The notes beneath the pieces were generated by a model. It searched no databases and was not told the DNA's origin. It saw only the letters and a list, made by a program, of their open reading frames with translations. A stretch of 64,000 bases of DNA, taken from Betaproteobacteria bacterium (GTDB lineage: Bacteria > Pseudomonadota > Gammaproteobacteria > Burkholderiales > Burkholderiaceae_A). The DNA is taken from contig VGHN01000003.1 in NCBI GenBank assembly GCA_016868255.1, positions 62,001 to 126,000 on the forward strand. The letters are read 5' to 3'. This document shows, piece by piece, positions 1 to 64,000 of the stretch. Each line of letters starts with the position of its first letter. Within the stretch, counting starts at the first letter, position 1. The translations under genes and the position numbers were made by a program.

Positions 1-1
1 C

Positions 2-1885
2 GCCGTGGGGGAGCGCTCGCCGGTCGCGGTGGTGGATGCGCCCGCGTCTGTGCGACTCGCGCTGGCCGAGGCACTCACCAATTTATTTGCTGCACCCATT
101 GGGCGTCTCGAGCAGGTCAAGCTCTGCGCCAACTGGATGGCCGCATGTGGTGAGCCGGGTCAGGATGCAGCTCTCTATGATGCCGTGGAGGCCCTGGCCA
201 TGGAGAGTTGCCCCCGATTGGGCCTCTCCATCCCTGTTGGCAAAGACTCTCTGAGCATGCGTGTTCAGTGGCAGGAGTCTGGCGCCTCTCAATCGGTGAT
301 CTCTCCGGTGTCTCTCAACCTCACCGCATTGGCGCCCGTGGCCGATGTTCGTGGGGTCTGGACACCGCAACTCAACACCGAGGTCGACGATGGAATTCTG
401 GTTCTGATTGACCTGGGGATGGGCAAGAATCGCCTGGGCGGTTCTGTTCTTGCGCTCACGCAGGAATGTTTTGGCGGGCCCCCGCCCGACCTCGATGACA
501 TTGAGTCCCTAGCAAGACTTCATGCAGCCCTCGCAAACCTACGGGAGCAATCTCTGGTCTTGGCCTATCACGATCGCTCCGACGGTGGCTTGATGGCGTG
601 TGTGGCCGAGATGGTATTTGCTGGGCGATCGGGTGTCACACTGAATTTGGATCTGCTCACGATTGATCCCCATGCCCAGGATTGGGGTGACTTCAAGATT
701 CGGCCCGACCAGGTCCGTGAACAACGCGAGGCCCTGAGCCTGGCGGCCCTCTTCGCAGAGGAGATTGGTGTTGTTATTCAGATTCGCAAGTCCGAGCGAA
801 CCCGGGTGATGGATGTCCTTCGGGCACATGGGCTCTCGTCCCAGGCGCATGAGATTGGCAGTCTCAATCCCCGTGACGCCATCGAGATCTACCGCGATGC
901 CAAATGCATTTTCAGCGCATCACGGGCAAGCCTCCAGAAGAGTTGGGGTCAGAACTCATTCGATATTGCGGCCCGCCGCGACAATCCTGCGGTGGTGGAG
1001 TCGGAGCGCAAGTCGCAGCTCGAGGCAGTCAATCCCATGCCGATTCATCTGCCCACCTCTCTTCATGAGCGGCTCATCCCAGGGCCGGCCGTGCACACCG
1101 GCCAGCAGCCCAAGGTTGCCATTCTTCGCGAGCAGGGGGTCAATGGGCAGGTGGAGATGGCGGCCGCTTTCGATCGAGCAGGATTTGAGTCGTGGGATGT
1201 GCATATGTCCGATCTTGCATCCGGTCGCGTGGATCTGCTCGACTTTCGCGGCTTTGTTGCATGCGGGGGCTTCTCCTTCGGTGATGTTCTGGGCGCGGGC
1301 CAGGGCTGGTCACGCTCCATTCTCTACAACGCCCGACTGCGCGATGCCTTCACCGACTTCTTTCATAGGGCCGATCGTTTTGCCTTGGGAGTCTGCAATG
1401 GCTGCCAGATGATTTCTGGGTTGGCCTCAATCATTCCGGGCGCGGCGGCCTGGCCTCGGTTTGTGCGCAATGAGTCCGAGCAGTTCGAGGCCCGTTTGTC
1501 TTGTGTGGAGATTGTGCATTCGCCTTCACTGTTTTTCGATGGGATGCAGGGTGCCCGACTGCCGGTCGTGGTCTCTCACGGCGAGGGCCGGGCCCAGTGG
1601 ACCAGTAAAACAAAGAATGCCGAGGCCCAAGCGCACATCGCCCTTCGTTTTGTCTCTCCCGGCAGCGAGGCTGCGGAGGCCTACCCATACAACCCCAATG
1701 GGTCTCCCAAGGGGGTCACCGGCCTGACCAATGACGATGGCCGGGTCACCATTCTCATGCCGCATCCCGAGCGCGTCTTTCGGAATGTTCAGCTCTCCTG
1801 GCGCCCAAGGTCATTTGACGCATACGGCGATGCCTCGCCATGGATGGAGATGTTTAACAACGCGCGCCGCTGGGTCTCGCGTTAA
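2..1885 (+). CDS. purL: Phosphoribosylformylglycinamidine synthase, C-terminal half (5' partial)
   Basis: PurL makes FGAM from FGAR, glutamine and ATP in purine biosynthesis, in the cytoplasm. The frame is open to the left edge, so the first visible GTG (position 5) is not the start; about 627 residues of a roughly 1300-residue large-type PurL remain. Visible parts are the second AIR-synthase-like domain (motif HDRSDGGL, about residue 190) and a C-terminal class I glutamine amidotransferase domain. In that domain [11 protein letters not shown] carries the nucleophile Cys, codon at 1394-1396, and MPHPERVF supplies the His and Glu of the triad. The glutaminase is fused, so no separate purQ or purS is expected. 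ybiT follows after 23 bp on the same strand. The identity is secure. Confidence 0.97.
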
Positions 1886-1908
1886 ACGATTTATTAAAGG
1901 GAATTGAT

Positions 1909-3528
1909 ATGTTGTCGACGGCCAATATCACGATGCAATTTGGCGGCAAGCCGCTCTTTGAGAATGTCTCGGTCAAGTTCACCGAGGGCAATCGCTATGG
2001 GCTCATTGGTGCCAACGGCTGCGGCAAGTCCACCTTTATCAAGATTCTTGGCGATGATCTCGAGGCGAGCAGTGGGTCGGTTACTAAAGAGGGAATGATC
2101 CGGCTCGGCAAGCTTCGCCAAGACCAATTCGCCTACGAGGATGTCCGTGTGCTCGACGTTGTGATGATGGGCCATGAAGAGATGTGGACAGCGATGACCG
2201 AGCGCGATTTGATCTACGCCAATCCAGAGGCCACCGAAGAAGACTATATGCGGGCCGCCGACCTTGAGGCACGATTCGCAGAGTTCGATGGCTACACCGC
2301 CGAGGCCCGGGCCGGAGAATTGCTTCTCGGTGCTGGCATTCCGCTTGAGCAACACCAGGGCCCCATGCGCGAGATTGCGCCGGGATGGAAACTGCGGGTG
2401 CTGCTGGCCCAGGCGCTCTTTGGGAATCCAGATGTTCTGCTGCTCGATGAGCCCACCAACAACCTAGACATCGACACCATTCGCTGGCTCGAGGACCTGC
2501 TCAACGATCGCGACAGCACCATGATCATCATCTCGCACGATCGACACTTCTTGAATCAGGTCTGCACGCACATGGCCGATGTGGACTACGGCGAGATTCG
2601 GATATATCCCGGCAACTACGATGACTACATGCTTGCATCGACCGAGTCTCGGGCACGGCTCATGGCGGCCAATGCAAAGAGCAAAGACCGCGTCAGTGAA
2701 CTCCAAGAGTTTGTTCGCCGATTTGCTGCAAACAAGTCCAAGGCCAAGCAGGCCACCTCTCGTCGAAAGCTCATTGAAAAGATTCAGTCCGAGGCTGTCG
2801 ATGTTCGACCCTCCTCGCGTCAGAACCCCTTCATTCGGTTCGAACAGACCAAACAACTCTATCGCCAGGCGGTGCATTTGCAGAGCGTGGTCAAGACCTA
2901 CGAGCGGGGCAGTCCAGTTCTAAACAAGGTCTCATTGATGGTCGAGGCTGGAGAGAAAATTGCGGTTGTCGGACCAAACGGGGCGGGCAAGTCCACCCTG
3001 GTCAAGGCCCTGATTGGCGCGGAACTGGGTGGTGTCGGTGTGGATTCAGGCCTTGTGAAGTGGTCCGAGAATGCGCAAATTGGCTATATGGCGCAGGACG
3101 TCTATCCGGAGTTTGAGCAATCGCGCACGCTGACCGAGTGGCTGCAGCGCTTTGGCCAGGAGGGCGATGACGATCAGGCCATTCGCTCGATTCTTGGTCG
3201 ATTGTTGTTCTCTGGCGACGAAGTTCACAAAGTGGTTTCTGTGTTGTCAGGTGGAGAAAAACACCGCATGAGTTTTGGTCGCCTTATGCTCGAGCGGGCC
3301 AATGTGCTCATCATGGATGAGCCGACCAATCACTTGGACATGGAGTCGATCGAATCACTGCAGATGGCGCTTGAGAAGTTTCAGGGAACCCTCTTTGTGG
3401 TCTCCCATGACCGCGAGTTCGTCAATGCGGTTGCCAATCGCATCTGGGCCATGACTGGTGATGGCTCGGTCACCGATTTCAAGGGCAGCTACGACGAATA
3501 CTTGGCCAGCCAGGGCATCAATGCCTAA
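1909..3528 (+). CDS. ybiT: ABC-F family ATPase, YbiT type
   Basis: This is a soluble ABC-F protein with two ATPase domains and no membrane segment; the family acts on ribosomes. The 539 residues follow E. coli YbiT closely (about 530 residues), with [12 protein letters not shown] at the N-terminus. Walker A motifs are GANGCGKST (residues 34-42) and GPNGAGKST (about 355-363). The second domain has a normal LSGGEK signature (about 446), whereas the first has APGWKLR in its place, as is usual for Ybi[12 protein letters not shown] and [11 protein letters not shown] are the Walker B regions, with the charged linker typical of ABC-F between the domains. An AAGGG-like Shine-Dalgarno lies before the ATG. 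The stop overlaps mobA by 8 bp. The ribosomal role of YbiT itself is less defined than that of EttA. Confidence 0.93.
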
Positions 3529-4159
3529 TTACTCTGAACAGGTCACGGGCCTTGTGTTAGCGGGTGGCCAGGGTTCGCGAATGCATGGCCGCGACAAGGG
3601 CCTGGTTGAGTTTCAAGGGCAGCCGCTTGCACAGCGAGCGATGGAGCGGCTTCGGCGTCAGGTCAGTCAGTTGCTCGTCAGTGCGAATCGCAACCAGGCG
3701 CATTACGAGGCGCTTGGCGTTGGGGTTCTTGGGGACAGCCTTGAGGGCTTCCAGGGCCCTCTGGCAGGAATTTTGGTTGGCTTAGAACATTGCGAGACGG
3801 AGTGGCTTCAGGTGGTCCCCTGCGATGTTCCCTTCTTTCCTCTCGATTTGGTGGAGCGATTAATGAATGCCGCAGAGCGTGAGGGATGCCTGGCGGCCTA
3901 TCCTCTGAGCCCGAGCGAAGAAGGCCGTACACAGCGGCAGCCTGTTTTTCTCTGCGTAAAGACCTCTGCCGTCTCAGGCCTTCGCGACTACCTCGGGTCT
4001 GGGGGGCGCAAGATCGATGAGTGGGTTCGCTCGATTGGGGTTGCCCAGGTTTCTTTTGAGTCAAAGAATGCCTTTGCCAATGCCAACACACTCGATGAGC
4101 TTGAGGCATTGAGTCAAGGTCTCTCTATTCACAGCGAGGATTCGTCATGTCAGCGTTGA
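3521..4159 (+). CDS. mobA: Molybdenum cofactor guanylyltransferase MobA
   Basis: MobA transfers GMP from GTP to molybdenum cofactor to make the MGD form used by DMSO-reductase-family enzymes such as formate dehydrogenase. The nucleotide-binding N-terminus [18 protein letters not shown] (about residues 11-28) is diagnostic, and [10 protein letters not shown] carries the metal-binding Asp. The open frame extends upstream inside ybiT. I chose the ATG at 3521, which overlaps the ybiT stop by 8 bp and puts the LAGG motif at the usual distance from the start, giving 212 residues. The gene overlaps moeA by 13 bp, so the two are probably translated together and form the cofactor-assembly part of the local Mo/W block. 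Confidence 0.94.
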
Positions 4160-5460
4160 CGCAGCTGGATCAGATAGTTTCATGCCTCTCGGGCTACGAC
4201 CCCGACGCCTTGCGTGTCTCCAAGGCCATTGAAGTCATTGAGGCGCTATGCGCGCCACGTGAAATCGATTGGGCAGTCGAGCGTGTTCCCGTTCGTGCCG
4301 CCCTCGGCCGGGTCTTGGCCAAAGACTTGGTTTCTCCGATTAATGTCCCGAGTCATGACAACGCAGCCATGGATGGCTATGCCTTTGACGGTGGTTGCAT
4401 AGCCGGTGCTGGGGAAACACTCTCTTTCACGGTCAAAGGAGAGGCCTTCGCGGGACGCCAGTTCAATGGCCACTGTGAGCCGGGGCACTGTGTTCGAGTC
4501 ATGACAGGAGCGGTGATGCCCAGCGGCTGCGACACCGTCATTCCGCAGGAGTTCACCGAACGCGATGGGCAGACCATTCGGTTCCTCTCGAAGGCGGTTC
4601 GACGCGGTGACAACCGCCGCCTGATGGGCGAGGACCTCACACAGGGCAAGCCCGCCTTGTCGGCCGGTCGAATCATTCGGCCCGCGGATCTTGGCTTGGC
4701 GGCCTCTCTTGGGTTTTCGGAGTTGGGGGTCCGCAGGCGCGTGCGAGTCGCATTCTTCTCAACAGGCGATGAGCTGCGCTCAGTCGGTGAGGCACTCGAT
4801 CCGGGCTGTGTGTATGACAGCAATCGTTACACGCTCTTTGGCATGCTGGCCCGACTCGGTGTGGACGTTGTTGATATGGGGGTCGTCCCCGATCAACCCG
4901 AGCTTCTCGAGGCAGCCTTTCGTCAGGCCGCGAGCTCTGCCGATGCAATCGTGACCTCGGGTGGCGTGTCGGTGGGAGAGGCCGATTTTATTAAGACCAT
5001 GATGGCCAAGCTTGGTGACGTTACCTTCTGGCGCATTGCAATGCGCCCGGGTCGCCCCATGGCCTTCGGTCGTATCTGGTCGGGAGCACGTGTCGGCGAG
5101 GGAGACTCAGCCGTGCTCTTTGGATTGCCTGGCAATCCGGTGGCGGTCATGGTGACCTTCTATCTCTTTGTACGCCCCGGACTCTTGTCGATGATGGGAG
5201 CCAAGGGCGAGGGCGGCGTGGTGATGCAGGCGGTGAGCGATGAGGAGATTCCCAAGCGTGCAGGTCGGACCGAGTATCGACGCGGTGTCTTATTTGTCGA
5301 CGCCAAGGGCGAGACCCGGGTGAGAACCACTGGGGGCCAGGGCTCTGGCATTCTGCGCTCGATGAGCGATGCCAATTGCCTGGTCATGCTCGATCACGAT
5401 GCCTCGCTTGTGGCCAAGGGCGATCGAGTCTCTGTGATTCCTTTCGATGGCCTTGTTTAA
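4147..5460 (+). CDS. moeA: Molybdopterin molybdenumtransferase MoeA
   Basis: MoeA inserts molybdate (or tungstate) into adenylylated molybdopterin. The 437-residue protein has the family's landmarks: SHDNAAMDGYAFDG (about residues 69-82), DSNRYTLFGMLARLG, the MoaB/Mog-like fold motif TSGGVSVGEADF (about 270), MRPGRPMAFG and FGLPGNPVA near the start of the C-terminal domain. It overlaps mobA by 13 bp upstream. Its stop overlaps the convergent importer ATPase gene by 4 bp. Next to a tungstate-type importer it could serve W- as well as Mo-cofactor synthesis, which sequence alone does not settle. Confidence 0.95.
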   Translation: MSALTQLDQIVSCLSGYDPDALRVSKAIEVIEALCAPREIDWAVERVPVRAALGRVLAKDLVSPINVPSHDNAAMDGYAFDGGCIAGAGETLSFTVKGEAFAGRQFNGHCEPGHCVRVMTGAVMPSGCDTVIPQEFTERDGQTIRFLSKAVRRGDNRRLMGEDLTQGKPALSAGRIIRPADLGLAASLGFSELGVRRRVRVAFFSTGDELRSVGEALDPGCVYDSNRYTLFGMLARLGVDVVDMGVVPDQPELLEAAFRQAASSADAIVTSGGVSVGEADFIKTMMAKLGDVTFWRIAMRPGRPMAFGRIWSGARVGEGDSAVLFGLPGNPVAVMVTFYLFVRPGLLSMMGAKGEGGVVMQAVSDEEIPKRAGRTEYRRGVLFVDAKGETRVRTTGGQGSGILRSMSDANCLVMLDHDASLVAKGDRVSVIPFDGLV

Positions 5461-6104
5461 GAGGATGCTCGCACCGGTTTGTCCTCGATGATTCGCCCTT
5501 TCTCGAGGCGAATAATGCGGCTGGCGAGCGCCAATGTCTGTGCCTCGGAGTGAGAGCTAAAGACAATCGTCCGTGGCCTGGTCAGCGGGCGGTTCTCGTT
5601 GACAAACCCAGAGAGTGTTTGGATGCATTGAGTGCTTGATTCGGCGTCGAGTGCCGAGAGTGGCTCGTCCAGCAGAAGCAAATCGGGCTGGCGAATCAGC
5701 GCCTTTGCCAGAGAGAGCCTCTGTTGCTGACCGCCAGAGAGTCGGGTGGCCAGCCGCTCCCTCAGATCGAGAAGACCCATGTTTTGAAGTGACTTGTCTA
5801 CGAGCGGCCTCGCTTCTTGCCAGGTTCTGCCCGCGAACCAGGCGGCGAGTCGAAGGTTGAGCCCCGCAGACAGGTGCAGCAATTGGCTGCGTTGAAACAC
5901 CATTGCAATGCGCAGGTCCAGCTCGGTCTGAACCTGGCCGCGTGATTCAGGAATAAGCCCATGCAGGGCCCGCAGCAGGGTGGTCTTCCCACTTCCGTTG
6001 GGCCCCATGAGACCCACGACCTCTCCTGCGCCGATGTGGAGTGAGTCAATCTGAAGGATGGGTTCTTGCATCCGAATGACGCGCAGGCTGTTGATTCGAA
6101 TCAC
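5457..6104 (-). CDS. tupC: Tungstate/molybdate-type ABC transporter ATP-binding protein (TupC-like)
   Basis: This is the ATPase subunit of an oxyanion importer, with Walker A GPNGSGKT (residues 34-41), signature LSGGQ (122-126) and Walker B LLLLDEP with Glu147. At 215 residues it lacks the C-terminal Mop/TOBE domain of molybdate ModC, which fits the shorter TupC. Translation starts at a GTG whose GTGA overlaps the stop of the permease gene, a sign of coupling. It is convergent to moeA with a 4-bp overlap. The tungstate assignment is inferred from the permease type, the missing Mop domain and the neighbours (regulator, fdhD, mobA, moeA). Molybdate cannot be excluded. Confidence 0.78.
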   Translation of the reverse strand: MIRINSLRVIRMQEPILQIDSLHIGAGEVVGLMGPNGSGKTTLLRALHGLIPESRGQVQTELDLRIAMVFQRSQLLHLSAGLNLRLAAWFAGRTWQEARPLVDKSLQNMGLLDLRERLATRLSGGQQQRLSLAKALIRQPDLLLLDEPLSALDAESSTQCIQTLSGFVNENRPLTRPRTIVFSSHSEAQTLALASRIIRLEKGRIIEDKPVRASS

Positions 6105-6811
6105 GACCGTGCCTCCTGCCCTGGGCTGCGGTGGGCCACTGCGAAGAGGAGCAGGTTGAGAAGCAAGACGGCCATGAGGAGAACAATTCCAAGGCCGATG
6201 GCCAGGGGCAGGTCACCCTTGCTTGTTTCGAGCGCGATGGCTGTGGTCATCACCCGGGTGAATCCATCGATGTTGCCGCCGACCATCATGACCGTGCCCA
6301 CCTCTGCAATCGCACGGCCAAAGCAGGTGATCAGAATGGTGAGCAGTGCCGCACGCTCATGAACCAGTAGCAAGAGTGCACGAGCAAGCAGGCCAGCCCC
6401 CATCGAGCGAAGGCCCTCGCCGATTCGTCGGTCGGCATCCTCGATGAGTTGGCGTGTCATGGTGGCCGCCAGGGGGATCACCAGCAGCGTCTGCGCAAAA
6501 ATCATGGCCTGCAGACTAAAGAGCCAGCCAAGGCTTCCCAGAGGACCCGAGCGCGAAAGCAGAAGATAGGTAATAAGACCCACCACAACGGCAGGAATGG
6601 CCACATAGGTATTGAGCAGCAGAATGGTGATGCGCTTGCCACTGAAGTCTCGTGCGCCGAGCATTGCACCGAGGGTGCAGCCAATTAGGCAGGCGAAGGC
6701 CGTTGCCGATACGCTGACTGTGAATGAACGGGCAACGATTGCAACAAGGCCTGGGTCGAGATCGAGGACGAGTTGCGTTGCAATCGCAATGCTTTGAGAG
6801 ATGTCACTCAT
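6101..6811 (-). CDS. tupB: Tungstate/molybdate-type ABC transporter permease (TupB-like)
   Basis: This inner-membrane permease of 236 residues has about five to six hydrophobic helices. The cytoplasmic coupling loop contains EGLRSMGAG and ends in FGRAIAEVG, the signature that contacts the ATPase in TupB/WtpB-type permeases. It is the first gene of a two-gene transcription unit with tupC (4-bp GTGA overlap). It is read away from the divergent regulator gene, leaving 50 bp between the start codons. No periplasmic binding-protein gene (tupA) lies on either side. No clear Shine-Dalgarno was seen before the ATG at 6811. Confidence 0.8.
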   Translation of the reverse strand: MSDISQSIAIATQLVLDLDPGLVAIVARSFTVSVSATAFACLIGCTLGAMLGARDFSGKRITILLLNTYVAIPAVVVGLITYLLLSRSGPLGSLGWLFSLQAMIFAQTLLVIPLAATMTRQLIEDADRRIGEGLRSMGAGLLARALLLLVHERAALLTILITCFGRAIAEVGTVMMVGGNIDGFTRVMTTAIALETSKGDLPLAIGLGIVLLMAVLLLNLLLFAVAHRSPGQEARS

Positions 6812-6851
6812 TAGAGGGCGTATGCTAGAGGCTTCAATCGCAGCGCACCAT

Positions 6852-6863
6852 ATAACCAGTTAT
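6852..6863. promoter_or_regulatory. Short inverted repeat at the start of the Mo/W regulator gene
   Basis: The sequence ATAAC-CA-GTTAT is a perfect inverted repeat with 5-bp arms in the 50-bp divergent region between tupB and the regulator gene. It covers the first two bases of the regulator's ATG at 6862. Its AT-rich symmetry resembles ModE-type operators in character, though not the exact E. coli Mo-box. Autoregulation is an inference. Arms of 5 bp can occur by chance. Confidence 0.3.
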
Positions 6864-7965
6864 GCATAGGGGATTCCACCGCCCGCTTCGGGTCTCGCTG
6901 GCTTATAGCCTGGCCGATCAGTCACAGAGCGATGACCTGGTTCATCACCCGCTCATTCAGATGCTCGATGCCGTTGAGCGACGTGGCTCCATCTCAGCGG
7001 CGGCCCACACCCTTGGATTCTCTTACCGCCATGTCTGGGGAGAGCTAAAGCGCTGGGAGGCACGTTTCGAGCGTGAGTTGATCGTCTGGGAAAAAGGCCA
7101 GAAGGCCCAGCTCACAACGTTTGGTCAAAAACTTCTCTGGGCCGAGCGTCAGGTTCAGTCGCGGCTCTCGCCTCAGATCGCCGCGCTGCGAGCGGATTTA
7201 GAGCGCGTCTTCGGCACGGCCTTTGATGACGACGCCCATGTCGTGAGTATTCCAGCCAGCCATGACGATGCCTTGGCCCGCTTCCGCGACACAGCAGTCG
7301 AGCGTGGTCTGCACTTGGAGCTGCGTTTCTGTGGCAGCCTCGAGGCCTTGGCTCGGTATTCCGATGCCCGATCTCAACTTGCTGGATTTCATGTGCCGCG
7401 ATCGCGGCACGACCTCGAGGGAACCATCCGCCGACTCAAGGAGGCCATGCGAAAGTCTGCTGCGGGGGCCGATGGTCTGCTCATTCCATTCGCTCGGCGA
7501 ACCCAGGGGCTCATCGTGGAGGCCAACAATCCCCTGGGCCTAAAGGGATTGCCCGACCTTCTCAATGGCACCTTCCGATTCGTTAACCGCCTTCCTGGGG
7601 CCGCCACCCGACTCTTTCTCGATGCCTGGCTCGACGACCATGGTGTATCCGCAGACTCCATTCAAGGCTACCGTTTCGAGGAACCCTCGCACGCGGCGGT
7701 TGCGCAGGCGGTTTGGAGCGGTGCCGCAGAGGCGGGACTGGGCTTGGAATCGGCAGCTCGAGACCGTGGCCTTGGTTTTGTGCCTCTCTTTGACGAGGAT
7801 TATTGGATTGTCTGTCGGGAACAGGAATTGGCCACGCCCGGCGTTGAAAAACTTATCGCCATGCTCGCAGAGAACGATTGGACCGATCGGCTCGATGGCT
7901 ATGAGGGCTACGAGAGGCCATGCCCCGAGTTGGAGGCCTCGCGTCTTTCGGAATTGCTTGCCTGA
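6862..7965 (+). CDS. ModE-type HTH regulator with PBP-like ligand domain
   Basis: The 367-residue protein joins a ModE/LysR-like winged helix (about residues 28-105; GSISAAAHTLGFSYRHVWGE is the helix-turn-helix) to a C-terminal periplasmic-binding-protein-like domain of the kind seen in molybdate/tungstate sensors. The region around residues 236-310 (RFVNRLPGAATRLFLDAWL, then GYRFEEPSHAAVAQAV) is typical of that domain. There is no signal peptide, so it acts in the cytoplasm. It is divergent from tupBC and lies 15 bp upstream of fdhD, so it probably senses tungstate or molybdate and controls the importer. The ATG at 6862 has no visible Shine-Dalgarno and overlaps an inverted repeat. No better downstream start was found before the HTH. 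Confidence 0.82.
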   Translation: MHRGFHRPLRVSLAYSLADQSQSDDLVHHPLIQMLDAVERRGSISAAAHTLGFSYRHVWGELKRWEARFERELIVWEKGQKAQLTTFGQKLLWAERQVQSRLSPQIAALRADLERVFGTAFDDDAHVVSIPASHDDALARFRDTAVERGLHLELRFCGSLEALARYSDARSQLAGFHVPRSRHDLEGTIRRLKEAMRKSAAGADGLLIPFARRTQGLIVEANNPLGLKGLPDLLNGTFRFVNRLPGAATRLFLDAWLDDHGVSADSIQGYRFEEPSHAAVAQAVWSGAAEAGLGLESAARDRGLGFVPLFDEDYWIVCREQELATPGVEKLIAMLAENDWTDRLDGYEGYERPCPELEASRLSELLA

Positions 7966-7980
7966 GATGCACCCACACCC

Positions 7981-8829
7981 ATGAGTCAGCACCCCATACT
8001 CAGTGACGCTGCCATTCCATTGGTTGCAGAGGCCGAGGTCATAGACGACCAGGGTCGGCGCAAGTCCATCCTGATTCCAGGAGAGCGCCCCCTAACGGTC
8101 TATGTCGACAAGCAGGAGTTGGTTACCCTTATGACCTTGGGCGGTGCGCCCGAGGCCCTTGTGTTGGGTTATCTGAAGAATCAACGGTTTGTTCAGTCGC
8201 TCGAGGAGCTTGTTTCGATTCAGGTGGACTGGGAGGTGGCCGCTGCTTCGGTGGTGACTCGCGATGGCATTCGATTTTTAAATGAACGCCAAGAGAAACG
8301 AACCATCACCACTGGCTGTGGACAGGGCACCATCTTCGGCGACATTCTCTCGGACATCGATTCCATTTCACTCGCTCCAAGTGCACGTCTCGATCACCAG
8401 ACCCTGGTCGGCATTGTCGATGTTGTGAGGCAGCATCGCTCCATCTACAAACAGGCAGGGTCCGTTCACGGCTGCGCACTTTTTCGCGGCACCGAGCTTT
8501 TAATGTTCATCGAGGACGTGGGCCGTCATAATGCCGTTGATGCAATTGCCGGCCGAATGTGGCTTGAGGGACTCGATGGAGCAGGCTTGGTCTTCTACAC
8601 CACGGGTCGCCTCACATCCGAGATGGTGATTAAAGGCGCGCAGATGGGCATTCCGTTCTTGCTCTCTCGCTCTGGCGTGACCCAGATGGGACTCGATGTC
8701 GCCCGTCGCGTGAATCTGAGTCTCTTTGGGCGCTGCTCGGGGCAGCATTACCTTCTATACAGCGGCTTTGAGCGATTCATCCCACGCATGCAAGAGGCTG
8801 TCGAGTCGCCCGTGGTCAATTCGGGCTAG
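7981..8829 (+). CDS. fdhD: Formate dehydrogenase accessory sulfurtransferase FdhD
   Basis: FdhD passes sulfur from IscS to the Mo/W-bis-MGD cofactor of formate dehydrogenase, which makes that enzyme active. Conserved stretches are IPGERPLTVYVD (about residues 32-43), VHGCALF, EDVGRHNAVDAIAGRM and FYTTGRLTSEMVIKGAQ. E. coli FdhD uses two cysteines spaced CxxC. Here the corresponding segment TTGCGQGT has a single Cys (Cys113). The gene lies 15 bp after the regulator and links the Mo/W block to formate metabolism; the dehydrogenase itself is outside the window. The last 75 bp overlap the convergent serB. Confidence 0.94.
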   Translation: MSQHPILSDAAIPLVAEAEVIDDQGRRKSILIPGERPLTVYVDKQELVTLMTLGGAPEALVLGYLKNQRFVQSLEELVSIQVDWEVAAASVVTRDGIRFLNERQEKRTITTGCGQGTIFGDILSDIDSISLAPSARLDHQTLVGIVDVVRQHRSIYKQAGSVHGCALFRGTELLMFIEDVGRHNAVDAIAGRMWLEGLDGAGLVFYTTGRLTSEMVIKGAQMGIPFLLSRSGVTQMGLDVARRVNLSLFGRCSGQHYLLYSGFERFIPRMQEAVESPVVNSG

Positions 8830-9663
8830 GGCGACTTCACGCACAGAAGGCTTCGCACGATAAGCCACACTCATTCCTGCAATCTGCATCATGGGGATGT
8901 CGTTGGAGCCGTCGCCAAAGACAATGGCCGATGAACTCGGTTTGGAGCGCTGCTTGCAACGGTCGGCAACCGCACCCTGCTTGGCAGGGCCATCAATAAT
9001 AGGCCCCACCACGGTTCCGTTGAACCGACCCGCATCGACTCCCAATGTGTTGCAGACCACCTCATCGAAACCAAGCCTCGAGGCCACATGGTCGGTGATT
9101 GGCGAGAAGCCACCCGAGACCAGCATGGTGTGGAGCCCAAGCGCCTTGGCCCGGGTGACCAACTCCGCTGCGCCCGGGTTGATTCGAAGCCGCTCTTGAA
9201 TCAGCGAGTCCATGGCCTTCACCTCGAGACCATCGAGGAGTCGAACCCGTTGCCGGAGGCTTTCTCCGTAATCCTTGATTTCTCCGCGCATGGCGGCGGC
9301 TGTAACCGCTGCCACCTCGGCCTTCTTCCCGATGAAGTCGGCGAGTTCATCAATGCACTCAATGTTGATCACCGTTGAGTCCATGTCCATGGCAAGCACG
9401 CTGAAGTCGCCCAGAGACCGTCCCAGGGGAACAAAGAAATAGTCGCAGCCATACATGGTTGAGAACCGTTCGAGGATTTCGCGACAGAAGTGGTCTACGG
9501 TTGAGGCATCGAGAGGGCCAATAACAGCCGCATGCTCGGATGAACGTGCGAGCGGCCGCTCGATCAGGTTGGCGAGCGAGCGACCCAGGGCGGGATCGAT
9601 TGTTCGTAGAGCGCCGTCTGCATTGGGTTGGCTGCCCGATACCAGCACAAGATGGCCTCGCAT
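8755..9663 (-). CDS. serB: Phosphoserine phosphatase SerB
   Basis: SerB is an HAD phosphatase that performs the last step of serine synthesis. Motif I is AMDMDST (nucleophile Asp93, acid Asp95), motif II lies in LVSGGFSP, and motif III/IV is FGDGSNDIPMM. The frame is open to 9687, but the ATG at 9663 has a good Shine-Dalgarno (TGAGGAACAAAGAATG) and the upstream start has none, so 302 residues are preferred. An ACT-like N-terminal region precedes the catalytic domain. The 3' end overlaps fdhD by 75 bp on the opposite strand; both C-termini look intact. It lies 44 bp after mfd on the same strand. Confidence 0.95.
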   Translation of the reverse strand: MRGHLVLVSGSQPNADGALRTIDPALGRSLANLIERPLARSSEHAAVIGPLDASTVDHFCREILERFSTMYGCDYFFVPLGRSLGDFSVLAMDMDSTVINIECIDELADFIGKKAEVAAVTAAAMRGEIKDYGESLRQRVRLLDGLEVKAMDSLIQERLRINPGAAELVTRAKALGLHTMLVSGGFSPITDHVASRLGFDEVVCNTLGVDAGRFNGTVVGPIIDGPAKQGAVADRCKQRSKPSSSAIVFGDGSNDIPMMQIAGMSVAYRAKPSVREVALARIDHGRLDSLLHAWDESLKAAV

Positions 9664-9707
9664 TCTTTGTTCCTCATTTGTCTGCATGGGTGTGTGGGCG
9701 ACTGAGT

Positions 9708-12700
9708 CTAAGACTTGGCGTGCGATGGAAACAAAAGAAAGATTGCTTCGCGCACATGGACGAGGCGGCGTGAGAGGTCCTCTGAGGAGGCAGTCATTTT
9801 GATTCTCTCTGGGCCGGCGAGTTTGAATCGATTGTCTTTTTGAATGATTTGAATCACCAGGGCTGGGTCCACGGGTGCCTCTCGATCGAACTGCATCACC
9901 ACATGGTCGCTGGTGGCATCGAGCTTGCGAATACCCAGTGCCTTGACCCGAATGCGAAGGCGGTGCGTCTCGATCAGCCCCCGGGCGGCATCCGGGAGCT
10001 TCCCAAACCGGTCGATGAGTTCCTCTTGAATGGCCTCGAGGGACTCAAGATCCGAGGCCGACGCCAGTCGTTTATAGAGTGTGAGTCGCTCGTGAATATC
10101 GCCACAGTAGTCTGCGGGCAGAAGTGCCGGCAGATGGAGATTGATCTCGGTAATGGCTTTCAAGGGCGCATCCATGTCGGGCTCGCGCCCGGCCTTCAGC
10201 GCACCGACCGCCTCTGAGAGCATGTCGTTGTAGAGCTGGAAGCCCACTTCGGTCATTTCGCCGGATTGGCTGTCGCCCAAGACTTCCCCGGCACCGCGAA
10301 TCTCCAGATCGTGCATGGCCAAAAAGAATCCGCTGCCGAGCTCTTCCATGGCTTGAATGGCCTCGAGTCGCTTGATCGCGTCCTTTGAGACCGCGGTTTC
10401 ATCGGGAACCAATAGGTAAGCATAGGCTTGGTGGTGTGAGCGACCCACTCGACCGCGGAGTTGGTGAAGCTGGGCGAGACCAAAGCGGTCGGCCCGATAC
10501 ATCACGATGGTGTTGGCCGTGGGGACATTGATTCCTGTCTCAATGATTGTGGTGGAGAGAAGCACATTGATGCGCTGCTGGTTGAAGTCGCGCATGACTT
10601 GCTCCAGCTCACGCTCTGCCATCTGCCCGTGGGCAATTCCAATGCGAGCCTCGGGCACCAGGGCCGAGAGTGCCTCGAATCGATTCTGCATGGTGCTGAC
10701 CTCGTTGTGCAGCACATACGACTGCCCACCGCGCTTGAGCTCACGAAGCAGGGCCTCTCGCACCGTCGAGGGCGATTCCCGTCGCACCATTGTTTTGATT
10801 GCAAGGCGCTTCTGCGGCGCGGTTGCAATCACCGAGAAGTCGCGAATTCCCTCGAGGCTCATGGCCAAGGTTCGCGGTATTGGGGTGGCGGTCAGGGTCA
10901 AGACATCCACCTCGGCGCGAAGGTTCTTGAGTGCCTCCTTCTGCCGCACGCCGAATCGATGCTCTTCGTCGATGATGACCAAGCCCAGGCGGTGGAAGGA
11001 GGTCTGTGCAGAGAGAATCTTGTGGGTACCAATCACAATATCGACTTCACCGGACTCCAGGCCAGCAAGGGCCTGCTGAATTTCTTTTGCAGTCTTAAAC
11101 CGCGAGAGCTCGGCGATGCGCACCGGCCAGCTGCTGAATCGATCCTGGAAGGTTTGAAAGTGCTGTTCGGCAAGAAGGGTGGTTGGGCAGAGCACGGCCA
11201 CTTGCTTGCCATCGAGTACCGCGATGAAGGCGGCACGAAGCGCGACCTCTGTCTTGCCAAAGCCGACATCTCCGCAGATGAGGCGGTCCATGGGCTTGTC
11301 TTTGACCATGTCTTGCACAACCGCATGAATGGCGGCCAATTGATCGGGCGTCTCTTCGAATCCGAATCCGTCGGCAAAGCGCTCGTAATCGCGAGGTTCG
11401 AAACGAAAGGAATGCCCTTGCCGGGCCGCCCGTCTGGCATAGAGATTGAGGAGTTCGGCAGCCGTATCACGGGCCTGCTTGGCCGCCCGGGCGCGTGCAC
11501 GCTCCCACTGGCCGCTCCCCAATGAATGAAGCGGTGCGGAATCGGGGCTGGTTCCGCTGTAGCGTCCAATCAGGTGCAGTTGGGAGACCGGCACATACAG
11601 AACGCTGTCGCCCTGATAGGTAAGCTTGAGGCACTCGGTCTCACCTTCGCCAAGATCAAGGTGCTCAAGGCCCCGATAGCGGCCAATCCCATGTTGGAGA
11701 TGCACGACCGGGTCGCCCGGTTTGAGCTCCGAGAGGTCGCGAATGATTGCATCGACATTGGTTTCTCGAGACTTTGCACCGTGGCGTCGCCGACGCTCCA
11801 TCTCTGCGAAGAGTTCGGTCTCGGTGATAAGCGTTAAGCCAAGCCAAGGGGCTTTGAAGCCCGACTGCACTTGCGCACTCCAGGTCAGCAGTGTGCCCGG
11901 TCGGGGATTGGTCTCGATGACCTGTTGCCAGGACTCCACCGACTCGCATCCAATGTTGGCCTCGGCGAGGTACTGAATCAGGGTCTCCTCCCGGCCCTTG
12001 GTCTCGGCCACCATCAAAATCTTCTCGTCTCTTTCCTGCGCTGCGGAGAGCACATCAACCAGCCGCGACAGTGGATTTGCGGCTCGACGATCGGCTCGAA
12101 CATCCGGGACAGGCTGGCTCAAGCCTTCGGACTGTGGCCTTGAAATCGTCAGGCGCGACCAGGTCTTGGAGAGAAGAAAGAACTCTTCCGGGGATAGAAA
12201 AATCTGATCGGGCGGCAGCACGGGACGCTCGATGTCGTGCTTGAGAAACTCGTGGCGCGACCGGGCATCGGCCATCGACTCTTGCATGGAGGGCTCGATG
12301 TTGCCCAAGAAGACCAACTCGGCCTGGGGGTGCAGGTACTGGAAGATGCTCCCGAGTGGCTCTTCAAAGAGAAGGGGCAGGTAATACTCAATGCCCGCAC
12401 CGAAGACCCCATTGGCTGCATCGCGATAGAGGCTGCAGCGCGATGGGTCGCCCTCAAACTGTTCGCGCCATTTCGCGCGCAACCGCATGGCCGAGGCCTC
12501 GTCGCGGGGATACTCGCGCCCTGGCAGCAGACGAATCTCATTGACGGGATGAATGGTTCGTTGGCTGTCTGGATCGAAGACGCGAAGCGAGTCGACCTCA
12601 TCGTCGAGGAGTTCGATTCGATAGGGAAGGGTGCTTCCCGTGGGGAAGAGATCAATGATTCCGCCGCGCAGGGCGTATTCGCCTGGAGACACGACCTGGC

Positions 12701-13220
12701 TCACGGGGTTGTAGCCAGCGGTTCGCAGTTGCTCGCGAAGGCTCTCGAGTCGCAATGACTGACCGGGCTTAATAAAAAAGGTATTGGCCGCAAGAAAGCT
12801 TGGTGGGCAGATTCGCTGCAGCGCGGTGGCCGCCGAAACCACCAGAACATCGACACCACCTTGCAGGGATTCGTAGAGAGCGAGCAGTCGATCGGAGATC
12901 AGGTCTTGGTGGGGAGAGAAGGCCTCGTAGGCGAGGGTTTCCCAGTCACTGAGAAGCCGAACACAGAGGGCGGGATTGAACTGACTGAGTTCGCCCGCCA
13001 GTCGAGTGGCGTGGGCCGCGTCGCTCGCAACAATGAGACTGCCGGCGCCCCGGTGCCGATTCTGACCAATGAGCCCCTCGGCCCAACCAGACAGCAGGAG
13101 ACTGTCGGCCGATCCATGCTCCATGGGCAGGGCCAGCGACTGCCCGGCCACCGGTCGTGTCTTTTCGTGCAAGGCAATGGGGTCGCGAAGCCACGCTTTG
13201 GCCTCGGCAAGGGTGTTCAT
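9708..13220 (-). CDS. mfd: Transcription-repair coupling factor Mfd
   Basis: Mfd removes RNA polymerase stalled at DNA lesions and recruits UvrA. The 1170 residues (E. coli 1148) run in order: UvrB-like N-terminal module, CarD-like polymerase-interaction domain around residues 495-560 ([18 protein letters not shown]), and superfamily 2 helicase motor with Walker A GDVGFGKT (about 647) and the DEEH box (about 750). [24 protein letters not shown] and the C-terminal TRCF domain follow. The ATG at 13220 lies only 17 bp from the divergent ispDF start, so its promoter must reach into that gene. No Shine-Dalgarno is evident. serB follows downstream. Confidence 0.97.
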
Positions 13221-13237
13221 CTGTTAATTTTAGGGCC

Positions 13238-14575
13238 ATGCAAGCAAAGACCCGGTTTCTTCTGACTCGAGGCGAGGTACTCGCCTGGGCCAGCGCATCT
13301 CGCCAGAGCGCATTGACCCATGGTTCACCCGGGCCCAAGGCGCGATGTATCTGGGCGGTCATTCCTGCCGCCGGCTCGGGCAGCCGGGCCGGCCTCTCAA
13401 AGCCCAAGCAATATTGGCCGCTCGAGACCGGCGTTCCGATGCTTGTTCAGACCATCTCGGCGCTCTCCGTGCTGGGGAGTCGCTCAGACTTCGCTGGCAT
13501 TTTGGTGGTCCTTGCACCAGACGACAACGATTGGGTGTCAGACGGAATCGATTCAATTCTCTGCAATCACCCTCGCATTGCCTCGAGTGACCTTCGGCTG
13601 GCCGCAGTCAAGATTGGAGGGGCAAACCGCTCTGCCTCGGTCTTGGCTGGTCTTGAACTGATTGCCCAGGGCTGCAAAGAGGCGGCCACCGATATGGACT
13701 GGGTGCTCGTTCACGATGCGGCCAGGCCATGGGTGAGAGAGCCAGAGCTCATTCGACTGCTGGAGTCAGGTCTGGCCAGCGCCCACGGGGCCATTCTTGC
13801 CCTTCCAATTGCAGATACAGTCAAGCAGTCGGAGGGTGGACGCCGCATTGCTAAGACCGTTCCTCGGGATGGACTCTGGGCTGCACAGACGCCCCAGATG
13901 TTTGCGCTCAATGAACTGGTGAAAGCACTTCATCTGCACCCCGAGGCCACCGATGAGGCCAGTGCAATGGAGCATGCGGGCCGTTCTCCCGATCTGGTGC
14001 CGGGCCATCGCTCCAACATTAAAATGACGTTCGAAGAGGATTTTGTGGACCCATCCAAAGACCCGCAGGCTCGCCTTTCTCAGGCAGTGGCAGATGACTT
14101 CCCCCGTGTGGGCACGGGCTTTGATGTCCACGCCCTGGTGGAGGGACGTCGGCTGATGATCGGCGGTGTTCACATCCCCCATGAAAAGGGGCTGCTTGGA
14201 CATTCCGATGCCGATGTGCTTCTTCACAGCATTGCCGATGCAATTCTTGGTGCGGCGGGTCTGGGCGATATCGGCAAGCATTTCCCCGATACAGACAGCG
14301 CTTACAAAGACTCTGACAGTCGCGTTCTCTTGCGAACGGTGGTTGATCGTGTTGCCGGTCTTGGTCTTCGGGTCTGGCAACTCGATGCAACCATCATTGC
14401 CCAGGCCCCGAAGATGGCGCCACACATCCCTGCGATGATCCAGAACATCAGTGAGGACACCCGCTGTGGGTTGGTCAATGTGAAAGCCACCACCACGGAG
14501 CACTTGGGTTTTACTGGTCGCGCAGAAGGCATTGCTGCGCAGGCCTCGGTGGTTCTTCGGGCGGTTGCGCCCTAG
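13238..14575 (+). CDS. ispDF: Bifunctional MEP-pathway enzyme IspDF
   Basis: This single frame joins IspD (CDP-ME synthesis) to IspF (MEcPP cyclase), two steps of isoprenoid synthesis. The IspD half shows [39 protein letters not shown] and TPQMF. The IspF half, from about residue 290, shows [24 protein letters not shown] (Asp and His metal ligands), [14 protein letters not shown] and [11 protein letters not shown] chose the ATG at 13238; the open frame continues upstream through the mfd start, which leaves 17 bp between the two divergent starts. About 34 residues precede the IspD core. tsaB-rimI starts 4 bp after the stop. Confidence 0.95.
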
Positions 14576-14579
14576 TCGT

Positions 14580-15761
14580 ATGGGGTTTGGTTATCCCGCA
14601 TTGGTGGTGGACACCTCTGGCTCGGTGACCTCGATTGTTGTCGTGCTTGGTCCGAACCATTGGCTTGCTGCCTCATCCCCTTCGGGTCGCTCTCAGGCGA
14701 GCGATCTCCTTCCGATGGGCAGCCGCCTGCTCGAGGAGGCAGGGATTGAATGGGGCGCGCTCCGCGGCTTGGCCGTGGTCCATGGTCCCGGTTCGTTCAC
14801 GGGTTTGCGCATTGGGGTGGGATTCGTCCAAGGCCTCGCCACCGCGCTGGGTCTTCGCGTGATGTTGATCAGTGCCTTCGAGGCGGTTGCCCGCTGGTTC
14901 GTTGAGACCCGTGGCATTCGCTCAGACGCGGTCCTTGAGGTTCTATTCGATGCGCGTCTTGGCGAGAGTTATCGGGCGCTTGTTCAGTGGCGCCCCAGTC
15001 ATATGGGTCTTCAGCTGGTAGGCGATCCAGCAGTTGTGGTCGCGAGCCAGCCCATTGATGGGGTGGAGCGCGTTCTTGCGCCGAGTCAATCGGAACTCGT
15101 GGGTCCCTTTGCCGCCTGCCCGAGTGCCTGCAGTCTCGCGGGTTGGGCAGCTGCGGTAATGGGCGATCGAATGGCAGCCAATGATTCAACTCTTCATCTT
15201 GTGGATGTTGCCCATGCCCAGCCGCTCTATGTTCGCGAGCGGGTTGCCCAGACGATCGAGGAGCGGCAGTCGGAATCTGCAATGCGCATGCGCCCCATGC
15301 AACACAACGATTTGGCCTCCATCATGGTGATCGAGAACCAGGCCTATCCACATCCATGGACAACGGGAAACTTCAAGGACTCCCTTGCGGCGGGTTACGT
15401 GGGTGAGGTCTTGGTGGATCAGGGCGTGATGGTCGGCTACTTGGTTTGGATGCGAGTGGTCGATGAGGCCCATCTCTTGAACTTCACCATTGCGCCGGCT
15501 CGGCATCGACGGGGCCTTGGCCAGTGGATGCTCATGAAGTGGATGGATGGGCTTCGGACGCTGGGAATTGAGCGGGTACTGCTCGAGGTGCGTCCGAGCA
15601 ATCGAGCGGCACTGCGCCTCTATCAGCGCAATGGCTTTGATGAGATTGGCATGCGAAAGGGCTACTACCCGGACAACGATGGCCAACGTGAAGACGCCTT
15701 GGTTCTTGCCCGTGGTGTCAGTGGCATCGCGAATAGAGAGTCGGCGGAGTGCACCGCATGA
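14580..15761 (+). CDS. tsaB-rimI: Fused TsaB / RimI protein
   Basis: The N-terminal half is TsaB, a partner of TsaD in making N6-threonylcarbamoyl-adenosine at tRNA position 37 (ALVVDTSG and HGPGSFTGLRIGVGFVQG). The C-terminal half from about residue 235 is RimI, a GNAT acetyltransferase (MRPMQHNDL, ENQAYPHPW, acetyl-CoA loop RHRRGLGQWML, then EVRPSNRAALRLYQRNGF). The two form one continuous 393-residue frame with no stop between them. The ATG at 14580 is 4 bp after ispDF. An internal ATG at 15282 could give separate RimI. The stop overlaps the next gene as ATGA. Confidence 0.93.
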   Translation: MGFGYPALVVDTSGSVTSIVVVLGPNHWLAASSPSGRSQASDLLPMGSRLLEEAGIEWGALRGLAVVHGPGSFTGLRIGVGFVQGLATALGLRVMLISAFEAVARWFVETRGIRSDAVLEVLFDARLGESYRALVQWRPSHMGLQLVGDPAVVVASQPIDGVERVLAPSQSELVGPFAACPSACSLAGWAAAVMGDRMAANDSTLHLVDVAHAQPLYVRERVAQTIEERQSESAMRMRPMQHNDLASIMVIENQAYPHPWTTGNFKDSLAAGYVGEVLVDQGVMVGYLVWMRVVDEAHLLNFTIAPARHRRGLGQWMLMKWMDGLRTLGIERVLLEVRPSNRAALRLYQRNGFDEIGMRKGYYPDNDGQREDALVLARGVSGIANRESAECTA

Positions 15762-16132
15762 TGACCGCCTCGGCGCTATCGGTCCTGGGCCTCAACCCCC
15801 TTTGGATTCAGCGGGCAGTGCCAAGGCGCCCCCTGCAAATCGTCATGGATGCCTCTATTCGTGACTCGACTGTGCATCGGGTGGTTTGCGCGATGGTCGA
15901 CCACGTCTTTGTGGGTCGAGCAACGACCAGGCATTGGTCCGATGAGGGAACTGCAACCGGCAGTGGGGCTTGCCTGCGGATTCGACTTGCGGGTGAGGGC
16001 GTCGCAGCAGCCGCCTTGGAGGATGAGATGGCGGTTTGGATTCCTGATCCGACAGCCTTTCGCCAGGCCGCATCGCGGCGTCGCGCCTGGGAGGATCTCG
16101 TGGCTATGCGAAATTCTATGATGGAAGGCTAG
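15758..16132 (+). CDS. Small protein, possible DNA polymerase III psi subunit (HolD-like)
   Basis: The 124-residue protein starts at an ATG that forms an ATGA overlap with the rimI stop and has GGAG 8 bp upstream; a GTG at 15749 is less well placed. I cannot name it with certainty. Its N-terminus (ALSVLGLNPLWIQRAVPRRP) recalls the clamp-loader-binding segment of E. coli HolD (LQQLGITQWSLRRPGALQ). Its C-terminus (PDPTAFRQAASRRRAWEDL) recalls the HolD ending around a Trp helix. In E. coli holD is adjacent to rimI, as here. The alternative is a remnant of the N-terminal extension of the uracil-DNA glycosylase often found at this site in Burkholderiales. alr follows after 25 bp. Confidence 0.4.
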   Translation: MMTASALSVLGLNPLWIQRAVPRRPLQIVMDASIRDSTVHRVVCAMVDHVFVGRATTRHWSDEGTATGSGACLRIRLAGEGVAAAALEDEMAVWIPDPTAFRQAASRRRAWEDLVAMRNSMMEG

Positions 16133-16157
16133 GGTTTCAAGGACCTACAATGGGCGC

Positions 16158-17264
16158 ATGTCTCGGCCCATTGAATTGCGCGTTCATCCATCGGCGATGC
16201 GTGCGAACCTTCAGCGCATTCGGCAACTCTCCCTAGGGGCCTCGGTCTGGGCAGTCATCAAGGCGCGTGGTTATGGCCATGGACTAGAGGCGGTGGTCGA
16301 TGGCTTTGCACAGGCCGATGGCCTTGCGGTCTTGGATATCGAGGAGGCGGTCTTTCTTCGGGATCGAGGATGGACCAAGCCTGTTCTATTGCTCGAGGGT
16401 GCCTTCGATCACGATGACTTGGAAGAGGCCCATCGGCTTGGTCTCGATATGGTGGTCCACACCCATGAGCAGATCAACCGGCTCTTTGCGCGTTACGAGC
16501 GCAGCGAATCAAAGGGCACCCTCGGTCGCATATGGATCAAGCTCAACACCGGGATGAATCGTTTGGGATTTCCATCGGCCAGCCTGCCTTGGTTGGCCGA
16601 TCGAGTCGAGCAGATGCGTCGACTCCTGCCCGGTGGCGTTGGCATGATGACGCATTTCGCCAGCGCGGAGGATGCCGAGGGCGTTCATTTGCCTTTGCGC
16701 CTCTTCAAGGCAATGACGACCCGACTCGATCGACATCCCGATGAACCGCTCTCGGTGGCCAATTCCGCGGCAGCATTTCGTCATTCCGATGCCCGCTTGG
16801 GTTGGCTGCGCCCGGGCCTCGCCCTCTATGGGGCAAGCCCTCTGCCGGATCAAACGTCACAGCAATTGGGCCTGGTTGGTGCGGCATCGTTGCGGAGTCG
16901 GCTCATCTCGATTCAGAGTCTCGAGGCCGGCGATGCAGTGGGCTATGGCGGCCGATTCGTCGCCAAGCGTTCGATGCGAATCGGTGTGGTGGCCGCTGGT
17001 TATGCCGATGGCGTTATGCGCGCGGCGCCCGACGGCACGCCGGTTTGGGTGAGCGGGCATCTCTGCCCGCTGGTCGGGCAGGTCTCGATGGATATGCTCA
17101 CTTTGGACCTCTCTCGCCATCCGTCTGCAGAGGTGGGCGCTGAGGTGGAACTCTGGGGGCAGGCCTTGCCCATCGATACCGTGGCCAAGCACTGTGCCAC
17201 CTCTGCCTATGAGCTCATGACCGGAGTCACCGAGCGCGTACCCAGACGATCGTCGGACGGCTAG
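16158..17264 (+). CDS. alr: Alanine racemase
   Basis: Alr is a PLP enzyme that makes D-alanine for peptidoglycan. The PLP lysine is Lys35 in AVIKARGYGHG, where most family members have KANAYGHG. The catalytic Tyr lies in DAVGYGGRF (about residue 262), with IKLNTGMNRLGF, the GYADG loop and VGQVSMDML also present. Its 368 residues are the normal length. Genes on both sides point the same way: the HolD-like ORF ends 25 bp upstream and radA begins 4 bp downstream, so they probably share transcripts. The start ATG at 16158 is the first in the frame after the preceding stop. Confidence 0.95.
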   Translation: MSRPIELRVHPSAMRANLQRIRQLSLGASVWAVIKARGYGHGLEAVVDGFAQADGLAVLDIEEAVFLRDRGWTKPVLLLEGAFDHDDLEEAHRLGLDMVVHTHEQINRLFARYERSESKGTLGRIWIKLNTGMNRLGFPSASLPWLADRVEQMRRLLPGGVGMMTHFASAEDAEGVHLPLRLFKAMTTRLDRHPDEPLSVANSAAAFRHSDARLGWLRPGLALYGASPLPDQTSQQLGLVGAASLRSRLISIQSLEAGDAVGYGGRFVAKRSMRIGVVAAGYADGVMRAAPDGTPVWVSGHLCPLVGQVSMDMLTLDLSRHPSAEVGAEVELWGQALPIDTVAKHCATSAYELMTGVTERVPRRSSDG

Positions 17265-17268
17265 TCGC

Positions 17269-18654
17269 ATGGCAAAAGAGAAGTTGGCATTTGTATGCCA
17301 GGCATGCGGCCAAGCCTTTGCCAAGTGGCAAGGCCAGTGCGATGGCTGTGGCAGTTGGAACACCCTTGAGTCGGGACTGGGTGGCGGCCGGGCCGCTTCC
17401 GGCTTTGCCCCGAGCGCAGGCATCCAGCGGCTCTCCGATGTACAACTGAGCGAGCAGGCGCGCTGGAGCATGGGGCTCGATGAGTTCGATCGCGTCTTGG
17501 GTGGTGGAATGGTCCCAGGTGGGGTGGTCCTGCTCGGTGGTGACCCAGGAATTGGCAAGTCCACCTTGTTGCTGCAGGCCCTCTCGGAGCACTGCGTGGG
17601 CAATCCAAACCAGCGGCTTTTGTATGTGACCGGTGAGGAATCCAGTGAGCAGGTGGCCATGCGCGCGCGAAGACTTGGGCTGACCGAGGCGGCGCTGGCC
17701 TCAATCCAAATTCTTGCAGAGACCCAGCTCGAGCGGATTTTGCTGGTCCTCGAGAAAACCAAGCCACAGCTCTTGGTCGTCGACTCGATTCAAACGGTTT
17801 TTTCAGAGGCCATCGGCTCGGCCGCCGGCTCGGTCTCTCAGGTCCGTGAGTCGGCCGGCCAACTCACGCGTTGGGCCAAGTCATCGGGCAGTGGTTTGTT
17901 TTTGGTGGGCCATGTCACCAAAGAGGGCGCCCTTGCTGGCCCACGCGTGCTTGAGCACATGGTCGATGCGGTGCTCTATTTCGAGGGCGATGCACAGGCC
18001 TCGTTTCGAGTGGTGCGCGCAGTCAAGAACCGATTCGGCACAGTCAATGAATTGGGTGTGTTTGCAATGACCGACCGCGGTCTGCGGCCCATCTCGAATC
18101 CTTCGGCGCTCTTCTTATCCGAGGCGCAGCTGGGGTCCTCCCATACCAACTCGAGTCGTGTGCCGGGCGCCTGTGTGGTTGCAACCCAAGAGGGAACTCG
18201 GCCGCTTCTGGTTGAGGTGCAGGCCCTTGTGGATCAGGCGCAGTCGGGCGCACCGCGCCGGCTCTGTGTTGGACTCGACCCACAACGACTGGTCATGCTC
18301 CTGGCCATCCTTCACAGGCATTGCGGGATTGCCTGCTTCGATCAGGATGTGTATTTGAATGCGGTCGGCGGTGTTCGCATTCAAGAGACTGCGGCCGACC
18401 TGGCCATTCTTGCTGCAGTGGTCTCATCGTTGCGCAACCGCCCCCTGCAATCTGGCCTGATCATCTTCGGGGAGCTCGGGCTCGCCGGCGAGATACGGCC
18501 TTCGCCACGAGGGCAGGAGCGGCTGCGAGAGGCGGCACGTCTTGGGTTCACAAAGGCGCTCGTTCCCGAGGCCAATGCACCGAAGAAGGCCATCGATGGA
18601 ATCGAGATTCTGCCGGTGCGTCGCCTTCAGGACGCGTTAGAAAAACTCTTCTGA
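17269..18654 (+). CDS. radA: DNA repair protein RadA
   Basis: RadA is a RecA-like ATPase that promotes branch migration in recombination. The 461 residues show an N-terminal C4 zinc finger (CQACGQAFAKWQGQCDGCG), Walker A GDPGIGKST (about residues 88-96), the RadA-specific KNRFG motif (about 253) and a C-terminal Lon-protease-like domain with GELGLAGEIRPS. It begins 4 bp after alr. Its last 28 bp overlap hpnE on the opposite strand. The start is the ATG at 17269, with the zinc finger 10 residues in, as usual. Confidence 0.96.
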   Translation: MAKEKLAFVCQACGQAFAKWQGQCDGCGSWNTLESGLGGGRAASGFAPSAGIQRLSDVQLSEQARWSMGLDEFDRVLGGGMVPGGVVLLGGDPGIGKSTLLLQALSEHCVGNPNQRLLYVTGEESSEQVAMRARRLGLTEAALASIQILAETQLERILLVLEKTKPQLLVVDSIQTVFSEAIGSAAGSVSQVRESAGQLTRWAKSSGSGLFLVGHVTKEGALAGPRVLEHMVDAVLYFEGDAQASFRVVRAVKNRFGTVNELGVFAMTDRGLRPISNPSALFLSEAQLGSSHTNSSRVPGACVVATQEGTRPLLVEVQALVDQAQSGAPRRLCVGLDPQRLVMLLAILHRHCGIACFDQDVYLNAVGGVRIQETAADLAILAAVVSSLRNRPLQSGLIIFGELGLAGEIRPSPRGQERLREAARLGFTKALVPEANAPKKAIDGIEILPVRRLQDALEKLF

Positions 18655-19952
18655 ATGGCTTGGGCGCACAGGCGCCCCCCGATGACTGCCGACTCAATCG
18701 TTGCAGGAAATCCAATCGCCATGTCATCGGCTGCCCGCCATATTCGGGCGACCCCCGTCTGTGGCAGACCCCAGGCTCTACCTGTATCAACGGCCTCGGC
18801 CGTGCAGGCCCAGGTGGCGTGACGCTCATGGGTCAGTCGAGTCTCGGTGGTCGACTCGGAGAGCGGCGGGGGCATCGATCGGCGCAGTGCATCTTCGGCA
18901 GTCACCCAGTCACTGGCTGGGTGAACTGCACTGTGAACAGCGGCATGGACCTGCCCCCATTCTCCCGGCGGGCGGTGAAGGATGAGATGGCCCCTTGAGC
19001 AATCGAGGCGACTCGTCGGCAGGTGCGGACCACTCTTGTTTTGAAGGGCCCAGAGGGTTGCGATACCGCGGGTCTCAACGCTTGACCAGCGCTGGTATTC
19101 GGCCGTTGCTGGCAGTTCGCTCTGCTGCCAGATGCGGCAGCAGTCTCGCGCAGGCAGGGCCAACACCAGATGATCGAAGGGAATGGCACCCTGCGAGGAT
19201 TCGATGGAGTCGTTCAAAATCCGTAGACCCCTAGAGCCAGTTTTGATACTCACGCCCCTTGCGCCTGCAAGCGCACACAGGGGGTCAATTGCCGCTTCGC
19301 CAAGGTTTTGCTTGGGATGCCAGCAGTCGGTGGCACCCCCTGGGCCGGCAAGGGTGTTGCGAAGAATGCGCAAAAAGACGGCAGCGCTGGCCAGCTCGAA
19401 TTCCGTATTCAAGGCGCCCTCGACCATGGGCCGCCAGAATTTTTCAATGAGTGGTGGAGGCGTGCTTGGCGCGAACCACTCCTGGGCGGTGCCACTGGAA
19501 GACCAGTCCTGTCGGTGGGCACGCAGTATCACCTTCAGCATAGAGAGTCGCCATTGCATCGGCCAGGCATCAAAACCCACTGGACGCCTCGCAGAGACAT
19601 CAGCCAATAAGAGGCGCCACGGAAAGCCAATCGAGGGGATGCTCTGCCAGAGCAATTGGCCTGCTGAATTGAAGTTGCAGGCCCAGGCCATGGGCCCCGA
19701 CTCCCATCGATTCAAGGCACCGGCCTCGCGCAGGAGTGCGAGGGTCTCCGTATAGGCGCCCAGAATCAAATGCTGCCCATTGTCGATGGGCACCGAGCCG
19801 ACACCGGTCTGCCAATCGAGCCCACGGGCCCGTCCGCCGGCCTGCGGCGCGGCCTCTAGAATGGTGATCTCCAGTTGTGGGTTGTGGCTCAGATGCAAGG
19901 CCGTGCTCAGCCCCGACCACCCCCCGCCGAGAATGACGATTCTCGGCCTCAC
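18627..19952 (-). CDS. hpnE: Hydroxysqualene dehydroxylase HpnE
   Basis: HpnE is a flavin amine-oxidase-like enzyme that reduces hydroxysqualene to squalene, the third step of the HpnCDE route. The FAD-binding Rossmann start is RIVILGGGWSGLSTALHL, then EAAPQAGGRARG and DNGQHLILGAY. The frame is open to a TTG at 19973, but a GTG at 19952 overlaps the hpnD stop as GTGA and places the Rossmann motif at residue 4, so 441 residues are preferred. The 3' end overlaps radA by 28 bp. It is the last gene of hpnCDE. Squalene could feed hopanoids; no cyclase gene is in the window. Confidence 0.9.
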   Translation of the reverse strand: MRPRIVILGGGWSGLSTALHLSHNPQLEITILEAAPQAGGRARGLDWQTGVGSVPIDNGQHLILGAYTETLALLREAGALNRWESGPMAWACNFNSAGQLLWQSIPSIGFPWRLLLADVSARRPVGFDAWPMQWRLSMLKVILRAHRQDWSSSGTAQEWFAPSTPPPLIEKFWRPMVEGALNTEFELASAAVFLRILRNTLAGPGGATDCWHPKQNLGEAAIDPLCALAGARGVSIKTGSRGLRILNDSIESSQGAIPFDHLVLALPARDCCRIWQQSELPATAEYQRWSSVETRGIATLWALQNKSGPHLPTSRLDCSRGHLILHRPPGEWGQVHAAVHSAVHPASDWVTAEDALRRSMPPPLSESTTETRLTHERHATWACTAEAVDTGRAWGLPQTGVARIWRAADDMAIGFPATIESAVIGGRLCAQAIQKSFSNAS

Positions 19953-20791
19953 CTTGGTCGGCGACCCCACCAAGTCAGCAGCACAAGAAGACGCTTCCTC
20001 ATCCAGCCCAGTGAGACCCGTTGGTGCATGACTGCAAAGTCGAGTTCCGCAATGGCATGCAGCAGGTCTCGGTAGGTCGCGGCCATGATGAGCCCCGGCC
20101 GCTGTGCCCTCCAGTATGAAGCGGGAAGTAGTGCCAAGGCATTGTCATAGCGCGCATGCGCATGTTTGGCCATCTCGGCGAGTGCCTGTCGAAGGGCGGC
20201 GCTGTCTTCGAGGGCCAAGATCTGATTGGCTAGGAGTTGATGCTTTTCCAGCAGTGACGTGGGCAGGTAGAGTCGGCCGCGGCGGGCATCCTCACCGACA
20301 TCGCGAATGATGTTGGTGTATTGCAGGGCGATGCCAAGCTCGGTGGCGTAAGACAGGCAGTCTTGATTGCAAGGCCCGAAGACCCGGGCAGACAAGCGCC
20401 CCACGGCGCCAGCGACCTGGTCGCAGTAACCATCAAGCATGTCGAAATCTCTGATCTCCATGGGCTGCAAGTCTCGGGCCATGCCTTGGAGCACCGCTTC
20501 GAAATCGGATTTCGGCAGATCAAATGGCTGAATAATCGGCGCCAACGCTTTGCCCACTGGATGCGCTGGAGTCCCGCCAAAAACGCGGTCGAGCTCCTGG
20601 TGCCACCAAACAATCTTTTGTTGTGCAACGACCTGCTCTTGGCATTCGTCGGCCACGTCGTCGACTTCGCGACAAAATGCATAGACTGCCTCCATGGCCA
20701 AGCGGCGCGGCCTATCCAAGAGTCGAAAGGCTGCCGTGAGATTCGAGCCCGCGGAGGCGACTTTCTCGGCGCAGTAGGCTTGCGGTGTCAT
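19949..20791 (-). CDS. hpnD: Presqualene diphosphate synthase HpnD
   Basis: HpnD condenses two farnesyl diphosphates to presqualene diphosphate. The 280-residue protein is a trans-isoprenyl diphosphate synthase (squalene/phytoene type) with the first Asp-rich motif in YAFCREVDDVADE (about residues 38-50) and the second in TNIIRDVGEDARRGR (about 158-172). QNFL-type termini are absent, in line with a soluble or peripheral bacterial enzyme. Its ATG overlaps the hpnC stop as ATGA and its stop overlaps hpnE as GTGA, so the three enzymes are translationally coupled and probably made in fixed ratio. Confidence 0.93.
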   Translation of the reverse strand: MTPQAYCAEKVASAGSNLTAAFRLLDRPRRLAMEAVYAFCREVDDVADECQEQVVAQQKIVWWHQELDRVFGGTPAHPVGKALAPIIQPFDLPKSDFEAVLQGMARDLQPMEIRDFDMLDGYCDQVAGAVGRLSARVFGPCNQDCLSYATELGIALQYTNIIRDVGEDARRGRLYLPTSLLEKHQLLANQILALEDSAALRQALAEMAKHAHARYDNALALLPASYWRAQRPGLIMAATYRDLLHAIAELDFAVMHQRVSLGWMRKRLLVLLTWWGRRPR

Positions 20792-21744
20792 GGCTTCTGA
20801 CTACCTGCTGAGGGCGATCGAAAGCCCAAATGAAGCGATTCCCATAGAAGCGCAATCCAATCCGCGGTCCCCAGTCGTATGGAGTAGTTCCAGGGAACGA
20901 GCGGGCGCTCGAGAATGCGCCGCCCCACACGTCGACCCCCCGCGAGCGTTAGGCCGATTTCGAGGGCCATGCGGGTGGCGCCCGAGAAATCCATGGTGCG
21001 CAGTCGGCCCGGGAGTTCGGCCCCTCGATCAAGGCAGGCCAAGCCGCGTTCTGCGAGTGATCGGCTGATTGCACTGCGCTCCTGGTCAGACAGTGCGTCA
21101 AGGCCAAGGAGTCGCTGCGCGCTCCAAGTCAGGCCCGGAGGCCATTGGTCCACTGGAATGGTGGGCCGTTGGCGTCCGAGATCCTCGTGGAGGTCTTGGG
21201 CGAAATTGATGAGCTGCAATCCGGTGCAGATGGAATCGCTCTGGGCGAGGGAGTCGGCATCCTTGACACCGAGTAGTCCAAGGACAATGCGGCCCACGGG
21301 ATTGGCCGAGCGGCTGCAGTAGTCGAGCACCGATGGCCAGTCGGGGAAGGGCTGAAAGTTGGCGTCTTGCTTGAAGGCGGAGAGCAGGGCGAGCGCCTGT
21401 GAGACCAACTCGGAATCGTGATGGAACTCGACCGCGAGTCGCTGGCCAATATTCCATAGCGGGCGAGTCGGGTCATTCTCTGCCCGAGGGCTTCGATCCA
21501 AAAGGCCATCCTCCAAGCACTGCAGCTGATCGGTTCTTTCCTGGGCCGAGAGGTCGTCGCCCTCGTCGGCCAGGTCGTCGCCGCATCGGGCAAACCGATA
21601 GAGGGATAGCACGGCGGGCCGAATCGATTGGGGAACCAGCCAGGAGGCGACGGGGAAGTTTTCGTAATGACCGCCGCCATGAATGGCCGGGGCAGGGCGC
21701 TCAGAGTCCATGCGAGATTCTATGTCTTGGCGGAATGTGGACAT
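20788..21744 (-). CDS. hpnC: Hydroxysqualene synthase HpnC
   Basis: HpnC converts presqualene diphosphate to hydroxysqualene. It is a paralogue of HpnD with HYENFPVASWLVP near the N-terminus, the first Asp motif in RFARCGDDLADEGDD and the second in INFAQDLHEDLGR. The open frame continues to 21903, but that part is antisense to tRNA-Leu, so it is not coding. The start is either the ATG at 21744 (318 residues, used here) or the ATG at 21711 (307 residues); neither has a clear Shine-Dalgarno. It is the first gene of hpnCDE and is divergent from tRNA-Leu. Confidence 0.88.
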   Translation of the reverse strand: MSTFRQDIESRMDSERPAPAIHGGGHYENFPVASWLVPQSIRPAVLSLYRFARCGDDLADEGDDLSAQERTDQLQCLEDGLLDRSPRAENDPTRPLWNIGQRLAVEFHHDSELVSQALALLSAFKQDANFQPFPDWPSVLDYCSRSANPVGRIVLGLLGVKDADSLAQSDSICTGLQLINFAQDLHEDLGRQRPTIPVDQWPPGLTWSAQRLLGLDALSDQERSAISRSLAERGLACLDRGAELPGRLRTMDFSGATRMALEIGLTLAGGRRVGRRILERPLVPWNYSIRLGTADWIALLWESLHLGFRSPSAGSQKP

Positions 21745-21797
21745 CCCCCATTCGATACAATTCAGGTTCGTCGCGGCACTTAAAGAATGCCGATCCC

Positions 21798-21882
21798 GCG
21801 AAGGTGGCGAAATTGGTAGACGCACCAGGTTTAGGTCCTGACGCCGCAAGGTGTGGGGGTTCGAGTCCCCCCCTTCGCACCA
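21798..21882 (+). tRNA. tRNA-Leu (anticodon UAG)
   Basis: An 85-nt class II tRNA. The acceptor stem is GCGAAGG/CCTTCGC, followed by A and an encoded CCA. The anticodon loop is TTTAGGT with anticodon TAG (reads CUN codons), with a long variable arm GCCGCAAGGT and a T arm GGGGG-TTCGAGT-CCCCC. The anticodon stem CCAGG/CCTGA leaves C27 opposite A43, a mismatch where E. coli tRNA-Leu(UAG) has a pair. It lies 21 bp upstream of tig on the same strand. Confidence 0.97.
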
Positions 21883-21903
21883 CTTGTTGATTTGGTTGCC
21901 CAT

Positions 21904-23229
21904 ATGACTGCAGACTCATCGATTCTTGTTTCATCACTTGAGCGCACCCTGCCGCTCACGGTTAGCGTTGCCGAGGTCGAGGCCCAGGCACTCAAGCGCC
22001 TTCAGAAAATGGGTCGCACCGTGAAGATGCCCGGATTCCGGCCCGGCAAGGTGCCCATGAAGGTGGTGCAGCAGACCTACGGCGCACAGGCCCAGTCCGA
22101 GGCCATCGGCGATGTCATTAACCGGGTCTACAGCGAGGCCATCGTCTCCCAAAAGCTTCGTCCCGCGGGGCCGCCGGACATTCGCCCGGTTCAGGGCGCT
22201 GCCAATGAGTCCGAGCCCACCGAACTCAAGTTCGAGGCCGTGGTGGAGGTTTACCCAGAGATTGCCGTTCCCGAGCGCAGTGGCCTACAGGTCACCCGCT
22301 GGAAGTGTGAGCCGCAGGCAGCCGACACCGATCGCACCCTCGAGACGCTTCGCAAGCAGCGTGTGGAATACAAGACCGTCGATCGGGCTGCCCAGGCCGA
22401 GGACCAGGTCCGTGTTGATTTCTCCGGCTCATTGAACGGCGAAGCCTTTGAAGGAGGGTCGGCCAAAGACTTCCGGCTCATTGTCATGGCCGGCCAGATG
22501 TTGCCCGAGTTCGATGCCGCCATGGTGGGCATGAAGGCCGGTGAAACCAAGACTTTTCCCCTGACCTTTCCTGCCGACTACCGAGCAGAACTTCTCGCTG
22601 GCAAGACCGGTGAGTTCTCGGTGACCGTTCACGAGGTGCTTGCCCCCGCGTTGCCGGCCCTCGACGACTCCCTGGCCGAGGCCTTTGGAATCAAGCAGGG
22701 CGGTCTCGCAAAGCTCCGAGAGGACGTCGAGAAGAATCTTCGTCGAGAGGTGGCCTCTCGCTGCAAGTCAAAGACCAAACAGTCGGTCATGGACGCCCTC
22801 TTGGCCTCGGCCTTCTTCGATGTTCCCAAGGCCCTGATCGACTCCGAGGCCCAGCGCATGGCCGATCAGATGCGCCACCAGATGGAAGCCGAGGGCATGC
22901 AGGTTAAAGGGCTGCCCTTTTCGGTCGATCTCTTCAAAGACCAGGCCGCCAAGCGGGTTCGGCTGGGCCTCATGGTGGGCGAGGTCATTAAGTCCAAACA
23001 GTTGCAGGCCAATGAGGTTCAGCTTCGTGTCATGCTGGGCAAGATTGCCGAGTCATACGAGAAGCCCGAGGAATTCATTAAGTGGACCCTGGGCGATGCC
23101 CAGCGGCGCGCTGAGGCCGAGGCGCTTGTGGTGGAAGACAATGTGGTCAACTGGGTGCTCGAGTCTGCCAGAGTGGAAGACAAGACCGTTGGGGTCGAAG
23201 AGTTGATGAAAGAGGCGAACCAAGAATGA
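21904..23229 (+). CDS. tig: Trigger factor
   Basis: Trigger factor is the ribosome-bound chaperone and prolyl isomerase that meets nascent chains. The ribosome-docking signature is [12 protein letters not shown] (about residues 44-55). The FKBP-like domain follows (about 150-240, DQVRVDFSG to [18 protein letters not shown]), then the long helical C-terminal domain, in 441 residues. The open frame begins earlier inside the tRNA gene; the ATG at 21904 is the first start beyond it. The stop overlaps clpP as ATGA. The order tig-clpP-clpX-lon is the classic proteobacterial arrangement. Confidence 0.96.
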
Positions 23230-23858
23230 TGATGAGCATTTCGAACGCAGCCGCTGCAACCGAGCCCCAGGGTCTGGGCATGGTGCCCATGGTGATCGAG
23301 CAGTCCGGCCGTGGCGAGCGGGCCTACGACATCTACTCAAGGCTCCTGCGCGAGCGAGTGGTCTTTTTGGTGGGGCCCGTCAACGACGTCACTGCCAACT
23401 TGGTGGTTGCTCAGCTTCTCTTCTTAGAGTCTGAGAACCCCGACAAGGACATTTCCTTCTACATCAATTCGCCGGGGGGGTCGGTGTCGGCAGGCCTCGC
23501 GATCTACGACACCATGCAGTTCGTCAAACCCAATGTCAGTACGCTTTGCATTGGAATGGCAGCCAGCATGGGGGCCTTCCTGCTGGCAGCCGGCGAGAAG
23601 GGCAAGCGATTCGCCCTGCCCAATAGCCGCGTGATGATCCACCAACCCCTTGGGGGCGTGCAGGGACAGGCCTCGGATATCGAGATCCACGCCCGCGAGA
23701 TTCTCTCCCTCAGAGACAAGCTCAATCAGATCCTCGCCGAGCGAACGGGTCAGCCGCTGGAGACCATTGCCCGGGACACCGACCGGGACAACTTCATGGG
23801 CGCCGAGGATGCGCTAAAGTACGGCATCGTGGATCGCGTTCTCACTCGGAGAGACTGA
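23226..23858 (+). CDS. clpP: ATP-dependent Clp protease proteolytic subunit
   Basis: ClpP forms the 14-subunit serine protease chamber that works with ClpX. The catalytic triad is readable: Ser114 in GMAASMGA, His139 in VMIHQP and Asp188 in [16 protein letters not shown] is the oxyanion region. It is 210 residues long from the first of three adjacent ATG codons (23226, 23229, 23232); which one is used is open. It overlaps tig by ATGA and clpX by one base (TGATG), which implies coupled translation of protease and unfoldase. Confidence 0.97.
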
Positions 23859-25138
23859 TGGCGGACAAAAAGGGGTCAGGAGACAAGCTTCTTTACTGCT
23901 CCTTTTGTGGAAAAAGTCAGCATGAGGTGAAAAAGCTCATCGCGGGGCCTTCGGTCTTCATCTGTGACGAGTGCATCGACCTCTGCAACGACATCATTCG
24001 TGATGAGCAGGCTGCCGCCCCCGGTGTCGAAGAGGAGGAGCAGAGCCTTCCAACACCCATCGAGATCTCCTCCATATTGGACCAGTACGTAGTCGGTCAA
24101 GACCGGGCCAAGCGCAACCTGGCGGTTGCGGTCTACAACCACTACAAGCGATTGCGCTCCAAGGGCAAGCCCTCCGAGGTCGAACTCTCGAAGAGCAACA
24201 TTCTGCTTATTGGTCCGACAGGATCCGGCAAGACACTGCTCGCCCAGACACTGGCGCGCCTGCTCAACGTGCCCTTCGTGATTGCCGATGCCACCACGCT
24301 GACCGAGGCGGGCTATGTGGGCGAGGACGTTGAGAACATCATTCAAAAGCTGTTGCAGAACTGTAACTACGAGGTGGACAAGGCCCAGCATGGCATTGTC
24401 TATATCGATGAGATCGACAAGATCTCGCGCAAGTCTGACAACCCCTCAATTACCCGTGACGTCTCGGGCGAGGGTGTGCAGCAGGCCTTGCTCAAACTCA
24501 TCGAAGGCACGGTGGCCTCGGTGCCTCCTCAGGGCGGGCGCAAGCATCCGAACCAAGATTTCGTTCAGATCGACACCACCAATATTCTCTTTATCTGCGG
24601 TGGTGCATTCGATGGCCTCGACAAGGTGATTCGGGATCGAACCGAGAAGACCTCGATAGGTTTTGGGGCAGAGGTTCGTTCTGCGAGTGACCGAAAGCTC
24701 AGTGAACTTTTCCGAGAGGTCGAGCCCGAGGACCTCATCAAGTTCGGACTCATTCCGGAACTGGTCGGGCGTCTTCCCGTGGTGGCCAGCCTCGATGAAC
24801 TCGACGAGACCGCGCTGGTTGAGATCCTCACTGGGCCCAAGAATGCACTCGTGAAGCAGTACCAGTCCCTGTTTGATATGGAGGGGGTCGAGCTTGAGAT
24901 TCGGCCTGCGGCCCTTCACGCCATCGCCCAGAAGGCGATCAAGCGCAAGACCGGTGCACGCGGACTGCGATCCATCCTTGAGCATGTGCTGCTCGACACC
25001 ATGTACGACCTCCCCGGCCAGAGGCGTGTGGCCAAAGTGGTGGTCGATGACACCACCGTCAAGGGCGAGGCTCCTCCTTTGCTGATGTATGGCGAGAACA
25101 CAAAGGTGGCTGGCCGCAAGCGCAGCCAGGCCAGTTAG
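23858..25138 (+). CDS. clpX: ATP-dependent Clp protease ATP-binding subunit ClpX
   Basis: ClpX is the AAA+ unfoldase that feeds ClpP. The N-terminal zinc-binding domain has [12 protein letters not shown] and [10 protein letters not shown]. The ATPase has Walker A GPTGSGKT (about residues 119-126), pore loop GYVGEDVE, Walker [10 protein letters not shown] and the sensor region [11 protein letters not shown]. At 426 residues it has the usual length. It starts at an ATG sharing one base with the clpP stop. lon lies 84 bp downstream behind its own heat-shock-type promoter, so clpX may end the tig-clpP-clpX unit. Confidence 0.97.
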
Positions 25139-25146
25139 CGACCGGG

Positions 25147-25175
25147 CTTGAAAATACTGCATCGGCCCCCCAACT
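25147..25175 (+). promoter_or_regulatory. Sigma-32 (heat shock) promoter for lon
   Basis: CTTGAAA (25147-25153) and CCCCAACT (25168-25175) are separated by 14 bp. This matches the sigma-32 consensus CTTGAAA, 13-14 bp spacer, CCCCATNT at all but one defined position. It lies about 50 bp upstream of the lon start. E. coli lon also has a sigma-32 promoter. Confidence 0.72.
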
Positions 25176-25222
25176 ACTTAACCACGGCCGAATGGGCCTG
25201 TGATTTCGAAAGGACGACCTGA

Positions 25223-27664
25223 GTGTCCAAAACCGACCTGCTTCCTCCAGACGCCACCGTGCTGCCCCTCTTGCCTCTCAGAGATGTGGTGGTCTTTCCG
25301 CACATGGTCATTCCCCTCTTTGTGGGCCGGCCCAAGTCCATCAAGGCCATGGAGCGGGCCATGGAGTCGGGCAGCCACGTGTTGCTGGCCGCCCAACGCA
25401 GCCCCACGCAAGACGACCCGGGCCTCGATGACATTTATTCAATTGGTTGCTTGGCCTCGATCCTCCAAATGCTCAAGCTTCCAGATGGCACCGTGAAGGT
25501 GCTGGTCGAGGGAACGCAACGCGCCCGACTCACCGACCTGCAAGACAATGGCGACCACCTAGTGTGCGAGTGCAGCCCGATGCAGCCCGATGAAGAAGAC
25601 GGCCCCGAGCTCGAGGCCCTCCGTCGCACGCTGCTCTCGCAGTTCGATCAGTTTGTAAAGCTCAACAAGAAGATTCCCGCTGAGATTCTCAATAGCCTTG
25701 TGAGTCTTGAAGATGCCGGCCGTCTTGCGGACACCATTGCCGCCCACCTGCCGATGAAGCTTGAGCAGAAGCAGGAGATTCTCGAGGTCATTCCGGTGGC
25801 CGAGCGTCTCGAGAAACTGCTCGCGCAGATCGAGACCGAGCTCGACATCCTCCAGGTGGAGAAGCGGATTCGTGGTCGGGTCAAGCGCCAGATGGAGAAG
25901 AGCCAGCGCGAGTATTACCTCAACGAGCAGGTGAAAGCCATTCAGAAGGAGTTGGGCGAGGGCGAGGACAACGAACTCGACGAGCTCGACAAGAAGATCA
26001 AGGCGGCTCGGATGCCCAAAGAGGCCCGAGACAAGGCCCAGTCAGAGCTCAAGAAGCTTCGAATGATGTCACCCATGTCCGCAGAGGCCACTGTGGTGCG
26101 CAACTACATCGATGCCTTGGTGGGCCTGCCCTGGAAGAAGAAAAGCAAGGTCAATATCAACCTTGATAAGGCCGAGAAGGTTCTGGAGGAAGAGCACTAC
26201 GGACTGGAGAAGGTCAAGGAGCGCATTCTCGAGGCGCTGGCTGTGCAGCAGCGTGTCGACAAGGTGAAGGCGCCCATTCTCTGCCTCGTGGGTCCCCCGG
26301 GTGTGGGAAAGACCTCGCTTGGCCAATCGATCGCCCGCGCAACCAATCGCAAGTTCGTTCGTATGGCGCTGGGTGGTGTTCGCGATGAGTCAGAGATTCG
26401 CGGCCATCGACGCACCTACATTGGGTCGATGCCCGGCAAGATCCTCACCAGTCTTACCAAAACCGGCGTGCGCAATCCTTTGTTCCTTCTCGATGAAGTC
26501 GACAAGATGGGAATGGATTTCCGTGGCGATCCCGCCAGTGCTTTGCTCGAGGTCCTCGACCCCGAACAGAACAACACCTTTGTCGACCACTACATTGAGG
26601 TGGAGTACGACCTCTCGGATGTGATGTTTGTTGCGACCGCCAACTCTCTGAACATCCCCCCTGCGCTGCTCGACCGCATGGAGGTCATTCGGCTCTCCGG
26701 CTACACCGAGGACGAAAAGGTGAGCATCGCTCAGAAGTATCTTCTGCCCAAGCAAATCAAGCAGACGGGGCTCAAAGACAATGAACTGGCTGTGCAGGAG
26801 TCGGCCATTCGGGAGATTATTCGTAGCTATACCCGCGAGGCCGGTGTGCGGGGTCTCGAGAGGGAGATCTCGAAGATCTGCCGCAAGGTTGTCCGCCTCA
26901 TTCTCACTGGGAGAGAGAAGGGGCCGATCGAGGTCAAGGCCGAGAACATCGAGGACTTTCTCAGCGTCAAGAAATTCACATTTGGTGTTGCCGAGAAGGA
27001 AGACCAGGTCGGTGAGGTCACTGGCCTGGCCTGGACCGAGGTCGGCGGTGAGTTGCTCATGATTGAGGCGGCAGTCATGCCCGGCAAGGGCAACATCATT
27101 CGCACCGGCTCACTCGGTGATGTAATGAAAGAGTCTGTGGAGGCAGCGCGGTCGGTTGTTCGCAGTCGCTCGCGTCGCCTGGGTATCGCCGACGATGTCT
27201 TTGAGAAGCGCGATCTCCACATTCATGCCCCCGAGGGCGCCACACCGAAAGACGGGCCCAGTGCGGGCATTGCGATGACCACGGCAATGGTCTCCGCCCT
27301 CACAGGAATCCCGGTGCGATCCACGGTGGCCATGACAGGAGAAATCACCCTCAGGGGTGAGGTCCTTCAGATTGGCGGTCTCAAAGAGAAGCTGCTTGCC
27401 GCGCACCGGGGTGGCATTAAAACAGTGCTCATTCCCGAGCAGAATGTTCGCGACCTCGCGGAGATTCCCGACAATGTGAAGAACGCGCTCGAGATCATCC
27501 CCGTGCGTTGGATAGATCGGGTGCTCGAACTCGCCCTGGCCTCCATGCCCGAGCCGCTTCCCGAGCCTGAAATCGACCCCAAGGCGGCCGTGGCGGCCTC
27601 GCCTGCTGTGGCGGCCGAGGTCGAGAAGGAGCGCGGCTCAGCGGGTGACACGCTGAAACATTAG
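25223..27664 (+). CDS. lon: ATP-dependent protease Lon
   Basis: Lon degrades misfolded and regulatory proteins in the cytosol. The 813 residues comprise the N-terminal LAN domain ([20 protein letters not shown]), a coiled helical linker, an AAA+ module with Walker A GPPGVGKT (about residue 355) and Walker [11 protein letters not shown], and a C-terminal serine-lysine protease domain with Ser680 in [11 protein letters not shown] and Lys723 in [14 protein letters not shown]. The start is a GTG preceded by AAAGGACGACCTGA, a good Shine-Dalgarno. A short Pro/Ala/Glu-rich tail follows the protease domain. hupB lies downstream, as in E. coli. Confidence 0.97.
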
Positions 27665-27777
27665 GGTGTCTGACGGGTTGACCACCGGCCCAACAATGGG
27701 TCTAATTCATCCTCTTTGATTTTCTCCTTGCCCGGAGCCGTTGAAGAGTTTTCGTAAACGCCACACAGGACATAGCC

Positions 27778-28050
27778 GTGAATAAAACAGAATTAATTGA
27801 ACACATCGCCAAGAATGCAGACCTCTCCAAGGCGGCTGCCGGGCGCGCCCTGGATTCCATGCTCTCGGGTGTTCGCGCAACACTCAAAAAGGGTGGGTCG
27901 GTGACCCTGGTCGGGTTTGGCACATTTGCCGTGACCAAGCGTGCGGCTCGCACCGGGCGCAATCCTCGTACCGGAGATGCAATCAAGATCAAGGCTTCAA
28001 AGCTGCCCCGGTTTCGTCCTGGCAAGGCCCTGAAGGACGCCCTGAACTAG
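27778..28050 (+). CDS. hupB: DNA-binding protein HU-beta
   Basis: HU is the small nucleoid protein that bends and wraps DNA as a dimer. The 90 residues match the family: [19 protein letters not shown] at the N-terminus, GFGTFAV at the core and the DNA-gripping arm with [10 protein letters not shown]. The start codon is GTG with an AGGA Shine-Dalgarno 7-8 bp upstream. The gene follows lon after 113 bp; that gap holds a weak hairpin (GGCCCA/TGGGTC, no T-run) but no promoter I could define. Identity is secure. Confidence 0.97.
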
Positions 28051-28071
28051 CGTGTCTTGGGCCGGATGGGG

Positions 28072-28117
28072 CCAGTGGCCATTGGCCAGTGGTTTGCCAG
28101 GGTCTCGTTTTTTATTT
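28072..28117 (+). terminator. Possible intrinsic terminator after hupB
   Basis: CCAGTGGCC-ATT-GGCCAGTGG (28072-28092) can form a 9-bp stem with one G-G mismatch. A T-rich run (28108-28117) follows, but 15 bases further on rather than immediately. This weakens the call. It separates hupB from the tRNA-Val/tRNA-Asp pair. Confidence 0.35.
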
Positions 28118-28138
28118 AACCTGCAGGTCAACTCACTT

Positions 28139-28214
28139 GGGTGCTTAGCTCAGTTGGTAGAGCGGCGCCCTTACAAGGCGTAGGTCGGGAGTTCGAGCCT
28201 CTCAGCACCCACCA
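28139..28214 (+). tRNA. tRNA-Val (anticodon UAC)
   Basis: A 76-nt tRNA with acceptor stem GGGTGCT/AGCACCC, discriminator A and encoded CCA. The D arm is AGCTCAGTTGGTAGAGC. The anticodon stem GCGCC/GGCGT has a terminal G-U wobble, the loop CTTACAA contains anticodon TAC, and the T loop is TTCGAGC. It lies 47 bp before tRNA-Asp and is probably cotranscribed with it. Confidence 0.97.
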
Positions 28215-28261
28215 AGTGCATTCCCAAGATCAGTTAGAATCTCGGTTTAGCGTTCAAGCGC

Positions 28262-28338
28262 GGAGCGGTAGTTCAGTCGGTTAGAATACCGGCCTGTCAC
28301 GCCGGGGGTCGCGGGTTCGAGTCCCGTCCGCTCCGCCA
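28262..28338 (+). tRNA. tRNA-Asp (anticodon GUC)
   Basis: A 77-nt tRNA with acceptor stem GGAGCGG/CCGCTCC, discriminator G (an identity element for aspartate) and encoded CCA. The anticodon stem CCGGC/GCCGG flanks the loop CTGTCAC with anticodon GTC. It ends 10 bp before the ppiD-like gene, so the tRNA processing site lies almost at that gene's start codon. Confidence 0.97.
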
Positions 28339-28348
28339 ATTTCCTCTC

Positions 28349-29827
28349 ATGCTCGAGTTCATCCGCTCCAATCGCAGGCTTCTTCAGTTTGTTCTGCTGC
28401 TTTTTATCGTTCCATCGTTTGTGGTGGTCGGTGCGTGGGACATGGTCAACCCGAACGCGGGCGCCAATACGGTGGCGGTCGTCAACGGCAAGAAGATCGA
28501 CCGTTCGGCATGGGAAGAGGCCCATCGCCGCTCAATCGACAACATGAGCCAGCAGTTCGGCGGTCAACTTCCAGCCGATCTCATCAACACGCCCGCTGCG
28601 CGTCAGTCCTCGCTTGAAGAGTTGGTGACTCGTGCACTCATCATCGAGGCCGCCAATGCCCAGGGGCTTCGTGTCTCAGACGAGTTTCTGAAATCCATCA
28701 TCTCCAATATCCCGGAGTTCCAAGAGGCTGGGGTCTTCAAGCTCGAGAAGGCACAGGCATTTCTAAAGTCGCGTGGCTTGACCTCCGAGGGATTTGAAGC
28801 CGGCCTGAGACAAGACCTCTCCGCAGAGTGGCTCCCCAGGTCGATTGCTGATTCATCGATTGGATCGCGCCGACTTGCGCGTCAGCTCTCGCGCGCCGAG
28901 ACGGAGCTGCGCGAACTCCGCATCGAGCGCTTCTCGCCCCAGTCTTTCTTGTCGCAGTCGGTTCCCTCCGCCGATGAGATTCGTGCGCACTTCGATGCCA
29001 GCGCCTCTCGGTATCAGTCTGCGGAGCAGGTCGATCTCGAGCTGGTCATACTCTCTGGGCAGCGCTCTGCTGCCGACATTGAGTCCTTTGCGAACATGGT
29101 CTACGAGCAAAGCGACAGCCTCGCGCCGGCCAGCGAGAAGTTCAAGCTGCCCATCATTCGAGTGAAAAATCTGGAGCGGGGCCGATCGGTCAGCGTGGCC
29201 CAGGCAGGCAGCAACGAAGCCGCACTCGTGCTGAATCATCCCAAGCTGGCCGATCAGATCTTTCGCCCCGATGTGGTGACCGATCGCCGCAACACCGAGT
29301 CGGTTGAGATCAGACCAGGGCTGCATGCGAGTCTGCGCGTGGCCGATTATCGACCCGCACGCCCCTTGCCCTTTGATGCTGTCGCAGGCGCCATTCGAGC
29401 TGAATTGCAGCAGAAAAAGGCCGAGAAGCTTGCTGTCGATGCCGCGCTGGCATGGGGCCAGCAGTCCAATGCGGGCCGTTCAGTTCGAATTGAGCGTGCC
29501 GATGCGGCCGGTGCGATCAAGGCCGTTGGTCTTACCACCGAGTCGTCCAATGCTCGACGCGTTCTGACGGAACTCTTCTCTGACTCGCTGCGCGCGGGCC
29601 AGCCCAAGGTCATCGATTTGGGTCGCGATGGAAGTCTTGCCGTGGTCTTGGTGTCCACTCGGCTGCAGGCCTCTGATGCGCCGCTGGTTCGCCAGCGCCT
29701 GGGTGCAGCCTTCTCACTGATCGAGCAGATCGATGGCGAGGCCGCCACACGCAGTTGGCTTCAGGAAATGGAGAACCGCTACGAGGTTGAGCGTTTCCCC
29801 AAGAGGCTTGAGGCCGCCGCTTCGTAG
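28349..29827 (+). CDS. ppiD: PpiD-like periplasmic chaperone lacking the parvulin domain
   Basis: The 492-residue protein has a PpiD N-terminus (MLEFIRSNRRLLQFVLLLFI), one membrane anchor (about residues 11-29) and a SurA-like chaperone region (KIDRSAWEEAHR to about 230). PpiD of relatives has roughly 620-640 residues with a parvulin PPIase domain in the middle. Here the text passes from VDLELVILSGQRSAAD straight to IESFANMVYEQSDSLAP, which in full-length PpiD follows the parvulin domain. The C-terminal part (RNTESVEIRPGLHASLRVAD onward) is normal. The frame is intact, so it looks like a clean domain loss rather than decay. The last 49 bp overlap the convergent mnmH. Confidence 0.85.
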   Translation: MLEFIRSNRRLLQFVLLLFIVPSFVVVGAWDMVNPNAGANTVAVVNGKKIDRSAWEEAHRRSIDNMSQQFGGQLPADLINTPAARQSSLEELVTRALIIEAANAQGLRVSDEFLKSIISNIPEFQEAGVFKLEKAQAFLKSRGLTSEGFEAGLRQDLSAEWLPRSIADSSIGSRRLARQLSRAETELRELRIERFSPQSFLSQSVPSADEIRAHFDASASRYQSAEQVDLELVILSGQRSAADIESFANMVYEQSDSLAPASEKFKLPIIRVKNLERGRSVSVAQAGSNEAALVLNHPKLADQIFRPDVVTDRRNTESVEIRPGLHASLRVADYRPARPLPFDAVAGAIRAELQQKKAEKLAVDAALAWGQQSNAGRSVRIERADAAGAIKAVGLTTESSNARRVLTELFSDSLRAGQPKVIDLGRDGSLAVVLVSTRLQASDAPLVRQRLGAAFSLIEQIDGEAATRSWLQEMENRYEVERFPKRLEAAAS

Positions 29828-30858
29828 CCCTCCGGGCCAATCTCACGAATCGCCACCTTCCTCGCGTTTCCGATTTTCGGAAAGTTTCTCTGGATCGAGC
29901 GTTGGTAGCTAGGGTCGTAGTGGTCGATCAAAAGACTGTTGACCAACCCCTCCCAGTCCTTGCATTCCACGGATTTCATCCAACTGTTCAATAGCTGATG
30001 GGCCACAAGGCCTCTGAGCTTGGTGAGTTGTTCAAGCAGCGGAGCGGGGTCGGCAAGAAAGTGACGATAGTCCTCGATGAGCAGGGCAACCCGAAGGGCC
30101 TGAGGCACATCGAGTTCAATGCAGGGGCTCGCGCGAATTGCATCGATCAGGGCCTCGGGCAACTGAACATTGCCAATCTTTCTGCTCTCCGATTCAACGA
30201 AGATTGGCTGGCCCTTGGGCAGTCGATGCAGTTTTTCCCAGAGCAGGCTCTCGAACCGCTTCTGAGAGGGCTGAGAGGAGTCGGGGTGCAGCCCCAAGAT
30301 GGAGCCGCGGTGGTTGGCAAGCGCCTCTAAGTCCAAGACGGGCGCCCCCATGCGATCGAGTGCCTGCAGGAAACGGGTCTTGCCGGAGCCAGTCACTCCG
30401 CAGACCACCTGGAATTGCAGCTGCTGAACAAGCAATGGCAGCTCGGAGATCACATGGGCCCGGTAGGCCTTGTAGCCGCCTTGGAGGAGAGTGACTGGCC
30501 AGCCAACTCTCGAGAGCACGGTGGCCATTGCACCGCTTCGATTTCCACCTCGCCAGCAGTAAATCAATGGTCGCCACTGCCGAGGACGATTGACAAGCTC
30601 GTTCTCTAGGTAGCTTGCAATTCGCTTGGAGACGATGGCGGCACCCGCCCGCTTGGCCTCGAATGAGTCGGCCTTGTATTGGGTTCCAATTTGCGTTCGC
30701 TCTGCATCGGAGAGCACGGGAAGATTCGTGGCCCCCGGCAGGTGGTCATCGGCAAACTCAGAAGGACTTCGAACGTCGATGACCTCGTCAAAGCCTTGGC
30801 CTGCGGAAAATGCCTCGCCAATGGTGATCGAGACCGGATGGCTGGACCTCTGTCTCAC
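29779..30858 (-). CDS. mnmH: tRNA 2-selenouridine synthase MnmH (SelU)
   Basis: MnmH replaces sulfur by selenium in 5-methylaminomethyl-2-thiouridine at wobble position 34 of some tRNAs, by way of a geranylated intermediate. The N-terminal rhodanese domain has VIDVRSPSEFADDHLPGA and the active Cys in LIYCWRGGNRSG (about residue 98). A P-loop GVTGSGKT follows. The frame is open to 31050, but a GTG at 30858 overlaps the yfcG stop as GTGA and gives 359 residues, close to E. coli (364). It needs selenophosphate from SelD, which is not in the window. It is the last gene of the queF-mnmH series and overlaps ppiD by 49 bp. Confidence 0.93.
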   Translation of the reverse strand: MRQRSSHPVSITIGEAFSAGQGFDEVIDVRSPSEFADDHLPGATNLPVLSDAERTQIGTQYKADSFEAKRAGAAIVSKRIASYLENELVNRPRQWRPLIYCWRGGNRSGAMATVLSRVGWPVTLLQGGYKAYRAHVISELPLLVQQLQFQVVCGVTGSGKTRFLQALDRMGAPVLDLEALANHRGSILGLHPDSSQPSQKRFESLLWEKLHRLPKGQPIFVESESRKIGNVQLPEALIDAIRASPCIELDVPQALRVALLIEDYRHFLADPAPLLEQLTKLRGLVAHQLLNSWMKSVECKDWEGLVNSLLIDHYDPSYQRSIQRNFPKIGNARKVAIREIGPEGYEAAASSLLGKRSTS

Positions 30859-31541
30859 GACTGAGGCGATTGGCCAAACAAGAGTTTCTTGGCGGTTGGG
30901 TCCGTGAGAGGACGGCGGCGTTCCGCCAGAACAGCCATTCCACGCGTCACTGCGGGTCGGGCCGCGATCCTGTCGTACCAGGCCTTCACAGCCGGGAAAT
31001 CGTTGAGGTCCACGCCTTGGTTGGCGTGGGAGGCCGCCCACGCAAAACACGCAATATCGGCAATGGTGTACTGACCCGCAGCCAGGTAGCCGGTCTTCTC
31101 TAGTTGAAGGTTGAGAACGCCATAGAGGCGCTGGGCCTCCTTGCTGTAGCGGTCAATGGCGTACTCAATGGGCTGTGGTGCGTAGAGCCTGAAATGATGG
31201 GCCTGCCCAAGCATGGGACCGAACCCACCCATCTGGAACATGAGCCACTGCAAGACTTCGTAGCGCTCTCGGTCGGTGCGACCAAGGAATTGATTGGCCT
31301 TGCTTGCCAGATAGACCATGATGGCCCCCGATTCAAATAGCGAGATGGGCGCGTTGTTCGGACCATCCTCGTCCACGATGGCAGGAATCTTGTTGTTGGG
31401 ACTGATTTCAAGGAAGTCGGGCTTGAATTGATCGCCGGCGCCGATGTCGATGGCGATGGCCTCATAGGGCATATGAAGCTCCTCGAGCAGAATCGAGATC
31501 TTCTTTCCGTTGGGGGTTGGCCAGGTATAGAGCTTGATCAT
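30855..31541 (-). CDS. yfcG: Nu-class glutathione transferase, YfcG type
   Basis: The 228-residue protein is a glutathione S-transferase homologue of the YfcG group, whose E. coli member has strong disulfide reductase activity. The thioredoxin-like N-terminal domain has LYTWPTPNGKKISILLEE, with Thr/Asn in place of a catalytic Ser or Cys, then SPNNKIPAIVD and SLFESGAIMVYLA. The C-terminal helical domain has GGFGPMLGQAHHF and YTIADIACFAW. Its ATG overlaps the prmB stop as ATGA and its stop overlaps the mnmH start as GTGA. The physiological substrate is unknown. Confidence 0.9.
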   Translation of the reverse strand: MIKLYTWPTPNGKKISILLEELHMPYEAIAIDIGAGDQFKPDFLEISPNNKIPAIVDEDGPNNAPISLFESGAIMVYLASKANQFLGRTDRERYEVLQWLMFQMGGFGPMLGQAHHFRLYAPQPIEYAIDRYSKEAQRLYGVLNLQLEKTGYLAAGQYTIADIACFAWAASHANQGVDLNDFPAVKAWYDRIAARPAVTRGMAVLAERRRPLTDPTAKKLLFGQSPQS

Positions 31542-32464
31542 GGGGCGCCTTTCAACATAAAAACTTGATGACTGGTCTGGCTTGTATCGAGCCAGATTGG
31601 AGTGAGGTAGGGGAATTCTAGATCGAGCAGGTCGTCGGTGGCATCTCCCTCGTGTCCCACCTCGAGCAGAAGCCGGCCCCCCGGTGCCAGCCAGCGTTGG
31701 AAATCGCCGAGCACGCGCGCAACCACCTCCATTCCATCGGCACCGGCCGCCAGGGCCAAACGCGGTTCCCGCTGAAACTCGGCAGGCATGGCTTCGTGTT
31801 TATCCACGGGCACGTAGGGTGGGTTGCAGAGAATCAGATCGAACCGGCGCAAGTCGCTCAAAGAGAGCCCGGCAAACAGATCCGACTCGATGAGCCGCAC
31901 TCGGTCTTTGAGACCATGGTCGGTCACGTTCTCGAGTGCGAGCGAGAGTGCCTCGGGGCTGATGTCCAAGGCCGTGACTTGGCAATCGGGGAAGCGGTGG
32001 GCGGCAATAATGGCCAGGCTCGCAGACCCGCAACAGAGGTCAAGAATTTTTGCGCAGGGCGGTGGGCTTCCATCCATCGACTCGGGTGACACAATCAGCT
32101 CGGCCAGAAGTGAGCGAGGGATGATCGCGCGCGCATCGGCCCGAAAACGATAGCCAAGCAGCCAAGTCTCTTTGAGGATGTAGGCGGTTGGAATTCGCAA
32201 TTGCACTCGCTCAACAGCGGCTGCAAAGAGCTGCCCTCGCTCCAACTCAGACAACACCCGCGATTCGATTTCGCCATCGCTATCAACGGCCAGGCCAAGT
32301 GCGCCGAGTGCCAGCCAGCGTGCTTCATCGTAGGGGTCGAGCGTGCCTTGGCCGAGGCCGATGTCGTCCTCTGTCATGGCCGATTCAATCGCCTCAATCC
32401 AATTCCCAATGGTTTGCAAGTTTTCGCAGGCCCAACCCACGCCCGAGTCGATGAGCTGGCTCAT
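31538..32464 (-). CDS. prmB: 50S ribosomal protein L3 glutamine methyltransferase PrmB
   Basis: PrmB N5-methylates a glutamine of ribosomal protein L3 using S-adenosylmethionine. The class I methyltransferase motifs are ILDLCCGSASLAIIAA (SAM binding, about residues 138-153), ALDISPEAL and the glutamine-methylating NPPY (LILCNPPYVP). The PrmB subtype is supported by the N-terminal helical domain and AYILKETWLLGYRF. At 308 residues it has a normal length. The gene lies 15 bp after dapE and overlaps yfcG by 4 bp. PrmC, which methylates release factors, is the main alternative, but it usually lies beside prfA. Confidence 0.92.
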   Translation of the reverse strand: MSQLIDSGVGWACENLQTIGNWIEAIESAMTEDDIGLGQGTLDPYDEARWLALGALGLAVDSDGEIESRVLSELERGQLFAAAVERVQLRIPTAYILKETWLLGYRFRADARAIIPRSLLAELIVSPESMDGSPPPCAKILDLCCGSASLAIIAAHRFPDCQVTALDISPEALSLALENVTDHGLKDRVRLIESDLFAGLSLSDLRRFDLILCNPPYVPVDKHEAMPAEFQREPRLALAAGADGMEVVARVLGDFQRWLAPGGRLLLEVGHEGDATDDLLDLEFPYLTPIWLDTSQTSHQVFMLKGAP

Positions 32465-32479
32465 CTGTTGGATGAGTAA

Positions 32480-33640
32480 TTAGCGACTGGCAATCGCCGC
32501 GGGCTTGCGCTCGAGCAGATCGGTAATCAGTTCGAGATAGATGGCATGAAGGCCATCGAGGGCCTCGACCGCAATACGTTCGTCGATCTGGTGAATGGTG
32601 GCGTTGACCGGTCCGAACTCCACCACTTCTCGACAATGCTTGGCAATGAAACGGCCATCGGAGGTTCCACCGGTGGTGGAGAGCTCGGCCTTGATTCCTG
32701 TCTCTTTGGCGATTGCTCCACGGAGGGAATCGCAGAGGGTGCCAACTGGGGTGAGGTATGGGTCGCCACCAAGATTCCATTCAATTTGGTGTTGAAGGCC
32801 ATGTCGGTCGAGCACGGCCTCGAGTCGAGACTTCAGCGAGTCGGGGCTGCTTACTGTGGCGAAACGAAAATTAAAGGCGGCAGTGAGGGCGCCAGGAATC
32901 ACGTTGGTTGCGCCAGTGCCCGATTGAATGTTGGAGACCTGCCAGGTGGTGGGAGGGAAGTACTGATTCCCATCGTCCCATCGAATCGCAGCAAGCTCGG
33001 CCAGGGCGGGTGCAAACCGGTGAATGGGGTTTTCTGCAAGGTGCGGATAGGCGACGTGGCCCTGCTTGCCAAAGATGGTGAGTTGACCCGACAAGGACCC
33101 TCGACGGCCATTCTTAATGGTGTCGCCAAGCGATGCGCTTGAGGTGGGCTCTCCCACGAGGCAGTAGTTGAGTTGCTCGCCTCGATGGGCCAACTCACGC
33201 AGGACTTGAACGGTGCCATCGATCGCGGGGCCCTCCTCGTCGGAAGTAATGAGAAAGGCAAGGCGGCCGTTGAACTGCCCTCTGGCCTTGATAAACGACT
33301 CCGATGCTGTGACAAACGCAGCCACCGAGGACTTCATGTCGGCGGCCCCGCGTCCATAGAGTTGGCCGTCTGCAATCTCTGCGGCAAACGGGGGATGGGT
33401 CCACTTCTCTAATGGGCCGGGTGGAACGACATCGATATGGCCAGCCAGAACAAGGGTGGGCCCGGGGAGGCCGCCCTCACGCACCGCCCAGAGATTCGTC
33501 ACCTCACCATAGGGCATGATCTCCGACTTGAATCCAAGAGGTTCGAGTCGGCTGGCGATCCATTGGCAGCAGCCCTCGTCTTTCGGTGTGACCGAAGGAC
33601 GTCGAATTAACTCCTGGGCTGCAGCAAGTGTTGGGCTCAT
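32480..33640 (-). CDS. dapE: Succinyl-diaminopimelate desuccinylase DapE
   Basis: DapE hydrolyses N-succinyl-LL-diaminopimelate in the succinylase route to lysine and meso-DAP for peptidoglycan. It is a dizinc M20 enzyme with metal ligands in [12 protein letters not shown] (His, Asp), [10 protein letters not shown] (Asp) and [12 protein letters not shown] (catalytic Glu and metal Glu), and the C-terminal His in [11 protein letters not shown] and nearby. The length of 386 residues is normal. Its ATG overlaps the yffB stop as ATGA, and prmB follows after 15 bp. Confidence 0.96.
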
Positions 33641-34038
33641 GTTGGGTTGCTGGTGGTGGATCGAGCGAGCAGATGGGCAGAGAAAAGATTCTCATACAAA
33701 TCGGCATTAAAACCCACAGCGAGTTGTTGACCCCAGCTTAAAACGGGGCGTTTAATCAGCATGGGTTGGACCAGGAGCAACTCCACTGCAGTGGCCTGGT
33801 CCACCACCGACTGACGGGTCTCCAGAGGGAGTTGTCGCCATGTCTGCCCCCGTCGGTTCAAGAGGCTGTCGTGCGGAATATGCTTGAGCCAATCAAGCAG
33901 CAGTATTCGGTCGGGCGGCTCTTTGCGAAGGTCGTGAAAGTCGAAGTCGAGCGCCTTCTCCTTGAGCCACTTTCGGGCCTGGCGGACCTGGTCACAGGCC
34001 ACGATGCCAAAGAGTACGATGCGCGGGGCTTCGGACAA
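33637..34038 (-). CDS. yffB: ArsC/Spx-family protein, YffB type
   Basis: A 133-residue thioredoxin-fold protein of the ArsC/Spx family. [17 protein letters not shown] has the single N-terminal Cys of the YffB group, and [10 protein letters not shown] and MLIKRPVL are also YffB landmarks. The start is a TTG at 34038, preceded by AGGGG about 9 bp upstream, within 2 bp of the dapD stop. In E. coli yffB is likewise just upstream of dapE, and here they overlap by ATGA. Its biochemical role is not established; arsenate reduction should not be assumed. Confidence 0.88.
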
Positions 34039-34040
34039 CG

Positions 34041-34877
34041 CTAGTCACCCCTCAAGAGGTCATTGATGCTGGTCTTGGCGCGAGTCTGCGCGTCGACGCG
34101 CTTGACAATAATTGCGCAGGCCAGGCTGTAGCGTCCGTCGGCCGAGGGAAGGCTTCCGGGAACCACCACACTGCCTGCTGGAACACGTCCCGTGAAGGTC
34201 TCGCCGGTGGCTCTGTCGTAGATTCGGGTGGACTGGCTGATGAAGACGCCCATGGCGAGCACGGAATTCTCTTCAACGATAACGCCCTCAACGACTTCGG
34301 ATCGCGCGCCAATAAAGCAGTTGTCTTCGATGATGGTTGGATTGGCCTGTAAGGGCTCGAGCACCCCACCAATGCCAACACCACCCGAGAGGTGCACGTT
34401 CTTCCCAATCTGGGCGCAGGAGCCAACGGTGGCCCATGTATCGACCATGGTCCCTTCACCGACATAGGCACCAATGTTGACGTAAGAGGGCATCAGAATG
34501 GCGTTGCGTGCTATAAAACTCCCACGGCGTGCAACGGCTGGGGGCACGACCCGGATGCCCATTGACTGGAGCGCATCGGCGGAGAGCCCCTCGAACTTTG
34601 TTGCGACTTTGTCATAAAACTGCAGGGAACCCGCCTGCATGGGCCGGTTGTCTTCGAGTCGAAAACTCAGAAGAACGGCCTTCTTGATCCACTGGTGGGT
34701 GACCCACCCTTGCGGGGTTCGCTCAGCGACTCGGAGGCTGCCGGCGTCGAGTTCGCCGATGACGGACTCCACGACATCGCGCAGGTTTTTGGAAGCGGCG
34801 CTTGGGCTGATGGCGGCTCGGTCCTCCCAGGCCTGTTCAATAATTGATTGGCGGTTGCTTGGTGCGTGGCTGGACAT
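34041..34877 (-). CDS. dapD: Tetrahydrodipicolinate N-succinyltransferase DapD
   Basis: DapD adds succinyl from succinyl-CoA to tetrahydrodipicolinate, the step before DapC and DapE. It is a trimeric left-handed beta-helix enzyme: hexapeptide repeats run from about residue 105 to 230 ([20 protein letters not shown], then [20 protein letters not shown]). The C-terminal cap has SVVVPGSLP. Its 278 residues are typical. queF ends only 19 bp upstream and yffB begins 2 bp downstream. The aminotransferase dapC is not in the window. Confidence 0.96.
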
Positions 34878-34896
34878 AGGTGAGTGGGCTTTCAGA

Positions 34897-35346
34897 TTAG
34901 TTATTGGCCGACGGTAGACCGGCGCCGGGATTCACAGTAGAGGGTTGCTGCGAAAAGGCGGGTACAGAAACTGGAGGCGCTGGAGACCAACCGGCCTTTC
35001 GGTGCTCGGTGACCACAGTGGTGAAGATTCCGCCGCGGACATACCAGCGGGCCGTTAGCCGAAGGTAGCGCGGTTGGGTGGCGGCCACCATGTCATTGGT
35101 GATCTGGTTGGTGACGGCCTCGTGAAACGCCCCTTCGTTTCGAAACGACCACATATAAAGCTTGAGCGCCTTGAGCTCCAAGTTCTTGTTGTCTGGGATG
35201 TAGTCCAGGGTGAAGTGGGCGAAGTCGGGCTGGCCGGTCAGCGGGCATAGACAGGTGAACTCGGGCACTTCGATGTGCACCCAGTAATCCCGACTGGGCT
35301 CGGGATTGGGGAAGGTCTCTAGGACGCGACTCGGCAGACTGGGCAT
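34897..35346 (-). CDS. queF: NADPH-dependent preQ0 reductase QueF (short form)
   Basis: QueF reduces the nitrile of preQ0 to preQ1 in queuosine synthesis (tRNA position 34). The catalytic Cys lies in [15 protein letters not shown] (about residues 28-42), the family motif is [21 protein letters not shown] and a later stretch is [16 protein letters not shown]. At 149 residues it is the short, single-domain form, not the roughly 280-residue E. coli type. A 25-residue Pro/Ser-rich tail extends past the fold. It heads the minus-strand series ending with mnmH, and its leader carries a terminator-like hairpin. Confidence 0.92.
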
Positions 35347-35444
35347 AAGTAAAGATGCTGTAAGTTAACGGTTATTAGTAAAAAAAAGCCGCTAAATGCT
35401 TAATTTTGCTGATAAATAACGGCTCGCCCTCGAGTGCTATTATA
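35347..35444 (-). promoter_or_regulatory. queF promoter and AT-rich leader with terminator-like hairpin
   Basis: On the minus strand a perfect TATAAT (35444 down to 35439) is followed by an AT-rich leader of about 85 nt. AGCCG (about 35424-35420) can pair with CGGCT about 28 nt later, directly before a run of seven T. GTTATT, which partly overlaps AGCCG, can instead pair with AATAAC just after the T-run, giving two exclusive folds. This looks like an attenuator. It does not match the preQ1-I aptamer consensus that I know. No -35 or Shine-Dalgarno was seen. Confidence 0.42.
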
Positions 35445-35482
35445 CCCAACCGCTCTCTTTCGCCTCTTGGCCCCCCACGCCC

Positions 35483-38400
35483 GTGCGCTTAACCCAGCTT
35501 CGACTCTCTGGCTTTAAATCCTTTGTTGACCCGACCCAGTTGCAGGTCTCGCGCCAGCTCGTGGGAATTGTCGGGCCCAATGGCTGCGGTAAATCCAATG
35601 TCATCGATGCGGTTCGTTGGGTTCTGGGCGAGTCCCGGGCGGCCGAGCTTCGCGGTGAGAACATGCATGACGTGATCTTCAATGGCTCCTCGACCCGAAA
35701 GCCGGCGGGGCGCGCAAGCGTTGAGCTCATATTTGATAACTCTGCCGGACGACTCGGTGGCCCCTGGGGTCGGTATGCGGAGTTATCGGTCAAGCGCGTG
35801 CTCTCACGCGATGGACAATCCACCTATCAAATCAATGGCCAGAACGTAAGGCGCAAGGATGTCTACGACGTCTTTTTGGGCACCGGACTCGGCCCACGTG
35901 CTTACGCCATCATCGGCCAGGGAATGATCTCGCGAGTCATCGAGTCCAAACCCGAGGAGCTTCGGGTCTTCCTCGAAGAGGCCGCGGGGGTCTCGAAATA
36001 TCGAGAGCGCCGGCGTGAGACGGAGAACCGGCTCTCCGATGCCCGAGGCAATCTTGCCAGGGTCGATGACATACGCCAGGAACTGACCAAGCGAATCGAG
36101 CAGCTTGAGGCACAGGCCCAAGTCGCCGAAGTCTTCCAAAACAAGTCCAGCGAGCGCCAATCCAAGCAGGCCTTGTTGTTGGCCGTGCGTCGTCATGAGT
36201 CCGAGCTCTCGCGATCCGCCCAGGCCTTGGAGCGTTCTCGCCTGCTCACCGACTTGGAACAGCAGCAGGCCGAACTGCGTCATTTGGAGCTTGAAATTGA
36301 GCAGGCTCGGCAGGCCCTGGAGGCAGACCAGGCCCAGAGCCAGGAAGTTCAGGCCGAGCTCTATGAGATCAATACGGCGGTGGCCCGGCAAGAAGTTGAA
36401 GACAAGAATCACTCTCAGGCCAAGGAGCGTGCTTCGGCGACACTCTCTTTGTCGACCCTAACGCTCGAGCGACTGGTGGCGGAAGAGGACGAGTTGCGAT
36501 CGGCCCTGGCAGAGCAAGAGTCCGCCCTGGAGCGGCACCTTGCCGAAATGATGCGACTTGAGGCACTGGTCACCGAGACCCGTGAGCAACTCAATCCGCA
36601 GGAAGAGAGCAGACAGGAGCAAGAGACATCCCTGCAGGAATTGCGGGCGGTGATTGCAACCCTTCAGGTTGACCAGCGCGGCAACGACGCACGGCTGCAG
36701 GAACTCATTTCTCGTCGAGACACCCTCGAGGCGCACATTGAGCGCAAATCGGTCGAGCGCGGCACCCTAGAAAGAATGGATCCCACTGCGCTGGCCTCGA
36801 TTCGTGTTCAGCAGGAGGAGGCGCAATCTCTGATTGCTTCTGCCCAGGCAAAGCTCGAGGAGACGGTGGGTCAGATCGCCACAGCGCAGCAGGAACAGGA
36901 GCAGGCCCGGGCCGATTTGCAGCAGGCGGATCAGCGTCTGGCCACCCGGGCGGCAGAGCGATCTGCACAAGAGAGCCTACTCGCCGCAATGGAGAGTCAG
37001 GGTGGCCTGCTTGAGTGGACTCGATCACAGTCTTGGGCCAAAGAGAAAATGCTCTGGGCGGGCCTGAAAGTTGAAGAGGGTTGGCAGGTGGCTGTGGGCG
37101 CGATGCTCGAGAACCGCCTGACTGCAATCCCCATTGAATCCTTGAATGTTGCCAATGACTGGACTTCGTTAAAGCCACCGGAGCGGCTCACGGTCTTCGA
37201 GCGAAATGAATCTGTTGTCTCACCGAGTCCTCGCGATGCAGGAATGGCGCCACTGGCGATGGCAGTTCGGGGAGACGATGCAGGCGCCGCCATGGCGAGG
37301 CTGTGGCTGGCTGGCATGTTTCAGGCCAAGGATTTCTCTGAGGCGATGGGCCGCCGCAACGCCCTTCAGGCCAATGAGATGTTGGTCACGCCCGAGGGGC
37401 TGGCCGTTGGGCGGACTCACATCACGATTCCCGGTGACTCGAAGGCCGACCACTCGGCACTCTTGGGGCAGCGCGATCGGGTTCGCGATTTGGCGGCAGC
37501 GGTTCGATCGGCCGAGATTCAGCAGGCCGAGGCGGCTGCTCGTCTTGCAGAACGTGATCAGGCTCTGGTCGCGATGCGTCAGGCCAGAGAGGCGGCGCAG
37601 CAGACCATCGACAAGGCAATGGCACGCGCCCATGAACTTGACTTAACTGCCGTTAGGCTTCAGGAGAAGGCCACGCGACTGGAGGCTGCAGAGAAGGAGA
37701 TCGACCGCAGCATTCTCGAGGCCCAGGCCGAACTCGAAGGCCTGGTGCAGCGCCTGCAGGAGATGGGTCGCGTCAAGGAAGACCTCGTCATTCGATTGGC
37801 GGGTCTCGCCGAACAATCGGCTGAAACCGAGGTTCGGTTGGCCGAGGCCGAGTCAAAGTGTCGCGGCCTACGTGAGTCGCTCTCGGCCGCGCAATCATCC
37901 CTTCAAGAGGCGCGCCTCGAAGAGAGAACGGCAGAGGGACAGGCCAATTCAGTTCGCACACAGATCGATGACCTTGCGCGTCGCCGCCAAGAGGCCCTCG
38001 ATCGCCAAACCGCCTCGCAGCGGGAGTTGACCGATGCGGAGGCAGCGTTGTCGCAGAGTCAACTGCAGACCCTGCTGGAGAAGCGAGTTGAGGTGGAGCG
38101 GCGGTTGTCCCAGGCCCGGGCAGTTGTGGATGCCTCTGCCGATCGCCTTCGCACCATGGATGAGTCTCGGCTTGCGATTGAGAGAAAGGCCATTCCCTTG
38201 CGCGAATCGATGTCGGCTGTTGAGGTGGCGATTGCATCTGCCACTGCAACCATCGAACAGATTGAACAGCAGATCGCGGATACCAACATTGACCTTGCAA
38301 CGGTAACGGCACAGTGGGAGGGAGGGATGCCGCCTCCTGGGTTGCCACGTCCGTCATCACTTCAGGCAGACATCAACCGGCTTGCACGCGAGATCGAGGC

Positions 38401-39022
38401 ACTTGGTCCTGTGAATCTTGCTGCGCTGAGTGAACTCGAGCAGTCTCGCGAGCGAGAGGGCTTTTTGAACTCACAGGCCGCCGATCTCACCGAGGCGGTA
38501 GAGACGCTCGAGGATGCAATTCGCAAGATTGATCGCGAGAGCCGAGCGCTGCTGCAGGATACCTACGATACGGTTAATCAGAATTTCTCGCGACTCTTTC
38601 CAACTCTGTTCGGTGGTGGAGAGGCGCGGCTTGTGCTCACCGGCGATGAGATTCTGGACGCCGGTGTTCAGGTCATGGCCCAGCCACCGGGCAAGAGGAA
38701 CGTGACGATTCATTTGCTCTCGGGTGGCGAGAAGGCGTTGACGGCAACGGCCCTGGTCTTCGCGCTCTTCCAACTCAATCCGGCGCCGTTTTGCATGCTC
38801 GATGAGGTGGATGCGCCTCTCGATGACCCGAATACTGAGCGACTCTGCAATCTGGTGAGAGAGATGTCGGGCCAGATCCAGTTTATTTTCATCACCCACA
38901 ACAAGATTTCAATGGCCCTTGCAGAGCATCTTGTTGGAGTGACGATGCAAGAGTTGGGTGTGTCGCGACTGGTCGCGGTGGACCTCGACGCAGCCAGCGC
39001 CTCGGTCCAAGAGGCGGCCTAA
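35483..39022 (+). CDS. smc: Chromosome partition protein SMC
   Basis: SMC is the condensin ATPase that compacts and segregates the chromosome. In 1179 residues the order is: N-terminal ATPase half (LSGFKSFVDPT, Walker A GPNGCGKSN at about residues 32-40), Q-loop region and EEAAGVSKYRERRRE, a long coiled coil, a hinge around 510-680, a second coiled coil, and the C-terminal half with signature LSGGEKALTATAL and Walker B FCMLDEVDAPLDD. The GTG start gives the standard N-terminus MRLTQLRLSGFKSF; no Shine-Dalgarno is seen. scpA and scpB are not nearby. zipA follows after 22 bp. Confidence 0.97.
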   Translation: MRLTQLRLSGFKSFVDPTQLQVSRQLVGIVGPNGCGKSNVIDAVRWVLGESRAAELRGENMHDVIFNGSSTRKPAGRASVELIFDNSAGRLGGPWGRYAELSVKRVLSRDGQSTYQINGQNVRRKDVYDVFLGTGLGPRAYAIIGQGMISRVIESKPEELRVFLEEAAGVSKYRERRRETENRLSDARGNLARVDDIRQELTKRIEQLEAQAQVAEVFQNKSSERQSKQALLLAVRRHESELSRSAQALERSRLLTDLEQQQAELRHLELEIEQARQALEADQAQSQEVQAELYEINTAVARQEVEDKNHSQAKERASATLSLSTLTLERLVAEEDELRSALAEQESALERHLAEMMRLEALVTETREQLNPQEESRQEQETSLQELRAVIATLQVDQRGNDARLQELISRRDTLEAHIERKSVERGTLERMDPTALASIRVQQEEAQSLIASAQAKLEETVGQIATAQQEQEQARADLQQADQRLATRAAERSAQESLLAAMESQGGLLEWTRSQSWAKEKMLWAGLKVEEGWQVAVGAMLENRLTAIPIESLNVANDWTSLKPPERLTVFERNESVVSPSPRDAGMAPLAMAVRGDDAGAAMARLWLAGMFQAKDFSEAMGRRNALQANEMLVTPEGLAVGRTHITIPGDSKADHSALLGQRDRVRDLAAAVRSAEIQQAEAAARLAERDQALVAMRQAREAAQQTIDKAMARAHELDLTAVRLQEKATRLEAAEKEIDRSILEAQAELEGLVQRLQEMGRVKEDLVIRLAGLAEQSAETEVRLAEAESKCRGLRESLSAAQSSLQEARLEERTAEGQANSVRTQIDDLARRRQEALDRQTASQRELTDAEAALSQSQLQTLLEKRVEVERRLSQARAVVDASADRLRTMDESRLAIERKAIPLRESMSAVEVAIASATATIEQIEQQIADTNIDLATVTAQWEGGMPPPGLPRPSSLQADINRLAREIEALGPVNLAALSELEQSREREGFLNSQAADLTEAVETLEDAIRKIDRESRALLQDTYDTVNQNFSRLFPTLFGGGEARLVLTGDEILDAGVQVMAQPPGKRNVTIHLLSGGEKALTATALVFALFQLNPAPFCMLDEVDAPLDDPNTERLCNLVREMSGQIQFIFITHNKISMALAEHLVGVTMQELGVSRLVAVDLDAASASVQEAA

Positions 39023-39044
39023 GCGCCACCACAAAGGGCCTCCG

Positions 39045-39965
39045 TTGCCGCCGCCCGACTCACTCCCACTGCTATTGGTGACCCTCGGCCTTGCGGTCAT
39101 GGTTGCTGTCTGGTGGGTCAATCGCTCCGAGCGCAGGCGACTGGAGCAACTCAACCCGGTTCGTCGTGATCCCGCTTCTCACTGGTGGTCTGGGCCGGCG
39201 TCCACATTGGCCACTGCGCGTGCGGATGGACTAGAGGAACTCGTTCCCAATGAGCTGTTTGAATGGCCGGTGTTCTTTCGAGTGGACAAGTCGCAGGGGC
39301 CGGCCTGGGTCGAGATGGTCTCCAATCGAATGCGTTGCGGCAGCAAGCCCATGCGATTTGGACGCGATGGGGCCCTGTGGGTCTCCTTGTTGCTCTGCAC
39401 TCGACAGGGGCCACTCTCCCTGGCCGAACACACTGTGTTTGTCGAGCGCTTATTCGAGATCGGCAAGCGATTTGGCGTCAAACCCGAGGGAATCAAAACC
39501 TTTGCGGAGGCCCATGGTCTCTCCCGAGACGCAGAGATGGCCATGTCTGATTTGGATGGTCAGTTGGCCTTCCACTTGGTCACGGACGCTCCGCCGTCCG
39601 TTGAGGCCTTTTCATCGGCCTGGCGTCAGTGCGGGCTTCAGGAGCGGGGGGAGGGCCGATTCTCAATGGTGGGGGCCGATTCAGAAGTTCAATTCAGCGT
39701 CTTGCCAGGAGACCAGGGCCGCCTCTGCAGCCTGCTGCTCGATTTGCCCAGGGCCACAGAGCCAGTGCAGGTTCTCGATTCGATGTTCGAGGTGTCCGAT
39801 CAGATGGCGCAATGGTTCGGTGCGGAGTTGGTTGACGACCGAGACATTGTGCTGACCCGACAAGCGCAGTCGGTCATCCGTGAGCAGGTGCAAGAACGGG
39901 CCAAGGCATTGGCGAATGTCGGCTTATTGCCGGGAAGCCCGCTCTCAAGACTTATTTTCCAGTAG
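39045..39965 (+). CDS. zipA: Cell division protein ZipA-like
   Basis: ZipA anchors FtsZ to the inner membrane. The 306-residue protein has an N-terminal membrane helix (about residues 7-24, LPLLLVTLGLAVMVAVWWV), a basic juxtamembrane stretch, and a C-terminal region matching the FtsZ-binding domain (EGIKTFAEAHGL to about residue 300). The long frame begins inside smc. I chose a TTG at 39045 because AAAGGG lies 6 bp upstream and the TM helix then starts near the N-terminus. Sequence similarity is moderate; position between smc and ligA, as in many Burkholderiales, supports the call. Confidence 0.82.
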   Translation: MPPPDSLPLLLVTLGLAVMVAVWWVNRSERRRLEQLNPVRRDPASHWWSGPASTLATARADGLEELVPNELFEWPVFFRVDKSQGPAWVEMVSNRMRCGSKPMRFGRDGALWVSLLLCTRQGPLSLAEHTVFVERLFEIGKRFGVKPEGIKTFAEAHGLSRDAEMAMSDLDGQLAFHLVTDAPPSVEAFSSAWRQCGLQERGEGRFSMVGADSEVQFSVLPGDQGRLCSLLLDLPRATEPVQVLDSMFEVSDQMAQWFGAELVDDRDIVLTRQAQSVIREQVQERAKALANVGLLPGSPLSRLIFQ

Positions 39966-39972
39966 CGTGTAG

Positions 39973-42102
<2,130 letters not shown>

Positions 42103-42114
42103 GGGAGCAGGGGC

Positions 42115-43014
42115 ATGGCGAGTATTCCGAATCAGGCGGTGCGCAAGGCCGTCTTTCCTGTTGCGGGGCTTGGCACCCGATTCCTACCGGCCACCAAGGC
42201 GAGCCCGAAGGAGATGCTGCCGGTGGTCGACAAGCCACTGATTCAGTATGCGGTGGAGGAGGCTGCTGCAGCGGGAATCACCGAGATGATTTTTATCACC
42301 GGGCGATCCAAGCGCGCCATTGAGGATCACTTTGACAAGGCGGTTGAACTGGAAGCCGAGCTGGCGGCAAAGAACAAGCACGAGCTCTTGCGGGTGGTGC
42401 AGAGTGTTGCACCCGATAGCATTCACTGCATTTATATTCGCCAGCCGGAACCACTGGGTCTCGGCCACGCAGTGCTCTGTGCGCAGCCTGTCATTGGTGA
42501 TGAGCCCTTTGCGGTCATTCTGGCCGACGATCTCATGGACACAGGAGAAGGCGGGCTGCCCGTTATGGCGCAGATGACCGCCTTGTATGCCGAGCACCGG
42601 GCCAGTGTCATCGCGGTCCAGGATGTCCCGCGCGACGAGACATCGAAATATGGAATTGTGGCGAGCCAGCCTTGGGGTCGACGGACCGAGCGGGTGGTCT
42701 CAATTGTCGAAAAACCAAAACCCGCCGATGCGCCTTCGACCCTTGCGGTGACCGGACGTTATCTGCTCTCGCCGCGCATCTTTGGAATTCTTGAGCAGCA
42801 GACACCGGGTGCCGGTGGTGAAATTCAACTCACCGATGCCATTGCCAAACTTCTCGATGACGAACCCGTGTTGGCGTATCGGTATGAGGGCACGCGGTTC
42901 GACTGCGGCTCCAAGCAGGGTTACCTGCGGGCAACCGTCACCCTTGCAATGCGGCACGCACAGGAAGGGACCGACTTTCAGGCATGGCTGCGCCAGCATC
43001 TTGCAGAACGTTGA
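42115..43014 (+). CDS. galU: UTP-glucose-1-phosphate uridylyltransferase GalU
   Basis: GalU makes UDP-glucose, a precursor for LPS core and other glycans. The 299-residue nucleotidyltransferase has the signature [20 protein letters not shown] (about residues 14-33), [25 protein letters not shown] (metal Asp) and [10 protein letters not shown]. The ATG at 42115 follows ligA by 12 bp. Its last 77 bp overlap the 3' end of glnD on the other strand, the longest tail-to-tail overlap of the window. Confidence 0.96.
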
Positions 43015-45634
43015 GCAGGGCGGTCTCGAGCGCTACTCGCTGGCGTTCGGTCTCGAGTCCACGCGACTCCAGTAGAAAGTGGTCCTCGGCCCGTTCACCA
43101 AGGGTGTTGATGCGGGCTGAGCGCAAGGAGATCCGTTCAGCCGATAGGCAGCGGGCAATTCGATAGAGGAGTCCGGGCCGATCCGCCGCGGTAACCGAAA
43201 GAACAAGGTGTTGTGCGGTCTCATCCATCACCAGCTGAACGCTGGGGTGGATGGGAAAACTCTTGGACCGACGAGAGAGGCGCCCTTGGCTGGGTTCGCC
43301 AAGCGGGCGGCTTTGCATCAGGTGCTCTCTGAGTCCTGCAGATACAACGGTCAGCATCTCTCGCTCTTGTCCCTCGAATTGCGAGGGATTGAGAAGGAAG
43401 CTGTCGAGTACGAAGCCGTTGGGAGTGGTGTGAATTCGAGCCTCTAAAACGGGCAGGCCCTGGCGATCGAGAAACTCGGTGATTCGAGCGAAAAGGTCTT
43501 CAGAGTCTTGCTGATAGACGACCAGCTGAATGCCCAGTTCATCGTGCGCGATGCGCGCAAAGACTCGGGGCAGGGCGGAGTCCTCGCGCCCGACCAGGTT
43601 GCGCGCATGCCAGGCGATTTCATTGGCATCGTGACTTAAAAAATATTGCAGTCCAAGTCCTCGCCAGAATGCGATGACGGCATCAATGTCTTTGGCTTCC
43701 AACTTGAGTTGTTGAAGAGCCAGCTCTCGTTTGTGGCTCACTGCATTGGTGTGCAGTGTGGTCGCATCGATCTCCGATCCCTGAGAGTTAATGAGTTGCT
43801 CGGCTCGGTCGAAGAGATCTTCCAGTAGTTTGGCCTTCCAGTTATTCCAGACCTTGGGGCTGGTGCCACGAATATCGGCCACTGTCAGCAGATAGAGCGC
43901 GCGCAGCCGCTGCTGAGTCTGAACAATTGCAGCAAATCGTTGAATGACGCCCGGGTCCGCAAGGTCTTCCTTCTGCGCCATGCTCGACATGGTCAGGTGG
44001 TGGCGAACGAGGAACATTAGGAGGTCCGTGGTGGGGGTGTCAATCTTGAATTGACGGCAGAAGCGTTTGACCTCGGCTTCGCCGAGCTCGGAATGGTCGC
44101 CCCCTCGGCCCTTGGCGATGTCATGGAACAGCGCTGCCAGATAAAGCTTCCAAGGTTCGCCGAACTCTTGCATAAGTGAGGTCATTCGCGGGAATTCATG
44201 GGCATGCTCAGGCAGGCTGAACCGCCTGAGATTTCGTATGACCTGAAGAATGTGTTGATCCACTGTGTAGACGTGGAAAAGGTCATGCTGCATTTGGCCA
44301 ACGATTCGCCGAAAGACGGGCAATAGCCGACCCAGAATGCCGAGATCGTTCATGATCCGCAGCGCATGCAGGACACCCCTCGGTTCGCGCAGCAGCGAGA
44401 GAAATGCGGCCCGATTCTCTGGTGACTCACGAAATGGGCGGTCGACCAGTTCACGGGCATGCCAGAGTGAACGCAAGGCACGCGCGGTCATGCCCAGGCG
44501 GGGGCACTCCCTGGCCATCAATATGAATGCCTGAAGGATGGCCTCGGGTCGTCTCTCGAAGAGGGTCTCATCGGTGATGTCGAGCAGGCCACGTGTCTCA
44601 CAGAAGTCGGGGGCCAGTGGTCGAGATGGCGTCGCTTCAATGCCGGCCTCGGTGCCTGTCCGACCCGACCCGATGTTGTCGAAATGCTGCAAGCGAGGTT
44701 CGAGGTTTGCAAGCAAGACGGTGGTGACCTGTCTCACCAGTTTTGCAGCCCGATAGTAGCGTTGCATCAGAACCTCGCTGAGCCGTTTGCCCCGGACGGG
44801 TTGGCACTCAAGGGATTCCGCAACCAGGGTCTGGAGGTCGTATACGAGGCGGTCCTCCCGACGACCCGCCGATGTATGCAGGTGTGCACGAATCGTTAGA
44901 AGAATGGCTTCTTGCTGCTGCAGTTGGGTGGACTCATAGCTTGTCAGCAGCCCCTCGGTGACGAGGTCGGACCAACCGCGCCCCAGCCCCAGTGCAGCGC
45001 TTATCCAGTTCAGAACCTGCAAGTCTCGCAGTCCGCCTGGGCTCTCTTTGACATTGGGCTCGAGTGAATAGGGTGTGTCGTTGAATCGGCTGTGCCGCTG
45101 CCGCATCTCCAGGAGCTTGCCTTGCACAAACGAGGCCACGGGGATCTGTGTGCGCCAGGCCTCGACCAAGGCAGGGTGAAGACCGGTGGGGTCGGCGAGT
45201 GCACGACTCTCCAGCAAGGCCGTTGCAACGGTGAGATCGGCACGCGCCTGGGCTACACATTCGTCGATACTGCGCAGGCTGTGGCCGGCGTCCAGGCCCG
45301 CATCCCATAGGGACGATACAAAGGCGGCGACCGGCCCGCTCAACTCGTTGTCTGTGGTTTTTCCGTCGGTGAGGATGAGCAGATCAAGGTCCGAGTAGGG
45401 CGCAAGTTCACCCCTGCCATAACCACCCACGGCAATAAGGGAGGCACCCGGAACCGCTGCCTGTTCCCAGAGCAGCAAGACAATTTGATCGATATCGTTG
45501 GACAGCTCTCGCATCAGCCCGCGAGGCTTGCCATGCGATTTCCATCCCAGGGCATTGCGCTCTCTTGCCGCGCGAGTTGAGGCGCGGGCGGTGAGGACGG
45601 GTTCTTTCTCTGGGGCGGCTGAGACGGAGGCCAC
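42938..45634 (-). CDS. glnD: PII uridylyltransferase / uridylyl-removing enzyme GlnD
   Basis: GlnD senses glutamine and adds or removes UMP on PII proteins. The nucleotidyltransferase motif is [19 protein letters not shown] (about residues 70-88 from this start), the HD hydrolase motif is [16 protein letters not shown], and two ACT domains follow at the C-terminus (IQLVVYQQD region; [19 protein letters not shown]). The frame is open to a TTG at 45724, inside map. I chose a GTG at 45634 (898 residues), which avoids that overlap and gives an N-terminus of the usual length, but neither start has a clear Shine-Dalgarno. It follows map as in E. coli and overlaps galU by 77 bp. Confidence 0.92.
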
Positions 45635-45675
45635 TTCGATGGGCGGCTGGGCGCTGGATCGGGCCGTTTGGGGCT

Positions 45676-46503
45676 CTATGAGGCCATGGTGGCGTCGACG
45701 GCCGCGCCCTGACAACGCTGCCAATCGGGGCTTCCCGGAGACACCGTAAGCACCTCAAAGCCTTCTTGTGTCACCAGAACCGTGTGCTCCCACTGTGCCG
45801 AGAGACTGTGGTCTTTGGTGACGATGGTCCAGCCATCTGCCAACTCCCGAACCTCGGGGCGCCCCGCGTTGATCATGGGCTCGATGGTGAATGTCATGCC
45901 GGGCGAGAGTCGCATGCCGGTTCCCGGCCGCCCGTAGTGGAGCACCTGGGGATCTTCATGGAAGACTTTGCCAATTCCATGGCCGCAGAACTCTCTTACA
46001 ACCGAACAGCCGTTGGCCTCGGCATGGCGCTGGATTGCGTGGCCGATGTCACCGAGGGTGCGGCCGGGCGCCACCTGCTCAATTCCCTTCCACATGCAGG
46101 CATGGGTGATCTCGCAGAGGCGTTGCGCACCGACCGAGGCGGGGCCAACATAGAACATTCGGCTGGTGTCCCCGTGGTAGCCGTCTTTGATGACTGTGAC
46201 GTCGACATTGAGGATGTCGCCGGATTTCAATACCTTGGGGCCGGGGACGCCGTGGCAGACCTGGTGGTTCACCGAGGTGCAGACCGACTTGGGATACGGG
46301 GTGTAGCCCGGTGGGCAGTAGTTGAGGGGGGCAGGGATGGTCTGTTGAACGTTGACCATGTAATCGTGGCAGAGCCGGTCGATTTCCTCGGTGGTGACCC
46401 CGGGCTTGACATAAGGCGCAATAAAATCAAGAACTTCTGACGCAAGCCGGCCTGCAAGGCGCATGCCTTCGATGTCGTGAGCTGATTTGATTGAAACGGC
46501 CAT
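45676..46503 (-). CDS. map: Methionine aminopeptidase, type I
   Basis: Map removes the N-terminal Met from nascent proteins. The 275 residues show the dimetal ligands in NVDVTVIKDGYHGDTSRMF (two Asp), HGIGKVFHEDP (His), TIEPMIN (Glu) and SAQWEHTVLVT (Glu), with the substrate His in NHQVCHGVP. It is divergent from rpsB, with 163 bp between the start codons, the same arrangement as in E. coli. glnD follows on the same strand. Confidence 0.96.
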   Translation of the reverse strand: MAVSIKSAHDIEGMRLAGRLASEVLDFIAPYVKPGVTTEEIDRLCHDYMVNVQQTIPAPLNYCPPGYTPYPKSVCTSVNHQVCHGVPGPKVLKSGDILNVDVTVIKDGYHGDTSRMFYVGPASVGAQRLCEITHACMWKGIEQVAPGRTLGDIGHAIQRHAEANGCSVVREFCGHGIGKVFHEDPQVLHYGRPGTGMRLSPGMTFTIEPMINAGRPEVRELADGWTIVTKDHSLSAQWEHTVLVTQEGFEVLTVSPGSPDWQRCQGAAVDATMAS

Positions 46504-46592
46504 AACTTGTTAACATTACTAGGTTTTTCGTCAATCCAAAAGAGGCGACGGCGAATGAGGGCATGGTGCTCTCTTATTGTCGATCGCCAATC

Positions 46593-46633
46593 GGAGGCGC
46601 GCAAGGGTGTTTCTCTCTAGGAACGGCGCCTCC
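46593..46633 (+). promoter_or_regulatory. rpsB leader hairpin, candidate S2 autoregulatory element
   Basis: GGAGGCGC (46593-46600) and GCGCCTCC (46626-46633) form a perfect 8-bp GC stem around a 25-nt loop in the 163-bp map-rpsB region, ending 33 nt before the rpsB ATG. In E. coli S2 represses rpsB-tsf through a structured leader; that this hairpin is the equivalent is inference. No promoter was defined in the same gap. Confidence 0.5.
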
Positions 46634-46666
46634 CGTCATTTTGAACCCTTGCAGGAGAAAAAGATT

Positions 46667-47419
46667 ATGTCCGTATCAATGCGTGAAATGCTCGAGGCTG
46701 GTGTGCACTTCGGTCACCAGACCCGCTTTTGGAATCCTCGCATGGCCCCGTTTATTTTCGGCCATCGCAACAAGATTCACATCATTAACTTGGAAGCCAC
46801 CGTGGCCAACATGGCCGATGCACTCAAGTTCATTCGCCAGTTGTCCTCTCGTCGGGGCACGGTGATGTTTGTGGGCACCAAGCGTGCCTCCAGGGAAATC
46901 ATTCAAGAGGAGGCCACGCGCGCTGGAATGCCCTATGTTGACCAGCGTTGGCTGGGTGGCATGCTCACAAATTTCAAGACGGTTAAGACTTCGATCAAGC
47001 GCCTCAAGGACATGGAGGCCCTCTCGGCCGACGGTGGGTTGGAGCGGATGTCGAAGAAGGAAGCACTCTCGTTCGAGCGCGAGCTGGACAAACTCAACAA
47101 GACCCTCGGCGGCATCAAAGACATGAGCGGCCTCCCCGATGCGTTGTTCATCGTGGACGTCGGTTATCACAAGATTGCGCTCCAAGAGGCCAACAAGCTT
47201 GGCGTGCCGGTGGTGGCCATCGTCGATACCAACCACTCCCCCGAGGGCGTGGATTACGTGATTCCTGGCAATGACGACGCGAGCCGTGCCGTTCGACTTT
47301 ATGCACGTGCAATCGCCGACGCGATTATCGAGGGCAAGTCCCAGGCGGTCTCTGAGGTAGTGGTCGCAGTGCAGGAGGCAGAGGAATTTGTGGAGGTGAG
47401 CGAAGGCCAGCCGGCCTAA
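46667..47419 (+). CDS. rpsB: 30S ribosomal protein S2
   Basis: S2 binds late to the 30S subunit and is needed for S1 binding. The N-terminus [18 protein letters not shown] and the stretch [20 protein letters not shown] are typical, as is [16 protein letters not shown]. The open frame starts earlier, but the ATG at 46667 has a strong Shine-Dalgarno (GCAGGAG, 9 bp upstream) and gives 250 residues. It heads rpsB-tsf-pyrH-frr. An intrinsic terminator follows immediately, so only part of the transcription is expected to reach tsf. Confidence 0.98.
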
Positions 47420-47435
47420 GGTTCTCGCCGGTCCC

Positions 47436-47460
47436 AGGGGCTCACGAGCCCCTTTTTTTT
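47436..47460 (+). terminator. Intrinsic terminator between rpsB and tsf
   Basis: AGGGGCTCACGAGCCCCT folds into a GC-rich stem with a short loop (GGGGCT/AGCCCC around CACG) and is followed at once by eight T (47453-47460). It is the clearest rho-independent terminator in the window. It sits 24 bp before the tsf start, inside an operon, so it probably acts as a partial terminator. Confidence 0.88.
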
Positions 47461-47484
47461 AATGAACGAATTTTGGAGGAAACG

Positions 47485-48375
47485 ATGGCTGAAATCAGCG
47501 CTTCGATGGTCAAAGAGTTAAGAGAGAAAACAGACGCCCCAATGATGGAGTGCAAAAAGGCCCTCAGTGAGGCCGATGGCGACATGGACAAGGCAGAGGA
47601 GATCCTTCGGGTTCGTCTCGGCTCCAAGGCAAGCAAGGCCGCCACGCGTGTCACTGCAGAGGGGGTCGTTGGTATATCGATTGAGGGCCAGACTGGCGCC
47701 ATTCTGGAGGTCAACTGCGAGACCGATTTCGTGGCCAAGAACGATGACTTCTTGGCATTCGCGAAGGATGTTGCCGGGCTGGTTCGCACCACCGATGTTG
47801 CAGATCCCTCTGCGTTGGCCTCACTTCCTCTGGCAGGGGGAACGGTTGAATCGGTTCGTGCCGCACTGGTTGGAAAGATCGGCGAGAACCTAACCCTTCG
47901 TCGCTTTGTTCGTGTGCAGGCCAAGGGCAAGCTCTACTCTTACATCCACGGGGGCTCCAAGATCGGGGTCCTGCTCGATTTGGTGGGCGGTGATGAGGCA
48001 CTTGGTCGAGACCTGGCCATGCACATCGCAGCGTCGAAGCCCAAGTCACTTGATTCATCGGGCGTGGATTCGGCGCTGATTGAGGCCGAGCGCCGAGTTG
48101 CTACTGAGAAGGCGGCCGAGTCGGGCAAGCCCGCCGAGATTGTGGCCAAGATGGTCGAGGGTGCCGTGGCCAAGTTTCTCAAAGAGGTCACACTACTGGG
48201 TCAGGTCTTCGTGAAGGCCGAAGATGGCAAGCAGACCATTGAGCAGCTCTTGAAGGCCCGCAACGCCAGCATCGCCGGTTTCGTGCTTTTCATTGTCGGA
48301 GAGGGCATTGAGAAGAAGGTCACCGACTTTGCTGCTGAGGTAGCTGCCCAGCAGGCCGCTGCCCGGGCGGCCTAA
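47485..48375 (+). CDS. tsf: Elongation factor Ts
   Basis: EF-Ts recycles EF-Tu by nucleotide exchange. The N-terminal UBA-like module is [19 protein letters not shown]. The EF-Tu contact follows in [17 protein letters not shown], where TDFVA holds the key Asp-Phe pair. The 296-residue length is normal. The ATG at 47485 has a near-perfect Shine-Dalgarno (TTGGAGGAAACG); the TTG 12 bp upstream is part of that site and not a start. The upstream terminator at 47436-47460 likely sets EF-Ts below S2 unless read through. Confidence 0.97.
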
Positions 48376-48413
48376 GCGGTCTTCGGCATGCGACTGAAGG
48401 GGCGATCAATAGA

Positions 48414-49142
48414 GTGACAGCGCAAGTTCCGCCACTGGTCTACCGCAGGGTTCTCCTGAAGCTATCTGGGGAGGCCCTGATGGGATCGGATCCCTATGGC
48501 ATCAACAAGGCCACCATCGATGGCATCGTTGCAGAGATCGCGACAGTGGTGGCCCGTGGCGCCGAGCTGGCTGTCGTGATTGGTGGCGGAAATATCTTTC
48601 GTGGGGTGGCACTGGGCGCAGAAGGAATGGACCGTGCCACGGCCGATTACATGGGGATGATTGCCACGGTCATGAACGCCCTGGCGCTTCAAGACGCCAT
48701 GCGGCAGTCTGGTCTCGAGGCTCGGGTCCAATCGGCCCTGCGAATCGATCAGGTGGTCGAGCCCTATATTCGCCCCAAGGCCATTCGCTACCTCGAAGAG
48801 GGCAAGGTGGTTATTTTCGCAGCAGGCACCGGCAATCCCTTCTTCACCACCGACACTGCGGCCGCCCTTCGCGGCGCAGAGATCGGCGCGCAGATTGTTC
48901 TAAAGGCAACGAAGGTCGACGGCATCTATTCTGCCGACCCAGTTCGAGACCCTTCGGCCACTCGATACGAGGCCATTAGCTTTGATGAGGTCATGGCCAA
49001 AGACCTCAAGGTCATGGATGCAACCGCATTCGCTCTCTGTCGTGATCAGAAACTGCCAATCCGCGTTCTCAGTGTCTTTAAGCCGGGCGCGCTCATGGCC
49101 GCCCTGATGGGGGCCTCAGAGGGAACGCTGGTGCATGTCTAG
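48414..49142 (+). CDS. pyrH: Uridylate kinase PyrH
   Basis: PyrH phosphorylates UMP to UDP and is a hexameric amino-acid-kinase-fold enzyme. Conserved stretches are [13 protein letters not shown] (about residues 12-24), [11 protein letters not shown], the [17 protein letters not shown] active-site segment and [13 protein letters not shown]. Length is 242 residues. The start is GTG at 48414, 38 bp after tsf, with GGGGCGATCAATAGA upstream (a distant purine-rich site). frr follows after 21 bp. Confidence 0.97.
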
Positions 49143-49163
49143 CCCAATAGGAGATCGTTTGAG

Positions 49164-49724
49164 ATGAGCGTTCAAGAAGTGCGTCAGTCCGCTGAGCAGA
49201 AGATGAACCGCAGCTTTGATTCCTTAAAGGCGAGCCTCTCGAAGATTCGTACGGGGCGCGCCCACACCGGACTCCTCGAGAACTTAACCGTTGATTACTA
49301 CGGCAATCCCACTCCACTCTCGCAGGTGGCGACACTCACGCTACTGGATGCGAGAACCATCGGCGTCAGCCCATGGGAGAAGAAGATGGTAGCCACGGTC
49401 GAGAAGGCCATTCGGGACTCCGATCTCGGCCTCAACCCCGCGGCCTCGGGCGATACCATTCGAGTGCCCATGCCTGCTCTCACGGAAGAACGGCGCAAGG
49501 AATTGGTCAAGGTCATCAAGACCGACGGTGAGGAGGGCAAGATTGCTGTTCGCAATATTCGGCGTGATGCCAATGAACAGCTCAAGAAGCTGGTGAAAGA
49601 CAAACTCATCTCCGAGGATGACGAGCGGCGGGCCCAAGAGGACGTTCAAAAGCTCACCGATCGATTCGTTGCCGATATTGACAAGGCCCTGACTCAGAAA
49701 GAGTCAGAGATCATGACTGTATAA
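49164..49724 (+). CDS. frr: Ribosome recycling factor
   Basis: RRF, with EF-G, splits post-termination ribosomes. The 186-residue protein has the three-helix bundle and small beta domain: [20 protein letters not shown] (about residues 25-44) and [18 protein letters not shown], then [23 protein letters not shown] at the start and the C-terminal [15 protein letters not shown] are also typical. The ATG lies 21 bp after pyrH. uppS begins 2 bp after its stop, so ribosome functions and envelope lipid synthesis are joined here. Confidence 0.97.
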
Positions 49725-49726
49725 AC

Positions 49727-50512
49727 ATGGCCAGTCGCCCCGAGAGCTCCACATTGGTTGTACCCGAAGTCTCTTCGGTTCCGCGGCATATCGCGGTGAT
49801 TATGGATGGCAATGGCCGATGGGCCACGCAGCGCCACCTCCCCCGCATGGCGGGGCACGAGCGCGGCGTGGCTGCGCTCAGAGTCGCGGTCGAGGCCTGC
49901 ATGAAGCGGGGCGTCTCCGCGCTCACAGTCTTTGCATTCAGTTCCGAGAATTGGCGCCGTCCTGAAGAAGAGGTGAGTTACCTCATGGGGCTCTTCCTTA
50001 TGGTGCTCCAGCGTGAGGTCAAGGCCCTCAATGCCAATGGCGTGCAGTTACGAGTGGTTGGCGATCTATCGGCCTTCTCACAGAAACTTCAGGCGGCCAT
50101 AGCGGAGTCGCAGCGCCAGACCGCCGGAAACAATCGATTCACGCTCACCGTGGCAGTGAACTATGGTGGGAGGTGGGACATTCTTCAGGCCGTTCGCCGC
50201 ATGCTCGATGTCCAACCCGAGCTCGCACTGGCATCAAGACCCATCCCCGAGGAGGCCCTTGCGCGGGAACTCTGCTTGGCAGACCTCCCCGAGCCCGATC
50301 TCTTCATTCGCACAGGCGGCGAAGAGCGCGTGAGCAATTTCATGTTGTGGCAGTTGGCCTACACAGAGTTCTACTTCACCGATACGCTTTGGCCCGATTT
50401 CGATGCGCAGGCCCTCGACCTTGCCATCGAGTCGTATGCCCGTCGGGAGCGCCGATTCGGTCGTACCTCGGCGCAACTGGCCTCTGAGCCAGCATGCGAC
50501 TCCGGGTCTTAA
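49727..50512 (+). CDS. uppS: Undecaprenyl diphosphate synthase
   Basis: UppS is a cis-prenyltransferase that makes the C55 lipid carrier for peptidoglycan and O-antigen. The catalytic Asp lies in [14 protein letters not shown] (about residues 21-34). [24 protein letters not shown] and the C-terminal [20 protein letters not shown] substrate motif are present. It is 261 residues long. The ATG is 2 bp after frr, and its last 19 bp overlap cdsA. Confidence 0.96.
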
Positions 50513-51318
50513 CTGCCGCAATCCTGCTTGCCTTTTGGCTTCCAGCAGGCCTCTGGCTGAGCACCACTTGGTTCATGTTGGCGATATTGGTTGCACTTGC
50601 TTGGACCCTCAAGGAGTGGGCCGATTTGCTCAATCTTCCGGCTGGCCCCCGCTGGGCAGCACCCCTTTTTTTGCTGGCGCTACTCTCGCCCATCCTGCTC
50701 GACCCATTTCTAAACCCCTGGGACTTCGCCGCCTGGCTGCTCCTTCCGGCTTGCCTGGTCTGGTTGCTTTTGATGGGTGTTTCCATGTGGCGGGTTGGCT
50801 CTCCGCGCGGGTGGTGGGGGCTCTTCTACGCGTTGTTGTTCTGCGTGGCTTGTTTTCTTGCGATCTGGCTTGCTCGGCTGGAGGGATTGGCCTTTCTGCT
50901 CTCCGTGCTCCTATTGGTCTGGATCGCTGACACCGCCGCCTACTTCAGCGGTCGACTGATTGGCGGTGCGAAGCTCGCGCCTCGTGTCAGTCCCGGCAAG
51001 ACCTGGGCGGGGGTGGGCGGTGCGGTGCTTGGCAATCTTATTTACGTCTGGGTCTCTGGTATTTACTGGGACGCCAGTTGGGCGGCCTTTCTACTTGACC
51101 AGGCCGGCCTGGTCTATCTCTTGGTGTCCACCTTTGTCATTACCGGTGTCTCTGTGGTCGCCGACCTGCATCAATCGCTCCTGAAGCGGCAGGCCAACGT
51201 GAAAGACTCGGGCTGGATCCTACCGGGGCATGGAGGCGTCTTTGATCGGGTGGATGCGCTCTTGGCGGTGCTTCCATTTTCAGTGGTTTTCTTTGCCGTC
51301 TCAATGGGCAGGGGTTGA
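50494..51318 (+). CDS. cdsA: Phosphatidate cytidylyltransferase CdsA
   Basis: CdsA makes CDP-diacylglycerol, the precursor of all phospholipids, in the inner membrane. The 274-residue protein is very hydrophobic with about seven or eight membrane helices. The family signature is split across [28 protein letters not shown] and, near the C-terminus, [21 protein letters not shown] and [12 protein letters not shown]. It overlaps uppS by 19 bp. Its stop lies 2 bp before the preferred dxr start. Confidence 0.95.
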
Positions 51319-51320
51319 GT

Positions 51321-52535
51321 TTGAAAAAGCCCGCCGATCGCCCGCAAAGACTTGCAATCCTCGGAGCCACGGGCTCTATCGGCTCGAGCACCCTCGACAT
51401 TGTGCGTCGCCACCCCGAGCGTTTTCGCGTCATTGCCCTCTCTGCGAACCGGGACGCCGAGGGACTGCTCAAGCTCGTCGAGGAATTCCATCCGAAGGTG
51501 GTTTGTCTGGCGGACTCGGGTGCGGCCGAGGCATTCCGAAAGTATCTCGGCACCCGTCTGCACAAAGAGATTTTCATTGTCTCGGGTTCGGCTGGCCTCG
51601 AGGAACTCGCCCAGCTCAGCGATGTAGACACTGTGGTTGCGGGAATTGTGGGTGTTGCTGGTCTGCCTTCGGTACTCGCCGCCGCACGCGCCGGCAAGCG
51701 GGTGCTGCTAGCCAACAAAGAGGCCATGGTCTGCGCGGGGAGTCTTCTCGTGGACACCGCCGTTCATTCGGGCGCAACCATTCTCCCGATCGACAGTGAA
51801 CACAACGCCATCTTCCAGGCCCTCGGCTCTCAATACCGCTGCTTTAACCGGCCCGAACACGTTCGACGTGTCTTGCTCACTGCCTCGGGGGGGCCTTTCC
51901 GTGAGTGGCCCCTGGAGTCGATTCGATCGGCCACTGTGGCCCAGGCACTCAAGCATCCCAATTGGACGATGGGCAAGAAGATCACTGTGGACTCGGCCAC
52001 CATGGCCAACAAGGGCTTGGAGTGGATTGAGGCCCATTGGCTTTTTGCACTGGCCCCGCAGGAAATCCAAATCGTGGTCCACCCCGAGAGTATTGTTCAC
52101 TCGATGGTCGAGTTCTCTGATGCCTCGACCATTGCGCAGCTTGGGCCACCTGATATGCGCACGCCCATTGCCAATGCACTGGCCTGGCCCGATCGAATTG
52201 AGAGTGGCTCTAATTACTTGGACTGGGCCACGGTGGGCAGCCTCCGATTTGAGCCGCCAGACCCGGTTCGCTTTCCCGCACTGCGTCTTGCAGCGAACTG
52301 CCTTGAATCGGGACAGGCCGCGAGTAATATCTTCAATGCGGCCAACGAGCAGGCGGTTGATGCATTCTTGGAGGGCCGCATCTGTTTTGGCCAGATTCAG
52401 GATGGCGTCGAGGCTGTTCTCGATGCCCTTGAGGGGCGATTTCCGGAGCCAGGTTCTCTAGACGATGTGGTTCAGATCGATCGCGAGGCGCGCACGATGA
52501 CCAGTCATTGGATTTCGATGAACGAACAATCATGA
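51321..52535 (+). CDS. dxr: 1-deoxy-D-xylulose 5-phosphate reductoisomerase
   Basis: Dxr makes MEP from DXP with NADPH, the committed step of the MEP pathway; it works upstream of IspDF (13.2-14.6 kb). NADPH binding is in LAILGATGSIGSSTLDIV. The metal site is in PIDSEHNAIFQ, and ASGGPFREW, ITVDSATMANKGLE and VHPESIVHSMVEF are also present. Two TTG codons are candidates: one at 51315 and one at 51321. AGGGG at 51310-51314 is 6 bp from the second, so 51321 (404 residues) is preferred. The stop overlaps rseP by ATGA. Confidence 0.96.
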   Translation: MKKPADRPQRLAILGATGSIGSSTLDIVRRHPERFRVIALSANRDAEGLLKLVEEFHPKVVCLADSGAAEAFRKYLGTRLHKEIFIVSGSAGLEELAQLSDVDTVVAGIVGVAGLPSVLAAARAGKRVLLANKEAMVCAGSLLVDTAVHSGATILPIDSEHNAIFQALGSQYRCFNRPEHVRRVLLTASGGPFREWPLESIRSATVAQALKHPNWTMGKKITVDSATMANKGLEWIEAHWLFALAPQEIQIVVHPESIVHSMVEFSDASTIAQLGPPDMRTPIANALAWPDRIESGSNYLDWATVGSLRFEPPDPVRFPALRLAANCLESGQAASNIFNAANEQAVDAFLEGRICFGQIQDGVEAVLDALEGRFPEPGSLDDVVQIDREARTMTSHWISMNEQS

Positions 52536-53902
52536 CCATTCTCTCTTTCCTCTTTGCGATTGCATTGCTGGTATTTGTTCACGAGATGGGCCACTACCTC
52601 GCGGCCCGCTCTGTGGGGGTTGGGGTGGTTCGGTTCTCGATTGGGTTTGGCCCTGTTCTTTTCTCACGTGCGGATCGCCGTGGCTGTGAATGGGCCGTCT
52701 GCGCTTTGCCGCTCGGGGGCTACGTGAAGATGTGGGACACAAGCGCACCCGAGGAGCCCCAGTCGGGTACTTTTTTTGGCGAGAAGGATTCATTTCACAG
52801 CAAGTCGCTTGCCCAGAGGGCATGGATCGTCTCGGCTGGGCCTCTTGCAAACTTTATTTTCGCGTTCTTCGCCTTTTGGGCACTGGCACAGAATGGTCGT
52901 TGGGAGCCGGCCACCGAGTTGGCGGCACCTGCTGTTGAGTCGGTTGCTGGCCAAGCGGGCCTCCGCGAGGGTGACCGGGTTGCAGAGGTCTCGGGCCGCT
53001 CGGTGCAGAGTTTCAACGAGGTTCGCTGGCAGGTCTTTCGTCAACTGATCGCCTCGCCCTCGGAGTCGATCTCCCTGACAGTGATTGACGCAAACGGCTC
53101 CACGCGGACAGTCCCACTCGTATTTGCCAATGGGCCTGAAGGCATCACTTCACCGGATCAGCGCATGGCCACGCTTGGGCTCTCGCCCCGGTCATTTGGT
53201 GTTCGAGTCACGGGCGTGCAGCCCGATGGCCCAGCAGCCAAGGCGGGTCTGGCCGAGGGCATGGTGGTTCTTAGCGCTGCTGGCCAGACGGTGCTTCGGC
53301 CCCAAGACTTGGTGACGCTTGTTCGGGCATCGGGCGGTGCACCCGTTGAATTGTTATTGGTCGACACCATTGCGGGCTCACCCGGCGAGGAGCGCCCTGC
53401 TTCCGAGCGCCGCGTGACCATTAGCCCAGTGATTGGACCAAGTGGTCAGTACATCATTGGGATGGGCGTGGGGGTCCAGCCCCGATTCGTTCGTCAGGAC
53501 GCCTCCGCTATGGAGTCGGTTGCTCGCGCGGTCACCCGAACTTACGAGATTTCTCTGTTGTCGATTCAGGCGCTGTATCGAATGGTGACCGGAGAGCTCT
53601 CGTGGCGCCAACTCAACGGACCGGTGGCGATTGCAGAGGCCGCCGGCCAGTCGGCATCGATTGGTTGGACTGCCTTTCTGAGCTTCCTGGCACTGGTCAG
53701 TGTGAGTATCGGGGTGCTCAATCTGTTGCCGATACCGATGCTCGATGGAGGGCACCTCCTGTATTATTGCGTGGAGTTTGTCCGTGGTCGGCCCTTGTCC
53801 GATCGCATCCAACAGGCGGGCCAGAGAATTGGGTTGGCCATGGTGCTGGGCCTCACGGGCTTGGCGTTATTCAACGATTTCACTCGATTCTTTGGTCCAT
53901 AG
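52532..53902 (+). CDS. rseP: Site-2 intramembrane protease RseP
   Basis: RseP is an inner-membrane zinc metalloprotease that cleaves the anti-sigma factor RseA after DegS and also clears signal-peptide remnants. The zinc motif VHEMGHYLA (HExxH, residues 17-21) lies in the first membrane helix. Two PDZ domains follow (about 110-300), and LLPIPMLDGGHLL is the second active-site segment. The open frame begins at a TTG at 52508, but the ATG at 52532 overlaps the dxr stop as ATGA and gives 456 residues. bamA starts 1 bp after the stop. Confidence 0.95.
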   Translation: MTILSFLFAIALLVFVHEMGHYLAARSVGVGVVRFSIGFGPVLFSRADRRGCEWAVCALPLGGYVKMWDTSAPEEPQSGTFFGEKDSFHSKSLAQRAWIVSAGPLANFIFAFFAFWALAQNGRWEPATELAAPAVESVAGQAGLREGDRVAEVSGRSVQSFNEVRWQVFRQLIASPSESISLTVIDANGSTRTVPLVFANGPEGITSPDQRMATLGLSPRSFGVRVTGVQPDGPAAKAGLAEGMVVLSAAGQTVLRPQDLVTLVRASGGAPVELLLVDTIAGSPGEERPASERRVTISPVIGPSGQYIIGMGVGVQPRFVRQDASAMESVARAVTRTYEISLLSIQALYRMVTGELSWRQLNGPVAIAEAAGQSASIGWTAFLSFLALVSVSIGVLNLLPIPMLDGGHLLYYCVEFVRGRPLSDRIQQAGQRIGLAMVLGLTGLALFNDFTRFFGP

Positions 53903-53903
53903 C

Positions 53904-56303
53904 TTGAAGATAAAACCGGTTGTGCAGCAGGCCCCCATAGGTTTAATTGCCCTGGCGTTTCTGGCGGGCAGCGTGGCCCCCGTGTCCGCACAGGTCAGAA
54001 TGCCCAGTGCGCCTCCCGCATCCGATACCGAGCCAGCACCCGGTTCAGAGGCCAGGCCCGTGCCACTTGCGGGCGAGGGAATTGTTGTTCGCGACGTTCG
54101 GGTGGAGGGCCTTCAGCGAATCGAGCCCGGCACCATCTTCTCTTATCTACCCATTCGGGTTGGAGACCGCGTCAGCGAAAAGGTTGTGACCGAGTCGGTT
54201 CGCAGCCTGTTTGCGACTGGTTTTTTCAAAGATGTTCGAGTCGAGCTCGACCGCGACGTTCTGGTGGTGATCGTCGAAGAGCGCCCTGCCATTGGTGCCA
54301 TTGAGATTCGTGGCGCCAAGGAATTCGATCAAGAGGTCTTGAAGAAGGCACTGGCAGATACTGGCCTTGCCGAGGCCCGAATTTTTGATCGCGCGCTTCT
54401 GGACCGGGCCGAACAGGAGCTCAAGCGCCAGTACCTTGGGCGCGGCAAATACGACGTCCAGATTCAGTCCACCATTACGCCCCTTGAGCGCAATCGAGTG
54501 GCCATTTCAATGGCCATCGACGAGGGTGAGGATGCTCGAATCGCTGAAATTCGAATTGTTGGTGCAAAGGCCTTCAAGGAGAAGGATCTTCTCGATGAGT
54601 TCCAACTCTCGACTCGCACCTGGATGTCTTGGTACACCAAGGCAGATCAGTACTCCCGTCAGAAGCTCTCGGCTGATATCGAGACGCTTCGTGCCTACTA
54701 CCTCAACCGGGGCTTCTTGGAGTTCAAGCTCGATTCAAGCCTGGTGTCTCTCTCATCGGATCGGCGTCAGGTTTTCATTACCCTCGTGATCAACGAGGGC
54801 GACCGTTTCACCCTTGGCAATATGCAGCTCACTGGCGACTTATTGGGCCAGGAAGACAAGCTCAAACAACTCATTACCTTGAAGTCGGGTGAGGTTTTCT
54901 CGAATGAGAAATTGCTTGAGGTAACCAAGGCAATTACCGACCGCTTGGGTGAACTTGGCTATGCCTTTGCGAACGTGTCCCCAGTGCCAAGAGTCAATCG
55001 CGCCACCAAGGTTGTGGACTTTCAGCTTCAGGTGGACCCGGGTCGTCGAGTCTACGTGCGCAGAATTAATATCAGCGGCAACGCCAAGACTCGTGACGAA
55101 GTCATCCGCAGAGAGATGCGCCAGTTCGAGGCCTCATGGTATGACAGTGAGCGCATTCGGCTGTCCCGCAATCGGGTGGATCGACTTGGCTATTTCAAGC
55201 AAGTTGAAGTAGAAACCGAGCCGATTGCAGGTGCATCTGACCAGGTTGATGTGAACTTCAAAGTCGAGGAGAGACCTCTCGGAAGCCTTACCTTTGGCCT
55301 TGGTTTCTCGAGTTCTGACAAGCTTGTACTCTCGGGCTCCATAAGCCAGCAGAATTTTCTCGGATCAGGCACCAATGTCTCACTCGAAGTGAATACTAGT
55401 AAGGTCAATCGTGTTTTGGCCGTGAGTCAGTTTGATCCCTATTGGACCGATGATGGCATTAGCCGTTCGATAGATGTTTACCAACGAACGTTCAACGCCG
55501 ATGAACTCTCGAATCTGGGTCGTTACAAGATCGAGTCTGTTGGTGCGGGGATTCGATTCGGCATTCCTTACACGGAAGAGGATCGAATCTTTCTCGGGGT
55601 TGGTTACGAACAGTCGAAGGTTTCTGCTGTCTCGGGCGTGCTGCCCCTTAACTGGCAGGCGTTTACCAATAGTTTTGGTTCTCAGGCCGACGCGTATCTA
55701 CTGACACTGGGCTGGTCTAGAGATTCCAGAGACTCCGGAATCGCCCCCTCGAAGGGTCGTTATCAATACGTTTCAGCAGACTACGGCACTCCGGCGGGTG
55801 ATCTCGAGTACGTTCGACTGAATTATGGGCACCAATGGTTTTACCCTTTGAACCGTAAGATTACGTACGCAGTAAATACTGAAATTGGTTATGGGGTGGG
55901 TGTATCGGGTCGAGATTACCCGATCACCAAGAACTTCTACGTGGGCGGAATCGGCTCTGTGCGTGGTTTTGCGCCGAGTTCTATCGGGCCGCGTGAGCTT
56001 CAAAACGGCACCTTGGTTGCTGTCGGGGGCAACCGCAAGTTTGTCTTGAATAATGAGTTGCTTTTTCCGCTGCCTGGAATGGCGCAAGACAGAACCATTC
56101 GGCTCTTTACTTATCTCGACACAGGATCCGTCTGGGGCGAGGATGACTCTCTGGGTAGCCAGCCACTTCGAGTTTCAGCGGGTGCTGGAATTAGTTGGCT
56201 ATCTCCCGTTGGGCCGCTCAAGCTAAGTATGGGACAGGCAATTAGCAAAGAGACGGGTGATGCCACGCAGCGCGTTCAGTTTCAGATTGGAACAGGTTTT
56301 TAA
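53904..56303 (+). CDS. bamA: Outer membrane assembly factor BamA
   Basis: BamA inserts beta-barrel proteins into the outer membrane. The frame extends back into rseP, but a TTG at 53904 gives a proper signal peptide (MKIKPVVQQAPIGLIALAFL, cleavage near VSA-Q). The mature protein has five POTRA domains (about residues 60-400) and a 16-strand barrel with the loop-6 motif GSVRGFAP (about 685) and a terminal Phe, as expected for an outer-membrane barrel. The total is 799 residues. It sits between rseP and skp, which share the job of envelope protein quality. A GTG at 53922 is a weaker alternative start. Confidence 0.95.
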   Translation: MKIKPVVQQAPIGLIALAFLAGSVAPVSAQVRMPSAPPASDTEPAPGSEARPVPLAGEGIVVRDVRVEGLQRIEPGTIFSYLPIRVGDRVSEKVVTESVRSLFATGFFKDVRVELDRDVLVVIVEERPAIGAIEIRGAKEFDQEVLKKALADTGLAEARIFDRALLDRAEQELKRQYLGRGKYDVQIQSTITPLERNRVAISMAIDEGEDARIAEIRIVGAKAFKEKDLLDEFQLSTRTWMSWYTKADQYSRQKLSADIETLRAYYLNRGFLEFKLDSSLVSLSSDRRQVFITLVINEGDRFTLGNMQLTGDLLGQEDKLKQLITLKSGEVFSNEKLLEVTKAITDRLGELGYAFANVSPVPRVNRATKVVDFQLQVDPGRRVYVRRINISGNAKTRDEVIRREMRQFEASWYDSERIRLSRNRVDRLGYFKQVEVETEPIAGASDQVDVNFKVEERPLGSLTFGLGFSSSDKLVLSGSISQQNFLGSGTNVSLEVNTSKVNRVLAVSQFDPYWTDDGISRSIDVYQRTFNADELSNLGRYKIESVGAGIRFGIPYTEEDRIFLGVGYEQSKVSAVSGVLPLNWQAFTNSFGSQADAYLLTLGWSRDSRDSGIAPSKGRYQYVSADYGTPAGDLEYVRLNYGHQWFYPLNRKITYAVNTEIGYGVGVSGRDYPITKNFYVGGIGSVRGFAPSSIGPRELQNGTLVAVGGNRKFVLNNELLFPLPGMAQDRTIRLFTYLDTGSVWGEDDSLGSQPLRVSAGAGISWLSPVGPLKLSMGQAISKETGDATQRVQFQIGTGF

Positions 56304-56314
56304 GGAGTCTTTGT

Positions 56315-56851
56315 ATGATTCGTTTTAAGTGGTTTAAACGTTCTCTTTTGGTGATTTTTGTGACCTTCTTCGCGTCATCATCGTTGGTGGCCCAGTCCGC
56401 GTCGGCGGACATGAAGGTTGGCTTCGTCAGCACGGAGCGCGTCCTTCGGGAGTCCAATCCGGCGAAAGCCTCTCAGAAGAAACTAGAGGCGGAGTTTGCG
56501 AAACGCGAGAAGGAGGTTCAAGACCTCGCCAATAAGCTTCGTGGAATGTCAGAGAAACTCGAGCGCGATGCCACTGTCATGGCGGAGGCCGATCGGGCAA
56601 AGCGGCAGCGAGAGATTGCCGACATGGAACGGGATCTTCAGCGTCGTCAGCGTGAGTTTCGAGAGGATCTAAACCAGCGGCGCAACGAGGAACTTGCTCA
56701 GGTGGTCGAGCGGGCCAACAAGGCAATTCGCCAGATCGCTGAAGCGGAAAAATACGACATCATCTTCCAGGAGGCTGTTTTCGCCTCTCCGCGCATCGAC
56801 ATTACTGAGAAGGTGCTGAAGTCGCTCAATGCCCAATCAGGATCCAAGTGA
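56315..56851 (+). CDS. skp: Periplasmic chaperone Skp/OmpH
   Basis: Skp holds unfolded outer-membrane proteins in the periplasm and delivers them to BamA. The 178-residue precursor has a Sec signal peptide (basic MIRFKWFKR, hydrophobic core, cleavage near SASA-D), then KVGFVSTERVLRESNPAK and a long charged coiled coil (about residues 50-140) that forms the tentacles. TTAAGGAGTCTTTGT gives a strong Shine-Dalgarno. The gene is 11 bp after bamA and its 3' end overlaps lpxD by 23 bp. Confidence 0.94.
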   Translation: MIRFKWFKRSLLVIFVTFFASSSLVAQSASADMKVGFVSTERVLRESNPAKASQKKLEAEFAKREKEVQDLANKLRGMSEKLERDATVMAEADRAKRQREIADMERDLQRRQREFREDLNQRRNEELAQVVERANKAIRQIAEAEKYDIIFQEAVFASPRIDITEKVLKSLNAQSGSK

Positions 56852-57914
56852 TTCGCTTGGTTTGAGTGCGGCCGAACTGGCGCGCCAGTTCGGCGGGGTG
56901 TTGATTGGCGACGGCAGTCAGCGTGTAAACGGTTTTGCGGCTCTTGATACAGCAGGGCCTCAACACGCCGCCTTTATCAATTCGAATCGCTATGCCGATC
57001 AACTCGCTAGTTGCAAGGCTGGTCTGGTTGTTGTCCCTAGAGATTTCCAAGGCGACACTTCTCAATTCCCTTGTGTGGTTCAGAGCGATAACCCCTATTT
57101 GTTCTTCGCGCGTGCGAGCTTGGCGCTTATTGAGTTGGATCGACGCGCCAAGGTTCCAGCAACCGAGATCCACCCCACCGCAGTGGTGAACAAGACAGCC
57201 CAGATTGGCCAACGCGTCCGCATCGGCGCCTTTGTGAGCATTGGCGATGGCGTTCGGATCGGCGATAACAGCGATGTTGGGTCCCACACCGTTATTGCCA
57301 ACGGGGTGAAGGTGGGTGTCGCTGGCCAGATCCACGCCCGCGTCACAATCGAGGAAGGCACCTCCATTGGAGACCGTTGTGTGATTCATTCTGGCGTGGT
57401 GATCGGCTCCGACGGGTTCGGTTTCGCCCCCACCCCCGATCACCAATGGGTGAAGATTCCTCAGACCGGCGGTGTGGAGATTGGCAACGATGTTGAAATT
57501 GGTGCCAACACGGTGATTGATTGCGGGACTCTGAAACCCACGCGTGTGGGCAACGGCGTCAAGCTCGATAACCTCATTCAGGTGGCCCACAACGTGGAGA
57601 TTGGTGATCACACCGCCATTGCAGGATGTGTTGGTATTGCAGGCAGTGCGGTGATCGGGAAATACTGCCAAATTGGCGGTGCGGCCGGCATTCTCGGGCA
57701 CCTTCGCATTGCCGATCACACGGTGATTGGTCCCATGAGCCTCGTGATCTCGTCTATCGATGCTGCGGGGAAGTATGTTGGTGTCTTTCCCTTGCAGGCG
57801 GAAGCGGATTGGGAGCGTTCGGCAGCCATTGTTCGACGGTTGCCGTCGATGCGTTCCGAGATCAAGGCAGTTCGTTCAGAGTTGCGCAGTAATCCACATA
57901 ATCAAAAAGACTGA
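56829..57914 (+). CDS. lpxD: UDP-3-O-acylglucosamine N-acyltransferase LpxD
   Basis: LpxD adds the N-linked 3-hydroxyacyl chain in lipid A synthesis. The N-terminal uridine-binding domain (to about residue 110) is followed by a left-handed beta-helix of hexapeptide repeats. SDGFGFAPTPDHQWVKIPQ and the catalytic His in IQVAHNVEIGDH are clear. Its 361 residues are slightly longer than E. coli (341). The ATG at 56829 overlaps skp by 23 bp and has no good Shine-Dalgarno. A TTG at 56862, just past the skp stop, would match the E. coli N-terminus and is a real alternative. Confidence 0.94.
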   Translation: MPNQDPSDSLGLSAAELARQFGGVLIGDGSQRVNGFAALDTAGPQHAAFINSNRYADQLASCKAGLVVVPRDFQGDTSQFPCVVQSDNPYLFFARASLALIELDRRAKVPATEIHPTAVVNKTAQIGQRVRIGAFVSIGDGVRIGDNSDVGSHTVIANGVKVGVAGQIHARVTIEEGTSIGDRCVIHSGVVIGSDGFGFAPTPDHQWVKIPQTGGVEIGNDVEIGANTVIDCGTLKPTRVGNGVKLDNLIQVAHNVEIGDHTAIAGCVGIAGSAVIGKYCQIGGAAGILGHLRIADHTVIGPMSLVISSIDAAGKYVGVFPLQAEADWERSAAIVRRLPSMRSEIKAVRSELRSNPHNQKD

Positions 57915-57935
57915 GTCAGATAGGGGCCGTTTTGC

Positions 57936-58385
57936 ATGATGGACATTCGTGAAATCCTAGATATCCTCCCACATCGGTATCCGTTTCTTCTCGTTGACCG
58001 TGTTCTCGAGTGCACGCCTGGAGAGCGAATTGTTGCTGTGAAGAATGTCACCGTGAACGAAGAGTTTTTCAATGGCCACTTCCCGCATTACAAGGTCATG
58101 CCGGGTGTGTTGGTCATTGAGGCCCTCGCCCAGGCCGCCGGCATCCTCTCTTTTAAGACCATGAACAGCCAGGCCGATGAAAACTCCGTTTATTTCTTTG
58201 TCGGTATCGACAATGCACGGTTCAAGCGTCCGGTGGTTCCCGGCGATGTGCTGCGTCTTGAGGTGCAGATCGAGAGGCACTCTAGGGGGCTTTGGAAGTA
58301 CAAGGCGCAGGCATTGGTGGACGATCAACTGGCAGCCGAGGCAGACTTGATGTGCGCGTTGCGCGACATTCCAAAGGCCGATTGA
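57936..58385 (+). CDS. fabZ: 3-hydroxyacyl-ACP dehydratase FabZ
   Basis: FabZ dehydrates 3-hydroxyacyl-ACP in fatty acid elongation and competes with LpxA/LpxD for the same substrate. The hot-dog fold has [14 protein letters not shown] at the start and the catalytic His in [13 protein letters not shown], with the partner Glu in [12 protein letters not shown]. It is 149 residues long. The ATG at 57936 is 21 bp after lpxD with AGGGG upstream; a second ATG follows directly. The stop shares one base with lpxA (TGATG). Confidence 0.97.
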
Positions 58386-59176
58386 TGCCGGCGATTCACC
58401 CAACCGCAATTGTTGACACCAAGGCGGAGCTTGCGGCCGATGTCGAGGTTGGCGCCTATGCCATTGTTGGTCCCGGCGCTGTTATTGGCCCAGGCTGTCG
58501 GATCGACGCATTTGCTCAGGTGGTTGGCCTCACGCGTATGGGTCGTGACAACAAGGTGTTTTCACATGCCGTTATTGGCAACCCTCCTCAAGACAAGAAA
58601 TACGCGGGTGAGCCAACACGCTTAGAGATTGGGTCGGGCAACGTCTTTCGGGAGTTCGTGACCATCAACACCGGCACAGTTCAGGACAACGGCTGCACGA
58701 TCATCGGTGATCGAAATTGGATCATGGCCTATGTTCACATCGCTCACGATTGCCGTGTCGGGTCTGACACGATCATGGCCAATGCAGTGCAACTGGCTGG
58801 TCACGTCACTGTGGGTGACTGGGCCATTCTCGGCGGGATCACTGGCGTGCATCAGTTTGTTCGTGTGGGACCTCATGCCATGACGGGCGCAGGCACAACC
58901 TTGCTGCAGGATCTTCCGCCGTATGTGTTGTCCAACGGCAACCCAGCCTCCGCACATGGTTTGAATTCCGAGGGCCTGCGCCGTCGCGGGTTTTCCGAGC
59001 AGACCATTCGTGGTCTGAAGCAGACCTATCGGCATTTGTACAAATCGGGACTCTCTCTTGCAGATTCCATACTGGCCATCGAAGCAAGCCTGAGTGAACT
59101 CGATGATGCAGACCAGCCCGCTGTTGCTGCGCTGGTTGACTTCCTGCGCGCATCGGGCCGAGGGATTGTGAGGTAG
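58385..59176 (+). CDS. lpxA: UDP-GlcNAc O-acyltransferase LpxA
   Basis: LpxA performs the first step of lipid A synthesis, adding a 3-hydroxyacyl chain to UDP-GlcNAc. Hexapeptide repeats begin at IHPTAIVDTKAEL. The catalytic His is His121 in VHIAHDCRVG. Counting without gaps from that residue, the E. coli chain-length ruler Gly173 corresponds to Ala169, which may favour a chain shorter than C14. The C-terminal helical domain starts at GLRRRGFSEQ. I chose the ATG at 58385, which shares a base with the fabZ stop and has AAAGG upstream, giving 263 residues. Confidence 0.96.
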   Translation: MPAIHPTAIVDTKAELAADVEVGAYAIVGPGAVIGPGCRIDAFAQVVGLTRMGRDNKVFSHAVIGNPPQDKKYAGEPTRLEIGSGNVFREFVTINTGTVQDNGCTIIGDRNWIMAYVHIAHDCRVGSDTIMANAVQLAGHVTVGDWAILGGITGVHQFVRVGPHAMTGAGTTLLQDLPPYVLSNGNPASAHGLNSEGLRRRGFSEQTIRGLKQTYRHLYKSGLSLADSILAIEASLSELDDADQPAVAALVDFLRASGRGIVR

Positions 59177-59179
59177 CCA

Positions 59180-60337
59180 TTGTCGCGATGGGCCGTCTGC
59201 GCCGGAGAGGCTTCGGGAGACCTAATCGGTGCGCGTGGGTTGGAGACCTTCTTTTCACGCAATGGCCCAGCGCCGGTGGGCATTGGTGGCCCGAGGCTTC
59301 GCGAGATCGGGGTAGAGACTTGGTTCGATTGCAGTGAGCTCTCTGTTCGCGGATATGTAGAGACGCTGCGCCAACTCCCACGCATACTGGGTATTCGGAG
59401 AAGCTTTCTTGATCGTCTGACGCATTCGCCGCCGGTGGCTTACTTCGGTATTGATGCACCCGATTTCAATCTCGGTATTGAGGAGGCCCTTCGTGCAAGC
59501 GGCGTCTCGACGGTTCAATTTGTCAGTCCTGCGATCTGGGCGTGGCGTGCAAACCGCATTGAGAAGATTAAGAGGGCGGTGGAGCACATGTTGTGCATCT
59601 TCCCTTTCGAGGCGGCACTCTACAAAGACACAGGAGTGAAGGCCTTGTTCGTTGGACACCCCCTCGCATCCGACATTCCCTTCGCCCCCGATAAACAACC
59701 CGCTAGAGATCGTCTTGGACTCACAGATGGGCGTCCAGTTCTGGCCATCCTTCCAGGTTCCCGGGCATCCGAGATTGCTGCCTTGGGAAAAGATTTTCTC
59801 GAGGTGGCCATTGCGCTGGCCGGGGAGTTTCAGTCGGTTATTCCAGCGGCGACCCCGAGCATAGAGGAGCGTATTCAGTCACTTCCGAACTGGCCACTTG
59901 CCCAGGCCAAGGGGGTGCGTCTTCTCCCACAGCCTCAGGGTGCCCCACCAGTCTCCCATCTGGTGATGCAAGCGGCTGATATTGGGCTCGTTGCAAGTGG
60001 CACTGCTGCTCTGGAGATGGCGCTGTTCGGGCGTCCTCACCTGATTGCTTACCGAGTGCCCTGGCTGACGTATCGACTGATGAAGGCGCAGTCTCAGTCC
60101 CGCTTCATCGGACTTCCCAACATTATTCTCGATGCCCAGGTGGTCCCGGAGTACATTCAAGAGAACTGCAATGCGGCTGAATTAATCAAAGGAATTCAAG
60201 GCCTTCAGACTCACGCAGGCTTATACGAGTCGACGGTTGAGCGCTTCTCACTCTTGCACTCGGCCCTGCAGCGAGACACTCCGTCTCTGATATCCGATTA
60301 CCTAGAGGACGCTTTTAAGTCGTGCGCATCGGCATAG
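59180..60337 (+). CDS. lpxB: Lipid-A-disaccharide synthase LpxB
   Basis: LpxB is a GT-B family glycosyltransferase that joins lipid X to UDP-diacylglucosamine at the membrane face. The N-terminal CAGEASGDLIGARG (about residues 7-20) is diagnostic, with FGIDAPDFNLG, SPAIWAWRANRIEKIK and, in the second half, LPGSRASEI and ASGTAALEMALFGRPHL. It is 385 residues long. The start is a TTG at 59180 with GAGGT just upstream, 3 bp after lpxA. Its last 16 bp overlap rnhB. Confidence 0.95.
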   Translation: MSRWAVCAGEASGDLIGARGLETFFSRNGPAPVGIGGPRLREIGVETWFDCSELSVRGYVETLRQLPRILGIRRSFLDRLTHSPPVAYFGIDAPDFNLGIEEALRASGVSTVQFVSPAIWAWRANRIEKIKRAVEHMLCIFPFEAALYKDTGVKALFVGHPLASDIPFAPDKQPARDRLGLTDGRPVLAILPGSRASEIAALGKDFLEVAIALAGEFQSVIPAATPSIEERIQSLPNWPLAQAKGVRLLPQPQGAPPVSHLVMQAADIGLVASGTAALEMALFGRPHLIAYRVPWLTYRLMKAQSQSRFIGLPNIILDAQVVPEYIQENCNAAELIKGIQGLQTHAGLYESTVERFSLLHSALQRDTPSLISDYLEDAFKSCASA

Positions 60338-60966
60338 ACGAGGTGGGGCGGGGCCCCTTGGCCGGGCCGGTTACTGCGGCAGCGGTCTGCCTTGGACCGA
60401 GCGTCGACCTGGAACTGCGCGACTCGAAGAAGTTGTCGGCAAGACAACGCATCACTCTGAATCAACGCATTGCCGATTCGGCCTTGGCCTTCGGAATCGG
60501 CGAGGCCAGCGTGGAGGAAATCGACCGCCTCAACATTCTTCAGGCCACTTTTCTGGCAATGCAACGCGCTGTTCGAGCATGCCTGGACTCTCTGTGTGGA
60601 ACAGATGACGCACGAAAGGGTCCGTCGATTGAGCCAACCGGCCTGAATACAGATTCATGTGAGTTGCTGGTCGACGGTCATTTGAATCCACAGCGATGGC
60701 TCGGTGAGGACTGGCCGTGGCGAACCCAGACAGTGGTGCGAGGCGACTCGCTCATTGCGGAAATCTCAGCGGCATCGATCATTGCGAAGGTCCATCGAGA
60801 CCAACAGATGCAGGCCTATGCGAAGGACTTCCCAGGCTATGGCTTTGAATCCAATGCCGGCTATGGAACGGCCGCCCATCTGCGGGCACTGCGCGACTTG
60901 GGCCCATGTTCATTGCATCGCCGAAGTTTCGCGCCCGTGTCGGCGCTGATTCATTCGCAGATCTGA
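60322..60966 (+). CDS. rnhB: Ribonuclease HII
   Basis: RNase HII removes ribonucleotides from DNA. The catalytic Asp-Glu pair is at the very start in IGIDEVGRGPLAGPV, with further acids in DSKKLSARQR, LVDGH and the ISAASIIAKVHRD segment. The C-terminal GYGFESNAGYGTAAHLRAL is typical. Length is 214 residues. About 20 extra residues (about 91-112, with two Cys and many polar residues) lie between the helix RAVRACLDS and the LLVDG strand compared with E. coli. The start is GTG at 60322, overlapping lpxB by 16 bp. Confidence 0.95.
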   Translation: MRIGIDEVGRGPLAGPVTAAAVCLGPSVDLELRDSKKLSARQRITLNQRIADSALAFGIGEASVEEIDRLNILQATFLAMQRAVRACLDSLCGTDDARKGPSIEPTGLNTDSCELLVDGHLNPQRWLGEDWPWRTQTVVRGDSLIAEISAASIIAKVHRDQQMQAYAKDFPGYGFESNAGYGTAAHLRALRDLGPCSLHRRSFAPVSALIHSQI

Positions 60967-60977
60967 GGGAGACTGCG

Positions 60978-61850
60978 TTGCCTCTCCAGCGGATTGAATC
61001 GAGAAAGAACCCCAGTGCTCAGGCCGTTCGAAGTTTGGTCAGCAGTGCAAGGGCCCGACGGGAGGCAGGAAAGTATTGGGTGGAGGGGCGTCGTCTTGTC
61101 GAGGCATTCCTCGCGAGCGAGATGCGGTCCGTTGAGCCACTCAAGACCATTGAGTCATGCTTTCTGTCGGACTCATTTCTTGCATCCAATCCCGAGTGGC
61201 TCGGTTTCTCAATGCTCGATGCCGACAGGCTCTGTGTTCTGAGCGACTCAGTCTTTGCGGACTGCTCTGGCCTCGAGAGTCCCGAAGGCGTGGGTCTCGT
61301 GGTGAAGCACAAGGAAGCGAGGCAGGGCCTATTCGATACGAGCGCCGCACTCAGCCAGGACTTTCTGGTTCTTGATCGCCTCCAAGACCCAGGCAACCTT
61401 GGATCGATGATTCGATCTGCGCGAGCTGCCTCTGTGGGCACACTGCTCGCCTTGATGGGCTCGACGGAAGTTTTTTCACCCAAGGCACTGCGTGGCGGAA
61501 TGGGGGCGCAGTTCGGTATGCAAGTCTTTGAGGGTGTTGAACCCACGGCTCTTTTGAGCGCCGTTCAAGGGCATCCTTCTCGACCGGTTCTTATTGCTGC
61601 CGCTGCGCCGAGTGGTGGGGGGGTCTCTCTCTACGCTGCCCTCACTCAATCCATTCTGGCCGGCGATCGACCGGTGGGATTTGTTTTTGGCCAAGAGGGC
61701 GGGGGGCTGGACCATGACTGGACGAAGTCCTCCAGTATTGAGTTGGTGAGCATTCCGCAGAGCGATTCGGTGGAGTCTTTGAATGTGGCCGCTGCCGCCG
61801 CCGTTATTCTCTTTGAGCGGCGTCGCCTGCGCTTAGCGCGCCAGGGCTAG
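60978..61850 (+). CDS. SpoU/TrmH-family RNA 2'-O-ribose methyltransferase
   Basis: This is a SPOUT-fold methyltransferase that probably modifies a ribose of rRNA or tRNA. The N-terminal substrate-binding domain (VRSLVSSARARREAGKYWVEG) is followed by the SAM knot: LDRLQDPGNLGSMIRSARA (about residues 150-168), FVFGQEGGGLDHDW and SIPQSDSVESLNVAAAAAV. The frame extends back into rnhB; the TTG at 60978 has GAGGGAG about 9 bp upstream and gives 290 residues. The exact target is unknown; RlmB-like and TsnR-like members share these motifs. It overlaps ppsR by 18 bp. Confidence 0.86.
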   Translation: MPLQRIESRKNPSAQAVRSLVSSARARREAGKYWVEGRRLVEAFLASEMRSVEPLKTIESCFLSDSFLASNPEWLGFSMLDADRLCVLSDSVFADCSGLESPEGVGLVVKHKEARQGLFDTSAALSQDFLVLDRLQDPGNLGSMIRSARAASVGTLLALMGSTEVFSPKALRGGMGAQFGMQVFEGVEPTALLSAVQGHPSRPVLIAAAAPSGGGVSLYAALTQSILAGDRPVGFVFGQEGGGLDHDWTKSSSIELVSIPQSDSVESLNVAAAAAVILFERRRLRLARQG

Positions 61851-62660
61851 GGTATTGAGAATGGTTGTCGCGATCTCTTCAATCGATTTGGTGGTGGTCG
61901 AGAGCCAGTGAACACCCTCTCGTCGCATCATGGTCTCGGCGGCCCCCACTTCGTAGCGGCAGTTCTCCAGGGTGGCGTAGCGTGAACCCGGCCGCCGCTC
62001 GTTGCGGATGTCCGAGAGTCGAATAGGGTCAATGGTGAGGCCAAACAACTTCTCCATGTGGGGCCGTATGGCAGATGGCATTGCATCTCGCTCAAAATCC
62101 TCGGGAATCAGGGGATAGTTGGCGACCTTCAGGCCGTACTGCATGGAGAGGTAGAGGCTGGTTGGTGTCTTACCGCTGCGAGAGACCCCAATCAAAATGA
62201 CATCGGCCTGATCTAGGTTGCTGGTGGCCTGCCCGTCATCATGGGCCAGCGAGAAATTAATGGCCTCAATACGGTTCTTGTAGGCCTCCGAGTCTGTCGC
62301 ATTATGAAATCGACCAATGGTGTGGTTGGACTTCACGCCGAGTTCGCGCTCGAGCGGCTCGACAAAGGTCGCGAAGAGGTCCAGGTGAACGGCTTTGGCC
62401 AGGCGGATCCGTGCCCCGATTGTTGAATTGACCAGGGTGGAGAAGACCAGCGGGGGCTTGCCATCGACTCGGCCTTGTTCCTCGATGACCGCCTTGGCCT
62501 CGTCGGCCTTGTCGGGGGAGTCGATGAAGGGGAGGCGCCGATGCCGGAATTTCAGGCTGTCGAACTGGGCGAGCACCGAGGTGCCCAGGGTTTCGGCGGT
62601 GATTCCAGTTCCGTCTGAGACAAAAAACACGGTTCGACCCGCGGCTTGGACACTGGTCAT
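61833..62660 (-). CDS. ppsR: PEP synthase regulatory protein (kinase/pyrophosphorylase)
   Basis: PpsR (DUF299 family) inactivates PEP synthase by ADP-dependent phosphorylation of a Thr and reactivates it by phosphate-dependent removal. The N-terminus VFFVSDGTGITAETLGTSV and the P-loop GVSRSGKTPTSLYLS (about residues 155-169) are diagnostic. A TTG at 62678 would be possible, but the ATG at 62660 has GGAG upstream and gives 275 residues, close to E. coli (277). It is divergent from its target ppsA, as in E. coli, and overlaps the SpoU-family gene by 18 bp. Confidence 0.95.
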   Translation of the reverse strand: MTSVQAAGRTVFFVSDGTGITAETLGTSVLAQFDSLKFRHRRLPFIDSPDKADEAKAVIEEQGRVDGKPPLVFSTLVNSTIGARIRLAKAVHLDLFATFVEPLERELGVKSNHTIGRFHNATDSEAYKNRIEAINFSLAHDDGQATSNLDQADVILIGVSRSGKTPTSLYLSMQYGLKVANYPLIPEDFERDAMPSAIRPHMEKLFGLTIDPIRLSDIRNERRPGSRYATLENCRYEVGAAETMMRREGVHWLSTTTKSIEEIATTILNTLALAR

Positions 62661-62686
62661 GGGACGTTGACTCTCCAAAAAGGGCC

Positions 62687-62700
62687 CCGGGATAACCCGG
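62687..62700. repeat. Inverted repeat in the ppsR-ppsA divergent region
   Basis: CCGGG-ATAA-CCCGG is a perfect inverted repeat with 5-bp arms in the 86-bp gap between the divergent start codons. It could be an operator or a leader hairpin for ppsR; on the minus strand GGCCC and five T follow it. No regulator can be named, and chance is possible. Confidence 0.3.
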
Positions 62701-62746
62701 TAAAATTCGCCTAACTACAAATTATTCACATCTTAGGAGAAGTTTC

Positions 62747-64000
62747 ATGTCTAACACGCAAGCCAAGGGGGGCGGCGCGGCCCAGGCCGAACGTCTTGTC
62801 ATTCCGTTTGAGGAGTTGCGGATGCAAGATGTCGAGGTGGTGGGGGGGAAAAACGCCTCGCTTGGGGAAATGATCAGCCAGCTCTCGAATACCGGGGTGC
62901 GGGTGCCGGGCGGTTTTGCCACCACTGCCCATGCATTCCGGCTGTTTCTTCAGAGCGGGGGGCTTGAGCAGCGAATCGCAAATCGGCTTGAGTCACTCAA
63001 CACAGAAGATGTGCGGGCATTGACCACCTGTGGCGCAGAGATTCGTCAGTGGGTCGTGGACACGCCACTCCCCAAGGAGTTAGAAAAGGCGGTGCGCGAT
63101 GAGTTCGAGCGCCTGAGCAAGGTCGAAGGGACCGAGGCCAGCTGGGCGGTGCGCTCATCGGCGACGGCCGAGGACCTCCCCGACGCCTCCTTCGCCGGGC
63201 AGCAGGAAACCTATTTGAATGTAATTGGCATCGATGACGTCCTTGAGAAGATTCGACATGTGTTCGCCTCTCTCTACAACGACCGGGCGATTAGCTATCG
63301 GGTTCACAAAGGTTATGCCCACAGCAATGTCGCCCTCTCAGCGGGCATCCAGCGAATGGTGCGCTCCGATCTCGGCGCAGCGGGGGTGATGTTCACCATT
63401 GATACAGAGTCCGGATTTGATCAGGTGGTGTTTGTGACCAGCTCCTATGGGCTTGGCGAGACAGTGGTGCAGGGCGCCGTGAACCCAGATGAGTTCTATG
63501 TGCACAAGCCCATGCTCAAGGCCGGCAAGATGCCAGTGATTCGCCGTCAGATTGGTAGCAAGCTGATCAAGATGGTCTTTGCCACTGCCCAGGAGCGTGT
63601 GGACACCAGGCGTGCAGTGAAGACGGTGGATGTTGCGATTGAAGATCGCAACCGCTATTCCCTAAGCCATGAGCAGGTCATTGAGCTGGCGCAATACGCG
63701 CTCACCATTGAGTCTCACTATGGCCGCCCAATGGACATTGAGTGGGGCCTTGACGGGCGCGATGGCAAGTTGTTCATTCTTCAGGCCCGCCCAGAGACGG
63801 TGAAGTCTCAGCAGTCGGCCACTGAAAAGCAGCAACGCTTCACTTTGAAGGGGCAGGGCACCGTACTGGCTGCCGGTCGCGCCATCGGTCAGAAGATTGG
63901 ATCGGGCCCGGTGCGGGTAATTTCAGATTCCTCTGAGATGGAGCGGGTTCAGCCGGGCGATGTTCTGGTGACGGATATGACGGATCCCAACTGGGAACCC
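62747..64000 (+). CDS. ppsA: Phosphoenolpyruvate synthase, N-terminal part (3' partial)
   Basis: PEP synthase makes PEP from pyruvate and ATP in gluconeogenesis. The ATG at 62747 has the strong Shine-Dalgarno AGGAGA 6 bp upstream. The frame stays open for 418 codons to the right edge, about half of a usual 790-residue protein. The nucleotide-binding domain is clear: [12 protein letters not shown] (about residues 32-43), [32 protein letters not shown] and ILQARPETV. The phosphohistidine and PEP-binding domains lie beyond the window. Residues 1-18 form a polar Gly/Ala/Gln-rich extension. Its regulator PpsR is divergent. Confidence 0.96.

Follow-up and report, generated by a model that had tools for sequence, protein, structure and literature searches.

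The window analysed here, a stretch of 64,000 nucleotides from a draft betaproteobacterial genome (49 contigs, 84% complete), contains a ppiD-like open reading frame that begins with ATG, ends with TAG and specifies 492 residues without an internal stop. Upstream lie clpX-, lon- and HU-like genes, named from their translations, followed by genes for tRNA-Val and tRNA-Asp (Table 1). The conserved PpiD locus, in which ppiD adjoins lon, is present in the window and also in genomes G011 and G055. At its 3' end the gene shares 49 bases (29779-29827) with a reading frame on the opposite strand (31050-29779), in a convergent overlap.

Table 1. Genes at the ppiD locus and parts of the encoded protein, in window coordinates.
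Feature	Position	Strand	Basis or remark
lon-like gene, conserved neighbour	25223..27664	+	named from translation
HU-like DNA-binding protein gene	27778..28050	+	named from translation
tRNA-Val(tac)	28139..28214	+	
tRNA-Asp(gtc)	28262..28338	+	10 bases ahead of the ppiD start
ppiD-like gene, parvulin-less PpiD orthologue, 492 aa	28349..29827	+	ORF, translation, Pfam, relatives
N-terminal membrane anchor (predicted), residues 9-31	28373..28441	+	AlphaFold2 helix (low pLDDT, 24-34) and hydrophobic stretch
SurA-like chaperone (NC) domain, residues ~38-184	28460..28900	+	SurA_N_3 match, VIA-align to SurA
Outer ("second") domain, first part: strand 187-195, helices to 217	28907..28999	+	model comparison and excerpted domain description (PMC9643414)
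Middle ("third") module, residues ~221-338, divergent, probably parvulin-like, uninterrupted	29009..29362	+	model, VIA-align, Rotamase_2
Excision junction, residues 236-248	29054..29092	+	alignment to full-length PpiD, which has ~157 extra residues there, including the catalytic parvulin
Outer domain, second part, residues 342-438	29372..29662	+	window model compared with full-length model
NC domain C-terminal helix, residues 445-477	29681..29779	+	window model

The protein was examined for the parts expected of PpiD. A single N-terminal membrane anchor is predicted, from a model helix and a hydrophobic stretch, and the SurA-like N-terminal chaperone region is represented by a SurA_N_3 match over residues 1-159 (E 8.6e-39). 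The parvulin is another matter. Neither Rotamase (PF00639) nor Rotamase_3 (PF13616) was matched by the window protein in the Pfam search, and both are absent from the families matched by 17 short (parvulin-less) proteins; Rotamase_2 appeared at residues 206-345 below threshold (E 0.0078, 17.5 bits, cut-off 27). An HMM of the parvulin domain, made from full-length Burkholderiales PpiD proteins, gave the window protein 0.8 bits, compared with 94.8-181.3 bits in 53 of 54 named loci of the full-length type, the 54th (L070) stopping at 67 aa. These searches bear out the original prediction that the parvulin had been removed from PpiD, and they confirm that the gene encodes an intact PpiD orthologue without the catalytic parvulin, or PPIase, domain.

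Alignment with full-length Burkholderiales PpiD defines what is missing. A conserved Leu235 and Asn249 are separated by 13 residues in the window protein and by 170 at the matching residues of the full-length protein L059. About 157 residues are therefore gone, comprising a helix-strand linker, the parvulin of about 105 residues and the helix after it, and with them the segment that carries the catalytic His-Asp-His. On either side of the join the sequence aligns to the full-length proteins, on the left with the strand VDLELVIL and on the right with FANMVYEQSDS. The site of the join had been placed correctly beforehand, and the excision is, as had been proposed, clean and in frame; the earlier estimate of roughly 100 absent residues was too small.

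A sequence search was made of 61 genomes, including the window's own, 26 of which belong to the window's family (f1). The gene was found in 25 of the 26 and the parvulin in none of these 25, in which the parvulin HMM never exceeded 5.6 bits; 23 of the genes are complete reading frames of 484-527 aa. The clade thus shares the deletion, with the same junction in 24 further family genomes. A misassembly or a chimera around positions 29050-29090, which the 49 contigs of the draft might have suggested and which had been named beforehand (at about 29050-29080) as a threat to the claim, is excluded by this recurrence of the join in every gene-bearing family genome, among them the single-contig G011 and Burkholderiales bacterium LSUCC0115, an isolate that belongs to the MWH-UniPo clade and has a genome of 1.84 Mb (PMC6952679). 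Among the other Burkholderiales genomes searched, 33 of 35 have frames of 614-699 aa; in G031 the gene is fragmented and in G055 it is short.

Three members of the family depart from this pattern. G014, the 26th genome, has neither a ppiD nor a lon match, so that the locus as a whole seems to be missing there; loss of ppiD only was considered and rejected, because the lon match is missing too. In G016 the gene is cut by a contig end. In G005 (L010/L051) a TAA stop ends the frame at 232 aa, while the match spans query residues 1-490; this stop, unique among the 25 members, is either a pseudogene mutation or a sequencing error. A few database titles also conflict with the placement of their PpiD sequences. 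L056 (PCAV01000115.1), titled Rhodospirillaceae, is close to the window's marine relatives and is probably a mislabelled or mixed MAG. L036 (CAMAZF010000004.1) and L091 (CAMCYY010000036.1) are both titled Bordetella parapertussis and both fall outside the Alcaligenaceae rows of the tree described below, L036 within the window's clade; each is probably a mislabelled MAG. L095 bears the same title and is not among the tree rows.

It is scarcely conceivable that the gene encodes a different SurA- or PrsA-like paralogue rather than PpiD. The NCBIfam PpiD equivalog model NF008054 does score the window protein at 101.8 bits, far under its cut-off of 493. However, the lon neighbour, the same anchor and the alignment of both join flanks to full-length PpiD argue for orthology, as does the position of the protein among Burkholderiales PpiDs on the tree, and G011 contains a single match and no second full-length PpiD.

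A decaying pseudogene on its way to complete loss might be suspected from the stop in G005, and from the loss of at least two catalytic residues in six of 29 full-length proteins elsewhere in the class. This reading, which we judge extremely unlikely, is opposed by the 23 complete frames of the family and by the pattern of substitution. Eight close pairs of genes lacking the parvulin were compared, four from genus g33 (introduced below) and four from f1. Their pN/pS was 0.01-0.22 in all regions and 0.04-0.15 in the middle module; many dS values in these pairs were saturated, and the pairs consist of relatives, with the window's own gene in none. Close pairs of parvulin-less ppiD genes are under strong purifying selection, which points to a working protein. 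The original prediction of a functional chaperone without isomerase activity is to this extent upheld; its chaperone part would rest on the analogy with E. coli taken up below.

An AlphaFold2 model of the window protein, computed with 32 relatives, had a mean pLDDT of 90.3, with 94-97 across the join, and a pTM of 0.63, which leaves the placement of the domains loose. The corresponding model of full-length L059 (pLDDT 86.8, pTM 0.48) consists of three nested units. The outer one is formed by a strand at 188-197 and a segment from helix 494 to strand 585; within it lies a middle unit, from a strand at 228-237 and a segment from helix 378 to strand 487, and within this an inner catalytic unit, which starts at strand 268 and ends with strand 371. 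In the model of the window protein the outer and middle units are kept, with their elements in the full-length order. Its middle unit is unbroken and comprises a strand at 227-235, helices at 241-265, a strand at 269-276, further helices and strands at 319-335. Both predicted models agree with the E. coli protein, whose second and third domains are described as "of similar structural fold" in excerpts of PMC9643414. A PDB sequence search with the window protein returned a single hit, at chance level. With VIA-align, the top solved structure for the model was the PpiD-YfgM complex 8zht (Z 13.3, rmsd 13.3 over 413), and the NC domain matched SurA, for example 8pz2_F (Z 11.8, rmsd 3.7 over 155).

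The middle module, at about residues 221-338, is probably a divergent parvulin-like host for the lost domain. In the predicted structure, residues 221-333 superpose on the PPIase domain of Pin1 (Z 7.1, rmsd 3.4 over 93) and residues 224-342 on that of BB0108 (Z 8.1, rmsd 5.2 over 104). VIA-align's own note grades Z values of 7-8 as middling, and the catalytic domain of the full-length model reached 15.4-18.0 in rows confined to that domain. Weak Rotamase_2 matches were present in all 17 short proteins (best E 6.4e-8), and with the isolated module in 18 of 19 proteins, the sole miss being the window's own segment. A profile comparison of the module with the catalytic parvulin gave a probability of 95% (E 3.9e-8). 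The signal sits in the first 34 residues, a helix and the first strand, which alone gave 96.7%, and the other columns gave 1%; 60 column shuffles gave 2.5% at most. When the module's profile was searched against the PDB, no parvulin reached a convincing E-value; the best SurA-like hit, 3rfw (E 0.0041), covered positions 2-42. Because the sequence signal is confined to the first 34 residues and weak elsewhere, the parvulin-like reading rests mainly on the predicted fold.

The superposition on Pin1 and the Rotamase_2 matches might suggest that this remaining module still isomerises prolines. We regard this as very unlikely, since N249 and N315 are the only invariant residues of the module among 19 proteins, no His-Asp-His is conserved, and only the module's first 34 residues resemble the catalytic parvulin in sequence. 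The same evidence bears on a degenerate parvulin in residues 200-260, which had been set out beforehand as an observation that would count against a deletion. A divergent, probably parvulin-like module does lie there; as the full-length proteins indicate, it is the host that flanks the catalytic parvulin and not a remnant of it.

Parvulin-less PpiD is not confined to the window's family. A profile spanning the join matched 366 of the 399 genomes searched in the order. Among the matches listed, only those from 12 of the 13 sampled f1 genomes and from six genomes of genus g33 span the join; the remainder begin no earlier than model position 24 and come from frames 599-789 aa long. The six proteins of g33 all lack the parvulin and measure 487-488 aa. 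Their genomes measure 1.7-2.1 Mb, with a GC content of 43-47% at the ppiD loci. Genus g33 is part of family f31. In six further genomes sampled from that family the frames run to 649-660 aa; five of these genomes measure 6.0-7.8 Mb and one 1.2 Mb. Two MAG loci, L053 and L055, are also without the parvulin and have a different join. In the class, the same profile matched 200 of the 369 genomes searched; 196 of the matching genomes lie outside the order, and 146 of these are among the matches listed. Of 20 candidates examined there, 19 were without parvulin, and G527, cut by a contig end, has it. A sample of 398 genomes of the phylum, 78 with matches, yielded no new parvulin-less case with this profile, which hardly reaches other classes.

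A tree was calculated from 101 proteins (43 short, 58 full-length) with the parvulin columns left out, by a quick search without bootstrap and with rows picked partly to include siblings of opposite state. On it the short state requires 12 changes, a count that cannot tell gain from loss; loss was assumed because the domain occupies the same place throughout. Family f1 forms one clade (SH-aLRT 100), and the two states stand together in each of the class families f146, f156, f163, f184 and f202 (SH-aLRT at least 95). Within the order, recurrence would be overstated if one inherited loss covered both f1 and g33, and an AU test did not reject a clade of the two (p 0.338, with 44 rows and a simpler model). 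We consider a single loss rather unlikely nevertheless: the tree joins g33 to the f31 genus g94 with 97% SH-aLRT, and the other sampled members of f31 have the long frames noted above. There is good evidence, then, that loss of the parvulin from PpiD recurs across lineages.

The parvulin-less state tends to accompany smaller genomes. In the class sample, among the matches listed, the median genome is 1.7 Mb for the 19 short proteins and 2.9 Mb for 124 full-length ones, defined as frames of at least 609 aa, with three others set aside, of which G527 has the domain. The difference has a Mann-Whitney p of 2.4e-8, calculated from rounded sizes and with kinship ignored. In every one of the five mixed families the genome with the short protein is smaller than its full-length counterpart, in some cases by little (1.9 versus 2.0 Mb in f202). 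An exception is G214 of f31, which at 1.2 Mb keeps a 650-aa frame.

Was the lost domain active? The residues His273, Asp318 and His363 (L059 numbering), which we take to be the catalytic residues of the parvulin, are kept in all 29 full-length Burkholderiales PpiDs (28 distinct) and are invariant in an overlapping set of 28. This conservation suggests that the domain lost from the window's lineage was probably an active enzyme. It had been proposed that an inactive or dispensable domain was dropped, as reported for E. coli, where the parvulin is inactive through a mutated critical histidine (as cited in the excerpted text of PMC9797188) and not needed in the assays excerpted from PMC2956729; the Burkholderiales sequences lend this rationale no support. 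Elsewhere in the class all three residues are kept in 21 of 29 full-length PpiDs, and two have Gln in place of the last His. The six in which at least two are lost, already mentioned, are L155/L197 (G506), L180 (G626), L184 (G767), L186 (G427), L189 (G465) and L199 (G576). In families f146 and f202 full-length siblings have such decayed parvulins and other members have the domain deleted, as expected if decay of the active site preceded deletion there. Judging from their residues, the decayed full-length proteins in these two families are possible intermediates.

The surroundings of the protein in the cell may be inferred in part from its genome. TPR_21, which we take to be the domain of YfgM, gave a strong match (at least 96 bits) in 23 of the 26 family genomes, including the window's own; the profile search was weak in G017 and G025 and gave nothing in G005. 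The YfgM-type gene of the window's genome (G000:C5) encodes a 239-aa frame with a TPR_21 E-value of 2.3e-38, so that the partner expected of PpiD is present. In excerpts of PMC9643414, the C-terminal NC helix of an E. coli PpiD model contacts YfgM. We also considered whether the lost domain had moved elsewhere. This is unlikely, as PF00639 is found in the 84% complete genome only in SurA (451 aa, two matches) and in a PrsA-like protein of 280 aa (one match). The gene for the latter (G000:C3:134372-134611) is on the window's contig, about 8 kb past the end of the window.

As a whole, these observations confirm a real, fixed and clean loss of the catalytic domain of PpiD in the window's family, and hence a naturally parvulin-less form of a known chaperone. 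With high confidence we favor the following account. PpiD would be built like nested dolls, in which a SurA-like body contains the outer domain, this the middle module and this in turn the catalytic parvulin. An in-frame deletion in an ancestor of the family would have excised the parvulin along with the adjoining linker helices, leaving the middle module continuous again. The remaining protein would most likely stay at the Sec translocon by its membrane anchor, together with YfgM, and act as a chaperone that holds proteins of the periplasm and outer membrane as they emerge, prolyl isomerisation being left to SurA and the PrsA-like parvulin. Genome streamlining may have been the driver. The window protein is thus best read as a chaperone beside the translocon that has been deprived of its PPIase activity in a streamlined lineage. 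A broader generalisation appears reasonably likely to us: the parvulin may be a removable cartridge in a parvulin-like host module, and one shed on many parallel occasions by genome-reduced Gammaproteobacteria and Burkholderiales, in some cases once the active site had decayed. What is conserved in PpiD would then be its work as a chaperone without isomerase activity, alongside YfgM at the translocon, and the isomerase would be an option kept mainly in larger genomes.

These natural deletions, together with related genomes that keep the domain, offer a testable comparison on why PpiD carries a parvulin at all, and a cultured isolate, LSUCC0115, carries the parvulin-less variant. No description of a natural parvulin-less PpiD was found in the openly licensed PubMed Central literature, as far as its excerpted text extends. 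Excerpts of PMC5368265 report activity for Cj0694, a PpiD-like protein of Campylobacter, and in those of PMC9797188 the PpiD parvulin is predicted to grip DsbA, a predicted contact that the bacteria described here cannot use.

Compared with E. coli PpiD as described in excerpts of PMC9643414, the window protein has the anchor (predicted), the SurA-like NC domain, the outer and middle domains, the C-terminal helix and a YfgM-type gene in the same genome, and it differs in being without the parvulin and its linker helices. The closest likeness is to the laboratory construct PpiD-deltaParv of E. coli, from which the same kind of domain was removed and the rest kept. In excerpts of PMC2956729 this construct is still a chaperone: surA skp cells are rescued by it, though a little less effectively than by the wild type, and it seemed less stable; its protection of citrate synthase exceeds that of the wild type. 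Chaperone action without isomerase activity in the window protein would follow by analogy. The deletion in the window's family is natural and fixed, unlike the construct, and removed a domain that was probably active, whereas that of E. coli is reported to be inactive; the end points may also differ. The SurA-like chaperone fold is shared with the SurA core (N and C domains without parvulins), which complements without PPIase in E. coli (excerpts of PMC2956729); unlike the core, the window protein is membrane-anchored, as predicted, and has two extra nested domains. To PrsA-type foldases and parvulins the middle module shows a distant similarity of predicted fold, although it has no conserved catalytic residues. 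Nature thus repeated, in one small-genome family and apparently in several other lineages, a deletion that had been made by hand in E. coli.
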